Assembly (NCBI GenBank): GCA_964036045.1
Contig: OZ038379.1
Span: 182,111,822-182,175,821, forward strand
Length of the DNA: 64,000 bases
Source: Eutreptiella sp. 'Long Island Sound 2002'
Lineage: Eukaryota; Euglenozoa; Euglenophyceae; Eutreptiales; Eutreptiaceae
Direction of reading: 5' to 3'
How positions within the stretch are numbered: the first letter of the stretch is position 1; the number at the start of each line of letters is the position of its first letter. Positions 1 through 64,000 of the stretch are shown here, piece by piece. Made by a program: the position numbers and the translations under genes. The notes beneath the pieces were generated by a model. The model worked only from the letters and a program-made list of their open reading frames with translations. It had not been told where the DNA came from and searched no databases.

Positions 1-235
1 TTCATTGCTGTTGTTGTTGTTCTTGTTGTTGTTCTTGTTGTTGCTGTTGTCATTGTCATTCTTGTCAGCGTCGTCAAATTCGTTGTTGTTGTTCTTGTTT
101 TGCCGTGCCGTTGTTGTTCCTGCTGCTGCTGCTGCTTCTTTCGTCCCGCCGCTGCTGAGACCGCAACCGCGGCTACTCTTTTTTTCTTGTTCCTCCTGCT
201 GCTGCTGTTGCTGTTGTTGGTGGTGGTGGTGTTCA
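1..235. repeat. TTG/CTG-rich low-complexity tract
   Basis: Degenerate GTT, CTT and CTG triplets run through this stretch. They give Leu-, Phe-, Ser- or Cys-rich translations in every frame, as expected of expanded triplets rather than a gene. No splice signals frame it. Confidence 0.8.
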
Positions 236-916
236 AACCCCTCAGAAGCCCCCACATCCCTCAAGTCGTCCTCAGCAAACAAACAATCCGCAGCTTCCGT
301 TTCTGGCCATCAGCCATCAGCCTGCGGTTCCCACAATCAGCCGCTAGGCACCGTCACCACCCGATCGCCAGAGGCCTGGGGCCGGTCTGCAGAGCCGTCC
401 TCCACTACAAAAGAATACCATTGACCTGTGTACGGACCCGCCCTGCAGCGGAACCGAAAACCCGTCGAATGCCATTGTCGCCGGTTGCCGCTGGGTACAC
501 CTGCTCCGGCGACACCCACAGGACGTGCACAGGAAGGGGGCGGCTTGGCCGTAGTCTCCAGACCGACTGGCCCACCAGCATCTTGGATCCCCTGGAGGGG
601 ACTAGGGGGTGCAGAGGGATGCAGAGCGTAGGCACCTCAGGCGGGGGATCAATGCCTGATTTTGTGTATACCCAATGTCCGTGCGCAACCAACAACAGTG
701 GCAACCCAATGACTGCCCCCCCTCCCACCCTAGAACCCCAAACAAAGTGGCAGAACAAATCGGTGAGGTTGGCAGAAATCGGCCGCCAATTTTGGGTGGG
801 GGGGGGGTGACTGTGTACGAGGTCTGTGGGAATTGCAGGCCCCCATTGGGGTGCGCATGCTACTGCGCCCCCAAGGGCCACGGGCTGGCTTCTAGAGGGG
901 TAAGCTGGCTGAGGGC
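236..916. other. non-coding, no gene seen
   Basis: Overlapping open frames on both strands have no domain-like composition and no convincing splice sites. A poly-G run lies near 796-807. I see nothing else. Confidence 0.5.
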
Positions 917-1161
917 CTACAGAAAGAAGAGATTGTGATTTTATTAAGATCATGTCTCAAGCTCCTGAGGTTCTTTAGTTGGTATCATTTTTGGAAATTT
1001 GTTTAAAATATTTTACTTTTTTACTTGTATTTTGGTTTAGTTGAAATTAGAGTTTATGCAAAGATCAAAACGATTAAACGTAAATGCAGCTTTTGGTGAA
1101 ATAAAAAAAATTATTCAGGCAAAGAACGGTGGTGCAGAGCAAAAGACAAAGAAAACTGCTC
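917..1161. repeat. 245-bp direct repeat, left copy
   Basis: This AT-rich block recurs at 1597-1838 with one substitution (C versus T near 1079/1759) and a small A/T indel. Both copies start at CTACAGAAAG and end at ACTGCTC. The copies have the size and spacing of LTRs of a very small element (435 bp between them). However, no TG...CA ends and no matching target duplication are visible, so a segmental duplication fits equally well. Confidence 0.85.
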
Positions 1162-1596
1162 ACTCCTTGACCGACCCGTGAGGCGTTGGGTCTCAAGGCA
1201 TTGCTCCCATACTCCCCGGCACTCGGCATTGTCGGAGGTCCTGGGGACGCGCTGAGCGCTGCCCTGTCCCCAAGGACACCTACACTGTTGCCCCAAGGCG
1301 CTGTTGCCACTTTTGGTGGGGGCGGAGCGCATCTGCTCTGCGCTTGGTGGACGCTCGTGTGGGCGTGCGCACGCATGTGTGTCGGTGCGTATGCACCTCT
1401 GCAATCCCCTGTTTTGGCCCACCATTTCTGCTTCTCGATGCGGCGGGTTGCGGCGGCCAAAACCTCCAAAAGCCGGGCGGCATTGAACCCCAAGTGAAGG
1501 GACCCGCTATGGGGTACAGATGCGGGTGCACAACCGGAACTGCAAGTATTATTTCTGAGGATTTGCCACGTGGAACGAGGGTTTTTGGACCCATTG
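1162..1596. other. spacer between the 245-bp direct repeats
   Basis: This is GC-rich sequence without a recognisable ORF. If the flanking repeats are LTRs this would be the internal part of a TRIM-like element, but I see no clear primer-binding site or polypurine tract. Confidence 0.4.
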
Positions 1597-1838
1597 CTAC
1601 AGAAAGAAGAGATTGTGATTTTATTAAGATCATGTCTCAAGCTCCTGAGGTTCTTTAGTTGGTATCATTTTTGGAAATTTGTTTAAAATATTTTACTTTT
1701 TTACTTGTATTTTGGTTTAGTTGAAATTAGAGTTTATGTAAAGATCAAAACGATTAAACGTAAATGCAGCTTTTGGTGAAAAAAAAATTATTCAGGCAAA
1801 GAACGGTGGTGCAGAGCAAAAGACAAAGAAAACTGCTC
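1597..1838. repeat. 245-bp direct repeat, right copy (242 bp)
   Basis: Near-identical partner of 917-1161. The low divergence implies a recent duplication or insertion compared with most other repeats in the window, which differ at roughly one base in five to ten. Confidence 0.85.
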
Positions 1839-2334
1839 CCCAGTGACATTTCATGGGCGCCTTTCACTATGGCGGACAGGCAAACACAGGAGATAGAGGA
1901 CCTCCATGGGTGCCTCTCACTCTGTCCTCCCCCCCGTCCTCATTGCCCCCCCCCCCCCCGCTCGGTTGGGCTCCGCGTCAGGTTTGGAGGGAGCGCGGGA
2001 GGTGCCGCGTTGCAGGACAAGAACGTCCATCGCAGCCTGTCCACCGACAAACCCGCCCTCAGGAAAGGGGCCCGGCCCTGGGCAGGGGGTCTCTCCCTGT
2101 GACATTTAGCAAAAGCGGTGCCCCGCAAGCAGACAGACAACAGGGTTGGCAGGAAGGCTGGAAGAAGCGATGGTGGAAGTGAGGGAGGAAGGGAGCAGAG
2201 AGGCAACACAAACACAGATGGACGGAAAGCGATGATGGATGGGTGCACAAAGAAGAGAGAGGCAGCATCAAAGAGCACAGGTAGCCCTCGATGACCTGGG
2301 GCAAGGCAACGTTTGGTGTCGCATTGTCGATCAC
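1839..2334. other. non-coding, C-run and low complexity
   Basis: Contains a poly-C run near 1946-1958 and an AGG/GAA-rich purine stretch near 2140-2260. No gene was recognised. The terminal exons of the minus-strand gene to the right could lie here or beyond the left edge, but I could not identify them. Confidence 0.4.
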
Positions 2335-2446
2335 CGCGCACCAAGGAGCCGCCACGCCGCACAAACCCACGTGGGCCGCTCGTAAAGCACCCGCACGCGC
2401 ACACGTACAGCGCCCGTATCTCGTCCACATAACCCTCGGCACAACC
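2335..2446 (-). CDS. candidate further exon of the unknown coiled-coil gene
   Basis: On the minus strand an acceptor-like ...GTGCCTAG opens a frame reading GCAEGYVDEIRALYVC and onward. It would join in phase 0 to the preceding exon (2915-2760). A possible GTGATC donor ends it. The pyrimidine tract is modest and other frames are also open, so this is a candidate only. Confidence 0.3.
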
Positions 2447-2759
2447 CTAGGCACAGCCCTGAGCTGAATACCGTCTTCGGCTTCCAAATACATGGCCCCA
2501 GCCTCGTATTCCGCCCACAGAGATAGTGCCCCCAACGCGAGAACTCATTTGGCCAAGTACAGTCTGACTGACCGTGTACCCTCTCCCATCGCTCTCCCGT
2601 TGTGGTCCGCCGCGGGCGGTCGGTTCTTGGCGCCAGAGGTTCTGCCAAACCACGCCCCCCACCTCACGGCTGCTGAACCCCCCCCCCCCCCCCTTAAACA
2701 GACGGGAGCTTGCAACATCGAGACACAGGCCCGCTTCATGGGCGAGGGCGGGGGCACAC

Positions 2760-2915
2760 CGCACTCATGTCAGCAGCGGTGAAAACGTGGTACATCGGGT
2801 CTTTCGAATCATCGTCGATGGCCTCGGAGGCGGGGACCACCCACTCCTGCTTGTCCGTCTTGAACACGGGGCGGGTATTGGTCAGCAGCCGCGGGGGGAC
2901 GAATCCTGAGCCCAA
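2760..2915 (-). CDS. exon of unknown multi-exon gene (C-terminal part)
   Basis: The minus strand shows a good pyrimidine tract ending TTTTGCCAG, then 52 codons in phase 0 beginning LGSGFVPPRLLTNT. They include FKTDKQEWVVPASEA and an acidic IDDDSKD run, and end before a GTGTGC donor. Codon use is GC3-rich like the other exons of this gene. It joins in frame to the exon ending at 6958. I do not recognise the domain. An alternative acceptor ten bases further in (CTCAG at 2906) would break the phase. Confidence 0.65.
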
Positions 2916-3015
2916 CTGGCAAAAGGGAGCGTGAGCAGGGGAGGCCCGCAGTGCAGTCCATCGCAGTGCTTTTTTTTTTTGTGGTGTTGTCTTTGTGTTC
3001 ATATTTGGTTTTCGT

Positions 3016-3033
3016 TTATTATTATCATTATTA

Positions 3034-3089
<56 letters not shown>

Positions 3090-3090
3090 T
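3016..3090. repeat. (ATT)n microsatellite with T-rich flank
   Basis: About 24 ATT/TTA units, with two interrupting C bases at the left end. They are followed by a T- and TTTG-rich stretch to about 3210. Confidence 0.95.
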
Positions 3091-3210
3091 GCATGATTTT
3101 TTGTTTGTTTTTTGTTTTTTGTGTTTTTTGTCTTTTTGTTTCGTTTTGTGGTTTCTTATTTTTGTCTGTTGTTTTGTTTCTTTGTTTATCTGCTTTGTTT
3201 GCTTTTGAAT

Positions 3211-4977
3211 CTTGTTTTGCAGTCTCTCTTAGCGCCGCATCAGGGCACAGGGTCTGCATACGATGCATTACAGGAGCTATACTCAGGTGCAGCTACGTGC
3301 GAATTCTGAATCCTGAATGCAGGCTTTACGGTCAGAGTTGTACCACTTCCCAAGCTCCCCTCAGACGAGAAGTTCTACTTCCTCTCGTCCTGGGGAGTGC
3401 AACCAAATATTCATGCAGTGCACATGTAGTGCAACAGCACTCTTATGGTGTTCCAGGGGCACAGGGTTTCTTCGTGTTTCTTGTTTTGGGTTCACCTTCG
3501 CGTGTTTGTGTTGGGGATCGGGGGGATAATCTGGCGGTTTCTGGGACAACCCCTTCAAATGGGGCACACAGTGCACCGGCAGCACAAGCCTCCCTCCCCC
3601 CCTCCCATACGCATCCACTCCCTTTTGATCAACCCCTTTCTTTTCTCACAACTGTTATCATGCTGTGCTCCATCTGCACATGTCCCACAACTTGAGAGAT
3701 CTCATGCGAATGCTGGACACAATGCACGCACAAAAAGGCGTGTGTGTCAGCAGAAGTACAAGCGGAAGTGGCACCAGCAACTCAGGGCTGTGGACAAATG
3801 GCAACTGGACGTAGCCAGAGTAAAAAAACCGCAGAAAACAGTTTGAAGCAAATATGTATTTCTGCCCGGAGTTGCCCGAATAGTTGTGCCGCATCAAATG
3901 CTCCATTTGGTAGCCATTGCGGTGCCAAACATTGGACAAAGTACATACTGCGCGTAGCGTGTGTGGTGCATGAACGCCACTGTCTGTGCCTGAAACACTC
4001 TGCCTCCAGAACTGATCTGGTTAGGGCTTGCGGGCCGAGTATCCCATGCAGTTTGTCTTCGGGGTGGGGGGATATGGTTTGTCCACGACATGGTGAGAGA
4101 AAAATGGAGCAAGGCGGGAGAATATCTGAGAGAGAAGGGCAAGACCCTCAAATTTTCCCCTTTTCTTTTTCAGCCGGCAACACAAATGACCTTCAAACGT
4201 AGCTTAAGAAAAACTTAATGACAGAAAATCACTGACAGAAAAAGAGGACTCGCCACTGCTCATAAAGAAACTACTGATGCACCGATGATGATAGGATCGT
4301 CATGCTCTTTCCATGTATCCGTAATCAAAGCCCCAAAACCTGTATCATCCACAAACGATACTGCGTGGCCCAGGAAAATTCTACACAGGAAGACCCAACC
4401 TTCATTCAAGCTGTGAAGACTCACGCGTGGCACTGCCCTCCTCGTGTGCGTCACCTCTGCTGCACAGGTGCAGTGCCACTTAGATAGTGATGTGCACCAT
4501 GCAAAAAAAAAGGGTTAGAAATCGCAGGCGCAAAGGGAGTGTGCTTACCAGAACCAAGGGACTCCTGGCAGTCAGACGACGGACATCACCATCCACTTCG
4601 TCCTCTTTATTCTGAAGAAATCCAACGGACGCAATTGGCGTGCGCATGCATGTGCATGGGTTTGCACACGCACACACGTGCGCATGCGTATGTGACTCCC
4701 GATCATTTGAAGAGCATCTGCACATCTGCACATCTGCCATTCTGTTTGCACAGCAGCAATTTGGTGAATCCGCCCTCTGCAGCCTTTCCCCCCTCCCTGC
4801 ACAGCAGCAAGGCTATGGACAGGCCATGCACCCCTACTGCGCCCTGCAGCCCGGCATGTGGATGCCTTGACCCCTGTGCAAGGGCCCCTCTGGGCGAGCT
4901 TGCGACCACACACGGAGGTCGACCTATGCGATGCTGACCAACTTACACATCTGCTGTCTGCATGTTTGTTGTCTGCA
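3211..4977. other. intronic or intergenic, no gene seen
   Basis: Lies between two exons of the minus-strand unknown gene. It contains mixed-composition sequence with only short overlapping frames. I see no domain and no convincing splice pair. Confidence 0.4.
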
Positions 4978-4978
4978 T

Positions 4979-5009
<31 letters not shown>

Positions 5010-5017
5010 CGTGTGCG
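4979..5017. repeat. (GT)n microsatellite
   Basis: GT dinucleotide run with a few C interruptions. Confidence 0.9.
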
Positions 5018-5334
5018 GAAGGCACTGTTTCCAAAAGGCAATGACCGGGATGCCGTACCAGCAGGAACTGGTAGATAGGGCTTGGGCCTTGAAATCTGAG
5101 CTCTGAAAACTAATCGTAAACCCTTTGGTTGTGGGCGAAGAAGTCCCTGCCCGCCCTCGGACCTGATCTGAAGGGGCCTGTTGTGCCTCATGGCCATCAG
5201 TAACCTAACCAGGGGTGCGTCCCTGTGTTGCCCCTTGACCAGTGCGATATGCACATAGGCCAGAACCTGGCTCGCTGCCCCAGGACCACCCTGGAAGTGG
5301 GGTGGTGGCTCCGTGGCTTCCGCCGGGCCAGCTC

Positions 5335-5421
5335 CAGTTCAACGAGCCCGTCATTGCCATGTTGTCCCGTGTGTTGTGTGTGTATTGGAACTTTCACAGC
5401 TGGTGGTGCTCGCGGCAGTGA
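5335..5421. repeat. diverged direct repeat, copy 1
   Basis: Resembles 5832-5932. Both share a block reading CGAGCC-GTCAT-GCCATGTTG followed by a TGTGTTGT stretch, and both end in a GGCGGCC/GGTGGCC block followed by ACGGCCTA or ATGGCCTA. Similarity looks near 65-70% by eye. Confidence 0.5.
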
Positions 5422-5538
5422 GGCGGCCTTTATGGCCTAATCAATTTGGCGATTTCCCCAGAAAGGATGCCCTTGACGCACGGCTGCCACCGTCCGTCTC
5501 CAGGCATGCCCAATCCGGGAATCGATCCCACGACCTCT

Positions 5539-5569
5539 CGGTGTGTGTGTGTGTGTGTGTGTGTGTGTT
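5539..5569. repeat. (GT)n microsatellite
   Basis: GT run followed by mixed GTGC repeats to about 5635. Confidence 0.9.
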
Positions 5570-5831
5570 CGTGCGCATGCGTGTGTGCGCGTACATGTGT
5601 GTGTGTGCGCGCGCGTGGATATGTGTCTGTGTTTCTGGTATCACCATTTGACCAGGTATCGCAGTTGGCCTCTTAACAACGAACTGACATCCTTGTCTTT
5701 GGCACGTAGCAACTGATTGTGGATGGGCAGACTGGACCACAGTGGCCGTCTCGTGATCCTTGGTGCATCTGGGAAGAGCCTTGCAAGCTGTCTGATTGTG
5801 GTGGTTGACCAGTGGCAGCTGCACAGCAGTA

Positions 5832-5932
5832 GTTCCACGAGCCTGTCATCGCCATGTTGCTCTGTGTGTTGTATGTGATCATGGCTGTTGGTGCTGGTGG
5901 CAACAAGGTGGTGGCCTCCACGGCCTACGCGT
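5832..5932. repeat. diverged direct repeat, copy 2
   Basis: Second copy of the block at 5335-5421, about 500 bp away. No coding function is evident in either copy. Confidence 0.5.
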
Positions 5933-6209
5933 TGAAGCCATGAAGCCAGTGCCTCCGGGGGGTAAAGGCACAGACTGATACCCGCACCCCCTTGCGCACA
6001 AAGGCACAGAAAATGACAGTTTCACCAGGTAGTGGTGCTTGCACAAGGCTGGTGACTACGCGCAGCACCCCTGGTCAAACTTGTGATGCGTCCCCCAGAC
6101 CCCAAGGTGTGTTTGGACACAAATGCAAGGACACATGCAGCAGCACAGCATTGCAGAACTCCGGAATCTGTCAAGCTGTGTCAGAGCGTTACTTCTGCAT
6201 TACTTCGGC

Positions 6210-6488
6210 TCAAAATAAAACCCAGTGCCCCACGTGTAACGCATGCGGAACAACTGCACATGCTCTGCAGCAGGGTTGGGTGCAGGTTTGGTAGGTGCCT
6301 TGGCGCGCTTGGATGCAAGTTGCCTTGGCGCGCTTGGATGCAAGTTTAGGGGCAGCTTTGGGGGCAGCTTTGGGGGCGAGAAAACCCTTGGGAACCACGT
6401 TGTCATCCACAATGTCTCTGGTCAGGTACAATTTCCCCCCAAAAATATGCACCAACCCCCAAACACCCCTGTCAGCCTTCACCCACAC
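6210..6488 (-). pseudogene. transposon-type ORF remnant (RGVWG/LYLTRDI family)
   Basis: The minus-strand frame contains RGVWGLVHIFGGKLYLTRDI, then VPKGFLAP and an Ala/Pro/Lys-rich tail. The same arrangement (RGVWGMGHSFGNKLYFTRDI, VPKDLLAP, Pro/Lys tail) occurs at 35180-35503. Two distant loci sharing a protein segment point to a dispersed mobile element. The present copy is interrupted by an internal tandem duplication. The element class is not clear to me. Confidence 0.55.
6292..6380. repeat. 25-bp and 14-bp tandem duplications
   Basis: TGCCTTGGCGCGCTTGGATG plus five further bases occurs twice in a row. It is followed by two to three copies of a GGGGGCAGCTTT unit. The repeats lie inside the transposon ORF remnant and lengthen its Ala/Lys-rich tail. 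Confidence 0.85.
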
Positions 6489-6957
6489 AATGTCAACCTC
6501 CTGTCATCCTTTTTTTTCTCTTCTACTCAGCTGTCATGTCAGGAGTGTCAGATGTAGCACTATCACTGTCACTGTCACTATCACTGCCACTTTCATCACG
6601 GTCAGCGTCACTGTCACCATCAGGTTTGCTGGACGAACCAAAACTACTATCAGTGCCACGGTCCAAATCTGAATCGGGGCACACCAACAAGCAACTTCAA
6701 CCCACTTGAAGTGATAAGAATTCATAATTTACCATGTTTGTACCGTATGGCACCCGTTTCCCCCCACTTTGCCCAATTTTCGCCCAATGTCCCCCCACTT
6801 TCCGCCATTTCCCCGAAATTGTCACATTTCCCAATTAGTTCTCCGGAAAGGTTTCGGACACGGGAGATTCGGTCCTGTGTGTGTTTGTGCGCTCGCGCGT
6901 GCGTGTGTGTGCGTGTGGGTGGGTGGGTGTGTATGGGCTGGGTGGGCATTGCCATAC

Positions 6958-7186
6958 GTGGGACATGATGGGGTGGTCCCAGGCCCCAGTGCCTGGCTGG
7001 TACTGCTGAGGTTGCAAGGCCAAGCTGACCGCAAGCTGGTCCTGGGCCTCCGGAAGCCGCCCGTACCTATTGAGCAGGGTCTGCAGCAAATTAATTGGCG
7101 GCACATGCGACATGCGCTCTTCCAGCGCCGCGACAATCCGCTGGAACTTGTGGCGGACGAATGTGCGTCGTGCAGCCGGGTCAAAC
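6958..7186 (-). CDS. exon of unknown multi-exon gene
   Basis: The minus-strand acceptor CCACTCCGTAG opens with one base that completes an Arg codon begun by AG at the end of the previous exon (9318). The joined reading is GAKY-R-FDPAARRTFVRH. The frame then gives KFQRIVAALEERM, PPINLLQTLLNRYGRL and a Gln-rich end. A GTATGG donor at 6957 leaves phase 0 and fits the next exon at 2915. A second possible donor (GTACGG, exon end 7067) would leave phase 2 and break that fit. Sense-strand GC3-rich codons support coding. Function unknown, helical by composition. Confidence 0.7.
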
Positions 7187-7189
7187 CTA

Positions 7190-8200
7190 CGGAGTGGCAC
7201 GCGGAAGCTGGGTAGGAATGTTCTTGGGGAGGGAAGTGCTGATACATGCATGAGCAAGAGGCAATGAATGCAAGAGGGACCCTTTGGGGGGGGGGGGAGA
7301 TGAAGGCTGAAGGAAAGCCCTGGGGCGGGAGGGGGGGGTTGGCAAGACATGTGAGTGGATTGCTGTCAGGAGCGTGGCGGCACCTATCGGCCCCTCACCG
7401 GCCGGTGCGTTTGCTCCACCTATCTTGCCTGTCCTTACCTCACTACACCAACTTCCCTTCCCTTGGGAGGTAATGCCAACGGAGCCCCCGGGCTGTCCCT
7501 GTTTCACTGCTCGGTGTCGGGTCCACATGGAAGAGGGCAACAGCCCTGGCTGTTGGCCAGGCGCGCCCGTACCCAATCCGCCCCATCCCAGGTGCCCGGG
7601 GGAAGGCAGGGGAGGGGTTGCCAGGCTCAGTAATCGTGCTGATTGGTACTTCCAGGCGTATACATTGGTTTGGGGTCTCGAGAGGGAATTCAATGGGAAA
7701 GTATGTTCAGCAGGGGAGAGTGGGAGCGTTGTCCCTCTGGTCACAAAAGCTGCTTCTGCCCCGGTGCCGGGCAAATGCCCGGGGCCGGCGATGCTTCACA
7801 GGCAGTCATTCCCATGGCGGTGAACTTCGGAGGGTGCCCACCACCACAACTGATGTGGGAAATGTAGTACATGGCCAGGGGGGCTCTGGATCACCGAGTG
7901 TCACCCATCGGTGGTGCGTAGCATGTGCAAGCATTGTGCCATTTGCGCGTGGGGGGGAGGGTTGGGTTGGGTTGGGCTGGCGGCCTCATGCAGGAGCAGG
8001 CCCTCGGGTGTGGGCGTCCTTCCCTGCCCCACCACGAGGCTGAACTACCTGACTGTCCGGTTCCAAGGCCAAGCGGACTATCGACAGCCACCAGACCCCA
8101 CCGAAGCGCAGGTGGGTGGAAGATACCGTCGTCCTGTGTGTAGGCGCGCGCGCGGGCAGGGGTGTGCGGGGGCTGGGCCTTGCGCGTGGGGGGGAGGGGG
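7190..8200. other. intronic, includes a diverged dispersed repeat at 7370-7600
   Basis: Poly-G runs occur near 7287 and 7330. The 7370-7600 segment resembles 40100-40240: both read GGCACCTAT-GGCC near the start, then GGAGCCCCCGG about 100-120 bp further on. The plus-strand readings GTYRPL...NANGAPG and GTYWPL...VNGAPG are alike. This is a repeat, not a gene I can name. Confidence 0.45.
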
Positions 8201-8208
8201 GGGGGGCA

Positions 8209-8405
8209 AGGAAGTATCAGAATGGCCGACAACCATCGGAGGAGAGGGAGGGGGGTGGCCCCCCTGAACCCCCCCCCCCCCCCAGACCAAAGGGACCATC
8301 GTGGGAAAAAGCAAAATGTATCATTGGGAAAATCTAGTCGAGCCATTTTGGTACCCACACTTTTGGGTCCCAGACCCCCCCCCCCCCTCCCACCTTCATA
8401 CTTCC
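8209..8405 (-). mobile_element. miniature inverted-repeat element, family 1 (minus copy)
   Basis: The left end reads GGAAGTATCAGAATGG. The right end, reverse-complemented, reads GGGAAGTATGAAGG. The interior has a poly-C run, a conserved core (on the minus strand ACCAAAATGGC and TTTTCCCA with CCCACGATGGT), then poly-C again. Related copies with the same ends and core lie at 22619-22797 and 52187-52367. Lengths are 180-200 bp. No ORF, so non-autonomous. Confidence 0.75.
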
Positions 8406-8921
8406 CGGGCTGGGGGGGGGGGTCTTCAGGTTTTGAGGACATTTTGAAAACACACATGAGTTGGGGGTTATCACCGGCTCCCCCTTCACAGGAGTAACCA
8501 ATAGAATGGGGCAGTCGGCATTCAGGTCGCTGCAGTGCATCCAGTCGGCCCTACACTACTCCATGGAGCACTGCTCATCCCCGTTGGCGCAGGTTGGGGG
8601 GGTCCGGGAGAGGGGGAGGGGAGCGGTCCCCCAAGGAAGTCCGGCTCAGCAGGTCTACCCCCGGCTGGTCCACACCATCTTGGGGCCCGGAGGGCCTTGC
8701 GGGGGGGCCGGGCGGGGGGGGGGGGTATATCTGGGGGGCACTGGCCCTGCAAAAAGGGGCAGGGGGGGAGGCGTGGCTTACTCCACAGCCAAGTGGTGAC
8801 AGTGGATGCCTCAGCCTTGTGACCGAGGTGGCGTGTTGCCGCCGGGGTCAGCATGTGAGGGGGGGGGGAGAGGGAGGGATCAAAGTGGCTGCATCCCCCC
8901 TGCCGTCTCGGGCTCCCCTCG

Positions 8922-9134
8922 GGGATGTAGTGGAAGAGGGGAGGGGGGGTAACCCCCCGCCCCCTCTCAGCGCCCAGCCTACGCCCAGCCACTGTCCCCC
9001 TGACGGCAAGCGCCGGCTTCAATGGCATTTGTAACCGACAGTAACCGCCCCGAACCGCTTCGGGAACCTCCTCCAACCGCCTGTCCAACCGCTTCTGGGG
9101 CCGCCTCTCGGGCCCCTTCCCTTCTAATGCATCC
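8922..9134 (-). mobile_element. miniature inverted-repeat element, family 2 (minus copy)
   Basis: Ends are GGGATGTAGTGGAAGAGG on the left and, reverse-complemented, GGATGCATTAGAAGGGAAGG on the right. The interior on the minus strand carries GCGGTTGG-rich sequence, a GGTTACAAATGCCATTGA block and GGGCGTAGGCTGGGCG. Full partner at 15996-16203 and a partial one at 19735-19900. It sits in an intron of the unknown gene. Confidence 0.75.
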
Positions 9135-9317
9135 GAAGTGGCCCAAAGGTCTCGGGCAAGTGGGCACTCTCATGGGCCCGGAGGACCCAGAAGAGGGGTC
9201 CTTGGGTTGGCTGGTCCAGGATTCCTGGAGGGAGGGGACGGGGGGGTCCGGGCCTACACGTGACAACCCCCCGCGCACCGCTGCCCTGTCGTCCCCCCCC
9301 GCGCGATGCACCGGCAC

Positions 9318-9526
9318 CTGTACTTGGCACCGAGGTCGACGGGGACTTGGAACTTCAGCGTGCGCCACCACTGCGCCCACTCCGGGTCGTGGATGATCAG
9401 GAACGCGGTGATGTGCACGCCGAACAGCCGCGAGAAGTGCTCGTGTTTGTCGGGGTCCTCAAACGCCCGCAGCGTGTCCAGAAACTCGCTTTGCCTCGGC
9501 AGCGATCGCTTGGCGTCCGCCATGAG
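9318..9526 (-). CDS. largest exon of the unknown multi-exon gene
   Basis: The minus strand reads CTATCCGCAG acceptor, then 69 codons plus two bases. It starts LMADAKRSLPRQSEF and continues LDTLRAFEDPDKHEH, FSRLFGVHITAFLII, HDPEWAQWWRTLKF and VPVDLGAKY before a GTGCCG donor. The two leftover bases (AG) are completed by the first base of the exon at 7186. Third positions are strongly G/C and the residue mix is globular. I do not recognise the family. Confidence 0.8.
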
Positions 9527-11581
9527 CTGCGGATAGTGGCCAGAAGTAGTGTGGAGTGCGGGGAAGCGATGCCCGACAGAGTCTGGGGGATTGCCGTTGT
9601 GGGCGTCGGGTCGTCCTGCTGGACTTGCACATCGGATGTGGATGCGTCGCATTTAGTCGCACTTCAGATGAGGGTCGTTTTGAATGAGCGGAGCGCGCGA
9701 TGCCACTCACCGCGACGACCGCACGCGCGCACGCACGACAAGAACCGACACACTGCGAGAAGCAGCAAACGCATGAGACAAGAGGGAGTGGTGCCGGGAA
9801 CGGCCCGAGGCGCCTTCCGGTCGAAGCATTCAAGCGGTTGCAGGTTGCTGCTACGGTCGCGGTCGGTGATGGATAAAAACATCCGTGGTGCTGCGCCGCA
9901 CCGCATTGCCGGGTACACACGCGCACGCACGCGCGCGAGCAGACGCACATGCACAGAAATGGCTCCCGCGTGCCGGTGTGTATGCGTGCCCGTACATGTG
10001 CGTGCCTGTGCGGCTGTGCAGCAACGGGGGTCCTGAACGCAAATTGAAGAAAATCTCGGTCATGCACGCCTCACACAACCAATGCGCACACCGCCACGGG
10101 GAAGGCAACCAGGGCACTACACACGGCACAGTGTCAAATCATTTAGCGATGCGTCCATCGGAGGTTTGGGAAAGAGAACTCACATGAGCCTTCGCCCGCA
10201 GTCGGTGCTTTATGACCTACAAATTGGCCATTAGGCGCCGGCGGTTGGCGGATAACCGCCGGCCCAAAGGGCTGTCCTTCAGGGGCGGACTGTTGGCCTA
10301 ACCCCCTGCCTGGGGGCGGGGGGGGGAGGGGGTTGGCGGAGGCACCCACAATTTCGACAAAGGCAGGCAGGCAGGCAGGCAGGCACCCCCCCCCCAGCCC
10401 CGCCCTGGGGGTGGGGTATTCGGGCCACGGAAAAAAGAAGGCTGGCTGCCGGTCCACAGTAGTCCGTACACGCCACCAAAAAGGTGAGGCAGTCGTGTTG
10501 GATGGTGTCAGGGACACGGGTGATGTCAGCAGCGGCATGGGCTGGAACACCACTGCAGCAGCGGCCACCACAAGCGCCAGCAACAGCAGAGCATCGTACG
10601 TACTCACTGTCCGGCGGGGCTCTGCTGAACCGTCAGGTACATCCCAACCGATGGGGATTGCACCCGAAGACACGGTCGCATGGTGTCTGCCGCCATACCG
10701 CACCCAACGAGTCACTCAGGCAGGGTCACTAGACTTGGGTCATTGAAGGCATGCACACCCACACAAATGTTGCAAAGACCCAGACACACGCCCTGAAGCC
10801 AAAGAGCACAGGCAAGGGCACGTGCACAGGATGTCTGGACGTCTTGTCAGGCCGTCAAACCGTCAGCAACATGGACCATAAGACGAAGAGGCGCCTTTCT
10901 GTGATGCAGAGTGAAACAGCTGGAGGCACAGTACACGTGAATGACGCAGCTGGAGGCACGGTGTACCAACACACCCACACACCCACACACACCCACACAC
11001 ACTCACACATACAAGCAGCACCAGCAATGGGACTTGCTGCAGTTCTGGAGACAGACCAGATCCGCAGGTCCTGGCGCAGAATAAGACCGGCGAGGATAGA
11101 GCCTGCGGAGCCGTCCAGGTGATGACTGGAATGGATGCACACCAAGCGCGCGCGTGGAGCGGACAAACAGAGCAACACGGTGGTTTTCTAAGTGTAGATT
11201 TGCCTCGTCAGGCCGTGTGCGCGCACACACACAAACACACGATGGCAACCGCAACAACAAAACAAGAGCACAAAAAGGCGATTGGAGAGAATCCCTGGGG
11301 AGACGCAGAGCAGCCCTAGACATCCTCCCTTCTGTCAAAGAGTTGAAAGGGACAGGGTTCAGAACAGTAGCCCCGCAGCCTCCAGAAAAGCAAATTAATC
11401 CACATACACACTCTCTTGCAGTATACCATGCAGTACAATACAAACAGTGGGTGTACACTTGGAGTGTTTGCCAGAGCAATCTTCCGGTCCTGCAGCGCAA
11501 ACTGCACCACAAACCAGGACCAGACACTAACACGCGCAACACACAGATAGGACACATTCAACGACTGGTGCTCAGGGCTCA

Positions 11582-11582
<1 letters not shown>

Positions 11583-11616
<34 letters not shown>
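11583..11616. repeat. (CA)17 microsatellite
   Basis: Uninterrupted CA run, followed after about 65 bp by a second array at 11681-11723. Confidence 0.95.
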
Positions 11617-11620
<4 letters not shown>

Positions 11621-11678
11621 TAGTATACCATACAGTACTTTACCAACCGTGAGTGTACACTTGGAGCATTGCTATCAG

Positions 11679-11680
<2 letters not shown>

Positions 11681-11723
<43 letters not shown>
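11681..11723. repeat. (CA)21 microsatellite
   Basis: Uninterrupted CA run. The sequences just right of the first array and left of it are also related (TTGTAGTATACCAT versus TTGCAGTATACCAT), suggesting a local tandem duplication of the surrounding 150-200 bp. Confidence 0.95.
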
Positions 11724-11726
<3 letters not shown>

Positions 11727-12957
11727 TGCATACACACAGAGACAGCACGGTACGCCATGCATGAACGTGCAGACTGAATCTGAACCAGGCAACAAGCACG
11801 TGTGCACCGGAGAATGCACTACACAGACCTCATAGTCAAGATATCCCTCGTTTATCACTTGTTCCTTCAAATCCTGCGAAAGATGGGAGAACATTGGACT
11901 GGATGTCCAGTACACGAGCCCCTCGTTCAAATTACATGCCATTTGTCAGGCCCTCCCCGGACTTGGCTGGTCGCGCGAGGAGAGGAGTTCCTCCACTCCC
12001 CAGCGTATAGAGCCCAGTATTGGATCCCATTTGGGTTGTGAGTATGCGACCCATTTGGGGATATTCCTAAAGTGTATCAAGCAAGCGAAGTGCCTTTTGG
12101 TTGGGCAGGTGTCCATCCCGCACGAGTGTGTAGTGGGCATTGAGTCAATGAATTCCCATGCGCACAGCACAACTACTTGGCCGTTTGGCCAACCAACGGC
12201 TGCGCCAATCGCAGAACAAAAGTGTGGATGTGGTTGCCCGCTACCACTCAAAGATGCTTGCCATGATGATGTTGGTTGGTTTTGGCCTCTCGGCCTCTCA
12301 ATGGTATGATAAACGCCTGGCAAGGTGCTGTGCAATACAACGTGTGTCCGGTGTCATGGCTTCTGTGTCCGAGGTCAGTTCTGGTGTGAGTGTGGAGGGG
12401 GGGTTTGCCATAAAATTTCCCCACACTAAATTCTGCCATTCCAAATATCGCACGTTCCTAATCCCCCCCGGCAATCACCTGAGGCCCGATCGAAACGATC
12501 TGCGCTGCAACGCACAACGCTCTGCTGGGCAGAGACAACTCCCACATGCATGTAGCCCGGCCCCTCTTTGTTTGCCTTCCCGCACACAATAGCCTCACAT
12601 CACTGCGATTTTACGGACTGCACCACCAAAACGGCGGTGGCACGGAGCCGTCGTGCGTCGGGGCCGTGCTTGCGCGTTGGGCCGGGGGAGGGGGGGTCGT
12701 GCACCTGACATCACGCAGCCCGTCCCCCACACGCAGGCCCAGGCTCTTTGAATCTGACGACCTCTGCAGAAACGTGCGGTGCAGTGCCAGTGCTAAAGAG
12801 GCGTGCCCCCCGCCCCCCCCGCCCCCTCATGCCATGGCAAAACCCCCACGCACAAGCCCCTGGCCCCAGCCTTTGGTCCCACGCGAGGAACCCCCTTTGG
12901 TCTGAACCGGGGGTTTGGGGTGTGCGGGTCACCGACGTGAAGGCCCTGAGTCCCTGA

Positions 12958-13036
12958 CCGACACCCCCTGGCCCACGGTCGATGAGGGAGGCCCGTGTCC
13001 TGACCCGCAGACCCTCGTCGGGAGTTGTGCGGCGAC
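12958..13036 (-). repeat. 79-bp exact repeat, inverted copy of 23982-24060
   Basis: The reverse complement of this segment matches 23982-24060 base for base over 79 bp, and the match stops abruptly at both ends. Both copies can be read as RRTTPDEGLRVRTRASL and onward, but no splice acceptor precedes either. Nearly all other repeats here are diverged, so exact identity marks a recent copy. Confidence 0.85.
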
Positions 13037-13423
13037 CGGCTTCTCGATGCGTTTCGTTGGCCACAACGGAAATGCACATGCCAAGAGCGCTAACAATGAG
13101 GCCTAGAAACATGGCTTCGGGCCCTCAAATACCGCGGCATAATTCGGCACGTTTTTGGTGTGCCAAAGTTCGCCATTACAAAATTCGCCTTGTCCCTAAC
13201 CGTCCCCTCCCCCGGCAGGGGCCACGGCTCATGTTGCCGTACCCAACGTGCACCCCCTTCATTCCCGCGTGGGAGCACGGCCTTGTCGCAGCAGTGGCCC
13301 CGTGTTGCCGTGTTGTCTGGGACCCGGGCTGTGCTTGCGCAAAGGGAAGGGGGAGATATGCCGCATCGGACGGGGGAAACGGGCAAGACGTGTGGCAGGG
13401 CCCTGTGCAAACCCAAAACATAC

Positions 13424-13501
13424 TCCAATAAAGAACTCGTCGATGGCGTGGTCTCGCTCCCGGAGTTCCGCCTTCTCTTCCAGAATTCTGTCGATCTGTT
13501 C
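13424..13501 (-). CDS. coiled-coil exon of the unknown gene
   Basis: Minus-strand acceptor GCAATTCCCAG, then 26 codons in phase 0 reading EQIDRILEEKAELRERDH and AIDEFFIG, then a consensus-like GTATGT donor. The charged heptad-like pattern (I, L, L at a/d positions) predicts a coiled coil. Length 78 nt, identical to the preceding exon at 14555-14478. Confidence 0.75.
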
Positions 13502-13611
13502 CTGGGAATTGCACAGGGCAGAGCCACAGCCACAGCCCGGGGGGTCTCCACCAGGACCGTCTATAACAGCAAACAAGGGGAAACCCATGGCATCCCTTGC
13601 ACTGAATCTGG

Positions 13612-13743
13612 CGGTTGTAAGGCAACTGACGGCGGTTGTATGGTAACTGACGGCGATTGTAAAATAACTGGCGGCAGTTGTACGGTAACCGACGGCGGTT
13701 ATACGGTAACCGGCGGCGATTGAAGAATAACCGACGGCGGTTT
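13612..13743. repeat. 21-bp minisatellite (GGCGGTTG...TAACTGAC), six units
   Basis: Six diverged 21-bp units of the form GGCGGTTGTANGGTAACTGAC. The same 21-bp logic occurs at 43963-44088. It is followed at 13768-13808 by GGGCGGTCTTTAGC, an A-rich stretch and a CAGGGCC end, resembling the poly-A hairpins of the 39-47 kb region. Confidence 0.9.
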
Positions 13744-13808
13744 CGATGGCATAGGGCGATCTTTGAGGGGCGGTCTTTAGCAAAACAAAAAAGAAAGGAA
13801 GCAGGGCC

Positions 13809-14470
13809 TAGAGACTGCCCTAACCTCTGCCCGGGTGCAGGGGCATCAGACGGGGGATACCGCGCACCCCCACGCCCGAGAGGGACTTGCTGAGAGACTT
13901 GCCCCTACCTGATCCCCGTCTTCCCAATCGGGACGCCACGCCCCAGGGCAGGGGGGATCCGTGGCGCAAAACAACAACATCCGATACCATACCTTTGGGG
14001 TATGCCACGCAACAACCCCCCCAAAAGGGGGGGTTTACAGTGTCCGCGCCTGTGCTTGATCTAACAACCCTCTTCGAGGTGATTTTGGTGCCTTGTGTGT
14101 AGGTGCGGGAATCACAGTCCTTTGGATACACAGCGGGTACACCAAAAAATCCTTTGGGACCCCGACTGGGTGCACAAAGTCATTCTTTGGGACACACACG
14201 GTACACAAGATACACAACAAAACCGTTCTGGGGTACGCACCGGCATAAAGACTGATCCTGACATGCAACACACGGGCACCAGTCCCTCTCTACAGAAGAA
14301 CAATGTCAGCTGCCGACCCAAGGAGCAAGAAATGGGGTGGCTTGCGCGACAAATTTCGGGGCGACAATTCATGCACCAATCTGAAAAACGACATTTCCCC
14401 CCGCCGAAATCCCCCATCGCCCTCGATCTGTCCCATGCATCACCCGGCGCTGTCCCGGACCCAACCCCCC
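13809..14470. other. intron, no gene seen
   Basis: Short intron between the exons at 14478 and 13501. Contains loosely repeated TTTGGGACACACA-like phrases near 14110-14235. Nothing else recognised. Confidence 0.4.
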
Positions 14471-14477
14471 TCCACAC

Positions 14478-14555
14478 CTGCCGAAACAGCTGCTCAATAT
14501 GGGCTTGCCGGGCCGCCAACTCCCGCTGCTCGTGCTCCACCTTCAGACGCAGCTT
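14478..14555 (-). CDS. coiled-coil exon of the unknown gene
   Basis: Minus-strand acceptor GCCGTCTTCGTGCAG, then 26 codons in phase 0: KLRLKVEHEQRELAARQ followed by AHIEQLFRQ, ending at CAG and a GTGTGG donor. The alternating hydrophobic and charged residues form two to three heptads. The donor GTGTGG is the same as that used by the calpain-like gene at 47960. Confidence 0.78.
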
Positions 14556-14559
14556 CTGC

Positions 14560-15300
14560 ACGAAGACGGCGGGTCCACACCGCAAAACCGGGACCGCGTG
14601 TTTCCGTTGCCACCGCGAGCGCTGCGTTTGGTTGCCACGAACGCGCCATTCGCACTCCCCAAACTACCGCTGGAGCAAAGAGCCCCAGCCCCCGACTGTC
14701 AGCCCCCGGCCCCAGACTGGGGGCTTCACACTCGGCCTTCGGTGCGCTTCGGCAGGATTGCCGGATCTCGGGGCACGGGTGGGTCTCTGTGTAGTTCTGG
14801 GCCCCCTGCACCTGCGGGGGGGTCTGGAGGGCGGGGGGGGGGGGGGCAAATGTTTTTGGTCGGTTTTTATTTTGGGGGCACACTTGAATGCCCCATCGAT
14901 TCCTGAGCATTTTGGCCACACAAATGTGGGGGGGCAAAGAAATTGTTCGACACTCGTCATTCGGGGAAAGCCCGTGTAATCCTGGCAGACGCATCAATGC
15001 ACCCCCCCCACCCCCAAGCACCCAACGAGCCGTGATGTGGTTGTCAGCCCCACGGCGTGGGCGAAAAGCCTGCCGCCCCCCCCATGGGCGTAGGTCTCAG
15101 GGCGTGGGGGGGGGGGGGGGGGGTCCCCACTTCAACACCCTCCGGGTGTTGGTGCTCAGTCCATTTGGTCTCGGCGATCACAGACCCAAAGTGCCGCACC
15201 GGCGGAGTATATGATGAACACCCCCCACCCCCTTGCCTCCCTCGCCCCCGGCAGATGCGTGTGCGCAGCCCTAAGTCGGCGGGCACAAAAGGGGGTGTGA
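14560..15300. other. large intron, poly-G runs
   Basis: First part of the 6.3-kb intron between exons 20866 and 14555. Poly-G runs near 14826-14846 and 15105-15122. No gene recognised. Confidence 0.4.
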
Positions 15301-15321
15301 GTCGTGCCGTCTGCCCCGTGC

Positions 15322-15441
15322 CCTGCGCCCCGTGCCCTGTGCCACGCGTGCAGTGCCCTGTCCCACACAGTGCCCTGTGCCCTGCGCCCCGTGCCCTGTG
15401 CCACGCGTGCAGTGCCCTGTCCCACACAGTGCCCTGTGCCC
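15322..15441. repeat. 59-bp tandem duplication
   Basis: Two consecutive near-identical 59-bp units built from GTGCCCTG phrases and containing GTGCCACGCGTGCAGTGCCC. Related GTGCCCTG/CAGGGCAC wording continues at 15670-15965 and 16690-16850, so this is one locally amplified GC-rich family. Confidence 0.85.
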
Positions 15442-15995
15442 TGTTGGGCTCCTGAAAAATTGGGTTTGGGGGGCCCTTGGAGGCCCCCTTTCCAGACCCC
15501 CCCCCCGCTTCGGTAGGGGGCTCCGAGGGCCCAGTGCCCATAGGGCTCTCTGGGGTCGGGGATCGGAGGGGCTGCTGCCAGGGAAGTATTAGAAGGGGGT
15601 GAGGGGGTCTGAAGGGAAGAGGGAGGGGGGGGGGGGTTCGGCCGGAGCCCCCCTCCTCCTTCGGTCCCAGGGCACGGGGCAGACGGCACAGTGCACAGTA
15701 CGCGGGGCAGGACATGCCAGCGCCACCGGCCACACGCCGCAGGGCCCAGGGTCACCGATGAGGGCACGGCGCTCATCGCGTTGCCCTCCTGGGCAGAGGG
15801 GCAGTGCGCCCGCTGCTCCCTCGCGCTCTGCCCGGGGGAGAGCGTGCCAACAAAGTTCCCGTTGGCACGTGCTGAGCGCCTCAACACCAAAAGCCCCAAA
15901 AAGAGGGCCCAGGGCACGGAGCACATTGCACAGAGCACAAGGCATAGTGCATGGCACGGCACAAGGCCGTGGACAAATTGAAGTTGGGGGGGGGG
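15442..15995. other. intron, GC-rich, family-1 terminus fragment
   Basis: Contains a lone family-1-like end GGGAAGTATTAGAAGGGGG near 15579 and diverged GGGCACGGGGCAG wording. No gene recognised. Confidence 0.4.
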
Positions 15996-16203
15996 GGATG
16001 CATTACAAGGGGAGGGGCCTCAGAGGCGGTTCCAGAAGCGGTTAGACAGGCGGTTGGAGGGGGTTGCCAAAGCGGTTGGGGGCGGTAACTGTCGGTTACA
16101 AATGCCATTGAGGCTGGCGCTTGGCGTTTGGGACACAGCGGGTGGGCGTAGTCTGGGCGCCCTGGAGGTGGGGGGGGGGTACCCTCCCCTCCTAATGCAT
16201 CCC
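15996..16203 (+). mobile_element. miniature inverted-repeat element, family 2 (plus copy)
   Basis: Complete copy: left end GGGATGCATTACAAGGGGAG, right end (reverse complement) GGGATGCATTAGGAGGGGAG. The interior carries AGCGGTTAGACAGGCGGTTGG, a GGTTACAAATGCCATTGA block, GGGCGTAG-CTGGGCGCC and a poly-G run. Roughly 208 bp, no ORF. Confidence 0.8.
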
Positions 16204-16489
16204 TGGGGGTGGGGGGCACCCTTGGAGTGCCCCTAGATATTGGAGGTGGGGGGCAAAGGAGATGCAAGGGCCACAAGCCTCATTCCTCCGTCCGGGTGCT
16301 GTACCGGGGCCCCAGTGGGCAGGGTAATGGTTCTCCGCCGCAGGGGCATCAGAAAGGGGCCAGCCCTACGGGTCCCCAGCGTGACCACGACCGGTGAGCA
16401 CTTGGGGGCACAGGGGTGAGGGACCGATGATACGGCTGCGGGGGTGGGGGGGGGGGCAGGGGCGAATGGAGGGGCTGCGGAGGCAGCGG

Positions 16490-16560
16490 CCAGTGATGTA
16501 TTAGAACGGCCGTACACCGTAGGAGGAGGGGGGGGCTACCCCCCCCCTACCTCCCCCCCC
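16490..16560. mobile_element. family-1 element terminus fragment
   Basis: GTGATGTATTAGAACGGCCG followed by TAGGAGGAGG and a poly-G/poly-C junction matches one end of the family-1 elements at 22.6 and 52.2 kb. The core and opposite end are missing. Confidence 0.55.
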
Positions 16561-16596
16561 TGGACCCCCTCCCCCCCTCCCTCCTCCTCTTGTAAT

Positions 16597-16985
16597 GTTT
16601 GAGGCTGACAGCCAAAACTTTGCTTCGGCGCCTTCGGTGCCAACAGGATTTAAGCTTCAAATTTTTCGGCCCCCCTTCGGCGGGGACCATAGGGGGAGCG
16701 CCCTGCGCCCCTGCGGACCAGGCCCTGTCCCCTGTGCTGCCCGAGGCCCAATGCCCTGTCCCATATACCCTACGCCCCGTGCCCCAGAACAGCCGTCCGC
16801 TGCACCCAAGGCCCTGTGCACGACGCCCTGCGCCTTGTCTCCGGCGGCCCGTGACCCCCCTCCTCCCCTTCCAATGTTGGAGGCTGACAGCCAAAATTTT
16901 GCTGCGGCGCCTTCGATGCCAAGAGGATTTAAGCTTCAAAATTTTCGGCCCGCCTTCGGTGGGCACTACAGAGGGACCCAAGGAG
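16597..16985. repeat. pair of ~105-bp direct repeats (16597-16700, 16874-16985)
   Basis: Both copies read GAGGCTGACAGCCAAAA, then GGCGCCTTCG-TGCCAA-AGG, then ATTTAAGCTTCAAA and TTTTCGGCC. They differ at about one base in seven. The spacer is GTGCCCTG-type GC-rich sequence. Confidence 0.8.
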
Positions 16986-16999
16986 GAGGGTGCCCCAGC

Positions 17000-18090
17000 C
17001 AACCCCCCCCCCCCCCACCGTCAGACCCCCCCTCTCCCCCCTCCCCCCCTTCTATTACACCCCCCTTGGGCCCAAGGTAGTGCCACTTGGCCGAGACCTT
17101 TGGGCCACCTCTTCCCCCAACGTGGGGACCCTGAGACAGCGGGCCACTTGGATTTCTGCCCCCAGAACACCCCCCCCCCCCCCCTCCGGAGGGCGTGGGC
17201 CCACCGGGGCCAAGCCTGCTGAGCCGGGCTTCCCATGCTCCTCATCAGTCACCCACGGCACCGGGGGCACACGTTTCCGGGGTCCCGCATGGACCGCGGT
17301 TTTGTCCAGACGACCCCAGGCACCCGGCCCTCTGCGCTGGTATCCACGTCAGCAAGTGGGCGGCGGGCGGGCGGGCGGTGGCAGCGAAAGGCGCCTCTGA
17401 CGATGGCACTGCAGCCCCTTTCTTTCTGCTCCTTTGGCGGAGGGCCCAGGGCAGGAGGGGGGGGGGTACCCCCCCCTCCTTCTACATCCCTGGGGGGGGG
17501 GGGTTCTTTCTGTTGGCTGAACCGGCTTCCCGTGGATAAGGAGTCCACGGATGCGCCCAAATAGTGTGCCTCACGCGCAGGGCTGTGCTGAAATGGGGGG
17601 AGGGGGATGGTAGGGGTGGGCTCTAGACCCAAGGGTCTGTGTACGAAAAATGGCCCAAAAACCTTTTCGTTTGTAAGTTCTGACTTCCACCCCCAAGCAA
17701 ATGTTTTGTGGGGCTCGGGGGGAGGGGGTTGGGGGAGTGGTGTGTGTGCCATCAAGGCCGAAGGAGTATGCCGGGCGGTGCTACCTGGTGTACGTACGTG
17801 TGCAAGGGGGTCCTCCACTCATGGCTGGGGGTGTGGGTTGTCCGATCGTTGGGTTTGGGGGTGAAGGGGGCGGGTTCAGAAAAGCTGCGAGAGGCGGGCA
17901 GCCTGTTGGGCTGACTAACAGCTGGGGGGGGGAATATTTTTAGTGCGTGAGAGTGGGGCAGTTGTCCCGCTCCTCACAAGTTCAGGGGGGGGTAACTTTC
18001 CCGTTCAAGCACGGCCCTGGGTACCGGATTGGGGCTCAGGTTTTCCTCTTCATCGGCAGCGATGGACACAACAGGGGGTACAAGACCGCT
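17000..18090. other. intron, includes a family-1 core fragment at 17618-17700
   Basis: The block GTGTACGAAAAATGGCCCAA with nearby CGTTTGTAAG resembles the family-1 core but lacks termini. A lone right-end-like CTTCTACATCCC lies near 17480. Otherwise GC-rich with poly-C and poly-G runs. Confidence 0.45.
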
Positions 18091-18095
18091 TTTGG

Positions 18096-18277
18096 GGAAT
18101 TTTTTGGAATCTTTTTTTAAATTTTTTCCGGAAATTTTTTGCAAATTGTTTTTGGAAACTTTTGGAAATTTTGCTTCGGAAATTTTTCCAAAAAATTTCA
18201 AAAAAAAATTCCAAAGAATTGTTAAACAAAGAAAAAATTTCCCAAATAAAATTCCGAAAAATTTCCAAAAAAGACTT
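18096..18277. repeat. AT-rich imperfect palindrome
   Basis: The left half is built from GGAAATTTTTT and CTTTTGG phrases and the right half from their complements (AAAAAATTTCC, CCAAAAAA), with the centre near 18180. It could form a long interrupted hairpin or cruciform. The chance ORFs across it are Phe- or Lys-rich and not gene-like. Confidence 0.75.
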
Positions 18278-18299
18278 GCACGTAAAAAAAAAACGCTTC

Positions 18300-20350
18300 G
18301 ATGCATTTCACCACTTTGTACCTCTCGAGCAAACAAAAACGCGCTCGGGAACCAGAGGCCAAAGGCAACGAGCACCGCTGTGCCCGTCAACCGGCAGTGG
18401 GGCGAACCACGTCCTGAAAGGGAGGACGGCGGGACGAGGAGGCGATGGAGGCGACGGCTGAGGCAGCTGGCACATAGCGGGGGGCTGCAGGCCACAGACC
18501 TCGTGGGGATCCGCCTCGGACCTCTCCCCCGAAAGCAGCTCAAGAAGGTACTGCAGTGGGCAGGGCAGATGCAGAGGGCTGCGGGTTGGGGGGGTTCGAG
18601 GCACCGCAGGCACCGTCGACCACGCAGGTGCACAGGGCAACACCGCACTGCCCCTGCGGCCGAAAAAGAGGGGGCGCAGTCCGGACAGCCGACCACTTTC
18701 AGCCCCGGCCTGGCCCCGACCGACGACGGACGCGCGCGCGTCACACCGTGAGCCGATGATGGGTGGAGGTCCTGGGGGATAGTCGTAAAGACAAGACATG
18801 CAACAATCATGCAGATACAACACGCAAACATCGTGCCAATAATATCCAGTACCGGCCTACACTCTGGGGGGATCCTTGCACTGCGCGCTGCTGTTAAGAC
18901 ATCCTGTGACCCCAAACCCCAAAAAACCTCCAAAGTGAGCCCCTTCCAAACGGCCGCAATAGGCAACCCTCTGAGGAGCCCAGTTGTGTCTTGCTGTTCC
19001 CTCCCATCGCCGAAGCCAAAAGAACACGCAGCATGCCTGGGGTGCTGTGAGGGATAGCGCTCGGTGAAAAGGGCTAATTACACTTGTCCCACCAACGCCT
19101 CGAATGTGGGCCAACTCCGTGACCAAATCTCTGCGAGGTGGACCGGCTGAAAGCAATAGAAGTTTCTCTTCGCTGGGGGCTTTGTTCAATTGTGAGGGAA
19201 TTCATGCTGGAAAATCTTTGAAGCGACGCTTAAAATTAAAGGGAAAATTTCAAACTCAAATCCATTGCTGCATCTCAGATTGCTGACTGCTGCACGGAAG
19301 GCGGCATGTGTTCCCATCCTGGTCCAATCCACCTCAAATGAACATAACGATAGCAAAATATTATGAGCTAACATCACCTATGAATTCTGAACAGGGGGCA
19401 CCTATGAAAATTTGAATAGGGGCAAATCATAACCAGCATGATCCTGACCTCCTGCCATGCAGTCTTTGGCGGTCCAGACATGCAGTTCAACTCAGCTCCC
19501 GTGTTCTGCACCCACAAAAAAAAACATGTTGTGCCTTGCCACCCCCACAGTGCAAACCAGGCCAGCACCGAATGCTGCCTTGAGGTCACATGAGGGGCTG
19601 GGCTGCGGGCTGCGCACAGTTGGGGCGCCTGTACCTGCCCGACACGATCGCATGGCGCAGTCCGGACTGCCCGGTCACAAGCCCTGCCAGGCCGGTGACC
19701 AGACCCGAGACTCCAGGGCCCCACGGCAGCCCCCTCTCAGAGCCGGTTAGCTAGGCGGGTGGAGGAGGTTGCCAAAGCGGTTGGGGGCGGTTGCTGTCAG
19801 TTACAAATGCCATTGAGGCGGGCTGGAGGGGGACAGTGGCTGGGCGTAGGCTGGGCGCCCTTGAAAGGGGGGGGTACCTCCTTCCCTTCCACTGCATCCC
19901 GGGGGGGTCGTCGGGTGGGCGTGCCTGTGGGCGGGGGGGGGGGCTCGGGGTACTGCAGGGGCACGTGGGGGCACACGGATGGTCTGCGCGTGGCTTTGCA
20001 CGTGGAAGAGGGGGCGAGGGTTGGGGTAAACCCCCAGCAATCGTCAGTTACCCCCCAACCGCATCTTTCCAACCGATCTTGTAACCGCCGCCGCCCCCTC
20101 CTTCCCAGCCGCCATCCCAACGGTGCCAACCGGTCGCACAGGCGCGTCCCGCACTCCCCTGCGGCATCCTCTCTCTCCCAACCGAACGGGGGCGGAGGGG
20201 GGGAGGGGGGAGGAAGGCTGAAGGCGTGTGCCGGTTGGTGCTGCCGGGCGTACGGACGTGTGCGCCTTTCGCGGAACGCCCGGGGGGGTGGGGGGGGTCA
20301 TGTTCGTTGGCTCTGGGAGGGGGCGGGGAGGGGGGCGGGGCCATAGGCTC
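18300..20350. other. intron, one hydrophobic reading, no firm exon
   Basis: A minus-strand reading near 18870-18750 (VLDIIGTMFACCICMIV and on) looks like a transmembrane helix with a GTGTGA donor. Its acceptor is weak and its phase (1) does not fit the flanking phase-0 exons. A partial family-2 element lies at 19735-19900. Poly-G runs near 19936, 20190 and 20290. Confidence 0.4.
19735..19900 (+). mobile_element. family-2 element, left end lost
   Basis: Shares GTTGCCAAAGCGGTTGGGGG, the TTACAAATGCCATTGA block and GGGCGTAGGCTGGGCGCC with 15996-16203. It ends CCTTCCACTGCATCCC. The left inverted terminus is missing or too diverged to see. Confidence 0.7.
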
Positions 20351-20357
20351 ACTTATG

Positions 20358-20735
20358 GGGGCCTTCCCAAGGCTGGACTTTTTGTCATTCTCTTTTACCG
20401 AGCATAGTCTCTCGAAGAAACCTGGAAATAATGCCCATCTCTTAAGTAGTTGATTAAGCAGAGAATGGGCCAATTAGTATTGGATCTCATCCACTGGGGT
20501 CTGCGAACTGGACACCCCCAAAACAGTGCCAAATGGGCTTATGGGCTCATTTATGGGGGTTTTGGGCCTTTTGGGGGGCGTCTAGTGCGCAGACCCTGGT
20601 TGATGAGATCCAATAAATATTGGCCCATTCTCTGCTCAATAAAATACTTAGGAGATGGACATTTCTCCCAGGTTTTGACGACACACTATGCTCGGTAAAA
20701 GAGAAGGACAAAAAAGTCCAGCCTTGGCAAGGGCC
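20358..20735. mobile_element. fold-back element with ~165-bp inverted arms
   Basis: The left arm (20358-20523) and right arm (20572-20735) are inverted copies. Both, read inward, give AAGGCTGGACTTTTTTGTC, TTCTCTTTTACCGAGCATAG, GCAGAGAATGGGCCAAT and ATTGGATCTCATC in the same order. Arms differ at roughly one base in six. The central spacer is about 48 bp and G-rich. No ORF. It lies in the large intron just left of the exon at 20866. Confidence 0.88.
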
Positions 20736-20865
20736 CTACGCGTGGCTGCTTCTCCTGGGCTCTTTGCTCCGAGTTGCAGCAGCACAAAGACCGACTCCGA
20801 TAGAGAGAGCGAGAGGAGGAGTGGATGGTGGTGGTGGGTGGGCGGGGGGTTGGCACGCACGCGAC

Positions 20866-20919
20866 CTCGTCTTTGAGCTGTTGCTTGACGTCGGGCATCG
20901 GCGCTTTGTCGGAGACCAT
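20866..20919 (-). CDS. 54-nt exon of the unknown gene
   Basis: Minus-strand acceptor GTCCGCTTTCCGTTCCAG is one of the best pyrimidine tracts in the window. The exon reads MVSDKAPMPDVKQQLKDE, exactly 18 codons, and ends at a GTCGCG donor. Phase 0 on both sides. The initial ATG follows an acceptor so is probably an internal Met. Confidence 0.72.
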
Positions 20920-21053
20920 CTGGAACGGAAAGCGGACACGTCGGAACGACGGACGCCCGGCCCCATGTCGGCCCGAGCAGAGCAGCGCGCGCGGCGGATG
21001 CGTCGGCACGGAACGCGCCCCACACCACCGACCCGGCCACCCGTGCGACACAC

Positions 21054-21128
21054 CGTGAGGGCTTTGTTGAGGGCACTCTGCCGCTTCGCCATGAGCTCCG
21101 TTTCTCTCACGAGCCGCTCATGGAAGTC
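21054..21128 (-). CDS. 75-nt coiled-coil exon of the unknown gene
   Basis: Minus-strand acceptor GCGGCACTTGCAG, then 25 codons, DFHERLVRETELMAKRQ and SALNKALT, then a GTGTGT donor. Phase 0 on both sides. Strongly helical, basic/acidic alternation. It joins in frame to the exon at 20919. Confidence 0.72.
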
Positions 21129-21500
21129 CTGCAAGTGCCGCATCCGACATTCGACACGAGATGTTCGTGACGGGTCAACCACCAAAAAAAGCGGTACAAG
21201 CCCCCCCCCAAAAACTGGGTGCGCCCCTCCCTCTGGGGCTTGATGGGCGTTCTGACACGACTGGAGACCCCCCCTGAGCCCCTGCAGGCAAAGGGAACAC
21301 AAGGAAAGCAGATAATCTTTTTCCGGGGCCGCTCCGCCGCCGCCATTCTGTGCCATTGCCAGTCCTTCGACTGCCCTTTGATTAAAAAAAAAAGTCTGCC
21401 ATCTGAGCCCCTTCGATGGTGCGGTGGCAGTTGAACGTCGAGGCGGCCGGGCCCCTCCGTCCAGGTCACAGCACAGCGTCAGCGCCACGGCAACAGTCAC

Positions 21501-21563
21501 TTCAAGAAAGAACGTTTCGCTCAGACCGTCCATCAGAAACGCCATCAAGTGCGGGATCGACCT
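21501..21563 (-). CDS. 63-nt candidate exon of the unknown gene
   Basis: Minus-strand acceptor GATTTTGACATACCAG followed by 21 codons, RSIPHLMAFLMDGLSETFF and LE, then a GTGACT donor. Phase 0 at both ends, as in the neighbouring exons. A competing frame starting at an ATG near 21629 is also open, so this is less certain than the exons below it. Confidence 0.5.
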
Positions 21564-22092
21564 CTGGTATGTCAAAATCAGTTGCCGAATCCGGCTCTTC
21601 CACGCAGCCAACGCAGACAGACATCACCGCATGACCACACAACAACGACATACACCCCCCCCCCCCCAATTTCAGTGATACCCCCTCGCCGTACAGAGCG
21701 GTTTGCCAAAGTTCGTACCTCGGGTGTAGATTTTTCCTTTTTTTGGCCTCAAAGGATCAGATTGCAATGTCCGCATTAGGCTCTGGCCGTGCCTGCCCCA
21801 CGGCTGTCATCACCTACTGCCCAAGCCTGCCATAGCGCAGTGCTTCAGTTCAACCATTTTGCCCTCTTGTTCGCCCCTTCTTCCCGCCCTGGCTGGTCCT
21901 ATTAGCCTCTTTTTTATGGGGGGGGGGGGGGGGGGGGCGCGGGGGGTACGCGCACACCCTCACAACCATGGCCATGCAGCCCTCTTCAGGCGCATGAGCA
22001 GGGGGGTCCCGGTTTGGGGCCCCCATCGGCGGGATGCACGGGGAATGACATGGACTCTCCGAACAACTAATAGAAGGCCCACGGGACCGCAC

Positions 22093-22206
22093 GCAGGTCA
22101 GCAAGGCGCCCCACACACGCACGTCGTGGCATGCATCTGCAGCAACGTGCGGCGGCTCGTGAGGCATGGACATGCCCAACATATCGAGGACAGCCGTGCG
22201 CACAAT
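22093..22206 (-). CDS. 114-nt candidate exon of the unknown gene
   Basis: The minus-strand frame of 38 codons starts IVRTAVLDMLGMSMPHEPPH and ends VWGALLTC before GTGCGG. Both ends are phase 0. The acceptor (GTTCAGTTTGACAG) has a weak pyrimidine tract. I include it because its length and phase fit the series. Confidence 0.42.
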
Positions 22207-22513
22207 CTGTCAAACTGAACCTCAGCATCACCTCCACTTCGCCGTGTTTCGTCGGCCACAACCTCTGGCCTGCGTATCGCTGCACACGGGTGTGGCGACC
22301 TTCCGGTTGGCACGGCCAGCCCGCATGACGCCGGCACCTCCTCGGCCAACTCGCTGTGCTCCCCCTCTAGTCCAGGGAAAGGCAATCGGGAAGGTTTGGG
22401 GGGGGGGGGGGCACACGCGCGCGCGCCGGGTGTGTGGATCCCACGAGAGAAGGAGCGCGATTGCCTGCGACCGGCCTGCGGCGAGGTGAGGCATGGTCGC
22501 TGCGCAGGCTGAC

Positions 22514-22570
22514 TTGAGGAGGCCCGGGGGCGACATACTTCAGCTTCTTCGGGGTCGACAGGTGCGCGAT
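22514..22570 (-). CDS. candidate upstream exon of the unknown gene
   Basis: Minus-strand acceptor CTTCTTCTTAGGTTGCAG is strong. The frame reads IAHLSTPKKLKYVAPGPPQ and is basic. The donor is ambiguous: GTCAGC at 22513 gives 19 codons, and a later GTCGCA would give 33. The true 5' end of the gene was not found. Confidence 0.5.
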
Positions 22571-22618
22571 CTGCAACCTAAGAAGAAGAATAGCACCCAA
22601 TACAAGGGGGGCTGGGGT

Positions 22619-22797
22619 AGGAATGTGTTAGAACAGAGGATAGGGGGGGAGGGGGGGGCAAATGTGCGTGTACCAAAAATGGCCCAATCAGATTTTCCCA
22701 ACGGTAAATTTCGTTTTTTCCCACGATGGTCACTTTGGTCTTGGGGGGGGGGGGGGGGGGGCTCCTCCTACGGTGCGCGGCCGTTCTAAAACTTCCC
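22619..22797 (+). mobile_element. miniature inverted-repeat element, family 1 (plus copy)
   Basis: Left end GGAATGTGTTAGAACAG, right end (reverse complement) CGGGAAGTTTTAGAACGG. The core reads GTGTACCAAAAATGGCCCAA, then TTTTCCCAACGGTAAATTTC and CCCACGATGGTCACTTTGG, then poly-G. It inserted immediately upstream (on the gene's strand) of the exon at 22570. Confidence 0.78.
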
Positions 22798-22799
22798 GT

Positions 22800-23981
22800 G
22801 GGGGGGGGGGGGGGTTGCTGGATGAATGAGCAATGGTGTGGCCACCGTGGTACTGCCACTCACAGCCAGGCAGGCAAACAGGATGCCCGCAGCGAACACC
22901 GGCGGCCAGCCCCTCCTTCGTGGTGTTCAGAGATCCGCTGCTCTGCCTATGCTGCCTCCAAAGGTCACCACCCCTTGGGCCTGTTGCTCTCTGCCTTTCG
23001 GTTCTTGTTTCGTTCACTCGATAGACCGGCAACTGCAGGTCATCAACGAACGCCGCGGCCCATTGCTGTCGGTTAAACTGGTTGCAGTTGGGGAACGGGG
23101 GGGGCAGCAGAATCACTGCGCCCCCGCCAAACGACGGTCCGGCGGAACGCCTCCACAAAACACAGCAACTTGCCTTAATTTGGAAATACCAACGGGCAAA
23201 GCTACTCCACTGCCCTCCCCCCCACCCCCACCCCGCCCCACCCTCCACGCACGTTGCTGGCGAGTCATCACAATCAGGGGCAGCCAGTGGCCGGCGTGAT
23301 CAACACCTCAAGGGTGTGCCAAGCGCGGCGGGCGGGATGGCACTGGGAAGCGTGCGGCTGAGACTCAGCCACCACGCACATCTGGGCCGTGCTTGTGCCT
23401 GCCTTGCCCGTGCTTTTGCCGTGCGATCGGGTGATTCATGGAACAGGGGACGTAGGTGAGTACGCGACGGTTTTATCACAATTGCGTGGCATCCGACGCA
23501 GGCAGCGCTTTCTCCCGTGCGCCGTTGGGGTGTTGCGCGCTTCCTCGCGCTTTGAGGCGCTCCGTTGTCGTTGTCAACGTCAACTGTTCGTGGTCGTCTT
23601 GCGCCCTTTGGCCCCCCGACCTGCTGCCCACAACTCGCGGATGGACAGCACCAGGACCAAGGCCAGATTCGTTGCGGTTGTGTTGTACGGGCTGTCATTT
23701 GACGCCGGTTTTGCCGAGTGCGGTCCTTTAGGATGCCCCTCTGGGCCTACCAACCAACCGCCAACCAATGCCGGCCGTCAACCGTCGGGGCGTCTCGGCG
23801 CACGCGGCACCCGCCCCACTGGAACAGGTCCGTCGCACGTTCTCCACAAGATGTCGCACGGGACAGCAAGGCCTGACGGCGCCAGGCCCGCCACCAACAG
23901 TGGTTTGCCAATCAGTGACATGGGCAGTTCCCCCGGGTCTCGGTCAGTTCCAGTGCGGACCGGACGCGGCCGCAGTCGTAC
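22800..23981. other. no gene recognised
   Basis: Poly-G runs flank 22801-22814. Long overlapping frames on both strands (for example plus 23389 onward) reflect GC-rich composition. None has a domain or a clear splice pair. Confidence 0.4.
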
Positions 23982-24060
23982 GTCGCCGCACAACTCCCGA
24001 CGAGGGTCTGCGGGTCAGGACACGGGCCTCCCTCATCGACCGTGGGCCAGGGGGTGTCGG
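23982..24060 (+). repeat. 79-bp exact repeat, partner of 12958-13036
   Basis: Direct-orientation copy of the segment found inverted at 12958-13036. Identity is complete over 79 bp by base-by-base reading and stops at a poly-G stretch on the right. Confidence 0.85.
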
Positions 24061-24574
24061 GCGGGGGGGAACCTGTCTGTCCGTCTCCGTCACTGCCCCT
24101 ATCTCCGTTTATGGCTCTGTCTCTGTCGCTCCGTTTTTGTCTCTTTGTGTTTGTCTCGGCCTCTGTCTCCCTTTCTGTCTCTAACCCCCGCCAGGAATCC
24201 GCGCCTAAGCCCACATATACACAACCCTGAAATACCTTTCCTTTGCCGAAAGTAAAGGTCACGGAGCTGATGGTGCCGTCCTGAAAACAAACAGCGAAAG
24301 AATGGCCCAGTCCAAGTGGACCACTCATGATGACATGCCGTTCGCATGCTCTTTGATGGACAGCCAATCCAAAGCAACCCCTCCTTCGTCTATCACCAAT
24401 GCCACTGCCCCCTCCACTTGCCAACACGCCCCGTTTTCCTTTTGGTGCAATACCCCATGCCACTGCCCCATCCAACTGCCCACATGCCCCTCCTCCTGCC
24501 AGGCTTCAGGCAGTGTTGTTGCACTGCATGCGCACTGTGTGTGCGCATTCGGTAAAATCCAATAGATAGAAAAC

Positions 24575-24860
24575 TGTCTCAGACCACCTCTGCACAGCAG
24601 GGCAATGTAGCAACACAAACAAGTCCAAAAATTCTGCTGTCTCGAAACAGAAACGTTGCAACAACGTTCTCCACTCTTGCATGATCTCTTGAAAGACATC
24701 TGCTGTACATCCTTGAGGCTGATATCAATGCTTGCCCTAGCATTGTAGTCAACCCACAGATCAATCTTGTCATGCATGAACAAGCTCGTGTGATTCTCCA
24801 TGATCATAATTGAACATCCACCAACAAAAGACACAAAGAGGTGAAAGTGGGTGCAAACGA
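24575..24860 (-). pseudogene. transposon-type coding remnant with a frame change
   Basis: Minus-strand reading MENHTSLFMHDKIDLWVDYN and RASIDISLKDVQQM looks coding. After about 24700 the coding quality moves to another frame (EIMQEWRTLLQRFCFETAEF, then DLFVLLHCPAVQRW). This implies an indel. It is AT-richer than host exons, with no splice signals. The family was not recognised, so it could also be a decayed host gene. Confidence 0.45.
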
Positions 24861-25304
24861 GGTGAAAGGGGGTGAAAAAAAAGGGGGGGTGAAAAGTGCG
24901 CATAGAGCACGCCGGGTGCCCCTTACATCGCGACCATAACAACTACGTACCATTCATATTGGCCAAACCCCTTAACAATCACCAAACACCCCTTCCACAC
25001 AAATTCTCGTCACATGGTTGCCATCAACAGAATTAAACTGATTTTCCACCCAAGAAACCCAGTAGATTGTGGAAAAAGCCCAAAACTAGGGTTCGGTAGT
25101 TGTCACTGTAGAAAACCTTGCACTACATGTGGATCGTCTGTGCAGTGAGTGTGCACTGTGTGGGCACTGCATGAACAACATTCCCTCATGGGTCTTGCAA
25201 AAGAAATTCTATTGCCTTTGGCAACGCACCTTGAAGAGAGGCAAGCGACGTAGGTCGTAAACGATAGGCCGACGAAGTTCCGCCCATCACATTGCCAACA
25301 CACC

Positions 25305-25640
25305 CAAAAAGGGGCCTCTGAGGGCCAATGAGCACCCCTAGGAGGGCCTAGTTCGTGCTACACGAGTTTATATGTACTCCCATTGTCACCAAATTATCAC
25401 CCAACAACGGCCCAAGGGTTCCCAAGGGTTGTCAGAGGTCACCCCGAAATCGCATGCTGGCCTGAAAACGGCCAAAATACTCATCGCCTGAAACGGCTAA
25501 ACACTCACCGGTGGGGCCCCATAGGGGGGCTGATCTTGGAAAGTTCCAGGTTCCCCCATCATTGCTTCGGGAGTCCATATCGAAGAAAAAATTTGAATGG
25601 GACCTGGTTCCGGAACAACGCACAGTGGCTACCAGGGGTG
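25305..25640. repeat. ~335-bp diverged direct repeat, copy 1
   Basis: Pairs with 26100-26455. Shared landmarks in order: TTTATATGTAC, CCATTGTCACCA, GGTTGTCAGAGGTCACCC, CCTGAAAACGGC, GGGCCCCAT-AGGGGG and CGCACAGTGGC. Similarity looks near 75%. Confidence 0.75.
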
Positions 25641-26085
25641 GATATAGTGGGGGGGGTCCCCCCCCCCCCAGCCCCCCCCCCCCGATGACGATTACGAGTA
25701 CGATTTACCCGTGTGACTGAACGGCAGTTTTGCCAGCAGTTTGACAACAGGACTGAGGGCCAAAAAAAGCGCCACAGTCTTGAGACCAACTGGCCTCGAA
25801 CCCAGGACACCTATATCTCATGACTGTGCATATACCACTGTACTACTGCACCAATCTGCCCTCCCTGACACAAAACACTACAGTGCACAGTGCTTTATGG
25901 TGGTAGCGCAGCTGCAGATTCATCCAACTCTGCGAACACACATACCTGTAAAGCGAAAAAGGAGCAAATCGTAATCGTAATTCCGTCATCACTGCCTCCC
26001 GGCTCAACGCCCCCCCCCCCCACCCCCACCCTGGGAATGTCGTCACTATTATATCCCCCCCTGGTGGCTACAGGGGAACCAACTT
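25620..26085. mobile_element. candidate nested inverted-terminus element
   Basis: The left end GTGGCTACCAGGGGTGGATA and the right end (reverse complement) GTAGCCACCAGGGGGGGATA are inverted copies. Each is followed inward by a poly-G/poly-C stretch and by TACGATTTACC or its inverse. It sits between the two 335-bp direct repeats and contains the tRNA-like block at 25785-25860. Confidence 0.55.
25785..25860 (-). repeat. tRNA-like (SINE-type) block
   Basis: The minus strand carries TAGTACAGTGG at 25845-25835, matching the pol III A-box pattern TRGYNNARNNGG. It also carries GGTTCGAGGCC at 25802-25792, matching the B-box pattern GGTTCGANNCC, with tRNA-like spacing. The T-arm can pair (CTGG with CCAG), but the acceptor arm cannot form. 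A tRNA-derived SINE head or a decayed tRNA is therefore more likely than a working tRNA gene. Confidence 0.55.
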
Positions 26086-26099
26086 TTGCCGACCAACGG

Positions 26100-26455
26100 T
26101 GCAACAAGCCCAAAAGCCCTTTCAGGGGATAAGCACCATGAGGAAAGCCTGCTTGGTACAGCATGGCTCCCCATGGGTTTATATGTACGTCCATTGTCAC
26201 CATATGATTACCCAACAACAGCCCGAGGGTCCCCGGGGGTTGTCAGAGGTCACCCTGAAATTGCGCTTTTTCAGCCAACCCATGCCGGCCTGAAAACGGC
26301 TAAATACTCACTGGTAGGGCCCCATCAGGGGGCCGGTCTTGGACAGTTGCAGATAGCACCCGGGACCATGTCATTGTTTAGGGGGTCCAAAAAGAAGAAA
26401 AAAGTGGAATTGGACCCGGGTCTAAATCGACGCACAGTGGCGGCTGTAGGCCAAC
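26100..26455. repeat. ~355-bp diverged direct repeat, copy 2
   Basis: Second copy of 25305-25640, same orientation, offset about 800 bp. Confidence 0.75.
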
Positions 26456-26847
26456 CAAATTTTGACCCCCCCGTCCCCATCCACCTCCCAAAAAAATGGC
26501 ACCCAGGTATGGGGGGTCAAAATCAAAAAATTTATTGGGGGATATTTCTATCTCCCAAAATGATTATTTTACGAGAGGTTAGACATGCAACATCATACAT
26601 TGAAGGATGCTACATGAACACCTCCCAAAATGGGGGGTATATGGCGCCCCCGCATGAGCTCGATCGAACACTTTTTGATTAGCACTGAACATGAGGGCCA
26701 GAACGAGCAGCACCTGGTTCATCTCCACTTTGCTCGATTTGCCTCTCGGTGCATCGCCACTGCCCGCATGCAATGGGGTGGTCGTCCTCCAACTGACAAA
26801 CACAGGGGTAGGTGTTGGGGCAGCATTGTGGCATCATCACTAGTACT
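26456..26847. other. no gene recognised
   Basis: Contains paired phrases TTTTGACCCCCC and GGGGGGTCAAAATC at 26460-26525, a short inverted repeat that may be another tiny element. Nothing else seen. Confidence 0.4.
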
Positions 26848-26971
<124 letters not shown>

Positions 26972-27921
26972 CCCTCATCATCATATTGTGAAGCAAATGC
27001 CACTTGCTACCTTTTCAGCTGTCAAGGGGACCGCTGAATTAGGGATAGGAATAGGAATTATAACATTAATAACAATGAAATTGAGTATAAAGGCGAGACA
27101 ACAAAAATAGAAATTTGAAAGATTCAAGACAACCATCACTCAATTTTCCCAGTTGACTGCTTGCGTCACATTCATTATCCATGACAAATGTGATTTTTTT
27201 TGCTGTGAGATGCGCAGCAAGCCACACCATTTTTGGTTCACAAACTCTTGGGCCCCAGAACCCCCCCCCCCCCCAGTCAAGCACAGCCCAGTGGGGGTAC
27301 CCTTTTACAAGGGAGGGGGGGTTCAAATGCGCTGACATGCAATCCCTTCGAAGGAAGATGGAGCCCACCATGACACGAAATGGCTGGGGTGGGCAGGCTT
27401 TCAACTGGGGAGAGCAGGAGTCGATGCAGCCCTCTGGTTGGACCCCCCCACCCCATGGGGGGGAGTCCAGCTCAGACCTGACACCAACACCCCTCCTAAC
27501 CTTTTGGGCCCTGTTGGGGGGGGGGGTTCCTTGGGGGGCTCAGGGGGCCACCGGGCTGGGGTCCCAGGTACCCCAACGCACATACCTGAAAATGACCCCC
27601 TCGTTGCACTGGTCATTTTGAACGCACATATGTGGGGTTTTTGAAAAAAAAAATTTACCCTCTGGGGGGTCCAAGGCTGGATGGGGGAGGTCAGGGGTCA
27701 GAAGGGGGATCCAGCTGGGACGTGCACTAACCAAGAATGGTACGTTTGCACGGTGTGTACACAGTGACCCATGGCAATAGGTGGTGTCCAGGCATTCCTG
27801 GAGGCATCTAATTGATTCCCAAGCCCCTTTGGCCTGGGTCTTTTGGCTTGGCCCCCCATTTTTCTTCCAAAAAATTTGCTGGAGGAACAATGAAAATTGT
27901 TGGCAGGCCTACCAAAAACCA

Positions 27922-27924
<3 letters not shown>
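26972..27924. other. repeat-derived, includes a family-1 core fragment at 27180-27275
   Basis: The minus strand near 27270-27180 reads CCAAGAGTTTGTGAACCAAA and resembles the family-1 core, next to a poly-C run. A second poly-G run lies near 27518. No gene recognised. Confidence 0.45.

Positions 27925-28000
<76 letters not shown>
27925..28000. repeat. (AG)38 microsatellite
   Basis: Uninterrupted AG dinucleotides. Glu-Arg or Ser-Leu frames over it are artefacts. Confidence 0.98.
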
Positions 28001-28003
<3 letters not shown>

Positions 28004-28318
28004 ATCTTCACAAATTGTTCAGCCATCTGCTGACTAGCATCCTGTTGCAATCAGTTCACTTAGGCTAAAATGACACTTCGTGACGTCTACACCAGCAAAC
28101 AAAGGTAGGAGCAGGCAAGGTAAAAGCAAACGAAAAGCACAACCTGAAGCATCATCTTTCTGTCACAAGCACTTTTGCAATTGTGAGATGGGTAGGTCAA
28201 ATAGCTTCCGTTTTGGGTTCACCTTTTAGTCTTTTCATCCCATCTCACTGCATTGGACCGCCCCTGGACAACACCCCTCCACCTCTCCTGCATACCCGAC
28301 CCCTTCATGGCCCCCTAC

Positions 28319-28678
28319 CTATCCACCATCAACCCACAAATGATGCGCCCGTTCGGAGAGATGAACGGAACCCTCCCCAACAGATGATTCCTTTCCTTCC
28401 CTCCAGTATAATAGACGACGGAGGGTGCACAGGAATGTCAAGGCATCGATGTAGGCAGGTCCTGGTGGGAGTGGCGTTGCATGGTCACCACCGTAGAGCA
28501 CAGGCTCCGTGTCTTCCAAGAAGTTATGTGAGGCAAATGGACGACCATTGCAGTCCTCGCCCACACCCGACACGTCCGGGGCCTGTCTGCCAAAGTAGTA
28601 TGCAAACCTGGGAATACTTGAAGATATTCCTCCACGATTGTCATGCCTGGGGACACTGTGATATCCATGTCTCATCAA
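28319..28678 (-). pseudogene. transposon-type ORF remnant
   Basis: The minus-strand frame reads MMRHGYHSVPRHDNRGG, then IPRFAYYFGRQAPDVSGVG and YIDALTFLCTLRRLLYWREG. Composition is protein-like and AT/GC balanced, unlike the GC3-rich host exons. It lies about 1.3 kb downstream, on the same strand, of the remnant at 29978-30522. Both may be parts of one decayed element. The class is not recognised. Confidence 0.45.
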
Positions 28679-28983
28679 CGGTTGGGAGACTGGAAACGAA
28701 GACGCCAGGAGGTTGACATCATGTATGCAGGGACTGCAAGCAGCGCTACTAAGGCAGGCACAGACACGAAACCTGTGTACCCACCGCCACTTGTGTGCTC
28801 CTCGATACTACTCCAATGGGTGTGTTCTTGACCACAGTATCAGTTTCCTCCTCCATCAGGGTTGTGGGGGTCAAAAATTGCACTTGGGGGGGGATGCACT
28901 CCTCGCTTGGCCTGTGGTCCTCCAACAATTCTTTTTTTAAGAGCTTATAACGGGGATTGTCTGTTTGCCTCCTGGGTTCATCG

Positions 28984-29307
28984 TTAACCTTCGTTCGCTT
29001 GGTAGGATTTGTCGGGGATCTTGTCTATGTTGGTTGGTGTTGCAGGAACACCATCCATTTGGGGTGCTGTGCCACTTGCCTTTGGCTTTGCGTTGTTTTG
29101 CGCCATAAGACATAGAGATAAGATACCAACGCACCATAGTACATAGTAACACAGTTCATCAAGAAGCTGCCGGGAAATGCCGCGGCTCTGTTGAGTCAAT
29201 TTTGATACACAAATGTGCTGCGGCGTCATTGAGTTGGTTTGGAATGGGGCGCAGCAATGTGGGTTGCACCACGTGTCAATGTCATCACCAGCCCATGTCT
29301 GTGGCAT
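28984..29307 (-). pseudogene. possible further remnant of the same element
   Basis: The minus-strand frame includes HICVSKLTQQSRGISRQLL and DELCYYVLWCVGILSL, then a Pro/Lys-rich tail. It lies between the two better remnants on the same strand. Evidence is composition and position only. Confidence 0.3.
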
Positions 29308-29977
29308 GTTTCAGTAGGGGAAGAGTGTGGGATTCAGCCGTTGGAGTGTTTCGCTGGATTTGCACACCTCGTTTCACGAGGTGCAAATCAGACCGGGCGG
29401 GCACCTCGTTAGCGCCAAACCCCACGCTGACATGCGCCTCATTAGCCCCCCCCCCCCCCCTGCTCTGTGCGCCTTGTTAGCTCCAAATCCACCAAATTGC
29501 GCTAACCCGGTGCCCCGTCCCTGTGTGCCTTCCTCGCTCGCTTTGCTCACTCAAGACCTTCCCCTATGTGCCTTCCTCGCTTGCTTCGCTTGCGCTTGTG
29601 TTTGGCCTGTTGTTTTGGGGGGATTACGGTTCACTCATTTTCGTTCTACAGAAAAAGACTTGGGGTATCTTGGACTCTAGAATTGCAGTCCATTCTTTGT
29701 TTTTTTTGACGAAGCTGCAATAGTTCTGCAATAGTTCTGCAGCAGTACGAGTTAATCTCGGGATCTAAGTACACTCTCAGAACATACCATAGCTTCTTCC
29801 CCTGTCAAGGACACAGAGCAAGGATGACAAAGAAGGAGCAACTTATATTCCTACCTTGAGTATACCTGTAGAGCGACTTGGGGTCACCACGACTCATGTT
29901 TGGCCCTTGTCTTCTCACCTATGACCAGTTTTCTTTGCTCCAGGGACTTGCATGGGTGAGTCTGGTGATATTCTGAT

Positions 29978-30522
29978 TCACCCTGTTATCCTCCTAGTGG
30001 TACCCGTCCGTGTGGCCCATGGCGGTGAGCAGGCCGTGTTTTGTGGTGCTTCCTCGCGCCGTTGCAAGCCCTTTTGTATAAGTGCGTGCCGTAGACCCAG
30101 GATATGATATGATAAGTCCACCTCATGCAACCACTCCTGGTATGTCGTTTCCATATAATGCAGCCATTTACCCACCCTCCTATACCAAATACCATCATAG
30201 TGCCGGTCTCTCAGAACACTTTGGCACCCATTGTTGTGCATGTTTTGTGCCTCCCGCATTATTCTAGTGGTTTGGTACTTAATCTTGGGTGCGGACAATT
30301 TCTCCATCACTTTTTGATGCCCGATAGTATCCTGAACTCAAGGTATTTTAGTGCCTTCACCTTGGTATGGTATGAATCCTGGCGTTGTAAAATCTTGTGA
30401 CACTCCTTGTCATCTTCCTGTGTCGCCGTGGCAGGTGCCTTGACTTTTGCATGCTTTTGCTTCCGAGGTTTATACATTACTTGTTGTTGCAACACTTGTG
30501 GGGTGGGATTTAGCGTACACAC
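29978..30522 (-). pseudogene. transposon-type ORF remnant with frameshift near 30308
   Basis: Minus-strand frame 1 (30522-30307) ends KALKYLEFRILSGIKK at a stop. The neighbouring frame continues EKLSAPKIKYQTTRIMREAQ, then DGIWYRRVGKWLHYMETTY and WLHEVDLSYHILGLRHALI. The abrupt change of good coding quality between frames at 30308 indicates a frameshift in a once continuous ORF. Basic N-terminal part and helical C-terminal part. I could not assign a transposase family. Confidence 0.5.
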
Positions 30523-30549
30523 CCGAGGCTTGACCTTACCCTAGGATTG

Positions 30550-31780
30550 CAGTTCATTCCTAGAGAGGCATACAAATGTAGATCCGTTTGACGCTGCGAT
30601 TGCACTTCATAGCAAAGGCAAGCATGAACAAGCAAGTACTTTGGATGAATGAGTTGGAAGTTCTTCCACAATAGTGTCCATGGCACATGAAATGCTGAAA
30701 CACCAATGGAATTGGCAAAAATGGCCCGGCCACTTTTTTACAAAATTGGTTTGTAAATTCCTCTCAATAATAGTGCACAGGGCACATCAAATGGTGCAAC
30801 AAGGGCACAGAAAGCTCTTCATTTTCGGGGGATACCTCAAACAAATTCAGCTCCCTTGCTTGAGAGACATGCCCATGTGCATGGGTAAACGACTTGAGCG
30901 GACTGTTAGCGGACGGAAGGGGGGCCGAATATTGTCACTTCGTGCCGACAACAATTCGCACACCGTATCTACTTGGGGCACACAGTGTCTACAGATGATA
31001 GACCGCCATGCCTGTGTGCCAACCCCCCGCGCGCCTCGGTGGCGCCAACCCCAGCCCCTTCCCCGTGTGCCTTGTTAGCGCCAATGCCGCCCCTGTGCGC
31101 CTCGTTAGCACCCCCCGTGCACTTCGTGAAACAAGGCGTATGGATCCAGCAAATCAGCAGTCAACAAACAACGCTTGGTGGTAGATCAAAATAGCTGTGC
31201 ATCCTTTTCATCTTCCAACTGTAAGGTTCACGTGCATTGATTCTTGCAGAGCCGGAGCTGACACCATGTGTTACTTGTGTATGTGTGTGTGTAAATATTT
31301 GCGGGGGGGGGGGGCACAAAGCAATTTCAACAATCCCATCAGGAACGCCACCTGAAAGCGGAAGTGCGTGCGACAGCCTTATGAATGGGTACCTCTAGAA
31401 AGCCCAACTGCCAAAATTTCGCCACCTTTCTTAACGGCCAAATTTGCCGGGTAAACTTTACTCTCAGGACCCCCCCCCCCCGTAGGCAGTGCGGTGCAGT
31501 GGTGGCCCTACCAAGGCCCTGCGGTGGGGCCTGGGTGGTGGGGTGTGGGGTGGAGGGGGTGGGTTTACCACCCGTTGGGTTGGTGTGGGTGGATGGGATT
31601 GGTGTGGTTACGAGGAAGTGGTGGGCTGGGGCTAGCTTTGGCATTGTAGTCCGGGGACAGGACCGCTGAGCCCGTGCGGGAGGGGCCGAGCCTACCTCCC
31701 CATCTGGCGGGGGCCATGATGTCAGGTTTTCAATTGAGCAGCATGATCCTGACCTCAGGCCAGACTTACTCAGTTCGACT
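30550..31780. other. no gene recognised
   Basis: Mixed sequence with poly-G near 31302 and poly-C near 31468, and GGGTGTGGGG-type G-rich wording at 31530-31610. No support for a gene. Confidence 0.4.
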
Positions 31781-31783
31781 GTA

Positions 31784-32184
31784 CCCCCCCCCCCCCTTGT
31801 ATAAGCTATGCCAAAGTCCCAAATTAATACGGTCCCTACACCTACTGTAGCTTGGACACGGGCGTAGCTTGCACGCGACACATACAGCTACCAACACCAG
31901 GCACCCAGGTTCAAAAAGAGAGGATTGTATGGTGAGCTGGTGCAAGAAAGGGGCATACAATGCACAAACATCCCCAAAATCAGAGCTATCTGGGTTCAAG
32001 TGGGCAAACACTCACAACAAATGTGTCCATGACTCTACGTGACTCGCAAATCCGTCACCAAACCCATGTCTTATGTGGTTGCACTACGTTTGGTACCGAA
32101 TTAAAATTAGGTCCCAAATTAATACGGTCCCTACGCCTACTGTAGCTTGGACAAGGGCATAGCTTATACAAAGGGGGGGGGGGG
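31784..32184. mobile_element. poly-C/poly-G-ended inverted-repeat element, deleted copy (401 bp)
   Basis: Begins with a C run and CCCCTTGTATAAGCTATGCC, ends GGGCATAGCTTATACAAAGG and a G run, an almost perfect inverted pair. An AATTAATACGGTCCCTAC block occurs near both ends. The minus strand opens MFAHLNPDSSDFGD... SSLFEPG like the longer copy at 37352-37962, then loses the rest of that ORF. It is therefore an internally deleted derivative. Confidence 0.85.
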
Positions 32185-32189
32185 AGTTC

Positions 32190-33370
32190 GCTGGTCTGCG
32201 TTTGCAAAGTGTTTTGCCTTGCCGCTCTCGCAGTGCAAACCAGACCTGCACCGAATGTTGCCTTCACCGCACTGACACGGCTATTGAATGTTTCATGGGC
32301 CATCTGCGTCCACTGGGCGCGGTGAGGGGGGGGGGGCGGGGCTTGTATGAAGGAGGGAGTGACAATGGCAGTCAAGCGGACTGGTGCTCCAGGTGTGTGT
32401 GGCAATATCTGCGGCCTCACACACCCTGCACACCTCTTGGGACGGGTGCTGCGAAGGCAAAAGTCTCGGCATTGCCATGGGCAAACGGGTAACCTCCACG
32501 AAACAGTGCCATCGCACCATACAGCACCCCCATCTGCACAGAACAAAAGGCACTCAGTGACAGCCATGACAATGAAATGGCCAAGGCTGCGGTTGGAAAG
32601 TCACAAAAATGCAACTCAAAGCCACCCAATATCCACAACTTTGCGGTGTGCACACCTGGCACACCAGCACACCCTCAACACACTACTACGAAAGCTCTGC
32701 AGAACATGTTTGTAGTTGTCTGCCCAGGCCTGGGCAAGCAGAGCAACCCCCCCCCCCCCCCCCATCCCACCACCGCCGCCAGCAGGCACCCAAGGAGGAC
32801 TCAAATATCAGAGTCACTCAGTTCTGCGAGAGCCAAACACGTTGTTGATGCTGTCGAAGGCATGACATGCACTGGCGACACCTGATACAACCCCATTGAA
32901 CTGCCCCACCAAAAACAGCATCCCAAAGCGCAAAATTGCACTGCAACTGAAATTTAGAGATTGAGGATGATGCTTTTGTTGGGGGGGGGGTGACGTCAGG
33001 TTTTGAAACAATATTAATTTTTGGGGGGGGTCGAGGCCTTGGTAAGCTGGCGAAGCACTCTTACCGCATGGTACCCGAGAAACACACAGATTGAGGATGA
33101 GAAGGAAATTAGCATTGCAAACACATACATCACAAGGCACAGAAACCATCAGGGAACACCATGCAATGGCTTGCTCGAAAGTCAGATGAGTTGTCCTTGA
33201 GCAATTTGGCAAAGGCATTAAAAGGGGAAACGCAGGGGCACACCGACATCTGCACCTGGCCCGGTACCAATTGGAGATCACACGTGTGCACTCGGAACCC
33301 ACAGCCCAACACCTCCAATTCCTGCAGTATGCACCTTCAACCTCCACTGTGTTTGCAAACCGGCACACAT
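32190..33370. other. no firm gene
   Basis: Poly-G near 32325 and 32981, poly-C near 32747. A minus-strand hydrophobic reading near 33190-33120 (LTFEQAIAWCSLMVSVPCD before a GTATGT donor) could be one more exon of the membrane-protein candidate, but its acceptor and phase do not fit cleanly. Confidence 0.35.
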
Positions 33371-33377
33371 GTCATAC

Positions 33378-33449
33378 CTGCACTGCGAAGGCCCCGATGA
33401 CAATAAACGTCGCCATGAGGGCAATGGCGCGACCGCCATATGTCAGAGC
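33378..33449 (-). CDS. candidate transmembrane exon
   Basis: Minus-strand acceptor GCGACTCCCTCCAG is strong. The exon is 24 codons in phase 0 reading ALTYGGRAIALMATFIVIG and AFAVQ, ending at CAG with a GTATGA donor. The hydrophobic run is long enough for one membrane helix. No homology is visible. It is at most one piece of a gene whose other exons may be those at 38.8 and 38.7 kb. Confidence 0.45.
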
Positions 33450-34332
33450 CTGGAGGGAGTCGCTGTGCCCGACAGGCAAAAGATGGACCTTCTCCCTCAC
33501 CATGGCAAAAGAAACCACTCCTGCAGCATGCAAAGGCCTATTTCAGATCTCACTGGGTTTGGCACCACATATGCCTCGTGGGTCGAGCGAACACCAAAAT
33601 CCTGTACATCAAGTGTTCACTGGACACGTTGTTGATTGTGTGCACAAGTCCCGTGTAGCCTCCCTGAAGAAAAGATACCCAGCTTGCACAAAGGGGGCGT
33701 CCTTGCACTGCACCTTACTTTTAGACTAGGTTCCCCCCGAAGAGCCCCCAGGCACGCCCCTTCCAAACGCCCCCAAATTTCGGTCACTCAAACTACCCTA
33801 GCTGAAGACAAATGCAAGCTACCTTCCCTTCACATAAGAAATCATGTAAAATGCGGAAAGCCACCCTCAACAACATATATCCTTCTTTCTGTTCAATAGT
33901 CTGCTAAGTACCAATCAGAATGAGCAACTTGTGTGCACAACATGACACCGTTGCTGAATTAAAGCACCGTGACATTGTCACATGTATGCGTGTCAATGCA
34001 ATCCGTACAATATTGCAGCTGACACTTGTCACACATGCATGGACATCTTCTCAGGGTCAGACTTGGTGCAACAAAGGGCACATACATCCCCATCGTCATC
34101 CACCACATCCTCATCATCATTTTCCTCCTGTGTAGGTGCAGCATGCATGTGCAAGTACATGTTCCCATGGACCATATGGAGGGTACCGTACTTGTCTTCA
34201 AATCAAAAATTGCTGCAAGTGCAAGAGTACACGTACGTACTCATGCAACTCAATACCAGATCCCCTCCATATGTTCCTTACGATGCCCCAATGCCACATG
34301 CGTGCCAACAAGTGCTCAATGCGTGCCTTCTT

Positions 34333-34512
34333 GGGGTCCCCATGGCGGGGAGAAATCAGAATGGCTACATCACCCTTGCCTGCTCAGGGTCCCCATGGCG
34401 GGGAGAAATCAAAATGGCTACATCACCCCTGCGTTTTCGGGTTCCCCGTGGCAAAGAGAAATCAAAATGGCTACATCATCCCTGCCTTCTTGGGTTCCCC
34501 ATGGTGGGTAGA
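34333..34512. repeat. 53-bp tandem repeat, ~3.4 units
   Basis: The unit contains GGGTTCCCCATGGCGGGGAG, then AAATCAAAATGGCTACATCA and CCCCTGCCTTCT. Starts are spaced exactly 53 bp. Diverged single copies of the same wording are scattered at about 8885, 50445, 57005-57130 and 57680-57790. Confidence 0.85.
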
Positions 34513-34519
34513 AGTCAAC

Positions 34520-34980
34520 CTAGAAAAGAGTGGAAATGGGTGAAAGTGGGTGAAAATCCAAAAATGCCATATCTCCAATGTTGAAGAAGCATCAAAACCT
34601 ACGCTGGGGGTACCAATGATGCCCCTAGTATCTCAAACTGTGGGTCTCTAGTACGGCCAGACGCCCAATAGTTGCACTGCGCTGAGTGCGCCCCCAAAGC
34701 ACAAAGCCGTCACAAAGCTTCAAATTAGCATTTATCTGAGTAGAATCCCTTCATGCAATCGCTGTTCATCTTGGAGAGCTGAAATGCTCTCCTAGCTTGG
34801 GGCCTTCTTGCTACGGGCCGAAGTGGTATTGGCATTATCCTCCTTTGTTTTAGACTGTCCGGAACCGTCGAAGATAGTTTACCACAACCACACTATCTTC
34901 CCTGCTTGTGCGCTCCCACTTGGCAAACTCACGGTCTATCTGTCTTAACCATGTCCTCACCGGCCTCTGCCTTTTGTATT
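34520..34980. other. no gene recognised
   Basis: Mixed sequence, no domain-like frame. Confidence 0.4.
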
Positions 34981-34986
34981 CTTGTA

Positions 34987-35070
34987 CCCCCCCTCCCCCT
35001 TGTCCTTCCCCACCCTAGGGAAGATGGTCCCCCACCACCCCCTTGGAGACGGTTGCCAAGTGACGAAGTG
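34987..35070. mobile_element. diverged copy of the 86-bp CCCCTTGTC element
   Basis: CCCCCTTGTCCTTCCCCACC, then GGGAAGATGGTCCCCCACCA and GACGGTTGCCAAGTGAC match 58474-58559 at about nine bases in ten. The right G run is replaced by GAAGTGG. Confidence 0.7.
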
Positions 35071-35179
35071 GAGGACCGCACTATCACCGTACACGCACAC
35101 TTGCAGGCACAGACCTTGCAGCGTAAAACGAAAGAATTCAGCATGAGATGCGTTCAAAAGGCTGCCAACATACGGAGAC

Positions 35180-35503
35180 CTACTCCTTGACCGGCTCGGT
35201 GTAAAATTTCTTGGTCCTGCTCCACTTGACCTTGAACTCTTGCACATGCTCACCACTTTCCACTAGAATGATTTGGGCAGCACTCTTGGGTGGTGGTTTT
35301 GCCTTCTTAGTAGGAGGCTTGGCAGGCGCAAGCAGATCTTTGGGAACCCATTTCCCTTCACGAATGTCCCTTGTAAAATACAACTTGTTCCCAAAACTGT
35401 GTCCCATGCCCCATACACCACGGGTGCACCAACGACCTGCACCAAAACAGGTTCCCCCGTGGAGCGGATGAACATTACATTTGTCCCAGGGGGCTACTGC
35501 CAC
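35180..35503 (-). pseudogene. transposon-type ORF remnant with beta-barrel-like module
   Basis: One minus-strand frame gives MFIRSTGEPVLVQVVGAP. Another gives RGVWGMGHSFGNKLYFTRDI, VPKDLLAPAKPPTKKAKP and VQEFKVKWSRTKKFYTEP. The first piece matches the plus-strand ORF at 61.4 kb. The second matches 6210-6488. Together they suggest one mobile-element protein of which different loci keep different parts. The element class is unknown. Confidence 0.6.
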
Positions 35504-35519
35504 TGCTATCCCACTTCAG

Positions 35520-37340
35520 TGAGCTAGAGGTGTTGTCGGAGGTGCACTCGCCACCTTTGTGCGTGCTCATGCCAAAACAGTGCTAAGTTGGTCTGCATGT
35601 AGAGTCGCCTAATTGTGTTCCGTTCTTCTTTGTGAGTCAGACATCTGCCCCCCCCGGTGTTGTGCACTTCTACTTCCCTAGTGCCTAGGGGTAGGCCGCA
35701 GGTCGGTGGTAGGGCCAACAGTCAACCCTTTGAAGTCTCTGGTTTTCCGGAAACCCCCGGAGACCCCGATTTCCCCCAATTTTTTCACCGGAGACTTGGA
35801 GACCAAATTTTTTGTAAAGGAAACCCTTTGGACAAATAGGACAAATGGGGTTGGGGAAAATGGATTGCCAAGAGGAACTGTTTTTGCCACGCCATCCTCA
35901 CATAGAGGGGGCATAAGGTTACGGGGTCAATTGACCATGCAGACAATGCCCCACCCCTCCGGTCACTCCTGCCTACTGGCTGGAAGAATGGGGTTCTTGT
36001 ACAAACTTGGTGCAGAGCGCATGCACTGGCGCAATATGCCCACCCCCCCCTTAACCCCTCCCCCCTCCCTGCCCCTCCTCCCTGTCCACTGCAGGACGCA
36101 AAAAGTCTGTGTACCAGGTGCTGCACTCAGGGACCGAAAATAATCAGTTCCTACAGGGGCTGTAGCATGGATGGCCTGTAGCTTGCGCACAGCTCAAAGA
36201 GGGACAGTTGCATGGTGAGCCATATGTCTTCTCCAGTTTGTACACCCTTGGGGATAGGAACCCGGACATTTGGTGGAGAAACTGTCCCTCCGTGAAATCA
36301 AACGAGGGGGGACATCAGCCACAGAATCGCTTTGGCGAAGGAAATGGTGCAAGCAAAACCGCAAAATGCCTCAAATTAATTGTGCATGAGCAGAAAATTG
36401 TCAGAATTTTAGAATTGTCAGCATTTAATAACAAGAAAAGGCAGAGCCTCGGAGGGGCCAGTAGTTTGGGACCGACTTGATTCAGGTCCCGAATACAAAG
36501 CGGCTCTCATGATGAGTGTGGCTTGGACCAGGCGTAGCTTGACAATGGTCGCCGCCCTCCAGACTCACTCTAGCATCGTCGCAACACAGATTGTGACACA
36601 TCTCCTCTACCTTGGCTATAGAATCGACAAAGGCCGTCGCCCACAGTGCCATGTTCAGCAAGGCGCCGTCAGGCACCGCCACAAATTGTTGTGAATGGGG
36701 TACCTTGGACACGGGGGTACCGTGAAACCAGGTGGCAGATACGCCACAGCCCGGTGTAATTCGTATCGTGGATATGCCGGGAAGGACCCGGCCAAAGCGG
36801 CAGCCCTCAGCCCCCCGGCATGTGGCAAAATACAGTGGAAGGACAACGCACGGGTGCCTGTGCTGCGAAGCTCCGTGCCGCCCAGAAGCGGGGGCTTGCT
36901 CTGTGGGGGGGGAAGGTGCTCGCCATGATACCTAAGTCAAGGAGACTGCCTGCGCGCCCCTTCCAATGCCAGATTTGGTACCAATGCGAGAGACGGCGGG
37001 GAAACCGCTTGGCTGGGAATCCGAATACAGTAAAGAAGTGAGAGAGAGGAGATGGAACAAGCAGAGAAGGGTCATCAAGAGAGCGGGCGTGAGCGGTGAA
37101 GGCGCCTAACGGCGCCGCGCTGGACATCATGGGCCATGTGTGTGGGCACCTAACGGCGCCTCAGTGACAATACGCGTCGCGGCTTCGCCATGTGGAGACA
37201 TGCCCTCGTATCTTGGACAGGCTGGGGCCATGAATTCATTCAAACTTTGCTCAAGCCTTTTTTTTGTGTTCCGGCGCTAGGCGTGTACAGCAGCCCCCGA
37301 CAGGGGCCACATCCACAAGGCGCACTTGGACAATGGGTCC
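35520..37340. other. no gene recognised
   Basis: Includes a pyrimidine-rich stretch (36040-36100) ending CACTGCAG on the plus strand, without a convincing exon after it. No domain-like frame. Confidence 0.4.
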
Positions 37341-37351
37341 AGGATAATGTA

Positions 37352-37962
37352 CCCCCCCCCCTTTGTAATAGCTACGCCAAAGTACGGAATTAATACGGTC
37401 CCTACGCCTACTGTAGCTACTACAAGGGCGTGGCTTGCGCACGACACATACAACTACCGACATACACGTGAGAGAATGCATGGTATGAGTGCACCTCCGG
37501 CTCCGGGGATGGGGACGGTGATCGGATGGAGAACTCGATTTTTGAAAGGGGGGCACAGGGGTGTGTGACCACCTGCCCACCCTTCATGTACTCCAACACC
37601 GCAAACAGGTCCCCCTTCTCCGATGGCCCACAAATTGTGGCATCCACACGCTCACCGTCGGAACGTGTGAAAATCACTGGACGCCCAGGTTGAAAAAGAG
37701 AAGATTGCATGGTGAGCTGGTGCAAGAAAGGGGGATATAGTACACAAATATCCCCCAAATCAGAGCTATGTGGGTTGAAGTGGGCAAACACTCACAACAA
37801 ATGTGTCCATGACCCTATGTAGCTGGCAAATTTGTCACCAAACCCATGTGTTATGCAGCTGCACTACATTTGTACTGAATTAAAATTAGGTACCAAATTA
37901 ATACGGTCCCTACGCCTACTGTAGCTATTACAAGGGCGTAGCTATTACAAAGGGGGGGGGGG
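37352..37962. mobile_element. poly-C/poly-G-ended inverted-repeat element, longer copy (611 bp)
   Basis: Starts with a C run and CCCCTTTGTAATAGCTACGCC-type end, finishes GGGCGTAGCTATTACAAAGG and a G run. The C run is preceded by TA and the G run followed by TA, consistent with a TA target duplication. Inner AATTAATACGGTCCCTAC blocks match 31784-32184. It carries the minus-strand ORF 37420-37791. A third, truncated copy is at 53436-53552. Confidence 0.85.
37420..37791 (-). CDS. 123-aa ORF of the poly-G element, SH3/Tudor-like by eye
   Basis: Starts MFAHFNPHSSDLGDICVLYP. The middle reads FQPGRPVIFTRSDGERVDAT, then LFAVLEYMKGGQVVTH, CAPLSKIEFSI and an SPSPSP tail. The middle part lines up with the ORF at 61.4 kb (PGTNVMFIRSTGEPVLAQVV) and with 35.4 kb: F-PG--V-F-RS-GE-V. 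The alternating hydrophobic pattern suggests a small beta barrel such as Tudor or chromo/SH3-like modules found in transposon proteins. This is inference. No catalytic transposase residues are seen. Confidence 0.5.
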   Translation of the reverse strand: MFAHFNPHSSDLGDICVLYPPFLHQLTMQSSLFQPGRPVIFTRSDGERVDATICGPSEKGDLFAVLEYMKGGQVVTHPCAPLSKIEFSIRSPSPSPEPEVHSYHAFSHVYVGSCMCRAQATPL

Positions 37963-38703
37963 TACAGTCTCCGGCTTGTGACCTGTGGCTTCACGCGGGT
38001 GAGGTATGCCATTCAAGCATGGCCAAACTGCGAGGTTCACCACATTGCAGCAAACATTGTTTGGCGATTCGTCGTCCCTGACCTGCCCCAACCCCCACTT
38101 GTTCGTGTTCGATTCCCCTGCTGCTGGGCTCGACAAGCAACAGGACAGGCTGGCTGGCTGCGGTGCACGCGGCCTAGTGCGCCGGAATGGATTCACCCGG
38201 AGGCGGGCGGACCCAGACACGCGCGCTGCAGCAATAAGTGACACTGCTCTCGGTCCTTGGGCCCAACGGCCAGTCCGACGCAGACACGGTAGGCGGGAGA
38301 GCACCACGTTTTCCCGGGGGGGGGGGGGGGGGGGCTGGGCTGGCCAAGCGACAGGACCTGACTTCGGCGTGACGCGCCGCGCAAAAGCGTTTCCATTTCG
38401 GCCGGCACCGAGTTGGGTGGCATCGGCGTTGGCGAAGGACGTAGGACAAAGGGGTTTTGGACCACCGGCGGGCCGTGCTCCCCTGCTGCGTGTCGCATCG
38501 CTCCGGGCGTGCCTGTGCCGCCCGGGCACGAGGCAGGCTCGACACTCGCTGGCAAAGCCATCGGAGGAGGCTTGGTGCATCCGGGCATCCCCAGGACACC
38601 CGCCTGGCCGCCAGGAGGGGACAGGGTATCTAAAACTAAAGTTTAGGGGGTTACACTTTGGTTTGAAAGCTTGGCTCACCCCGGGTTCCGCATGGTGACA
38701 TAC

Positions 38704-38727
38704 CCATACGATCCTCACGAAGAACAT
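38704..38727 (-). CDS. candidate 24-nt microexon
   Basis: Minus-strand acceptor TTGCATGTGCATGTTGCAG, then MFFVRIVW and a GTATGT donor. Phase 0. It follows in frame the exon at 38837-38797. So short an exon needs transcript evidence. Confidence 0.35.
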
Positions 38728-38796
38728 CTGCAACATGCACATGCAATACAACAAACACAGGGAGCAAGGCAGAGGGGGGAGACTTGATTGACTTAC

Positions 38797-38837
38797 GTCT
38801 GAAAGGCCGCGCAACGGAACGTTGACCAGTGTCACAA
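38797..38837 (-). CDS. candidate 41-nt exon
   Basis: The minus strand has a long pyrimidine tract (GTCTTTCCCTCGACCCAG) and a near-perfect GTAAGT donor. The exon is TT plus 13 codons, VTLVNVPLRGLSD. Among the best splice-signal pairs in the window, though too short for family assignment. It probably belongs to the same gene as 38727-38704 and perhaps 33449-33378. Confidence 0.42.
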
Positions 38838-38899
38838 CTGGGTCGAGGGAAAGACATGGGCAAGACACAAAACCACAGAAACAGTATTGAAAGGTGTTA

Positions 38900-39035
38900 G
38901 GTGGTTGGCGCAGTTGGCGGTTAGCGGTTGGTGGTTGGTGGTGGTTGGCAGTTGGCAGTTAGTGGCGGTTGGCGGTGGATGGCGGTTGGCAGTCAGCAGT
39001 TGGTGACGGTTGGCGGTTGGCGGTTAGCGGTTCGT
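38900..39035. repeat. GGCGGTTG/GGTTGGT minisatellite
   Basis: Irregular 7-10-bp units such as GGCGGTTAGC and GGTTGGTGGT. The array directly precedes a poly-A hairpin at 39057-39114, the same order as at 46580-46765. Confidence 0.85.
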
Positions 39036-39056
39036 GGTCCTTGGGGTCTGTTCGTA

Positions 39057-39114
39057 AGGGCTGTCCTTTCCCAAAAAACAAAAAGAAAAATTGGGGCTCT
39101 TGAGGACAGCCCTG
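39057..39114. repeat. poly-A-centred hairpin (GGGCTGTCCTT/AGGACAGCCC)
   Basis: GGGCTGTCCTTT, then an A-rich core, then AGGACAGCCC, the inverse of the left end. Other copies: 40993-41051, 46489-46525 (left half), 46698-46763 and 47240-47303. Confidence 0.8.
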
Positions 39115-40880
39115 GGGGGTGACAGTCCGTTGCGCCCCAGCTGCTTCTGCCCACCCCCAACGGTCCACCGACCGCTTTGTGGCCGCCCAGAGATTGCCCC
39201 CTAACCAATGTCCCAGCGGCCCATTGGAAGCCCACCTTCGGCCTCCCAAACCCCTTCACGTACAAGAATCAGGGGTCGCTGGAGAATGAAGACGGTAGAA
39301 GGTGGACTGGGGGGACACCTGTGGCCGAGGCGGTCCAGGTGAGGAAATGGGACCAGGCTGCCCGGGATCCGGATATTCAGGCCTGGGGCTGCATCCGCGG
39401 GACCCGCACCTGGCACACGCATGACCCAGCCCCCGCTCTCCCCCCAAGACCGTCTCACAAGCAGGTCATCTCACGTGCTCGACCATGGCTCCTGCGGTCA
39501 GGGAAACGATGGTCCAATGGGGCAGCCGTGCTTGGACAAGGCCGTGCCAGAGCAGGTGTGTGGGGCCGCACGCAAGTCACAAAGCGCTCCACACGTGCAC
39601 GTCCTGGTGTGCATACGCGCCAATGAGAGTGCCTCAATCGCACCGCGTGCCGCACCGCAGGTAGACCGGTCATTCACCAATGTACAATGCCCTTATCACA
39701 GGCACGGACGCGGTGGCCTACAATCCCCCCTGCAGCCCACAAAGAGGCCACACATAATTAGCTCCGGGCTGCAACAAAGATGCTTCTGCCCAAACAAAGG
39801 AATGGGCCACACGTTCGCTGCTGTTTGGTGGCGTATGGCCGCCTTTTTTTTTTGTGCAATGTTCCTTGTTACCATTGTTCTTGCCACCCCTGCCTAAACG
39901 CACCGCGTGTGAGGCACTCTCAACGTTCGGCATTTCTTCTTTTGGCTGGGGCCCATCTATACACAACTTCTCATCATCCTCCAAACCCAAGGCCTGCGCT
40001 TTGTCCTAGCGAAGCTGTATTTTGTCAGCCCCAAAAGAGTTTACATAGTACTGTACAGACACGCGGGGGGGGAGGGTTGGCACGAGGCCATGGTGTAAGT
40101 TTGTCTGCCTTTGACGGCACCTATTGGCCTCTCGCCCTCGCACATTCTGACCCTCTGTGGGTCCGAACGTGTTTTGGTCGTGTCAATGGAGCCCCCGGAT
40201 GACTTGTCCTGTTTGACTACTCTGGGTCGGCTGTCCCAGAGACGGGCTGTTGCCCGTGCCGTTGACCAGGTGCATCCAGATGCACACTCCGAGTCCATGC
40301 CGGGTTTGCCGACTCCAGCACTGACTTGTGCGCGCGCCGATGTGTGCATCTGCAGGATAATTTTCCTGACAGGGGCTTCGAACAACCACAATGATTCTTT
40401 CCCTTTTGTCATTTCCTTTGCCTCCTTGTGCGATCTGCACCAATTTCGGCGAGCGACGTCTGCCCTGCCCTGTTACCTCCCCCTGTGTTTCCCTATCCCC
40501 CTGCCCAGTCTCCTCTGCGCTCCCCGTGTTCGTCCTGTCCTGGGGGGTAAGGGGCGGCGGGGGAATGTGTTGCTGTGGGGGCGGGGGTGGGGAGAGGGGG
40601 GTCTGCCGCCATCCAGGACACGAAGGCCCCAGAGTGCACCGGCTGGGCAGTATCTGCTGACGGGCACGGGGCAAGCGGCATTGGTGGACCGCGGATCGCC
40701 GCCAGTCAAGCGCCAACCGCCGCGCGTTCACCGAGCCCTCGCACCCCGGGCCTCAGCGGTCTGGAAAACAAAACGCAGTATCTTGTTCCCGAAGGCCAGC
40801 CCTGGTCGAGGGCTGTCCTTTAAGGCCCCCAAAAGAAAACTACCGGGCCCTGGTACGCTCGGACCTCCATACAGCGCCGG
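39115..40880. other. no gene recognised
   Basis: Contains the diverged repeat 40100-40240 (partner of 7370-7600). A plus-strand hydrophobic reading near 39830-39895 has no splice support. GC-rich overlapping frames otherwise. Confidence 0.4.
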
Positions 40881-41052
40881 CCTGCGAGTAACTGCAGTCG
40901 GTTGACCATCAAATGCGGTCGGTTAAGCCCCAACTGCCGTCGGTTGCGTGTCAACCGCCGTCGGTTGACCGAATCCTGCCACCGATAATCTTAGGCCGTC
41001 CTCAGTGGGAAAAAAAAGAACGAAATGTGGCCTTCCTAAAGGACAGCCCTGC
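40881..41052. repeat. minisatellite plus hairpin unit, copy A
   Basis: GTCGGTTG-type repeats, then GACCGAATCCTGCCACCGAT, then a CCGTCCTCAGTG/poly-A/AAAGGACAGCCCTG hairpin. The unit recurs at 47160-47305 with about 85% similarity by eye. Confidence 0.8.
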
Positions 41053-41054
41053 CC

Positions 41055-43960
41055 GCAGCACCCTGCCGCCAAAATGTGCAGTCGGACGGGGTCCCCATGA
41101 AGACAAGCCAACGCTTCGAACAAAAACAGGGTGCAGCAACCGCAGTCAGCGTCGGATGCCACTGGTCTTGTTTCCTTTTGGGCAACCCTGCGCTGTGATC
41201 CAGGCCCAGGGTAGGGGAAGCGAAGGGCAGACAGGGATCCCGAGCCGAGACCGGGCCGCGCTTATGCGCGGCCACGGGCAACCAGCTCTTCCCGTTGCAG
41301 CGGGACTCCCTGAAAACCTCGTCAGAACCAACAGAGGCCCATGGATTTGGGTTGCAGCCTCAAACAGAACGTCCCACAAGCGGAAGGCTCGGGGGGGTTT
41401 GGGCCCCATCAAAACCAAATTGTCTCAAACTCGTTTCAAACAATACAGAAGTGGAGGGAGGGGGGGCGGGTGATGAGCAGCGACGACTCTGCACAGAGGC
41501 ATGACCCGGCCTCTGTTTCCCAACATTGCAAGCGGCTCACTAACACGTCAGCTCGCACTCTTGACCACAAAACCTGCAGTCTGCCAAAGGGTGCATGGAC
41601 GGGGGTGCCATGCTGAGCAACAGTCTGACAACGGTCGTCAGTTGGGGGGACCCTCTGTGGGATGCACATATTGACGCTACCCTCCACCCTGCAAAGCTCA
41701 AGGCTGCAAAGCAACAAAGTCAGAACAAAACGCTCGTCAGTGACACTGCAACACGCGCCTTTGACGACAAAAAATAGACACTGAGAAAGAGGGTGCCCCT
41801 CCGATTACGAACGAGAGTACGAACTTCAGTGGACCAAAAATGCAGCCCGCCCCCCTTGTGTGTCGGTGGGGGGGATCCCTGATACCCCTTGGACTGATCC
41901 ACGCGATGCGCTGATTATATTGAGGCATGTATTATGGGGGGAATGTTTCTTTATTTTCCCAAAAATTTCGCCCGGGGCTGCTTGCTGCCCTTTTCTTAGG
42001 ACTCAAGGAGGAATTTCGTAATTCATAATCCGCAATCCAGCCCCCTCCCCCCCCCCCCCCCCAAACCCCCACCACAATAGTTACGTCAATATGATACCCA
42101 CCCCTGCATCACCCCCTCAGCAACCACACACATGCCTACTTTCTGTCAAGGATAGTACGGGAGGCCCCCCCAACACCAACCTGAGACCCTCTCTGCATCT
42201 CTTCGCAAGCCGGGTCAGGACTTGGCTGTGGTACCACAGACCAGCGAGTCAGGACAAAACACGGGAGGAGCCATCAAGGATAACCCGTGATGGTGACATG
42301 AATTGGGGGGTGCATGTTGCACGCTGGAGCTGCCAGAGTTCATAATCCAAGACGATTTCTGCGTCTCAGTGTGGGTACACAATTTCGAGACCACCTTTCG
42401 TCCCTGCTCTTCATCATATCCGGAATCAATCCAGCTGAAGCTATACAGGTATGGTTCGAGGTTGCATGTTGCTAGTCCGTTCGATGTGTGATTTGGAGTA
42501 TCTGGTTCGCTGTTTTGGCAACATCATTAAATTACATATCACGATATGGCAGGGCTTGTTGCTGTATCAGAGTGCTTCTTGAGTGGATCCCGCTGATGTT
42601 TTGGACGTCAGCCGGGACACGCCAAAGAGAATGGTGCCAAGAAGTCTCAAGTAAGCCAAGGGGATCATCTGGTCGGCTCTGCGTCAATAGGTCAATCGTA
42701 CGATGTGTGAGTCGCGTGTATCGGTCACGAATGACGAAACGGGGGCGCATGGCCCCCCTGCATCTGCCGCGGGAGCGCACAACAGGACCACTGTTCGCGG
42801 ATACGGGGATCACCTGTCCCATTACCGTGACTTAGTACCCCTCCTGCTGCGGGGGGGAGCTGCTCCCCTTCTTGGACCTCAAAACGCAGACTGCCACTTT
42901 CGGCTCCATTTTTCTGATTGGAGCGATGGTTGGCCCCTCGTGAGGATGCGCAGAAGCCATGCGGACGGCCCCAAACCCTGTTTAAACCTCACGTTGTGCA
43001 CACCTCGCTCCACAGAAAGGGCGAGGGAGTCGGGTCGGGTGGTGTTAGGGACACGAGTGATGTCAGCAGCGCCGTGGGCTGAAATAACGACCGAAACGTT
43101 GCAGCAGCCGCCCCTGTTCGTCCAGGATCTCAGGAAGCCCACAACCAGCACTTGTATGTGGACCAGGGGCTGAACGGGGGTTGCACGGTTTGGTCAATGC
43201 CCACCTTTGTGCTCTGGGTCTCCCTTGAAGCGGTACACAGCAGACGCTGTCAGTCGGGCCCCACGGTGTTGGGGACGGCTATGGAGCTTGGCCTTCGGGA
43301 CAAACCCTCGCCTTCCTTTTCCGCCGACATCATCAGTGTATTCAGGAGGGGGGAAGCGGATTCCGGAATGGGGGATGCCAGCACCCCAAGGGGGAGGTCA
43401 AGCGGACACGAATGCCACGGAGAACGGCTCGGAGACTCGGCGCACGGGGCTTCGGGATGGGCAAACGGAAGCGACTGACGGGTGGGTCTGGAGGGCCTGC
43501 AAGTCCATCACGAATATGCCGCCACATTCGAATGAAAAGATTGGGCACAGGGCGCTGCTTGCACAAGGTATCGGCCAACAAGACTGTACAAGTGTCGACG
43601 TCATCTTGATACCACTCACACTAAACGTGGATGGCTACAGACGGGGGGGGGGGGAGTTCGTGTCGGGACAATGTCGCAGCGGGACGTTTCGCAGAGGTTG
43701 CTGGACAGCCGTGGGAAATTTCGCCGGCCATCTCGAGTGCAATGCTGTGCATGGCTTGGTGGACCGAAGTGGGAGGGGAGGAGGGGGGTGCACGGCATGG
43801 TAGAGCCGCGACTCACAAAGGTGCCGAAGGCGCCGGAGAAAAATTTGTGGCACCGCGTGCAACAAGCAACAAGCGTGGGAAATTTCGCGGAGACCAGGGG
43901 GTGCCGTAATGAAAAAAAAAAAAAACTCGGAGTGTCCAATACGCTCTACGATGGCGGCCG
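41055..43960. other. no firm gene
   Basis: Poly-C near 42048-42062. The 43010-43090 block is related to 10480-10570: the minus-strand readings LLTSLVSLTP and LLTSPVSLTP correspond. A long minus-strand frame at 43600-43480 has a weak acceptor. I do not call an exon. Confidence 0.4.
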
Positions 43961-43962
43961 GT

Positions 43963-44088
43963 GGGTAACCGATGGCGGTTGGTGTGTAACCGATGGCGGT
44001 TGGTGGGTAACCGATGGCGGTTGGTGGGTAACCGATGGCGGCTGGTGGGTAACCGATGGCGGTTGGTGGGTAGCCACCAAACATCAGA
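43963..44088. repeat. 21-bp minisatellite (GATGGCGGTTGGTGGGTAACC), six units
   Basis: Six units with very few differences, flanked on both sides by poly-A runs (43910-43925 and 44103-44116). The left poly-A run follows GTGCCGTAATG and the right one follows ATGCCATAGT. Same unit family as 13612-13743. Confidence 0.92.
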
Positions 44089-44345
44089 GAGTGGATGCCA
44101 TAGTAAAAAAAAAAAAGGGTGAGCGTCCTTATGGCAACCCCTGGCGGAGACCACCAGAATTTGTGTGGTAAGTTTCGCAGTCAATTTGAATGACGAAATT
44201 TCCCACGCGAAATATCCCCTCGTCTGTGTGGGGCGCTTGAGACGACGGAACTTTGAGGAAGGCCTTGCACGGCGAGCTCCAGCACTGCGACAATGCCCGC
44301 GTTTCGGTGCAAGAATGAGCCGTTCAGGCGACCCCCTGTCCCGCC

Positions 44346-44684
44346 TCAGTCACACAGGCACCACTGCGAGTCCTGTCCCCAGAAGACCGGCCCGCGGAAG
44401 GACCACATGGCGTCCGCCACACTGTTCAGCACGAACTTGCCCTGCCTGTCGCTCTCGGCCACCCACGGCACCACAATGTAGTAGCCGGCCTTGAGGGTGC
44501 AGAACACGCTGACGTCGCGCGCGCGGAGGCGCCCGGTCTCGTACAGCGTCTGGGCCGGCGCCTCAATGGCCACCCCCTCCGAGGGGTACACCCCAAATCC
44601 AATGGACAGCCACGGCACGTCCTCCGGCGGTCCACCAGGGTCATCCTGCAGCAGTTGGATCTGCCCGGAGCTGTCGGCCGAGAC
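44346..44684 (-). CDS. VHL-calpain fusion, terminal exon: calpain C2-like domain III, second half
   Basis: Minus-strand acceptor GTTGTGCCTCAG, then 112 codons and a TGA stop. Residues 26-35 (WLSIGFGVYP) and 58-77 (VSVFCTLKAGYYIVVPWVAE) match the calpain domain III pattern, in which a beta strand, then a LxxGxYxVVPST-like strand, precede EGxFxLR. Here QGKFVLNSV takes that last place. The C-terminus ends WCLCD at 44349. Domain III is a C2-like beta sandwich that in classical calpains helps membrane and Ca2+ responses. No penta-EF domain follows, so the protein ends like non-classical calpains. Confidence 0.88.
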   Translation of the reverse strand, partial: VSADSSGQIQLLQDDPGGPPEDVPWLSIGFGVYPSEGVAIEAPAQTLYETGRLRARDVSVFCTLKAGYYIVVPWVAESDRQGKFVLNSVADAMWSFRGPVFWGQDSQWCLCD

Positions 44685-45684
44685 CTGAGGCACAACACAA
44701 CGTGGGGCCCAGTGACTGCCGCAACGGGCGCCGGGTCCTGCATGGGGACAACACTTTGGCGCTAATCTCCCGGAGATTCGACTCCCTCTCAGCGCCTCCT
44801 GCGCACGGACACGTTTCTGTCCTGCCTTGTTCCACTGGAATGGATGCACCATGTAAAGACACGGGCCTGGCTGATCGGACACACACACACGTGTGTGTGT
44901 GTGTGTGTGTGTGGGTGTGTGTGTGTGTGTGCGCGCGCGCGCGTGCGCCAAGGTATCAATTCCATTCATGCTCAAACTACGAGGTTCAACAATCTTAAAT
45001 TCCTCCCACTGCTGCCAACCATGAGTTCGGTGTTCGGCCCTGCAGGGCGGCAGCCCTAACAGGTAGAGCGCTCCATATGTACAAATGCTGCTAACACACC
45101 ACGGCTCCTGAACCTGTAACCCAACCACGGAGCAACAAGACAGACAATGAACATTGAATGCTTTTGTGCCCTACCGCTCCCCACAGCCCATCCCCATGCA
45201 TCCCTAGGAAGACTGGGGGGGGGGTTCGAACTTGAGCTCAGAAGTTGCAATCAAGAGGAACAACATGAGCAGGCTGTCATATCGCCCCTGCTGGCCTCAT
45301 GGCCTGCCCACCATCCAACCAAAGATTGGGCAAAGAGGACGGGAAGGAACGAATATCCCGTGTGTGTGTGGGTGTGGGTGCGGGGGAATGCCATATTATA
45401 GAGGAAGGCCTGCATGGGTCCAGGGGTGGGCGCTCAGCGGAGGGGGGCCTGTGCCAGAAGGATGTCTGATGGATGTCATCATGACTGCACTGGCCCCCCT
45501 TGAGAGTGTGGGTGTGGGTGTGCATGTGCGAGTGTCTGTGTGTGTGTCTGTGTGCGTGCGTGTGCGTGTGTGTGTATTTGTGACACGCAATTCAGAAGTA
45601 TACCACCATCAGGTATTCCAGCACATGACACGTCGCACAGCCCGCACAGCCCCCGTGCCCCACTCGGCCCAGACCCCTTCACAC
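44685..45684. other. intron of the VHL-calpain gene
   Basis: Donor GTGTGA at 45684, acceptor CTCAG ending 44685. Contains a (GT)n/(GC)n tract at 44881-44946, a poly-G run near 45210 and a GT-rich stretch at 45500-45580. Confidence 0.8.
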
Positions 45685-45948
45685 CTGCAACACGAACTGG
45701 GGCTGCTGCTGCCATGCAGTCAGCCCCGGCGCAACACGTGGGCGTGGGTCCAGGGCGCTCCACTGCGAGATCAGACGGAACCTGACGGCATCGGCGCCCA
45801 TGGACGGTTGGAGGTACCAGTGCGGCATGTGCCGTCTGCAGAAGTCAAAGGACATCCAGAAATCGTCCTCTGGATCCCCCGCGTTGCCGCTGAGGATGTG
45901 CCCCGACAGACTCTTGATCAGGCTCTGGCACTTGCGACGCTCCTTCAC
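45685..45948 (-). CDS. VHL-calpain fusion exon: end of CysPc domain, start of domain III
   Basis: Minus-strand acceptor CACTCATTCACTGCAG, 88 codons in phase 0, donor GTGTGA. Residues 26-40 (PEDDFWMSFDFCRRH) correspond to the DGEFWMSxxDFxxxF motif that closes the calpain protease core. Residues 63-88 (W, then TAWQQQPQFVLQ) correspond to the domain III opening, where calpains read TxxxNPQFxLxL. The preceding stretch VKERRKCQSLIKSL replaces the loop that in active calpains follows the catalytic Asn. Confidence 0.9.
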
Positions 45949-46579
45949 CTGCAGTGAATGAGTGACTGTCACCGAAACAGATCAACCGAACCGCAAGAGA
46001 AACATGATTCAACCAGTGGCCGGCCCAAACCCTCCTGTGTGACATTCCGTTGGGATGCAGTTTCTTTACAGGCCCTGGACGGTCACCCGTTCTTCCCTTC
46101 GCGTGCTGCGTTGGGTATTGCGTTCTGACGGCCGCCCAGGTCTGTGTTCCTTGTGGTGTTGTTCCCGGAGCCCGGTGGTTGGCGTATGGGGGTTGTGCTG
46201 GTTGTTACGGGGTCGTTTTACGGTTTTTGCTGCCCACTCCCCTGCGCATCCCCACCCGACACCCCCCTCACCCCCTGCCCCCCAACCCTTGCTCCACCAC
46301 TTTCACCGAACTTCTGTGAACTTCTGCGACGGCTGCCCCAGCTCCCATGGCCAGGCGTGGCCAATCACAAGTCCCCTATCCTGGGACCGACTCACGGAGC
46401 GCCAGGTTCCCGACCCCCCTGCCCCCTGCCCATCACCCTGCCCTGGCGGGTAGAACACCATAGGGCCGCCGCTGACTGCTGTGGGGGGCCAGGGCTGTCC
46501 TTAACGCAAAAAAAAAAAAAAATCCCGTCCAGAACCAGGTAATTTCAAAAGAGCCCGCGGGCTCCATGTGCTCAACCAT

Positions 46580-46763
46580 GGTTGTGGCAGTTGGCGGTTG
46601 GCGGTTGGCGGCAGTTGGCGGTTGGCAGTTAGCAACTGGCGGTTGGTGGCGGTTGGCAGTTGATGGGAGTTGGCGGTTGGCGGTTGGTGGTCCCTTGGGG
46701 CTGTCCTTAAGGGCTGTCCTTAGCAAAAAAAAAAAAAAAATCTCGTTCCTTAAGGACGCCCCT
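46580..46763. repeat. minisatellite plus poly-A hairpin unit
   Basis: GGTTGGCGGTTGGCGGCAGT-type units are followed by two GGGCTGTCCTTA copies, a run of 16 A, and CCTTAAGGACGCCCC. Same order as 38900-39114. Confidence 0.85.
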
Positions 46764-47159
46764 GTGTGGGGCCTGCCAATGGGATACAACTTCAGGTAAA
46801 CCCCAAGCCTCCTGCGCCCAATGTGGACAACTCTGCCGACGGGGGCCACAGGCACAACCCTTAGTGACCCTCAGAGGCGCTTCCGAACAAGGTGCTGTGA
46901 TGACCCGGTCACGTTGGGCTGGGCACGCGAGGGACATGACACCGAAGACGGGCAGAACACCGGGTGGCGGTGCGTTGCAACAGGGGACCGGAAGCCACAG
47001 TCTGCAGCTGCTCATTGGCGCATGGCCATTGGCGGTTGGCAAGCAACAACGAGCAACACAGAACCGACGGCCCAGGGCGTCCTGATCGCCACAAAATGCC
47101 GGTGTCTGGTACGCTCGCACCGCCGCAGAGCGGCAGCCGGAGACTTCCTGCAGTAGGGC

Positions 47160-47305
47160 ACCGCCGTCGGGTGGCCATCGGCCGCATCGGTTGCGTGTCC
47201 ACCGCCGTCGGCTCACCGAATCCTGCCACCGATAAACTGAGGCCGTCCTCAGTGAAAAAAAAAAACAAAGGAAGCGAAATATCTAGTTTCCAAAGGACAG
47301 CCCTG
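47160..47305. repeat. minisatellite plus hairpin unit, copy B
   Basis: Shares GGTTGCGTGTC-ACCGCCGTCGG, CCGAATCCTGCCACCGATAA and the CCGTCCTCAGTG/poly-A/AAAGGACAGCCCTG hairpin with 40881-41052. Confidence 0.8.
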
Positions 47306-47959
47306 CCGACGGCTGTTCGCCCCTCATTCAACAGAACTGCACCAAATGTGCCACGGAGCGGAATACGCAGAAGGGCAGAAGAAAATTTCAATGTCGGGGT
47401 GGGCCCATTGCCCACCTTCCTCCCCCCACTTGGGGTGGGGCTCTTTGGGCCGGCTGCTGAAAGAGCCTCTGTGCCAGGCCCCCCACTGAAGGGGGCTCTT
47501 TGGGCCCAAGAGGTAAGGCCCGCTTTTCGTCGGTTTCGGACCAAATTCAAAGTTTGGCAGACAACTACTTTTGTCACTGTTCAAGCAAAACCAAAATTGG
47601 GGGGTATCGCTGCAGACAAGAAAGGACGTTTCTCGAAGAGGGTTGTGCCACTACACAGTCACTTTAGGAGCCTCGACGTGCCACCATTCCGTCACTTTGG
47701 CGCCTGCCACTACAAACGCGTTTGGGACCTAGTTTTTGTCCCCACCCAAGCACTTTTGGAGCCTGGTTGTGCCGCCAACCAGTACCTTGCGCAGCCGGAC
47801 CCTTTGGGAGACTCCGACCCTCCGAGATTTTTTTTGCGTGGAGCTCTTTGACCCCCCCCCCCCCCAACTCTCCCCCGAAAAGAAGTTTTTTCGCCGTCCT
47901 GAGGGCGCTCCAAGTGCGGCAACAGATCGATCCCCGCGTCCGGTCCCGTCTGGCCACAC

Positions 47960-48409
47960 CTGCTCCGCCGTCGGCCGGTCCGCCTCACTGCCACAGCAGC
48001 TCCGCAGCTTCGCCAGCAGCCGGCGCCGGCCCCCGTCCTCGACCCACGCGCAGTCCACGACCTCGCACGCCCCCGACCCATCGTCGCGGCAGGCGGTCCA
48101 GCGGTGGCCGCGGCAGAGGCTGGCCATGAACCCGTCCTCCGTGCCCAGGTCCACCTCCAGCCCGAAGCCCCCGAACGGCTCCGCGGTGACCGCGTCACGG
48201 CCGCGGCCCTTGAAGTGCACCTCGAAGGGCCGCACGCCCGTGAGGTCCATGAGGGCACTGGGCGCCGCAATGCTGTCCAGGGCCGGGTAGCCCCCGTGGA
48301 GCTTGGCGTACGCCTTCTCCCAGAGCAGGGCCCAGAGCTCGCCGGCGGCGGCGCAGGCGGAGTACGGGGCGTTGCCCTCAGTGACAGGCAGCAGGTCGTC
48401 CACCATCAC
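47960..48409 (-). CDS. VHL-calpain fusion exon: calpain CysPc subdomain IIb (degenerate)
   Basis: Minus-strand acceptor GGCTGTCCCAAAG, 150 codons in phase 0, donor GTGTGG. It begins VMVDDLLPVTEG and continues ELWALLWEKAYAKLHGGYPA and LMDLTGV, unmistakable calpain core (VVVDDRLP, FWSALLEKAYAKLxGxYxAL, xxDLTGG). The catalytic His position is kept in CRGHRW (GHAYSV in active calpains, His at exon residue 102). The Asn motif RNPWG is replaced by RSCCG, with Ser at residue 137. With the Cys lost in the previous exon, two of the three triad residues are missing, so proteolysis is unlikely. Confidence 0.92.
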
Positions 48410-51400
48410 CTTTGGGACAGCCACGGGAGGCGGCGAGGCGGAGCCTGCGCCCGGGGCCGGGGGGGGGGGGGGGGGCTACAAGCAGCGCTGCACTTGAAAG
48501 CGGGGGGGGAGCAGATTTAGACAGCAATCTGGCATTGTTAGTGAACAGAGTTTGTTTTAACTCATTATTTCAGTTTTTGGACTGGGTGGAATGGGTGGAC
48601 TGGGTGAGCAGTCCTGTGTATGGGAACACAGTAGTTACCACGGTCACCTTGGCCATTGTGGAAAACAGGTCCAAAATAGCCTGCTTTTCACACAGAGCGT
48701 GCACAGCGGACGCAGAGCGCCCCCCAACAGCGGCTGCAACAGCGGTTACCAGCGGTTGGAGAGCGGGTTCGGTGGCCGTGCTGGCGGCTGCAAAGCGGTT
48801 GAAGGGCAATCGGGGGGCGGACCGAAGCGGTTGGGGCAGAATGACAATCATCGCGGAACCGGGGGGGGGGAGGGGGGCACAACACCCCCTTCAAGCACTG
48901 GCCCGGCCCCGAGGCCGGTGCAACCGCGTCCAGCCCTCAACGACGTTCATGGACCGTCCGCACCCTCTGCACCCCCGGGGCGTGGCCGGCCGGGGCCCCC
49001 GGACCGGGGCCAGGACTGGCTGGACTGCCTCAGCGTCTGGCCCCCCGCACTCGCTACCCCCAAACCGACCTTGCCCAAGCGACCCACGTGCTCGTCCTTT
49101 GCAGGGGCTCTCCGTCGACGGTGGCCCCTGGTGGCTGGCCATGCCTCACCGACACCCTGCCGCCAGGCAATATCGTCCACGGATTCGCTTCAGAGCGGTC
49201 TGTAGATTCCCGGATTTCTTTCCATTTCTTCTCCAGCGTGGTCGTTACGGGCAGACCTTGGGGCTGGTGGTTAACCGGTCAACAGCCGGCGGTGAACCGC
49301 CAACCGCCAGCAGTACTGCCGACTGCTGTCGGGGCAGAGAGGCTACTGTGTGTGGGACATGTGGGTGTCTCCCACGGGCCGCCGGTGGCGTTCTCCGAGG
49401 ACCTCACTGCAACCCGCTCCTTCCCTATACCCCCCTCCCCCATGACCGGCGTCTCCGCTATGCCAGGACTTCTGGGGCCTCGCCCCCCCCACTGTAGCGT
49501 GTTGCCTCGGGCCGGTCATGCCGCTCGGACCGTCGCCTTGGCTGACAGCGTCACGTGCAAGCGGTTCGGCTGCGGGGCTGTCTGGTACCATGGACTTGAT
49601 GCTGCCGTTGTGCTGCTCGGGGATGCAGCCTTTCCTCTGTCGGTGGCCTGAACATCTGAATCCCGCCGGCCAGACACTCAGCTACTCGGCCAAGGCCCTC
49701 TGCTATAACTAACTCTAACTCCTATTCTAATCCTGACTCTACCGCACTATCTGGGGGCCCAGAGGGGTGGCAGCTGGTGCTGGAGCAGAAGCTAAAAAAA
49801 AAAAGGAAAACACAGTTACAGTACGTCATTAAAGTAAGAGAAATGGTAGCTTAGGATTTAAAGAATCTAAAGCTTTAGTAGAAGGTGGTTTCGGGGGGTG
49901 GTGGGCAACTCCGGGCAGGGGTGGGTTTTGGGGGGGGAAGGGGTACAAACCTAATTCAGGTGAGCTAAGCGAAAATGTGGGTGGAACTTTTGGTAGAGTT
50001 ACCCCGTTCAACAGCCACCTCCCAAGAGCTACTATCACTGGGTCGCAACCACTCTAAAGCACATAGCTTCAGATGAGCGGGAAGGAGGGACGGTGCAACT
50101 TGGTGTGGGAACTATGCACTGGCAGTCGGGAGGGGGGGGGGGGGGCTCCAACTTGTGGCCGCAGGGGTGGATGCTCCACCAACAAGGAAATGACCGGCAG
50201 CAGCTGCACCCTTTGGTGGACGTATCCTGTCGAATGCAGCCACCCCCCAAGAGCCACTGGATTGCACCCACTCAAAGGCACGGGCCTTCAAAGAGGAGCG
50301 GGAAGGAGGGATGTTGCGCATTGGCGTGTGGAATACGCACTGCAACAACACACCGTCCGAGCAAGGGGGGGAGCGGGGCGTGGGGTGTCACTCTGCAGAT
50401 CATCCACCAGACAGTCACCATAACGGAAGTAACGACAGCAATCGAAGTGGCTACATAACCCCTGCCGTCTCGGAGTCCCCAGAGTGCGGAGGCACAGGGG
50501 GGACTGCAGTTCAGTTCTAACACCAACCCCTGTGGCGTGGGCAGGGGGGTCCGGGAGGGGGGGGGGGGGTTGAAATTTTTCTCCATTTTGGGGGCATTTT
50601 TGAATTCCCCATTTCATTCTGAGCATTTTGAATATACACAAGTGGGGTGAAATTTGGTTTTACCACTCACATCACAACAAATGAAAAACAATACCGTATT
50701 CGAATCTGAATCAGCAAAGGCTTCCCGGCCAGCAGAAGAAGACACGTGGCATGACTTTCCCTAACTCATTGTGAGCATTTTGAATGTAAACAAGTGGGGG
50801 GAAATCAAGTGTGTTGCAAATTTTCCATGCTGAATTCCGGGCGCTGTTGGCGCCTCATTTGCCAGTTCTAACCAGGTGCTAACTAGTATGGGCCGGGGGG
50901 TCCACAGGGGGAGGGGGGGGGGGGGGGTTGGTGTCAGGCCTCACAGGTAAGCGCCCCCCGTGTGCGGAGGAGCAAAAATGGCTCAAAAAAAAACTCAGTT
51001 CCGGCGCCGGCCCTTAATGCAAGCCCAAGGCCTTCACCTACCCGCACTGTCCAGGGGGCTGCAACTGGTCAGGTGTGGACCGCCACAAAGCTCCAGCTGC
51101 GCCTGCCTTCCCATGGCCTTCATTGCCAGGGCCCAGAGGGGGGCGGGGGGGCGGGGGGTAATGGGCCTGGCTGGAACCAGATGCCCGTGTACTTGGCGGT
51201 GCCCTCGCACGAGGGTCCCTGTCAGATTTGCGACTAGTCCCCGGCAGCGGCAGGTGTGTTTGGTTCAGAAACTGCCCTGCACCATCTGCCACTCATTATA
51301 CCTTCTCCTGTCTGCCCCCCGCGCCCGGTGGGGACGCGCCGCATCCACCAAGAACGAGCCCCATCCGGAGCAGGATCCGGTTCTTTGTGATCTTGTCTGA

Positions 51401-51502
51401 GCTGGCGGACGCTGGTGCCAAGTGCGGTCCGTGTGCCCCCCCCCAACACGGCCCCCTTCTGCATGCCCACAACAGCTCACCGCAGTGGCACCCGGGCCAT
51501 AC
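48410..51502. other. 3.1-kb intron of the VHL-calpain gene
   Basis: Donor GTATGG at 51502. Contains poly-G runs near 48460, 48860, 50137, 50560 and 50890-50930, a copy of the dispersed GGCTACAT-CCCCTGCC repeat near 50445, and paired TTTTGGGGGCATTTTTGAAT / GAGCATTTTGAATATACAC blocks near 50590 and 50770. No exon seen. Confidence 0.7.
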
Positions 51503-52081
51503 CTTGACCGGGGCGCCCTCCTTATAGAACCGGAACACGTAAATGCCCAGCGAGGGGTACTTGCAGACCACCCCCGCCTCCAGCGCCCCGGGGGCCTGCG
51601 CGTCGACCACCCGCAGCGCCGTCAGGAAGCCGCGGGGGCCGCGGCGCCGGGCCCGGAGGCCCGCGCCGCCCCCCCGGCGCCACACCGGCTCCCGGAACAC
51701 CTCCGCGGGCCGCCTCCACCGCACGCCCGGGTCGGGCAGCGCCACGGGGTCGTCCAGGAAGAGGGCCCCGCACTGGCCGCACCCCCGCACCGTCTCGGTG
51801 ATCTCGGGGTCGGAGATGATGGCGTCGTACTTCAGCCGGGGGGCCCACGGCAGCTTCAGGCTTTGGTCGAGCTCGTCCGCGTCGCCCGCGGGGGGCTCCG
51901 CTTCCCCGACCCACAAGTGCTGCTTTGGGGCGGTGCCCAGGGACGTGCGGTAGAGGACGGCGTGGGTCTGCAGGTCCTCGAACACCCAGGCGTGCGTGGC
52001 GTAGGACTGCTGGAGGTAGCGCCGGCCGGGGTCCAGGCGGCAGAACTTGTGCGGCCGCCCGTCGAAGTCCATCCAGTAGAC
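51503..52081 (-). CDS. VHL-calpain fusion exon: second VHL-beta domain and calpain CysPc subdomain IIa
   Basis: Minus-strand acceptor CCACACCGCAG, 193 codons in phase 0, donor GTATGG. Residues 1-37 (VYWMDFDGRPHKFCRL, then SYATHAWVFED) match the core of VHL-beta (VWLNFDGEP, SYRGHLWLF). Trp3, Ser26, His30 and Trp32 sit where human pVHL has W88, S111, H115 and W117 of the hydroxyproline pocket, while Tyr98 is Phe13. From residue 95 the calpain start is clear: CGALFLDDP, VRWRRPAEVF. The catalytic motif GDCWFLAAL reads GPRGFLTAL, so Cys becomes Arg (residue 150). It then continues GIYVFRFYKEGAPVK, matching GxFxFxFxxxGxWV. Confidence 0.92.
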
Positions 52082-52186
52082 CTGCGGTGTGGTCGGGGGC
52101 CGGCATCCACTCAACGGACTCCAGGTAATGGCACCCCGTCTCATGTGATGCCACGGAAACTGTGGACTTGCGATACTCCCCACCCA

Positions 52187-52367
52187 GGGATCTATTAGAG
52201 GGGGTCTGGAGCCCAAAAGTTTGTACACCAAAAATAGCCCAAATCAATATTTCCCTTTGTAAATCTCATTTTCCCCCACTATGAAATCTGGGTCCAGGGG
52301 GGGGGGGGTCCAGGGAGGGGGTTACCCCCCCGCCCTCCTATAATCGTCGGCGGTTCTAATACATCCC
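52187..52367 (+). mobile_element. miniature inverted-repeat element, family 1 (plus copy)
   Basis: Left end GGGATCTATTAGAGGGGG, right end (reverse complement) GGGATGTATTAGAACCGCC. The core reads TTGTACACCAAAAATAGCCC and TTTCCCTTTGTAAATCTCAT, then a G run. It lies in the 540-bp intron between the two VHL exons and accounts for a third of it. Confidence 0.8.
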
Positions 52368-52620
52368 TGCCCCCAACCACCCCTTCCCATGCATCAGCAC
52401 AGCAGAGGGAGCACGGCGAGATACAGTGCCCGATTCAGACGCGTCTGACCTGTTTTACAAAACATCGTCACTGGGAAACCTCCTTAAAACCTTTTGGTTC
52501 CGATGGGCACCGAGCCGGGGACCACGCAGAGTCTGAACACAGGCACCCACGGCAGATCTAAGCTGGTCCACTGCCTCTCTTACAGGAACCACAAAAGCAC
52601 TGCACGGCATGGCATCAGAC

Positions 52621-52899
52621 CTGAAGCGGGCCCAGGTGGCGGCTCTCGAACAGCACGCAGACGGGGGTCTCGGAGCGCAAGGAGCACACGCCGCCGACAT
52701 GAACGACCTGCGGTATGCACGTGGCAAAGCGGCACTCGAAGACGTGCTGGTCAGAGTAGATCTGCGTGGAGTCATAGCATCGCCACACATGGCCCACAAA
52801 CGTGTCGAGCTCAAGGGCCTCGTCGGGCTTGATCGTGCCCCACGTCATCTCGTTCCCTTCAAAGTCCACCCACACGACTGTCACCGGCGAGTCCAAGAT
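52621..52899 (-). CDS. VHL-calpain fusion exon: first VHL-beta domain and N-edge of the second
   Basis: Minus-strand acceptor TTCTTGTCTTCTGTTTGCAG is excellent. 93 codons in phase 0, donor GTCTGA. Residues 1-45 (SPVTVVWVDFEGNEM, then DTFVGHVWRCYD) form the VHL-beta core: Trp10, Thr33, His37 and Trp39 align with W88, S111, H115 and W117 of human pVHL, so Ser is Thr here. Residues 72-93 (CSLRSETPVCVLFESR and on) match the opening strand of a VHL domain (LRSxxSxxPxxVxFxNRS). That strand is completed by VYWMDFDG of the next exon, so the intron splits the second VHL domain between its first and second strands. Confidence 0.92.
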
Positions 52900-53774
52900 C
52901 TGCAAACAGAAGACAAGAAAGTGCACGCCCTCATGTACAAGGCCACGTGCACAGCCCATTAAAAATTACACCCACCCACACTGACACCTATCCCCACTCT
53001 CCCCTGAGCCCCTCTCCCATATGCCTATATCGCACCAACACCCACACCCACACCACCACCCCTGGACCCCTCTGTACACCCCGACCCACACCCAAACTGC
53101 ACCTGCACCCTGACCCTCTCCCACACTGGCACCACCCAAATACAAACAAAAATAAATCATGTGCAAATGCAATGTTATCGTGGTCTTGTGTGCATAATGA
53201 GCACAATGCAATGATGCAACGGTGGCAAAGCCCATGGCTGTTTAAAGGCATGGGCAGCTCCTCTAGCAGGTTTATAGTGCTTAGCAAAAATTGGAACCTC
53301 TTACCTTTTTCCGAAGGACGTAAGAGGTTTTAAACAGGTTTCCTTTAGCGGTTTGTAAAAGTGAGCGCCTGAAAACGAAAAAAGTTTCCTCTTTTCAAAG
53401 GTGGATGCCTCTTAAAACCTCTTACCTTCAAAGCCTGTACCATGCCCACGTCCAGGTTGAAAAAGAGAAGATTGCATGATGAGCTCGTGCAAGAAAGGGG
53501 GATATGGCGCAGAAATATCCCCAAAATCAGAGCTATGTGGGTTCAAGTGTCAGGGATTTGCTTAACAAGATGGACGGGGGGTCTTAAAGACCCACCCACC
53601 CGAAACCAAAAAAAAAATTCCTCTGTGGAAAAAAGAAATTTTGAATAGAGAGCCCAAAAAAATTAGAGGACCAATTTGGACACACAAACTTTTTATTGGC
53701 CCCGGACGCGGCCACCCAGCAACACCCAACGAGCCCCCAGGGGTGGATATACTGCACTAAGCAAAGGCCTGCAC
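52900..53774. other. intron of the VHL-calpain gene; CA-rich stretch and poly-G-element fragment
   Basis: Donor GTGCAG at 53774. 52970-53110 is CACCCA-rich. 53270-53430 has several CTCTTACCTTT-like phrases. 53436-53552 is a truncated copy of the 31.8/37.4-kb element (minus-strand SSLFQPG and upstream). Confidence 0.7.
53436..53552. mobile_element. truncated copy of the poly-C/poly-G element
   Basis: CCAGGTTGAAAAAGAGAAGA through AGCTATGTGGGTTCAAGTG matches 37681-37780 and 31905-32002 at about nine bases in ten. Both inverted termini are absent. Confidence 0.8.
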
Positions 53775-54153
53775 CTGGTTCAGGAACTCCACATGCACCC
53801 GTGTGCTGCTGCGCTGCGACACCACCCGGGCGCCAGCCTCTGATACTGCCACACTGCCCTCCGCGGTGCGTGCCGCCGACACGCTGTAGTGCGGAGTCAC
53901 AGTGCCCATACAGTGCGACCCAGCCACGCTGCGCACACTTGGGGACCCTGACGGAGCCATGCCGCGGGGGCTGTGGGGCGGCGAAAAGCCACCGGCCGCA
54001 GGGGGCTGCGGAGGGCTGAACGGCGAGCGGGCGCGCCGACGCGATGCGGCCAGGGCCTCCGTGTGATCAGCCACAGAGTCCAGTATGCCCTTCACGTCCC
54101 CATCGGTGATGCTCTTATCCAGGTCCACCAGCAGATCCTTTAGCTCACGGTAC
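53775..54153 (-). CDS. VHL-calpain fusion exon: EF-like helix end, Ser/Pro/Arg linker, N-edge of first VHL domain
   Basis: The minus strand after TTTTTCGGTGTCCCAAG has one base plus 126 codons, donor GTGCAG, ending phase 0. It starts YRELKDLLVDLDKSITDGDV, then GILDSVADH. A disordered RRRARSPFSPPQPPAAGG, SPPHSPRG linker follows, then VVSQRSSTRVHVEFLNQ, which matches the first strand of VHL-beta and is completed by SPVTVVWVDFEG of the next exon. The Ser/Pro and RS-type motifs look like phosphorylation-rich linker. The split of this VHL domain by an intron is at the same place as in the second domain. Confidence 0.8.
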
Positions 54154-54177
54154 CTTGGGACACCGAAAAACCGGGTG

Positions 54178-54275
54178 TCCACCACACCCATACACCCACA
54201 CCCAACCCCCCACACCACACCCACCCCCACACCCCCACCCCCACCCCCACACCCACACCCACACCCACACATATC
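54178..54275. repeat. (CCCACA)n-type tract next to the acceptor
   Basis: CACCCACACC units. On the gene's strand they are GT-rich and lie just upstream of the acceptor at 54154. Confidence 0.85.
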
Positions 54276-54279
54276 CAAG

Positions 54280-55715
54280 AGACCCGAGGGATACCACAGG
54301 CTGCGGATTTCGGGGTGGCCCACAGCCAGCAACAGCCTGGGTTTGTGGGGTGTAGGCTTCCCTCATTAGCGGACCCTTCCAGGAACAGGGAGACCCTTCC
54401 TGGGACAAATCACGCAGTCACCCAGGTCCCCCAGGTGCCTGCTATAGGATATATCGGTGGTCATTGGGGGCCGCCTGTTGGAATGCTAGACCGCGACAGG
54501 GTTGTGGCGGGCGGAGACCCTGGAGGCGGGGGGGGGGGGGCGGGGGGGAGGGTACCCCAATATGTATAGATTGCGCTGATTATTTTGAGGTATGCATGTT
54601 GGGGTCAAAATTATTTTGTTTGGAAAATTTACCCCTCCAAAGGTTGGTACCAGCACCTTGGGTGGGTAGGGGGACGGGAGTGGGGTGGGGGTCAAGTTCT
54701 TGTTTTAATGGTTTGCCATCAGTTTTGAGTTTTGCACCAAATTCTGAAGATTTTGAGTAGACAAACATAGAGTGGAAAACATTTGTAGACCCGTCATTCA
54801 ACAAAAACTTTTCCAGTGCCTTCAGCGTCAACATTCTGGCCAACAATGGCCAGAACCCATGTGATAGCCGGGGGCCTGGAGGGCCAGGGGGGGGGGGGGT
54901 CGGGTATCTGAGCAAGCGGCCCCCGATGTTGGCGGTGGTGCCAACAACTGCCCAAAATGCATGCATTCAGCAGCGGCAAAGGTGATGCCCCAGGCATCCT
55001 GAAACCACAGCACATCACTCGCTATCATCGATCACCTCTCTACGGCTCTGTCCGTGTCGCAGCAATGTCTGGCCTTCCCTCCCGTTGTTGCACAACACAC
55101 AGACAAAAGAAGATGCCTCTATGTACAAACCGTGTGGCCTACCACACCTGGCATCCCGAATGCCCATGCTGCATTCCCCTAGGTGAGGAGCACACAACAG
55201 CGCATGAGCATAACAGTATCCGCATGATGCTGGGCTAGACTAACCGCCCACGCGTGCGTCTCATGCAGTTGTGTGGTGGAGGAAGGGGCGGTTGGCTGTC
55301 TCCATGGTTCTCCATGCCGCCTCACTCCTGCTTGCTCTTTTCTGCTTCCTGTTGCCCTACGTTACCCCTATGCTCTGTTCTGCTGTTTTGCCATGCTACA
55401 CCACGTGTCTTCACACTGGTTTAGCATGCGGCATAGCTCATGTCAGTTACCGAAGCCAGCACCCAGAGCATGAGCAGGCGGGTCCGAATAGGTGGGGAGG
55501 GGGTTGGGGTGGAGGATCAAATTCGCGGTTTGGGACATTGTCGAATTCCCCGTTTAATTCTGACTATTTGGGATATATGCAAAATGGGGGTGAAAATCCC
55601 GTCCCCCCATTCACCATGAGTAGATACACAATACGTTTTTCCGGCCACATAGCTCCTGCTGTCTGGAGGACATGGGCAGAGTGAGCATGGATTGTGGCGT
55701 TGCAAACAAAGCTCA
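54280..55715. other. intron, poly-G runs
   Basis: Poly-G near 54527-54548 and 54889-54900. Phrases such as TGATTATTTTGAGGTATGC (54578) and GGGGGTGAAAATCC recur diverged elsewhere (41910, 50640). No exon seen. Confidence 0.5.
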
Positions 55716-55719
55716 TCTT

Positions 55720-56150
55720 CTCCTACACACACACACACACACACACAAAAATCTCCTAAGTGCATCCTAACTGTGCTGCATACCCACACCCACTCACCCA
55801 CAACCACATACATACACACAGCTACACCACGACCGCACCCAAACCAACAATCAAACACACTCCCAACAGCCCCACTCATCCCACCTCACCCACATAAGCA
55901 CACACATAATCTCATCCACACCCAAAGCCACACCCACACCCACGCCGAAATGCACACCCACACCAACGCCCAGATCCGTACGCACACCCACACACCCGTG
56001 CAACTAGTCCTGTTCCTACACCCATGCCCACATACCCATACCAAAACCCTGCTCACCCACAACGCCCAACCCATTGGCTCCACTCTCACACTCACCCTCA
56101 TCTTGACCCTCATCCTCACTACACACCCTCACTCAGGCCCTGACCCTCAC
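55720..56150. repeat. CA/CACCCA-rich low-complexity tract
   Basis: About 430 bp of C and A with few other bases, beginning with (CA)11. It lies in the intron directly downstream (on the minus strand) of the exon ending at 56155, so that intron begins with a long GT-rich stretch. Confidence 0.9.
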
Positions 56151-56154
56151 ACAC

Positions 56155-56260
56155 CCGGTCTCCCCCGTGGGGTCTGCATCGGAGTCAATGAACAGCACAT
56201 CCTGCAGCGCTTGGCATTGCCTCGGGGTCAAGAGGCGATGCGCCGCAAGTGAATGTGATT
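56155..56260 (-). CDS. VHL-calpain fusion exon: EF-hand-like start
   Basis: Minus-strand acceptor GACTCCTGCCTGCAG, then two bases, 34 codons and two bases before a GTGTGT donor. The frame reads SHSLAAHRLLTPRQCQALQD, VLFIDSDADPTGET. The two trailing bases are completed by the first base of 54153, giving ...DSDADPTGET-G-YRELKDLL. That resembles an EF-hand (helix, DxDxD loop, helix) with a loop two residues longer than the usual twelve. The gene's first exon and start codon were not found. Confidence 0.6.
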
Positions 56261-58060
56261 CTGCAGGCAGGAGTCGGTTGCCATCCGCCATTGCGAGCAA
56301 CACAGTTACACCGCCATGGGGTTGTATGGCGTCATGGGCTGGGGTGCTGAGTCCATAAAAAAGCCCACTAGAGATAACGCAACCCCAGGTGCAGCGATAC
56401 AATTGCAATAGGGTCAATGGCGGATAAGCAGGTGGGCTGCCTCTCATCCCTGTCCACTCTACATACACCAGCAACCTCATAGATACCAGCCCTGTCTGAA
56501 GCTCCCCCAAGCTGCTGTTTTGGCTCCACCAGCCCTGGCCAACCTCAGCCTAAGCACAGCCAACACAGACATTCTCGGCGCTCTCTTCGACCATTGTCAA
56601 ATCCCCCGGTCACAGTGCAGACATCTACCACAATCTTTTGGAAGATTGGTCCGTGCCACAAAAAGCACCCCAAGGACAGCAACACAACAGGGGCCTGCAC
56701 GAATGACAACAAACAAAGTGCCAGCATTGGGCCGAATTTATGGTCAAGTTTATTGGTAATGTCGGCCCTTGTTAGCATTTGCTGGGACTATACTGCTTGT
56801 TTGAAGGCACGTGGAAGCTTCTTGCACAGACAAGTCTTGTATCAGCTGTTTTTTCAAAGGTATCGTTCCGGCTGGGGCGGGGGTATGTTATGTGTTTTTG
56901 AAAGTTGCAGAAAATGGCCATTTCGGAAAGGTATGGGTCATGGGGGGGTCCCGAAGCCATACTGTTGAGTATCCCTTACTGTGTCAGTGAGAAGTGAAAT
57001 AGCGATGCAACCCCTACCATCTCGAGGAGAAGTGAAATGGCTACATAGGCTGCGCAACCCCTGCCTCCTTGGGCTCCCTAATTTCGGGAAGAATCAAAGT
57101 GGCTACGAATCCCTAGCTTTGGAGACCCTGATATGGCGGGGTTCATGTAGTTGAGTCAACTCTCCACGTAATACAGCTCAATCATGGCCTATAATGCCCT
57201 CTTGCTAGCACCCCCCCTACTTTTACCGTATTAGCCCGTCCACCTCCTGCAGTGACAGGGGCACACCCTAACGTACAGCTTCGACCAGAGGCTTTTGGTT
57301 TTTCTGTTTTCCCCCATGCTTTTCTGGCTTTGACTTTTATTTTGCGGTCGGTGTGAGCCTTGTCATATGTAGTTCCTTATGTTGCACATGTCTGCACAAT
57401 TTCAAATATTGCCAAGTTGTGGCACAGGGGGGGCAACCAACTGCAGTCCGTGCGCTAACCCCCCACCCCGACCTCCCACTTATTTGGAGGCTTCAACCAT
57501 ATTGGCACTGCTAGGATTTGTCCCTGGTGACTTTGTTTGTAAGGACATTACTTCACTATACTCCAAATGTTCAAAATTTCGAGATTTCAAATATGCAGTC
57601 CAAATTTTGTGACTGTTGGCATTGTGCGCATTTCAATCCCACCCCACGTGGGGGTCCCAGAATTGGCAAGTAGAGGGGGCATGGCTACATGACCCTTGCT
57701 ATATTAGAGCTCCTACAGTAGGGAGGTGATGTGACTCCATAAACTTCGCTATATTGGTGCCCCCTCAGTGGGGAGGAGCCATGGCTTACCTGTGTCCCGG
57801 CCTTTTTGGACACGTATCTTTTTGACGCACTTTTTCTACCAAAGTTCCTTGTACCTGTCCTTGCGAGTCCTAGAAGGCCATGCGGTAGCGGACATAACAC
57901 GTGATAAAGATAAGCTGAATCTGACACCACGAAATGCAGGTTGACATCCATAACACCATCTATACCCACCAAGGGTAGGCCTGACCAACCTCTCATCCGC
58001 CCGCTGCCCATGCAGAGTTCCACATTGGCCAAAATGGCAGCCACTCTAGAGGTCAGTGGT

Positions 58061-58093
<33 letters not shown>

Positions 58094-58470
58094 GAGCTTC
58101 CCCCCACAGATCAAAGTCCGGCCACCGTACATCGCACTTGTGTTGCAGCCCAAACCCAGACCCTGAGGTACGTAGGTCTTTTTCGTTTCTCACATTAGGA
58201 TGAATACCAATGCCCACATTGTGGCCACGATGCCCTATATCACGACTTTGTACAGGCCTATGCAGTAGGGTACAACAACAAAAGTTGACCACGTTGTCCC
58301 ACATTGCTGATACTGGTCCAACGCGAGGCCCAAAGCGTGCACTTTGCCTATAAATCAGCCCAACACCTGCAGCGCCTGAACTCTCTCCCAACGTGCACCA
58401 AGGGGATGTTTGCGGGACTTGCATGACCCCAAACCACCGTTGGTTGACACTGGCCTCTTCGACTGCTTAC
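56261..58470. other. no firm gene; dispersed-repeat copies
   Basis: Diverged copies of the GGCTACAT/CCCTGCC repeat lie at 57005-57130 and 57680-57790. Minus-strand frames near 58050-57700 and 58330-58100 look partly coding (VVSDSAYLYHVLCPLPHG; MWDNVVNFCCCTLLH) but have no clear family or splice sites and may be transposon debris. (CA)n at 58074-58093. Confidence 0.4.
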
Positions 58471-58473
58471 GCA

Positions 58474-58559
58474 CCCCCCCCCCCCCCTTGTCGTTCCCCA
58501 CCCAGGGAAGACGGTCCCCCACCACCCCCTGGGGGACGGTTGCCAAGTGACAAGGGGGG
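58474..58559. mobile_element. 86-bp palindromic-ended element (CCCCTTGTC...GACAAGGGG)
   Basis: Begins with a C run and CCCCCTTGTCGTTCCCCACC, ends TTGCCAAGTGACAAGGGG and a G run. The ends are inverted copies. A diverged copy is at 34987-35070. 61185-61240 keeps the left end and an internal G run. Confidence 0.75.
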
Positions 58560-58653
58560 TGAGATGCCCCCCCCATCCCCCCCCCCCCCCCGCCCGCCCG
58601 CCGCCCGCCCCTATTGCGCAAGCACGGTCTTGTCTTAGCACAACAGCCCCGTA

Positions 58654-58980
58654 GTGCCATCGTTTTTGGGACTTTTTGGGACCACTGCTGTTATGGTCCC
58701 AAATTCAACTCATCATTATGAGATGATTGTACTTGAAAGAGGGAGGGGCTCTTTGATGGTTGTCAAGGCAGTACGGTGGCATCGCCACATTTTGCTTGAG
58801 AATGGCACCATTGCTCTGGTTTGTAGCAATGACCGATATTGCCAGACGTATGGCTATCACCTGTATTCGGTCCAATGGGTCGTGTATGCACGTTTTTGTT
58901 TAACCACCATGACCCTGTGGTACTGTCGTTCTTTGGGAGCAGACCCATGCTGGTGCAAGAGGGAGGAGGGTATATATTGA
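58654..58980 (+). pseudogene. transposon-type ORF remnant
   Basis: The plus-strand frame reads HHYEMIVLERGRGSLMVV, then KAVRWHRHILLENGTIALV and CSNDRYCQTYGYHLYSVQ. Composition is protein-like and AT-richer than host exons, with no splice sites. Family not recognised. Confidence 0.4.
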
Positions 58981-59950
58981 AACCCAACCTGCCAAGGGTT
59001 TGCCCCCAATACAATTGGGGAGATAGAGCCATTTTGCTCCAGGCTCCCCAGCTCTCCTTTGATTTCCCGTATGATTTTTCAGTAATCTTGCAACAAACCC
59101 AGCGTTGTGGTCTGGAGGCCTGCATGGGGGCGCACACAGCATGTCACTGGTCCATGTTGCAGAGTTGGCCATATTCGTGAGACACCCCCCCCCCCCCCTT
59201 GGCCGTGTGCAACGAATGCCTTGTCCAACGGACACTTCTATTCGGACTGTATTTTGTGGTCCCAATTAATCAGGTCCTGGGTTTCAGAACCGAGGTTTCA
59301 GGCTAAAGGATTGGGAAAATGAGGGGCTGTTGCGATGTATTTTGCAGAAATGGTGGGCAAATTTGTAGCCGCAAAAAGGGCTTCTACTCTGAAAAGTGCT
59401 AATTGGAAGCCTCCATCGCATTGTGCTGGATATCTTGTGCGTGGGGATGTGTCAGCGCAGTTCCACAACATTGTCGCGCGCACTTAACAGTGTGTCCAAT
59501 GAACACTTTCAGACCGTATTTTTTGAGGATTTCATTGTTCGCTGGACACAGGGGGGGATATTGTTCATTTGCCGGTAAGCAGTTGCCGAAGGGTTTTTTG
59601 GGGATGGGTAGCGTTTTATTAATCAGGAAGTTTCGTCAGTCGTTTCAAGGCGATCACTGCTTAACTAAATGGGTGCTGTTTGCATGCTGTGAAGACCCCT
59701 ACCCACCCACCCACACACCCCTCACCGAAGCGCTTTCCAGGTTGACAGTTGATTGTTGTGCAGATGGAGCATGGTTTGCTGCATCCAATGGGAATGCCAT
59801 GCACGCAGTGCGCACGCAGTGCAAAGTTTTGGATGTCGGCAAATACTCCAACCCTAGTTTTGGCCCCTTTTCACAAGTTTTTGGTTCCGTACCAGGATTT
59901 TTTTGGCTTCCCAAGCATTTGGGATGTGGCATATTTGAATTGTCAACCAT

Positions 59951-60367
59951 TTCCCCCTAGAAGAGGCCCATCGACAAAGTGTACACAGTCGACACGACCC
60001 GGATCTCGACGTCGTCATTGTCGACACTGCAGCGAGCCTCGTATCCGTAGAGGCGGTTCGATTCGCCCTGCAGAGTACTCTTCCGGATAGATAGTACGTG
60101 CACCAAAACCTTGGTCGACTTCAAGGTGATTCTCGAACCGAGATGCTCAAGATCATCGATCGGTATGGCCACGTCCACAACTGCAAAGAAGTCCACGTGG
60201 TCATCGTCGCTCGAAGGCTCTCGATCGCTGATACTCGATGGTGGCGAGTCGACACCAGGACCGGACAGTTCTTCTTCGACGATGCTATTGGTTATAACTA
60301 CAACCAGAAGTATCGATGGACACCTAGCCAACCCTATGGTATTGACACCTTTCAGTCTTCCCCCTAG
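59951..60367. repeat. TCGA-rich module bracketed by 10-bp direct repeats
   Basis: TTCCCCCTAG occurs at 59951-59960 and again at 60358-60367. The 397 bp between are unusually rich in TCGA, GTCGAC and ATCGAT words compared with everything around. This is the layout of an insertion with a 10-bp target duplication. Confidence 0.6.
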
Positions 60368-60400
60368 TAAACAGGTGACAGGTTTTCTTGGGTGAGTATC
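59957..60400 (-). CDS. orphan ORF in the TCGA-rich module
   Basis: The minus-strand frame is open for about 147 codons before a TAG stop. It has a hydrophobic start (SILLVVVITNSIV), an acidic stretch (DREPSSDDDHVDF) and a beta-rich end (ITLKSTKVLVHVLSIRK; EIRVVSTVYTLSMGLF). Balanced codon use looks coding but unlike the GC3-rich host exons. No ATG start; a TTTACTAG acceptor-like site at 60366 could make it an exon. No family recognised, and a foreign origin is possible. Confidence 0.4.
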   Translation of the reverse strand, partial: DTHPRKPVTCLLGGRLKGVNTIGLARCPSILLVVVITNSIVEEELSGPGVDSPPSSISDREPSSDDDHVDFFAVVDVAIPIDDLEHLGSRITLKSTKVLVHVLSIRKSTLQGESNRLYGYEARCSVDNDDVEIRVVSTVYTLSMGLF

Positions 60401-60594
60401 CTAGCCTTTGCGTGCACAATATGCACGCAGTGCGCACGCAGTGCAAACACTTAGCCAATTTTGTTTTTGGAGGCTTCTCATACCACCTGGAGTTTTCATC
60501 CACCACATTCAGAGAGCACTCGTAGTGGGCCGTTTGATGGGTTTGGATCAAAATGCCTCCTTTTTGTGGAGGAACTGTTGTCCGTGACCATGCT

Positions 60595-60951
60595 TCATTT
60601 CGATAACACAGGAGTAATGTTTTTATGCATTGTTGCCTCTACCCCCCCCCCCCCGTTGAACAATAACCGCCCTTGAACAGTGTCCGGGGGGGGGGGGAGG
60701 GAACTGCTACTTTCAGTTTTTCCACATTTCCTTAGAAGGTTGGATATGGAGCTTCTCCCATTTGTTTGCTGGTTGGACAAGGTAGTATGGGTGCATTGCT
60801 GTGTACTTTGAATTTCTTGCATCCAAGGCATTACACTGTACCTTGTATCGTGCAGAACACTTAGCAATTTCAGCCATGGATGTCCATTCCAGTGGACCCT
60901 GTTGAGCATGTGCAGCTCTTCAAAGTCAAATACTCCAAAAAAGGGGGGCAC
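60595..60951 (-). pseudogene. transposon-type ORF remnant
   Basis: The minus-strand frame reads FFGVFDFEELHMLNRVHW, NGHPWLKLLSVLHDTRYS and VMPWMQEIQSTQQC before degenerating at a poly-C run. Protein-like composition without splice sites. Family not recognised. Confidence 0.4.
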
Positions 60952-61339
60952 ACACGGCCTGTCCCTCGGCAGAGCTGAGCATGCATCCCATAGGCAGTTT
61001 CTGGGGTTTTCTGTGGCTCATATGCCCTCTTGTTGGCATGTTTTGCTTCGTGTCAAGTGTCCTTTCCGTGGGGGGAGGGGGGGGTACACACCCTGTTTTG
61101 AGCCTTAGTGATGGGTACATGTGAAGTGAAGCAACATCCTGCATTGAGCCTCAGTGATGGGTATGGGGCTGAGGGGCCAGCATTTCAAGATACCCCCCCC
61201 CACCCCTTGTCGTTCCCCGGGGGGGGGGGGGGGGGTCACTTGGTCAACCCAAAATTTTTCATTGCAGCTCATGGTTTGTTGTGTGGGTGACTGTGTTGTG
61301 GGGCACTGCCACTTGTATCCCTTGCACTCATGGCAGGAC

Positions 61340-61819
61340 ATTTTGCTCACTTTCGCTGAAATGGAACTTGACAGCACACCCATGTTTCCCCCTGGGACAA
61401 ATGTGATGTTCATCCGCTCCACGGGGGAACCTGTTTTGGCGCAGGTCGTTGGACATTCGGAGCACAGTGATGCATATCGCTGCATCACTTATGACCGTGA
61501 TGGCAAGACCGTCTTGCACGACCGTGCGTCTGTTCGGCGCCTCTCACTGCCACGTGCTCCCTCTCCGCGCCGCCCTGCCCAATCGGAGGCTTCATCCTCA
61601 ACCCAGGCAGAGCAACGGGCATGGTCCCTGAGTGATCGCAGGGGATCCCAATTCGGGGCATGTGAACACTCCCCAACAAAATGCCACATAGATCCCGCAG
61701 CGTTCATCAGCAGCAGAGCCGCATCCAACACACAACACCAATCAGTTATATGTGCCCCAAGCCTCCCACCCCCCAACACCAGTTTGCCCCGGCCTCCCCC
61801 CCCCCCCCCCGTGCAATGA
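61340..61819 (+). pseudogene. transposon-type ORF with SH3/Tudor-like module
   Basis: The plus-strand frame includes MFPPGTNVMFIRSTGEPVL, AQVVGHSEHSDAYRCITY and DRDGKTVLHDRASVRRLSLP, followed by a Pro/Ser/Arg-rich tail. It lines up with the ORF at 37420-37791 (PGRPVIFTRSDGERVDAT ... VTHPCAPLSKI) and the remnant at 35180-35503. Likely a small beta-barrel domain of a mobile-element protein. Catalytic domains are not visible here. Confidence 0.5.
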
Positions 61820-61849
61820 GCCCTGACCTCCTGCCTATACCTCCCCTGC

Positions 61850-63328
61850 TGCACCCGGGCCCTTACACGTAGACGCCCCAAAAGATGCCAGACTGGCCTG
61901 TGAGCCCTTTGCGTGCAGCACATTGAAATTGCCACCTGCACCTCCGTTTCACCTCCTACCACCACAACATTGTCCATGGACAACAAATCTGAAATTCAGA
62001 TGACACAGATGAGCGGAACGGCGCGGTGCTACCGGTGTCAAACTCACCCTGGTTTCCCTTTAAAAGCTGTAGCTAGTTGGTTCCATGTAACTTTCAGCTG
62101 AAATATGATGAGCACAGAGTGAACAGCATAAACCCCACATGCAAACACGATTACTCCTTGATGCGGACCTGGGATAGTTTGAAACCACCAAGCTCCTACA
62201 CGATGCACACGTTGAGCACGCTGTCTGCTGTATTCATGGCAGTACCATGAGCAGGGACCGGAAGTGGGGGTGCGGGATGGGATGGCAGTGGATGCCCCAC
62301 CTGCTACCGCTCCATTGTGCAAACGCTCAACAGCCCTCATCAACCCCCAACATTTCTCAACAGTATTTGTTAGCCTTTCAAACCTTCTTTAACCCGCAGC
62401 GGTCCGCGGCGGTGCTCTGCAAAGGGGGCAAAGCTGATCAGGGTCTGCAAGCCGGAATGCATCGATGCCCCAAGCAAAGGGCACGGGCTTGTTCAACCCT
62501 GCAACTGCTCGACACCTGCATCTGCCCTACACGTCACACACCCAGAGAGCTACACGCACCCAGAAAATCACTGCCGAATGGTGGCCAATACACCAAAGTT
62601 TCACTGTACAGCAGTGCTGTTGCCCCAAATACCAAGTACCAAATCCAAAAGCCAATATCAACATGGGGAAAAAGCCAATAAAATCAGCCCAATTCTGGCA
62701 ATTTGTGATTCCTGGCCCCTGTGTCTTCTGCAATCTGTGGTGTGTCCTCTGTGCCATGAACCAACATGCTGCCCCCAAGTTCAATGGGGGTACAGGCAAG
62801 GCCCGGCCATGAGTGTCATCTCCACATCACCATCAGTCCCAGAGGAACGTAAAATCTGTCGTGTCTACACTCTGATTCTCGCAATGGTCACTTTTTCTGA
62901 CGTTTCCAAAACATTACCCTCAAAATAATCACCACAAAACTGGGGCCAGTAGGCTAATTGTCAGGTGCCGTGGTATTTTTGCCAGCTGCCCACCCCAACG
63001 ACCACCTTCTCGCAACGGCCATCAGTGCTTCCCTGTTTTGACCACAGGGTGGTCAGAGAGTGGAAGTGAAAAACCGCCGTTGACCCAGGGGGTAGTCTTT
63101 GGACAACACCGTGCCTTGACAAACAGCGTCAGAACAGGTGCTGTTTGACCGGGGGGATGGTCATCGTGCAAGCTGGTTGTTGCGCAAAGGCATCAAATGG
63201 TCGGTTAGCTGAGTTGGATGTCCCCGCCTTCGACATTTCCAGCCATTGTTCATCAGCAAATGTTGTTGCGCAAAGGAGGGGGCCGGGGTTACGTGTAGGT
63301 ACGGCACACCCAGCGGCAGCAGAGAGGC
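61850..63328. other. 3' flank of the PPR-like gene, no gene recognised
   Basis: AT-richer mixed sequence with short frames only. No splice pair or domain seen. Confidence 0.45.
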
Positions 63329-64000
63329 CTATTTGGAAAATGTTGGCTGCTCCGTCTCATAGTTCCCCGTTTTCAGCTTTGTCTTCAGCTCCGGCGTCAA
63401 CAGGTCTTCAAAGTCAATCGGCTGAAACACCCCCCCTTTCTTCAGCTTCGCCGCCACAGTGTTACTCGTGGCAAACGCCTGCTCCGCCTCCAGGTGTTCC
63501 GCATCCACCGCGTCCTGCAGGACCTGCCACGTCACCGGCGCCACTTCGTGGGGCAGGATCAACAGCTGATACATGCGGGCCTGCAGGCGCGCCAGGTAGC
63601 GCCGCGGGGCCCCGACCGCGACGCACGTGCGCACATGGGCGTCGAAGAGGTATGGCGTGGCCGCCTTGTACTGGGTCACGGTGGCATTGAACAGGTCGTG
63701 GGCGTCCTTGTACGCCTGCCGCTCATTGTACATGTCTATTAACAGATGGATGAATGGCAGCGGGAGGTTCGGGGTCTGCCTCCGCAGGTGACTCACAAAC
63801 GCCTCCAGTTTCCCGTGCTGCTTGAGCAGCAGCAGGGCCCGCGCCGTGACGAGGCAGGTCGACAGGTTCGGCTGCAGGCCCCGGGTCTTCAGGTCCGCGT
63901 ACGTCCCCAACACCTGTTTCGTTGGGTGGTAGCCACAGGTCGTGGAGACGTGCATCAGGGCGGTGGTCAGCGCCACTTGCTGCCTCGCACTGTCCTGGAC
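63329..64000 (-). CDS. pentatricopeptide-repeat-like protein, 3' part
   Basis: The minus-strand frame is open from the window edge to a TAG stop at 63329, about 223 codons. Helical-hairpin repeats of about 35 residues are suggested by VALTTALMHVSTTCGYHP / VLGTYADLKTRGLQPN, then STCLVTARALLLLKQHGK / LEAFVSHLRRQ, then PFIHLLIDMYNERQAYKDAH / DLFNATVTQYKAAT. The tail (FEDLLTPELKTKLKTG) is charged. PPR proteins bind RNA in organelles and act in processing, editing or translation. No editing-type C-terminal domain is seen. The start codon lies beyond the window. Confidence 0.72.
   Translation of the reverse strand, partial: VQDSARQQVALTTALMHVSTTCGYHPTKQVLGTYADLKTRGLQPNLSTCLVTARALLLLKQHGKLEAFVSHLRRQTPNLPLPFIHLLIDMYNERQAYKDAHDLFNATVTQYKAATPYLFDAHVRTCVAVGAPRRYLARLQARMYQLLILPHEVAPVTWQVLQDAVDAEHLEAEQAFATSNTVAAKLKKGGVFQPIDFEDLLTPELKTKLKTGNYETEQPTFSK

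Follow-up and report, generated by a model that had tools for sequence, protein, structure and literature searches.

A predicted Eutreptiella gene joins two VHL-beta domains to a likely pseudocalpain

Results

Gene model and domain assignment

VHL is chiefly known as an adaptor of ubiquitin ligases in animals, and calpains are known as proteases. It was found that a predicted gene on the minus strand of the window (the whole 64,000-nucleotide stretch of Eutreptiella sp. DNA analysed here), at 56291-44346, joins the two, and the VHL-calpain fusion in this gene was confirmed to be real. The gene could be functional and encode a non-proteolytic pseudocalpain, with two VHL-beta domains ahead of CysPc and a C2-like domain, that acts as a scaffold; we put this reading at slightly less than an even chance. 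Seven exons gave one open frame of 808 aa, in the order EF-like stretch, linker, two VHL-beta domains, calpain CysPc, domain III and stop:

Exon A, 56155..56291, minus strand: residues 1-46; start codon, a helix and the beginning of an EF-hand-like loop
Exon B, 53775..54153, minus strand: residues 46-172; remaining EF-like stretch, Ser/Pro/Arg-rich linker and first strand of VHL1
Exon C, 52621..52899, minus strand: residues 173-265; core of VHL-beta 1, followed by the first strands of VHL-beta 2
Exon D, 51503..52081, minus strand: residues 266-458; core of VHL-beta 2, linker and first part of CysPc
Exon E, 47960..48409, minus strand: residues 459-608; CysPc from the end of PC1 through most of PC2, with a degenerate His/Asn region
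Exon F, 45685..45948, minus strand: residues 609-696; last part of CysPc (DDFWMSF), then the beginning of domain III
Exon G, 44346..44684, minus strand: residues 697-808; calpain domain III (C2-like) up to the stop codon

All six introns were GT..AG and the exon phases were compatible, which bore out the earlier note's joining of seven minus-strand exons into one frame. The range given there, 44346..56260, was correct for the stop codon at 44346, but the start codon lies slightly outside it, at 56291. By codon score, the frame used for exons B-G was in each case the best (P<0.01), and for exon A the score was weak (P 0.05).

In the Pfam search of the joined frame, PF00648 was matched at 2.4e-19 (69.9 bits, cut-off 23.8; spanning only positions 24-163 of the 297 in the profile), PF01847 at 4.4e-17 in two stretches, and PF01067, the C2-like domain III after CysPc, at 1.4e-4 (22.5 bits, cut-off 21). 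The three families proposed earlier, VHL (PF01847), Peptidase_C2 (PF00648) and Calpain_III, were thus all matched, and a failure of the domain searches for either the VHL or the calpain half, which had been envisaged as counting against the fusion, was not seen. When exon frames were searched singly, PF01847 was matched by exon C (1.5e-6, 28.6 bits) and exon D (5e-7, 30.1 bits; cut-off 21 for both), PF00648 by exon E (4.2e-13) and PF01067 by exon G (1.8e-5); exons A, B and F gave no Pfam match, and exon D alone did not match PF00648. Exons D and F were also scored against a calpain profile from which the gene model had been left out. The part of exon D beyond VHL scored 16.4 bits, where 2000 shuffles reached at most 2.3. 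Exon F scored 5.1 bits, with 2 of 2000 shuffles above; because this score is weak, the assignment of exon F depends on the second copy described below. A single-sequence structure prediction of exon D had a mean pLDDT of 32.9, too low for use.

The proposed architecture therefore stood for both VHL-beta domains, CysPc and domain III, with Pfam and the second copy behind them, but the EF-like stretch had no Pfam match at E<=10. A loop-like DADPTGE(T/N)GYRE is found in this stretch in both copies, likewise without a Pfam EF-hand match at that threshold. The C-terminal penta-EF-hand domain of classical calpains was absent; in both copies domain III is followed at once by the stop codon.

A second full-length copy under shared constraint

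A second, colinear full-length copy was found on C7 (18.683-18.734 Mb). Over 800 codons it is 63% identical, and it carries the same three Pfam families (PF00648 at 96.7 bits, PF01067 at 28.6 bits, and PF01847). Identity was 71% over residues 1-80, 37% in the Ser/Pro/Arg-rich linker, 49% over residues 602-697, the exon F region (E 9e-26), and 68% in exon G, whose final 20 residues are identical. Among the folded parts, identity was lowest in PC2, at 50%. The C7 copy lacks the A/B and B/C introns, its exons running through both junctions of the window gene. Since it has its intron elsewhere around the E/F boundary, that boundary is the least certain junction of the gene model. The C7 copy supports every part of the model, exons A and F among them.

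By the NG86 method, dN between the copies was 0.259 and dS was 1.213, near saturation, giving a dN/dS of about 0.21. The bootstrap ranges of dN/dS were 0.18-0.27 overall, 0.06-0.17 for the VHL domains, 0.24-0.45 for CysPc and 0.11-0.28 for domain III. These results showed purifying selection on the pair, with the VHL part held tightest and the former protease part held least among the folded parts.

Altered calpain active site

The earlier note had described a protease core, which was not upheld. The catalytic Cys column holds Arg in the window gene, against Cys in 18 of the 21 other aligned calpain rows of the same genome and in 14/14 outside rows, and the RNPWG motif is replaced by RSCCG. 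The C7 copy has Cys in the active-site column (LGACGFL). GHRWT of the window gene was aligned on GHAY, with the His kept in one alignment; the C7 copy has Arg there. The Asn is Ser in both copies. Neither copy therefore has a full triad, because the window gene lacks the Cys, the C7 copy has Arg at the GHRWT His and both have exchanged Asn for Ser. The fold motifs VDDLLP and EKAYAKLHGGY were retained. The window gene thus likely encodes a pseudocalpain, although, according to sections of a review (PMC7912814), a changed triad need not always mean loss of activity.

Possible hydroxyproline pocket of the VHL domains

Pocket positions were obtained from ungapped alignments to VHL structures and numbered after the 213-residue chain 8qvu_F; VHL1 alone matched these structures weakly (E 0.028). 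Equivalents of Trp88, His115 and Trp117 were present in all four VHL domains of the two copies, and at these three positions five VHL rows of the same genome showed no variation. Trp117 is presumably part of the hydroxyproline pocket. The equivalents of Tyr98 and His110 were not kept, the window domains having Trp/Phe for the former and Asp/Gln for the latter; Ser111 is Thr/Ser there and Tyr112 is Phe/Tyr. In excerpts of a docking paper (PMC5162400), Trp88, Tyr98, Ser111 and His115 are pocket residues, and Tyr98 hydrogen-bonds the ligand. Because this ligand-bonding residue is Trp/Phe here, hydroxyproline reading may have been lost.

Discussion

Alternative explanations

Introns of up to ~3.1 kb separate the exons, which would speak for two separate genes, one VHL and one calpain, mistakenly joined. 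But VHL2 and the start of CysPc share one open exon, exon D (52081-51503), so the fusion is independent of the splice guess. Moreover, the parts of the C7 copy follow the same order, none missing, and the junctions LQ|V, PVK|V and VLQ|V are common to both genes; a joining error is barely credible. The lost triad could also be explained by decay, the gene being an old calpain-VHL fusion now drifting as a pseudogene. The Cys and Asn are gone in the window gene while the Cys is still present in the C7 copy, and conservation among the folded parts is lowest in PC2. Against such drift, the 808 codons contain no internal stop or frame break, every splice site is intact, GC3 across the exons is 0.64-0.97 (0.79 in the training set), and in every folded part NG86 dN is smaller than dS, with values from ~0.07 in VHL1 to ~0.48 in PC2. 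A decaying pseudogene was accordingly considered highly improbable.

If the gene is functional, its product might still cut, as a protease with an altered active site that the VHL domains steer to substrates. The Cys of the C7 copy, the window GHRWT His, which falls in the catalytic column by one alignment, and the retained fold motifs would fit such an enzyme; the Arg in the Cys column of the window gene, the Arg in place of that His in C7 and the Ser for Asn in both leave neither copy with Cys, His and Asn together, and we regard this as quite unlikely. The product could instead be an adaptor of a cullin-RING ubiquitin ligase, as animal VHL is, with the calpain fold as its targeting module. 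The earlier note had described VHL-beta as the substrate-recognition domain of the VHL ubiquitin ligase, which applies only by half: the beta domains are indeed present, with the pocket partly kept, but the searches gave no counterpart of the alpha (Elongin-C-binding) part. The Pfam search at E<=1 gave only PF00648, PF01847 and PF01067, a search in which a short diverged part could be missed, and the VHL structure matches were confined to the beta part. An adaptor of this type seems very unlikely.

Proposed role

The non-cutting scaffold was preferred. The C2-like domain III, perhaps together with the EF-like stretch, would position the protein either by Ca2+ response or at a membrane; the tandem VHL-beta domains would bind one partner, or two sites on one partner, possibly a prolyl-hydroxylated segment; and the dead CysPc would be a structural or peptide-binding platform. 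A more specific form, in which one lineage converted a calpain into an oxygen- and calcium-linked scaffold that reads prolyl-hydroxylated partners through its tandem VHL-beta domains outside a ubiquitin ligase and is brought to membranes or the cytoskeleton by the dead calpain and C2-like parts, is unlikely as stated. The conserved, tightly held VHL part beside a seemingly dead protease suggests that VHL-beta domains may read peptides apart from ubiquitin ligases. The gene would also add a case of a calpain fold retained without catalysis, with its own targeting module.

Comparison with known systems

The window domains resemble the pVHL beta domain in matching PF01847 and in having the Trp88, His115 and Trp117 equivalents. 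Unlike pVHL, they form a tandem pair fused to a calpain core, Tyr98 and His110 are changed, and no alpha domain was found. In the available parts of Zhao et al. 2012 (PMC3563603), Table 1 gives the domains alongside CysPc in 44 eukaryotes without VHL, the non-classical CysPc-C2L calpains have CysPc followed by C2L with extra domains on either side, as here, and the Figure 1 legend marks calpains with substituted active-site residues, again as here. The same parts describe Paramecium EF-CysPc-C2L calpains (type 32), which are like the window gene in its possible EF-hand-like stretch ahead of CysPc-C2L; in the window gene, however, this stretch is without a Pfam match, a pair of VHL domains comes in between and the triad is changed. 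CAPN6 (PMC3731218) and trypanosomatid calpains (PMC7912814), as described in portions of these papers, likewise keep the CysPc fold and a functional protein with a changed triad. Unlike the window gene, neither is given a VHL domain in those portions, and the strongest constraint on a VHL part sets the window gene apart from such dead calpains. In extracts of a survey (PMC9618697), VHL is assigned to the HIF pathway of animals, and its occurrence in choanoflagellate and ascomycete data is reported.

Relatives and searches

As the earlier note knew of no described protein joining VHL to calpain, so none was found here, either among the proteins returned by protein searches or in the literature searched; VHL occurs 0 times in the main text of PMC13413365. 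The VHL region alone as query gave 59 candidates, none at E<=1. Phage records searched with the VHL exon gave no match, and viral contigs searched with the two-copy alignment gave 96 pattern matches, with no relative among them.

Reading frames of the collected calpain loci were scanned with a VHL profile made from domains of this same genome, which picked out the window gene and its C7 copy as well as the C24 pair. The other calpain loci gave nothing below E 4, a weak negative because most locus flanks were only 1.5 kb; at locus L004, 10 kb upstream was covered by this profile and held no VHL. In a CysPc PC1 tree of 37 rows, L004 was sister, not firmly (85/76), to the window gene and the C7 copy, which were themselves grouped at 100/100.

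Exon structure and domain order

The window lies at C2:182111822-182175821 of a 2.28 Gb eukaryotic assembly. Joined at GT-AG sites, seven minus-strand exons, A to G, with incoming phases of 0, 2, 0, 0, 0, 0 and 0, form a single 808-residue frame closed by a stop codon; a seven-exon open frame had been proposed in the earlier note. Codon scores were compared with open stretches of the same window, and the chosen frame was favoured in B–G.

Exons of the window gene, with Pfam result on the frame alone and codon-score P
Exon A, 56291-56155, minus: no match; codon score weak, P 0.05
Exon B, 54153-53775, minus: no match; P<0.01
Exon C, 52899-52621, minus: VHL; P<0.01
Exon D, 52081-51503, minus: VHL, Peptidase_C2 not reached; P<0.01
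Exon E, 48409-47960, minus: Peptidase_C2; P<0.01
Exon F, 45948-45685, minus: no match; P<0.01
Exon G, 44684-44346, minus: Calpain_III; P<0.01

On the joined frame, Pfam gave Peptidase_C2 (the calpain core, CysPc; 2.4e-19), VHL in two stretches (4.4e-17) and Calpain_III (domain III; 1.4e-4), all exceeding the cut-offs, and the order VHL, VHL, calpain core, domain III read earlier by eye was thereby recovered by HMM search. Among solved structures the best match was calpain-1 (1.4e-13), with VHL lower in the list (1.6e-5). The EF-hand was assigned by pattern only.

Exon D is the key sequence evidence for VHL-calpain joining in one gene, as its VHL part is followed by calpain sequence in the same open frame. 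Past the VHL part, it scored 16.4 bits with a calpain profile for which nine of the genome's own calpains and two proteins from outside were used, the window model being left out; the top of 2000 shuffles of this stretch was 2.3. Exon F scored 5.1 bits in the same test, exceeded by 2 of 2000 shuffles.

A second copy under selection

A whole-genome search with the window model found, besides the window, nine ordered exon-level matches at C7:18683379-18733952. Their identities are 47-80%, and together they span residues 1-808 but for about 598-623. Two of the nine cross a TGA, and both TGAs are outside the exons as placed. Joined at GT-AG sites, this C7 copy is stop-free over 838 residues and matches the same Pfam families (1.7e-27, 7.1e-17 and 1.9e-6). 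The A/B and B/C junctions of the window gene are uninterrupted in C7 exons (DADPTGENGYRELKDLL and ELVNQIWNTPVTVVW, respectively), and junctions C/D (LQ|V), D/E (PVK|V) and F/G (VLQ|V) fall in the same place in both copies. Of the boundaries, E/F is placed with the least certainty, because the C7 intron is at a different position there. Additional C7 introns were placed near residues 66, 198, 305 and 363.

The two copies could be aligned from first methionine to last residue, with 63% identity over 800 codons (46 gap columns excluded): 71% in the N-terminal 80 residues, 37% in the linker, 72% in VHL1, 81% in VHL2, 63% and 50% in the CysPc subparts PC1 and PC2, and 68% in residues 641-808. By NG86, dN was 0.259 and dS 1.213 over these codons, the latter near saturation. 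Bootstrap dN/dS (200 draws, 196 usable for VHL) was 0.18-0.27 overall, 0.06-0.17 for VHL, 0.24-0.45 for CysPc and 0.11-0.28 for domain III; linker dS could not be estimated. These values look like those of a functional gene whose VHL domains are under tight constraint.

Calpain active site

As a protease, the "calpain-type protease core" of the earlier note looks dead. In the PC1 alignment, the window gene has Arg at the Cys column and the C7 copy has Cys; the column is also Cys in 18 of 21 other rows of this genome (exceptions: L007 Ala, L017 Thr, L022 Gly) and in all 14 outside rows. These 21 rows cover only part of the family, after removal of loci that nearly duplicate others, of those belonging to the window itself and of frames not covering PC1, with the identical pair L005/L006 counted twice; the outside rows come from 15 outside proteins, one (P0011) being below thresholds. 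The Asn-bearing RNPWG motif is RSCCG in the window gene and RSYWN in the C7 copy. Whether the catalytic His is kept depends on the alignment: the aligner put GHRWT of the window gene on the catalytic GHAY, where the C7 copy has GRRWT; with the conserved Asp after this site as anchor, we read the catalytic position as non-His in both. The window gene has lost Cys and Asn, and neither copy combines Cys, His and Asn.

The calpain family of this genome is very large (at least 104 exon-level PF00648 matches at E<=0.001, on many contigs). L029:683-5149 (minus), the same gene as L007, has an open frame of 1489 residues. By eye, this frame contains a leucine-rich stretch and several repeats resembling domain III; its calpain core has lost Cys (to Ala) and His and kept Asn. 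L005 and L006 (C9:50.34 and 50.39 Mb) are calpain genes 51 kb apart, identical across the PC1 tree rows; in L005, repeated RanBP2-like zinc-finger motifs precede the core (by eye).

VHL pocket

VHL1 and VHL2 were aligned gap-free to VHL structures (numbering of the 213-residue chain 8qvu_F); alone, VHL1 matched these weakly (0.028) and VHL2 firmly (5.8e-7). Equivalents of Trp88, His115 and Trp117, the last of which we take to be a pocket position, are present in both domains, and none of these three columns varies among five VHL rows taken from the genome, two for each copy and one for C24. At the other positions VHL1/VHL2 have Thr/Ser for Ser111, Phe/Tyr for Tyr112, Trp/Phe for Tyr98 and Asp/Gln for His110. 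Ligand contacts named in a docking paper include Trp88, Tyr98, His110, Ser111, Tyr112 and His115 (PMC5162400). Since the Trp/His/Trp core is kept but not the full pocket, hydroxyproline reading by the window VHL domains would be possible.

On C24, two equal-scoring VHL-beta exons (L002 and L003, 28.56 and 28.58 Mb) lie 16 kb apart. They seem to belong to a different gene, and a reading frame close to them looks charged and repetitive by eye.

Proposed role

We infer that the window protein is a scaffold, which would be positioned by domain III and perhaps by Ca2+ and would bind partners through its tandem VHL domains. In trypanosomatids, calpains thought to be non-proteolytic, with structural roles, have been described (PMC7912814). 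A role in a ubiquitin ligase, suggested by the VHL domains, is less likely, because Pfam recognised no VHL alpha domain on the joined frame, though a short, diverged one might escape it. Judged by its residues, the calpain part of the window gene looks dead as a protease; an active protease, with the Cys of the C7 copy on its side and the incomplete triads against it, is unlikely, above all for the window copy.

Relatives

No previously described VHL-calpain protein turned up in the sources searched. None was found among 15 proteins returned from 5.8 billion, of which all carry PF00648 and none PF01847 in precomputed Pfam lists; the searches, at E limits of 0.001, 1 and 0.01, returned 3, 0 and 12 proteins, with only 7992, 59 and 7986 candidates scored. 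VHL is absent from Table 1, on CysPc-associated domains, of a survey of 44 eukaryotes (PMC3563603), and nothing fitting the pairing was met in the literature searched. In the PC1 tree the two copies group together firmly (100/100) and their stem is long (1.51); another calpain locus, L004, stands next to them with weaker support (85/76).

Elsewhere in the window, a 223-residue open frame at 63329-64000 (minus) leaves the window end; it resembles PPR-type repeat proteins by eye and had no Pfam match at E<=1. Short tandem arrays at 43900-44120, 46500-46720 and 13600-13800 (unit example GCCAACCGCCAACTG, minus strand near 46.6 kb) have runs of A or T in their vicinity. By eye, such arrays recur through the window, and they are possibly a dispersed repeat family.
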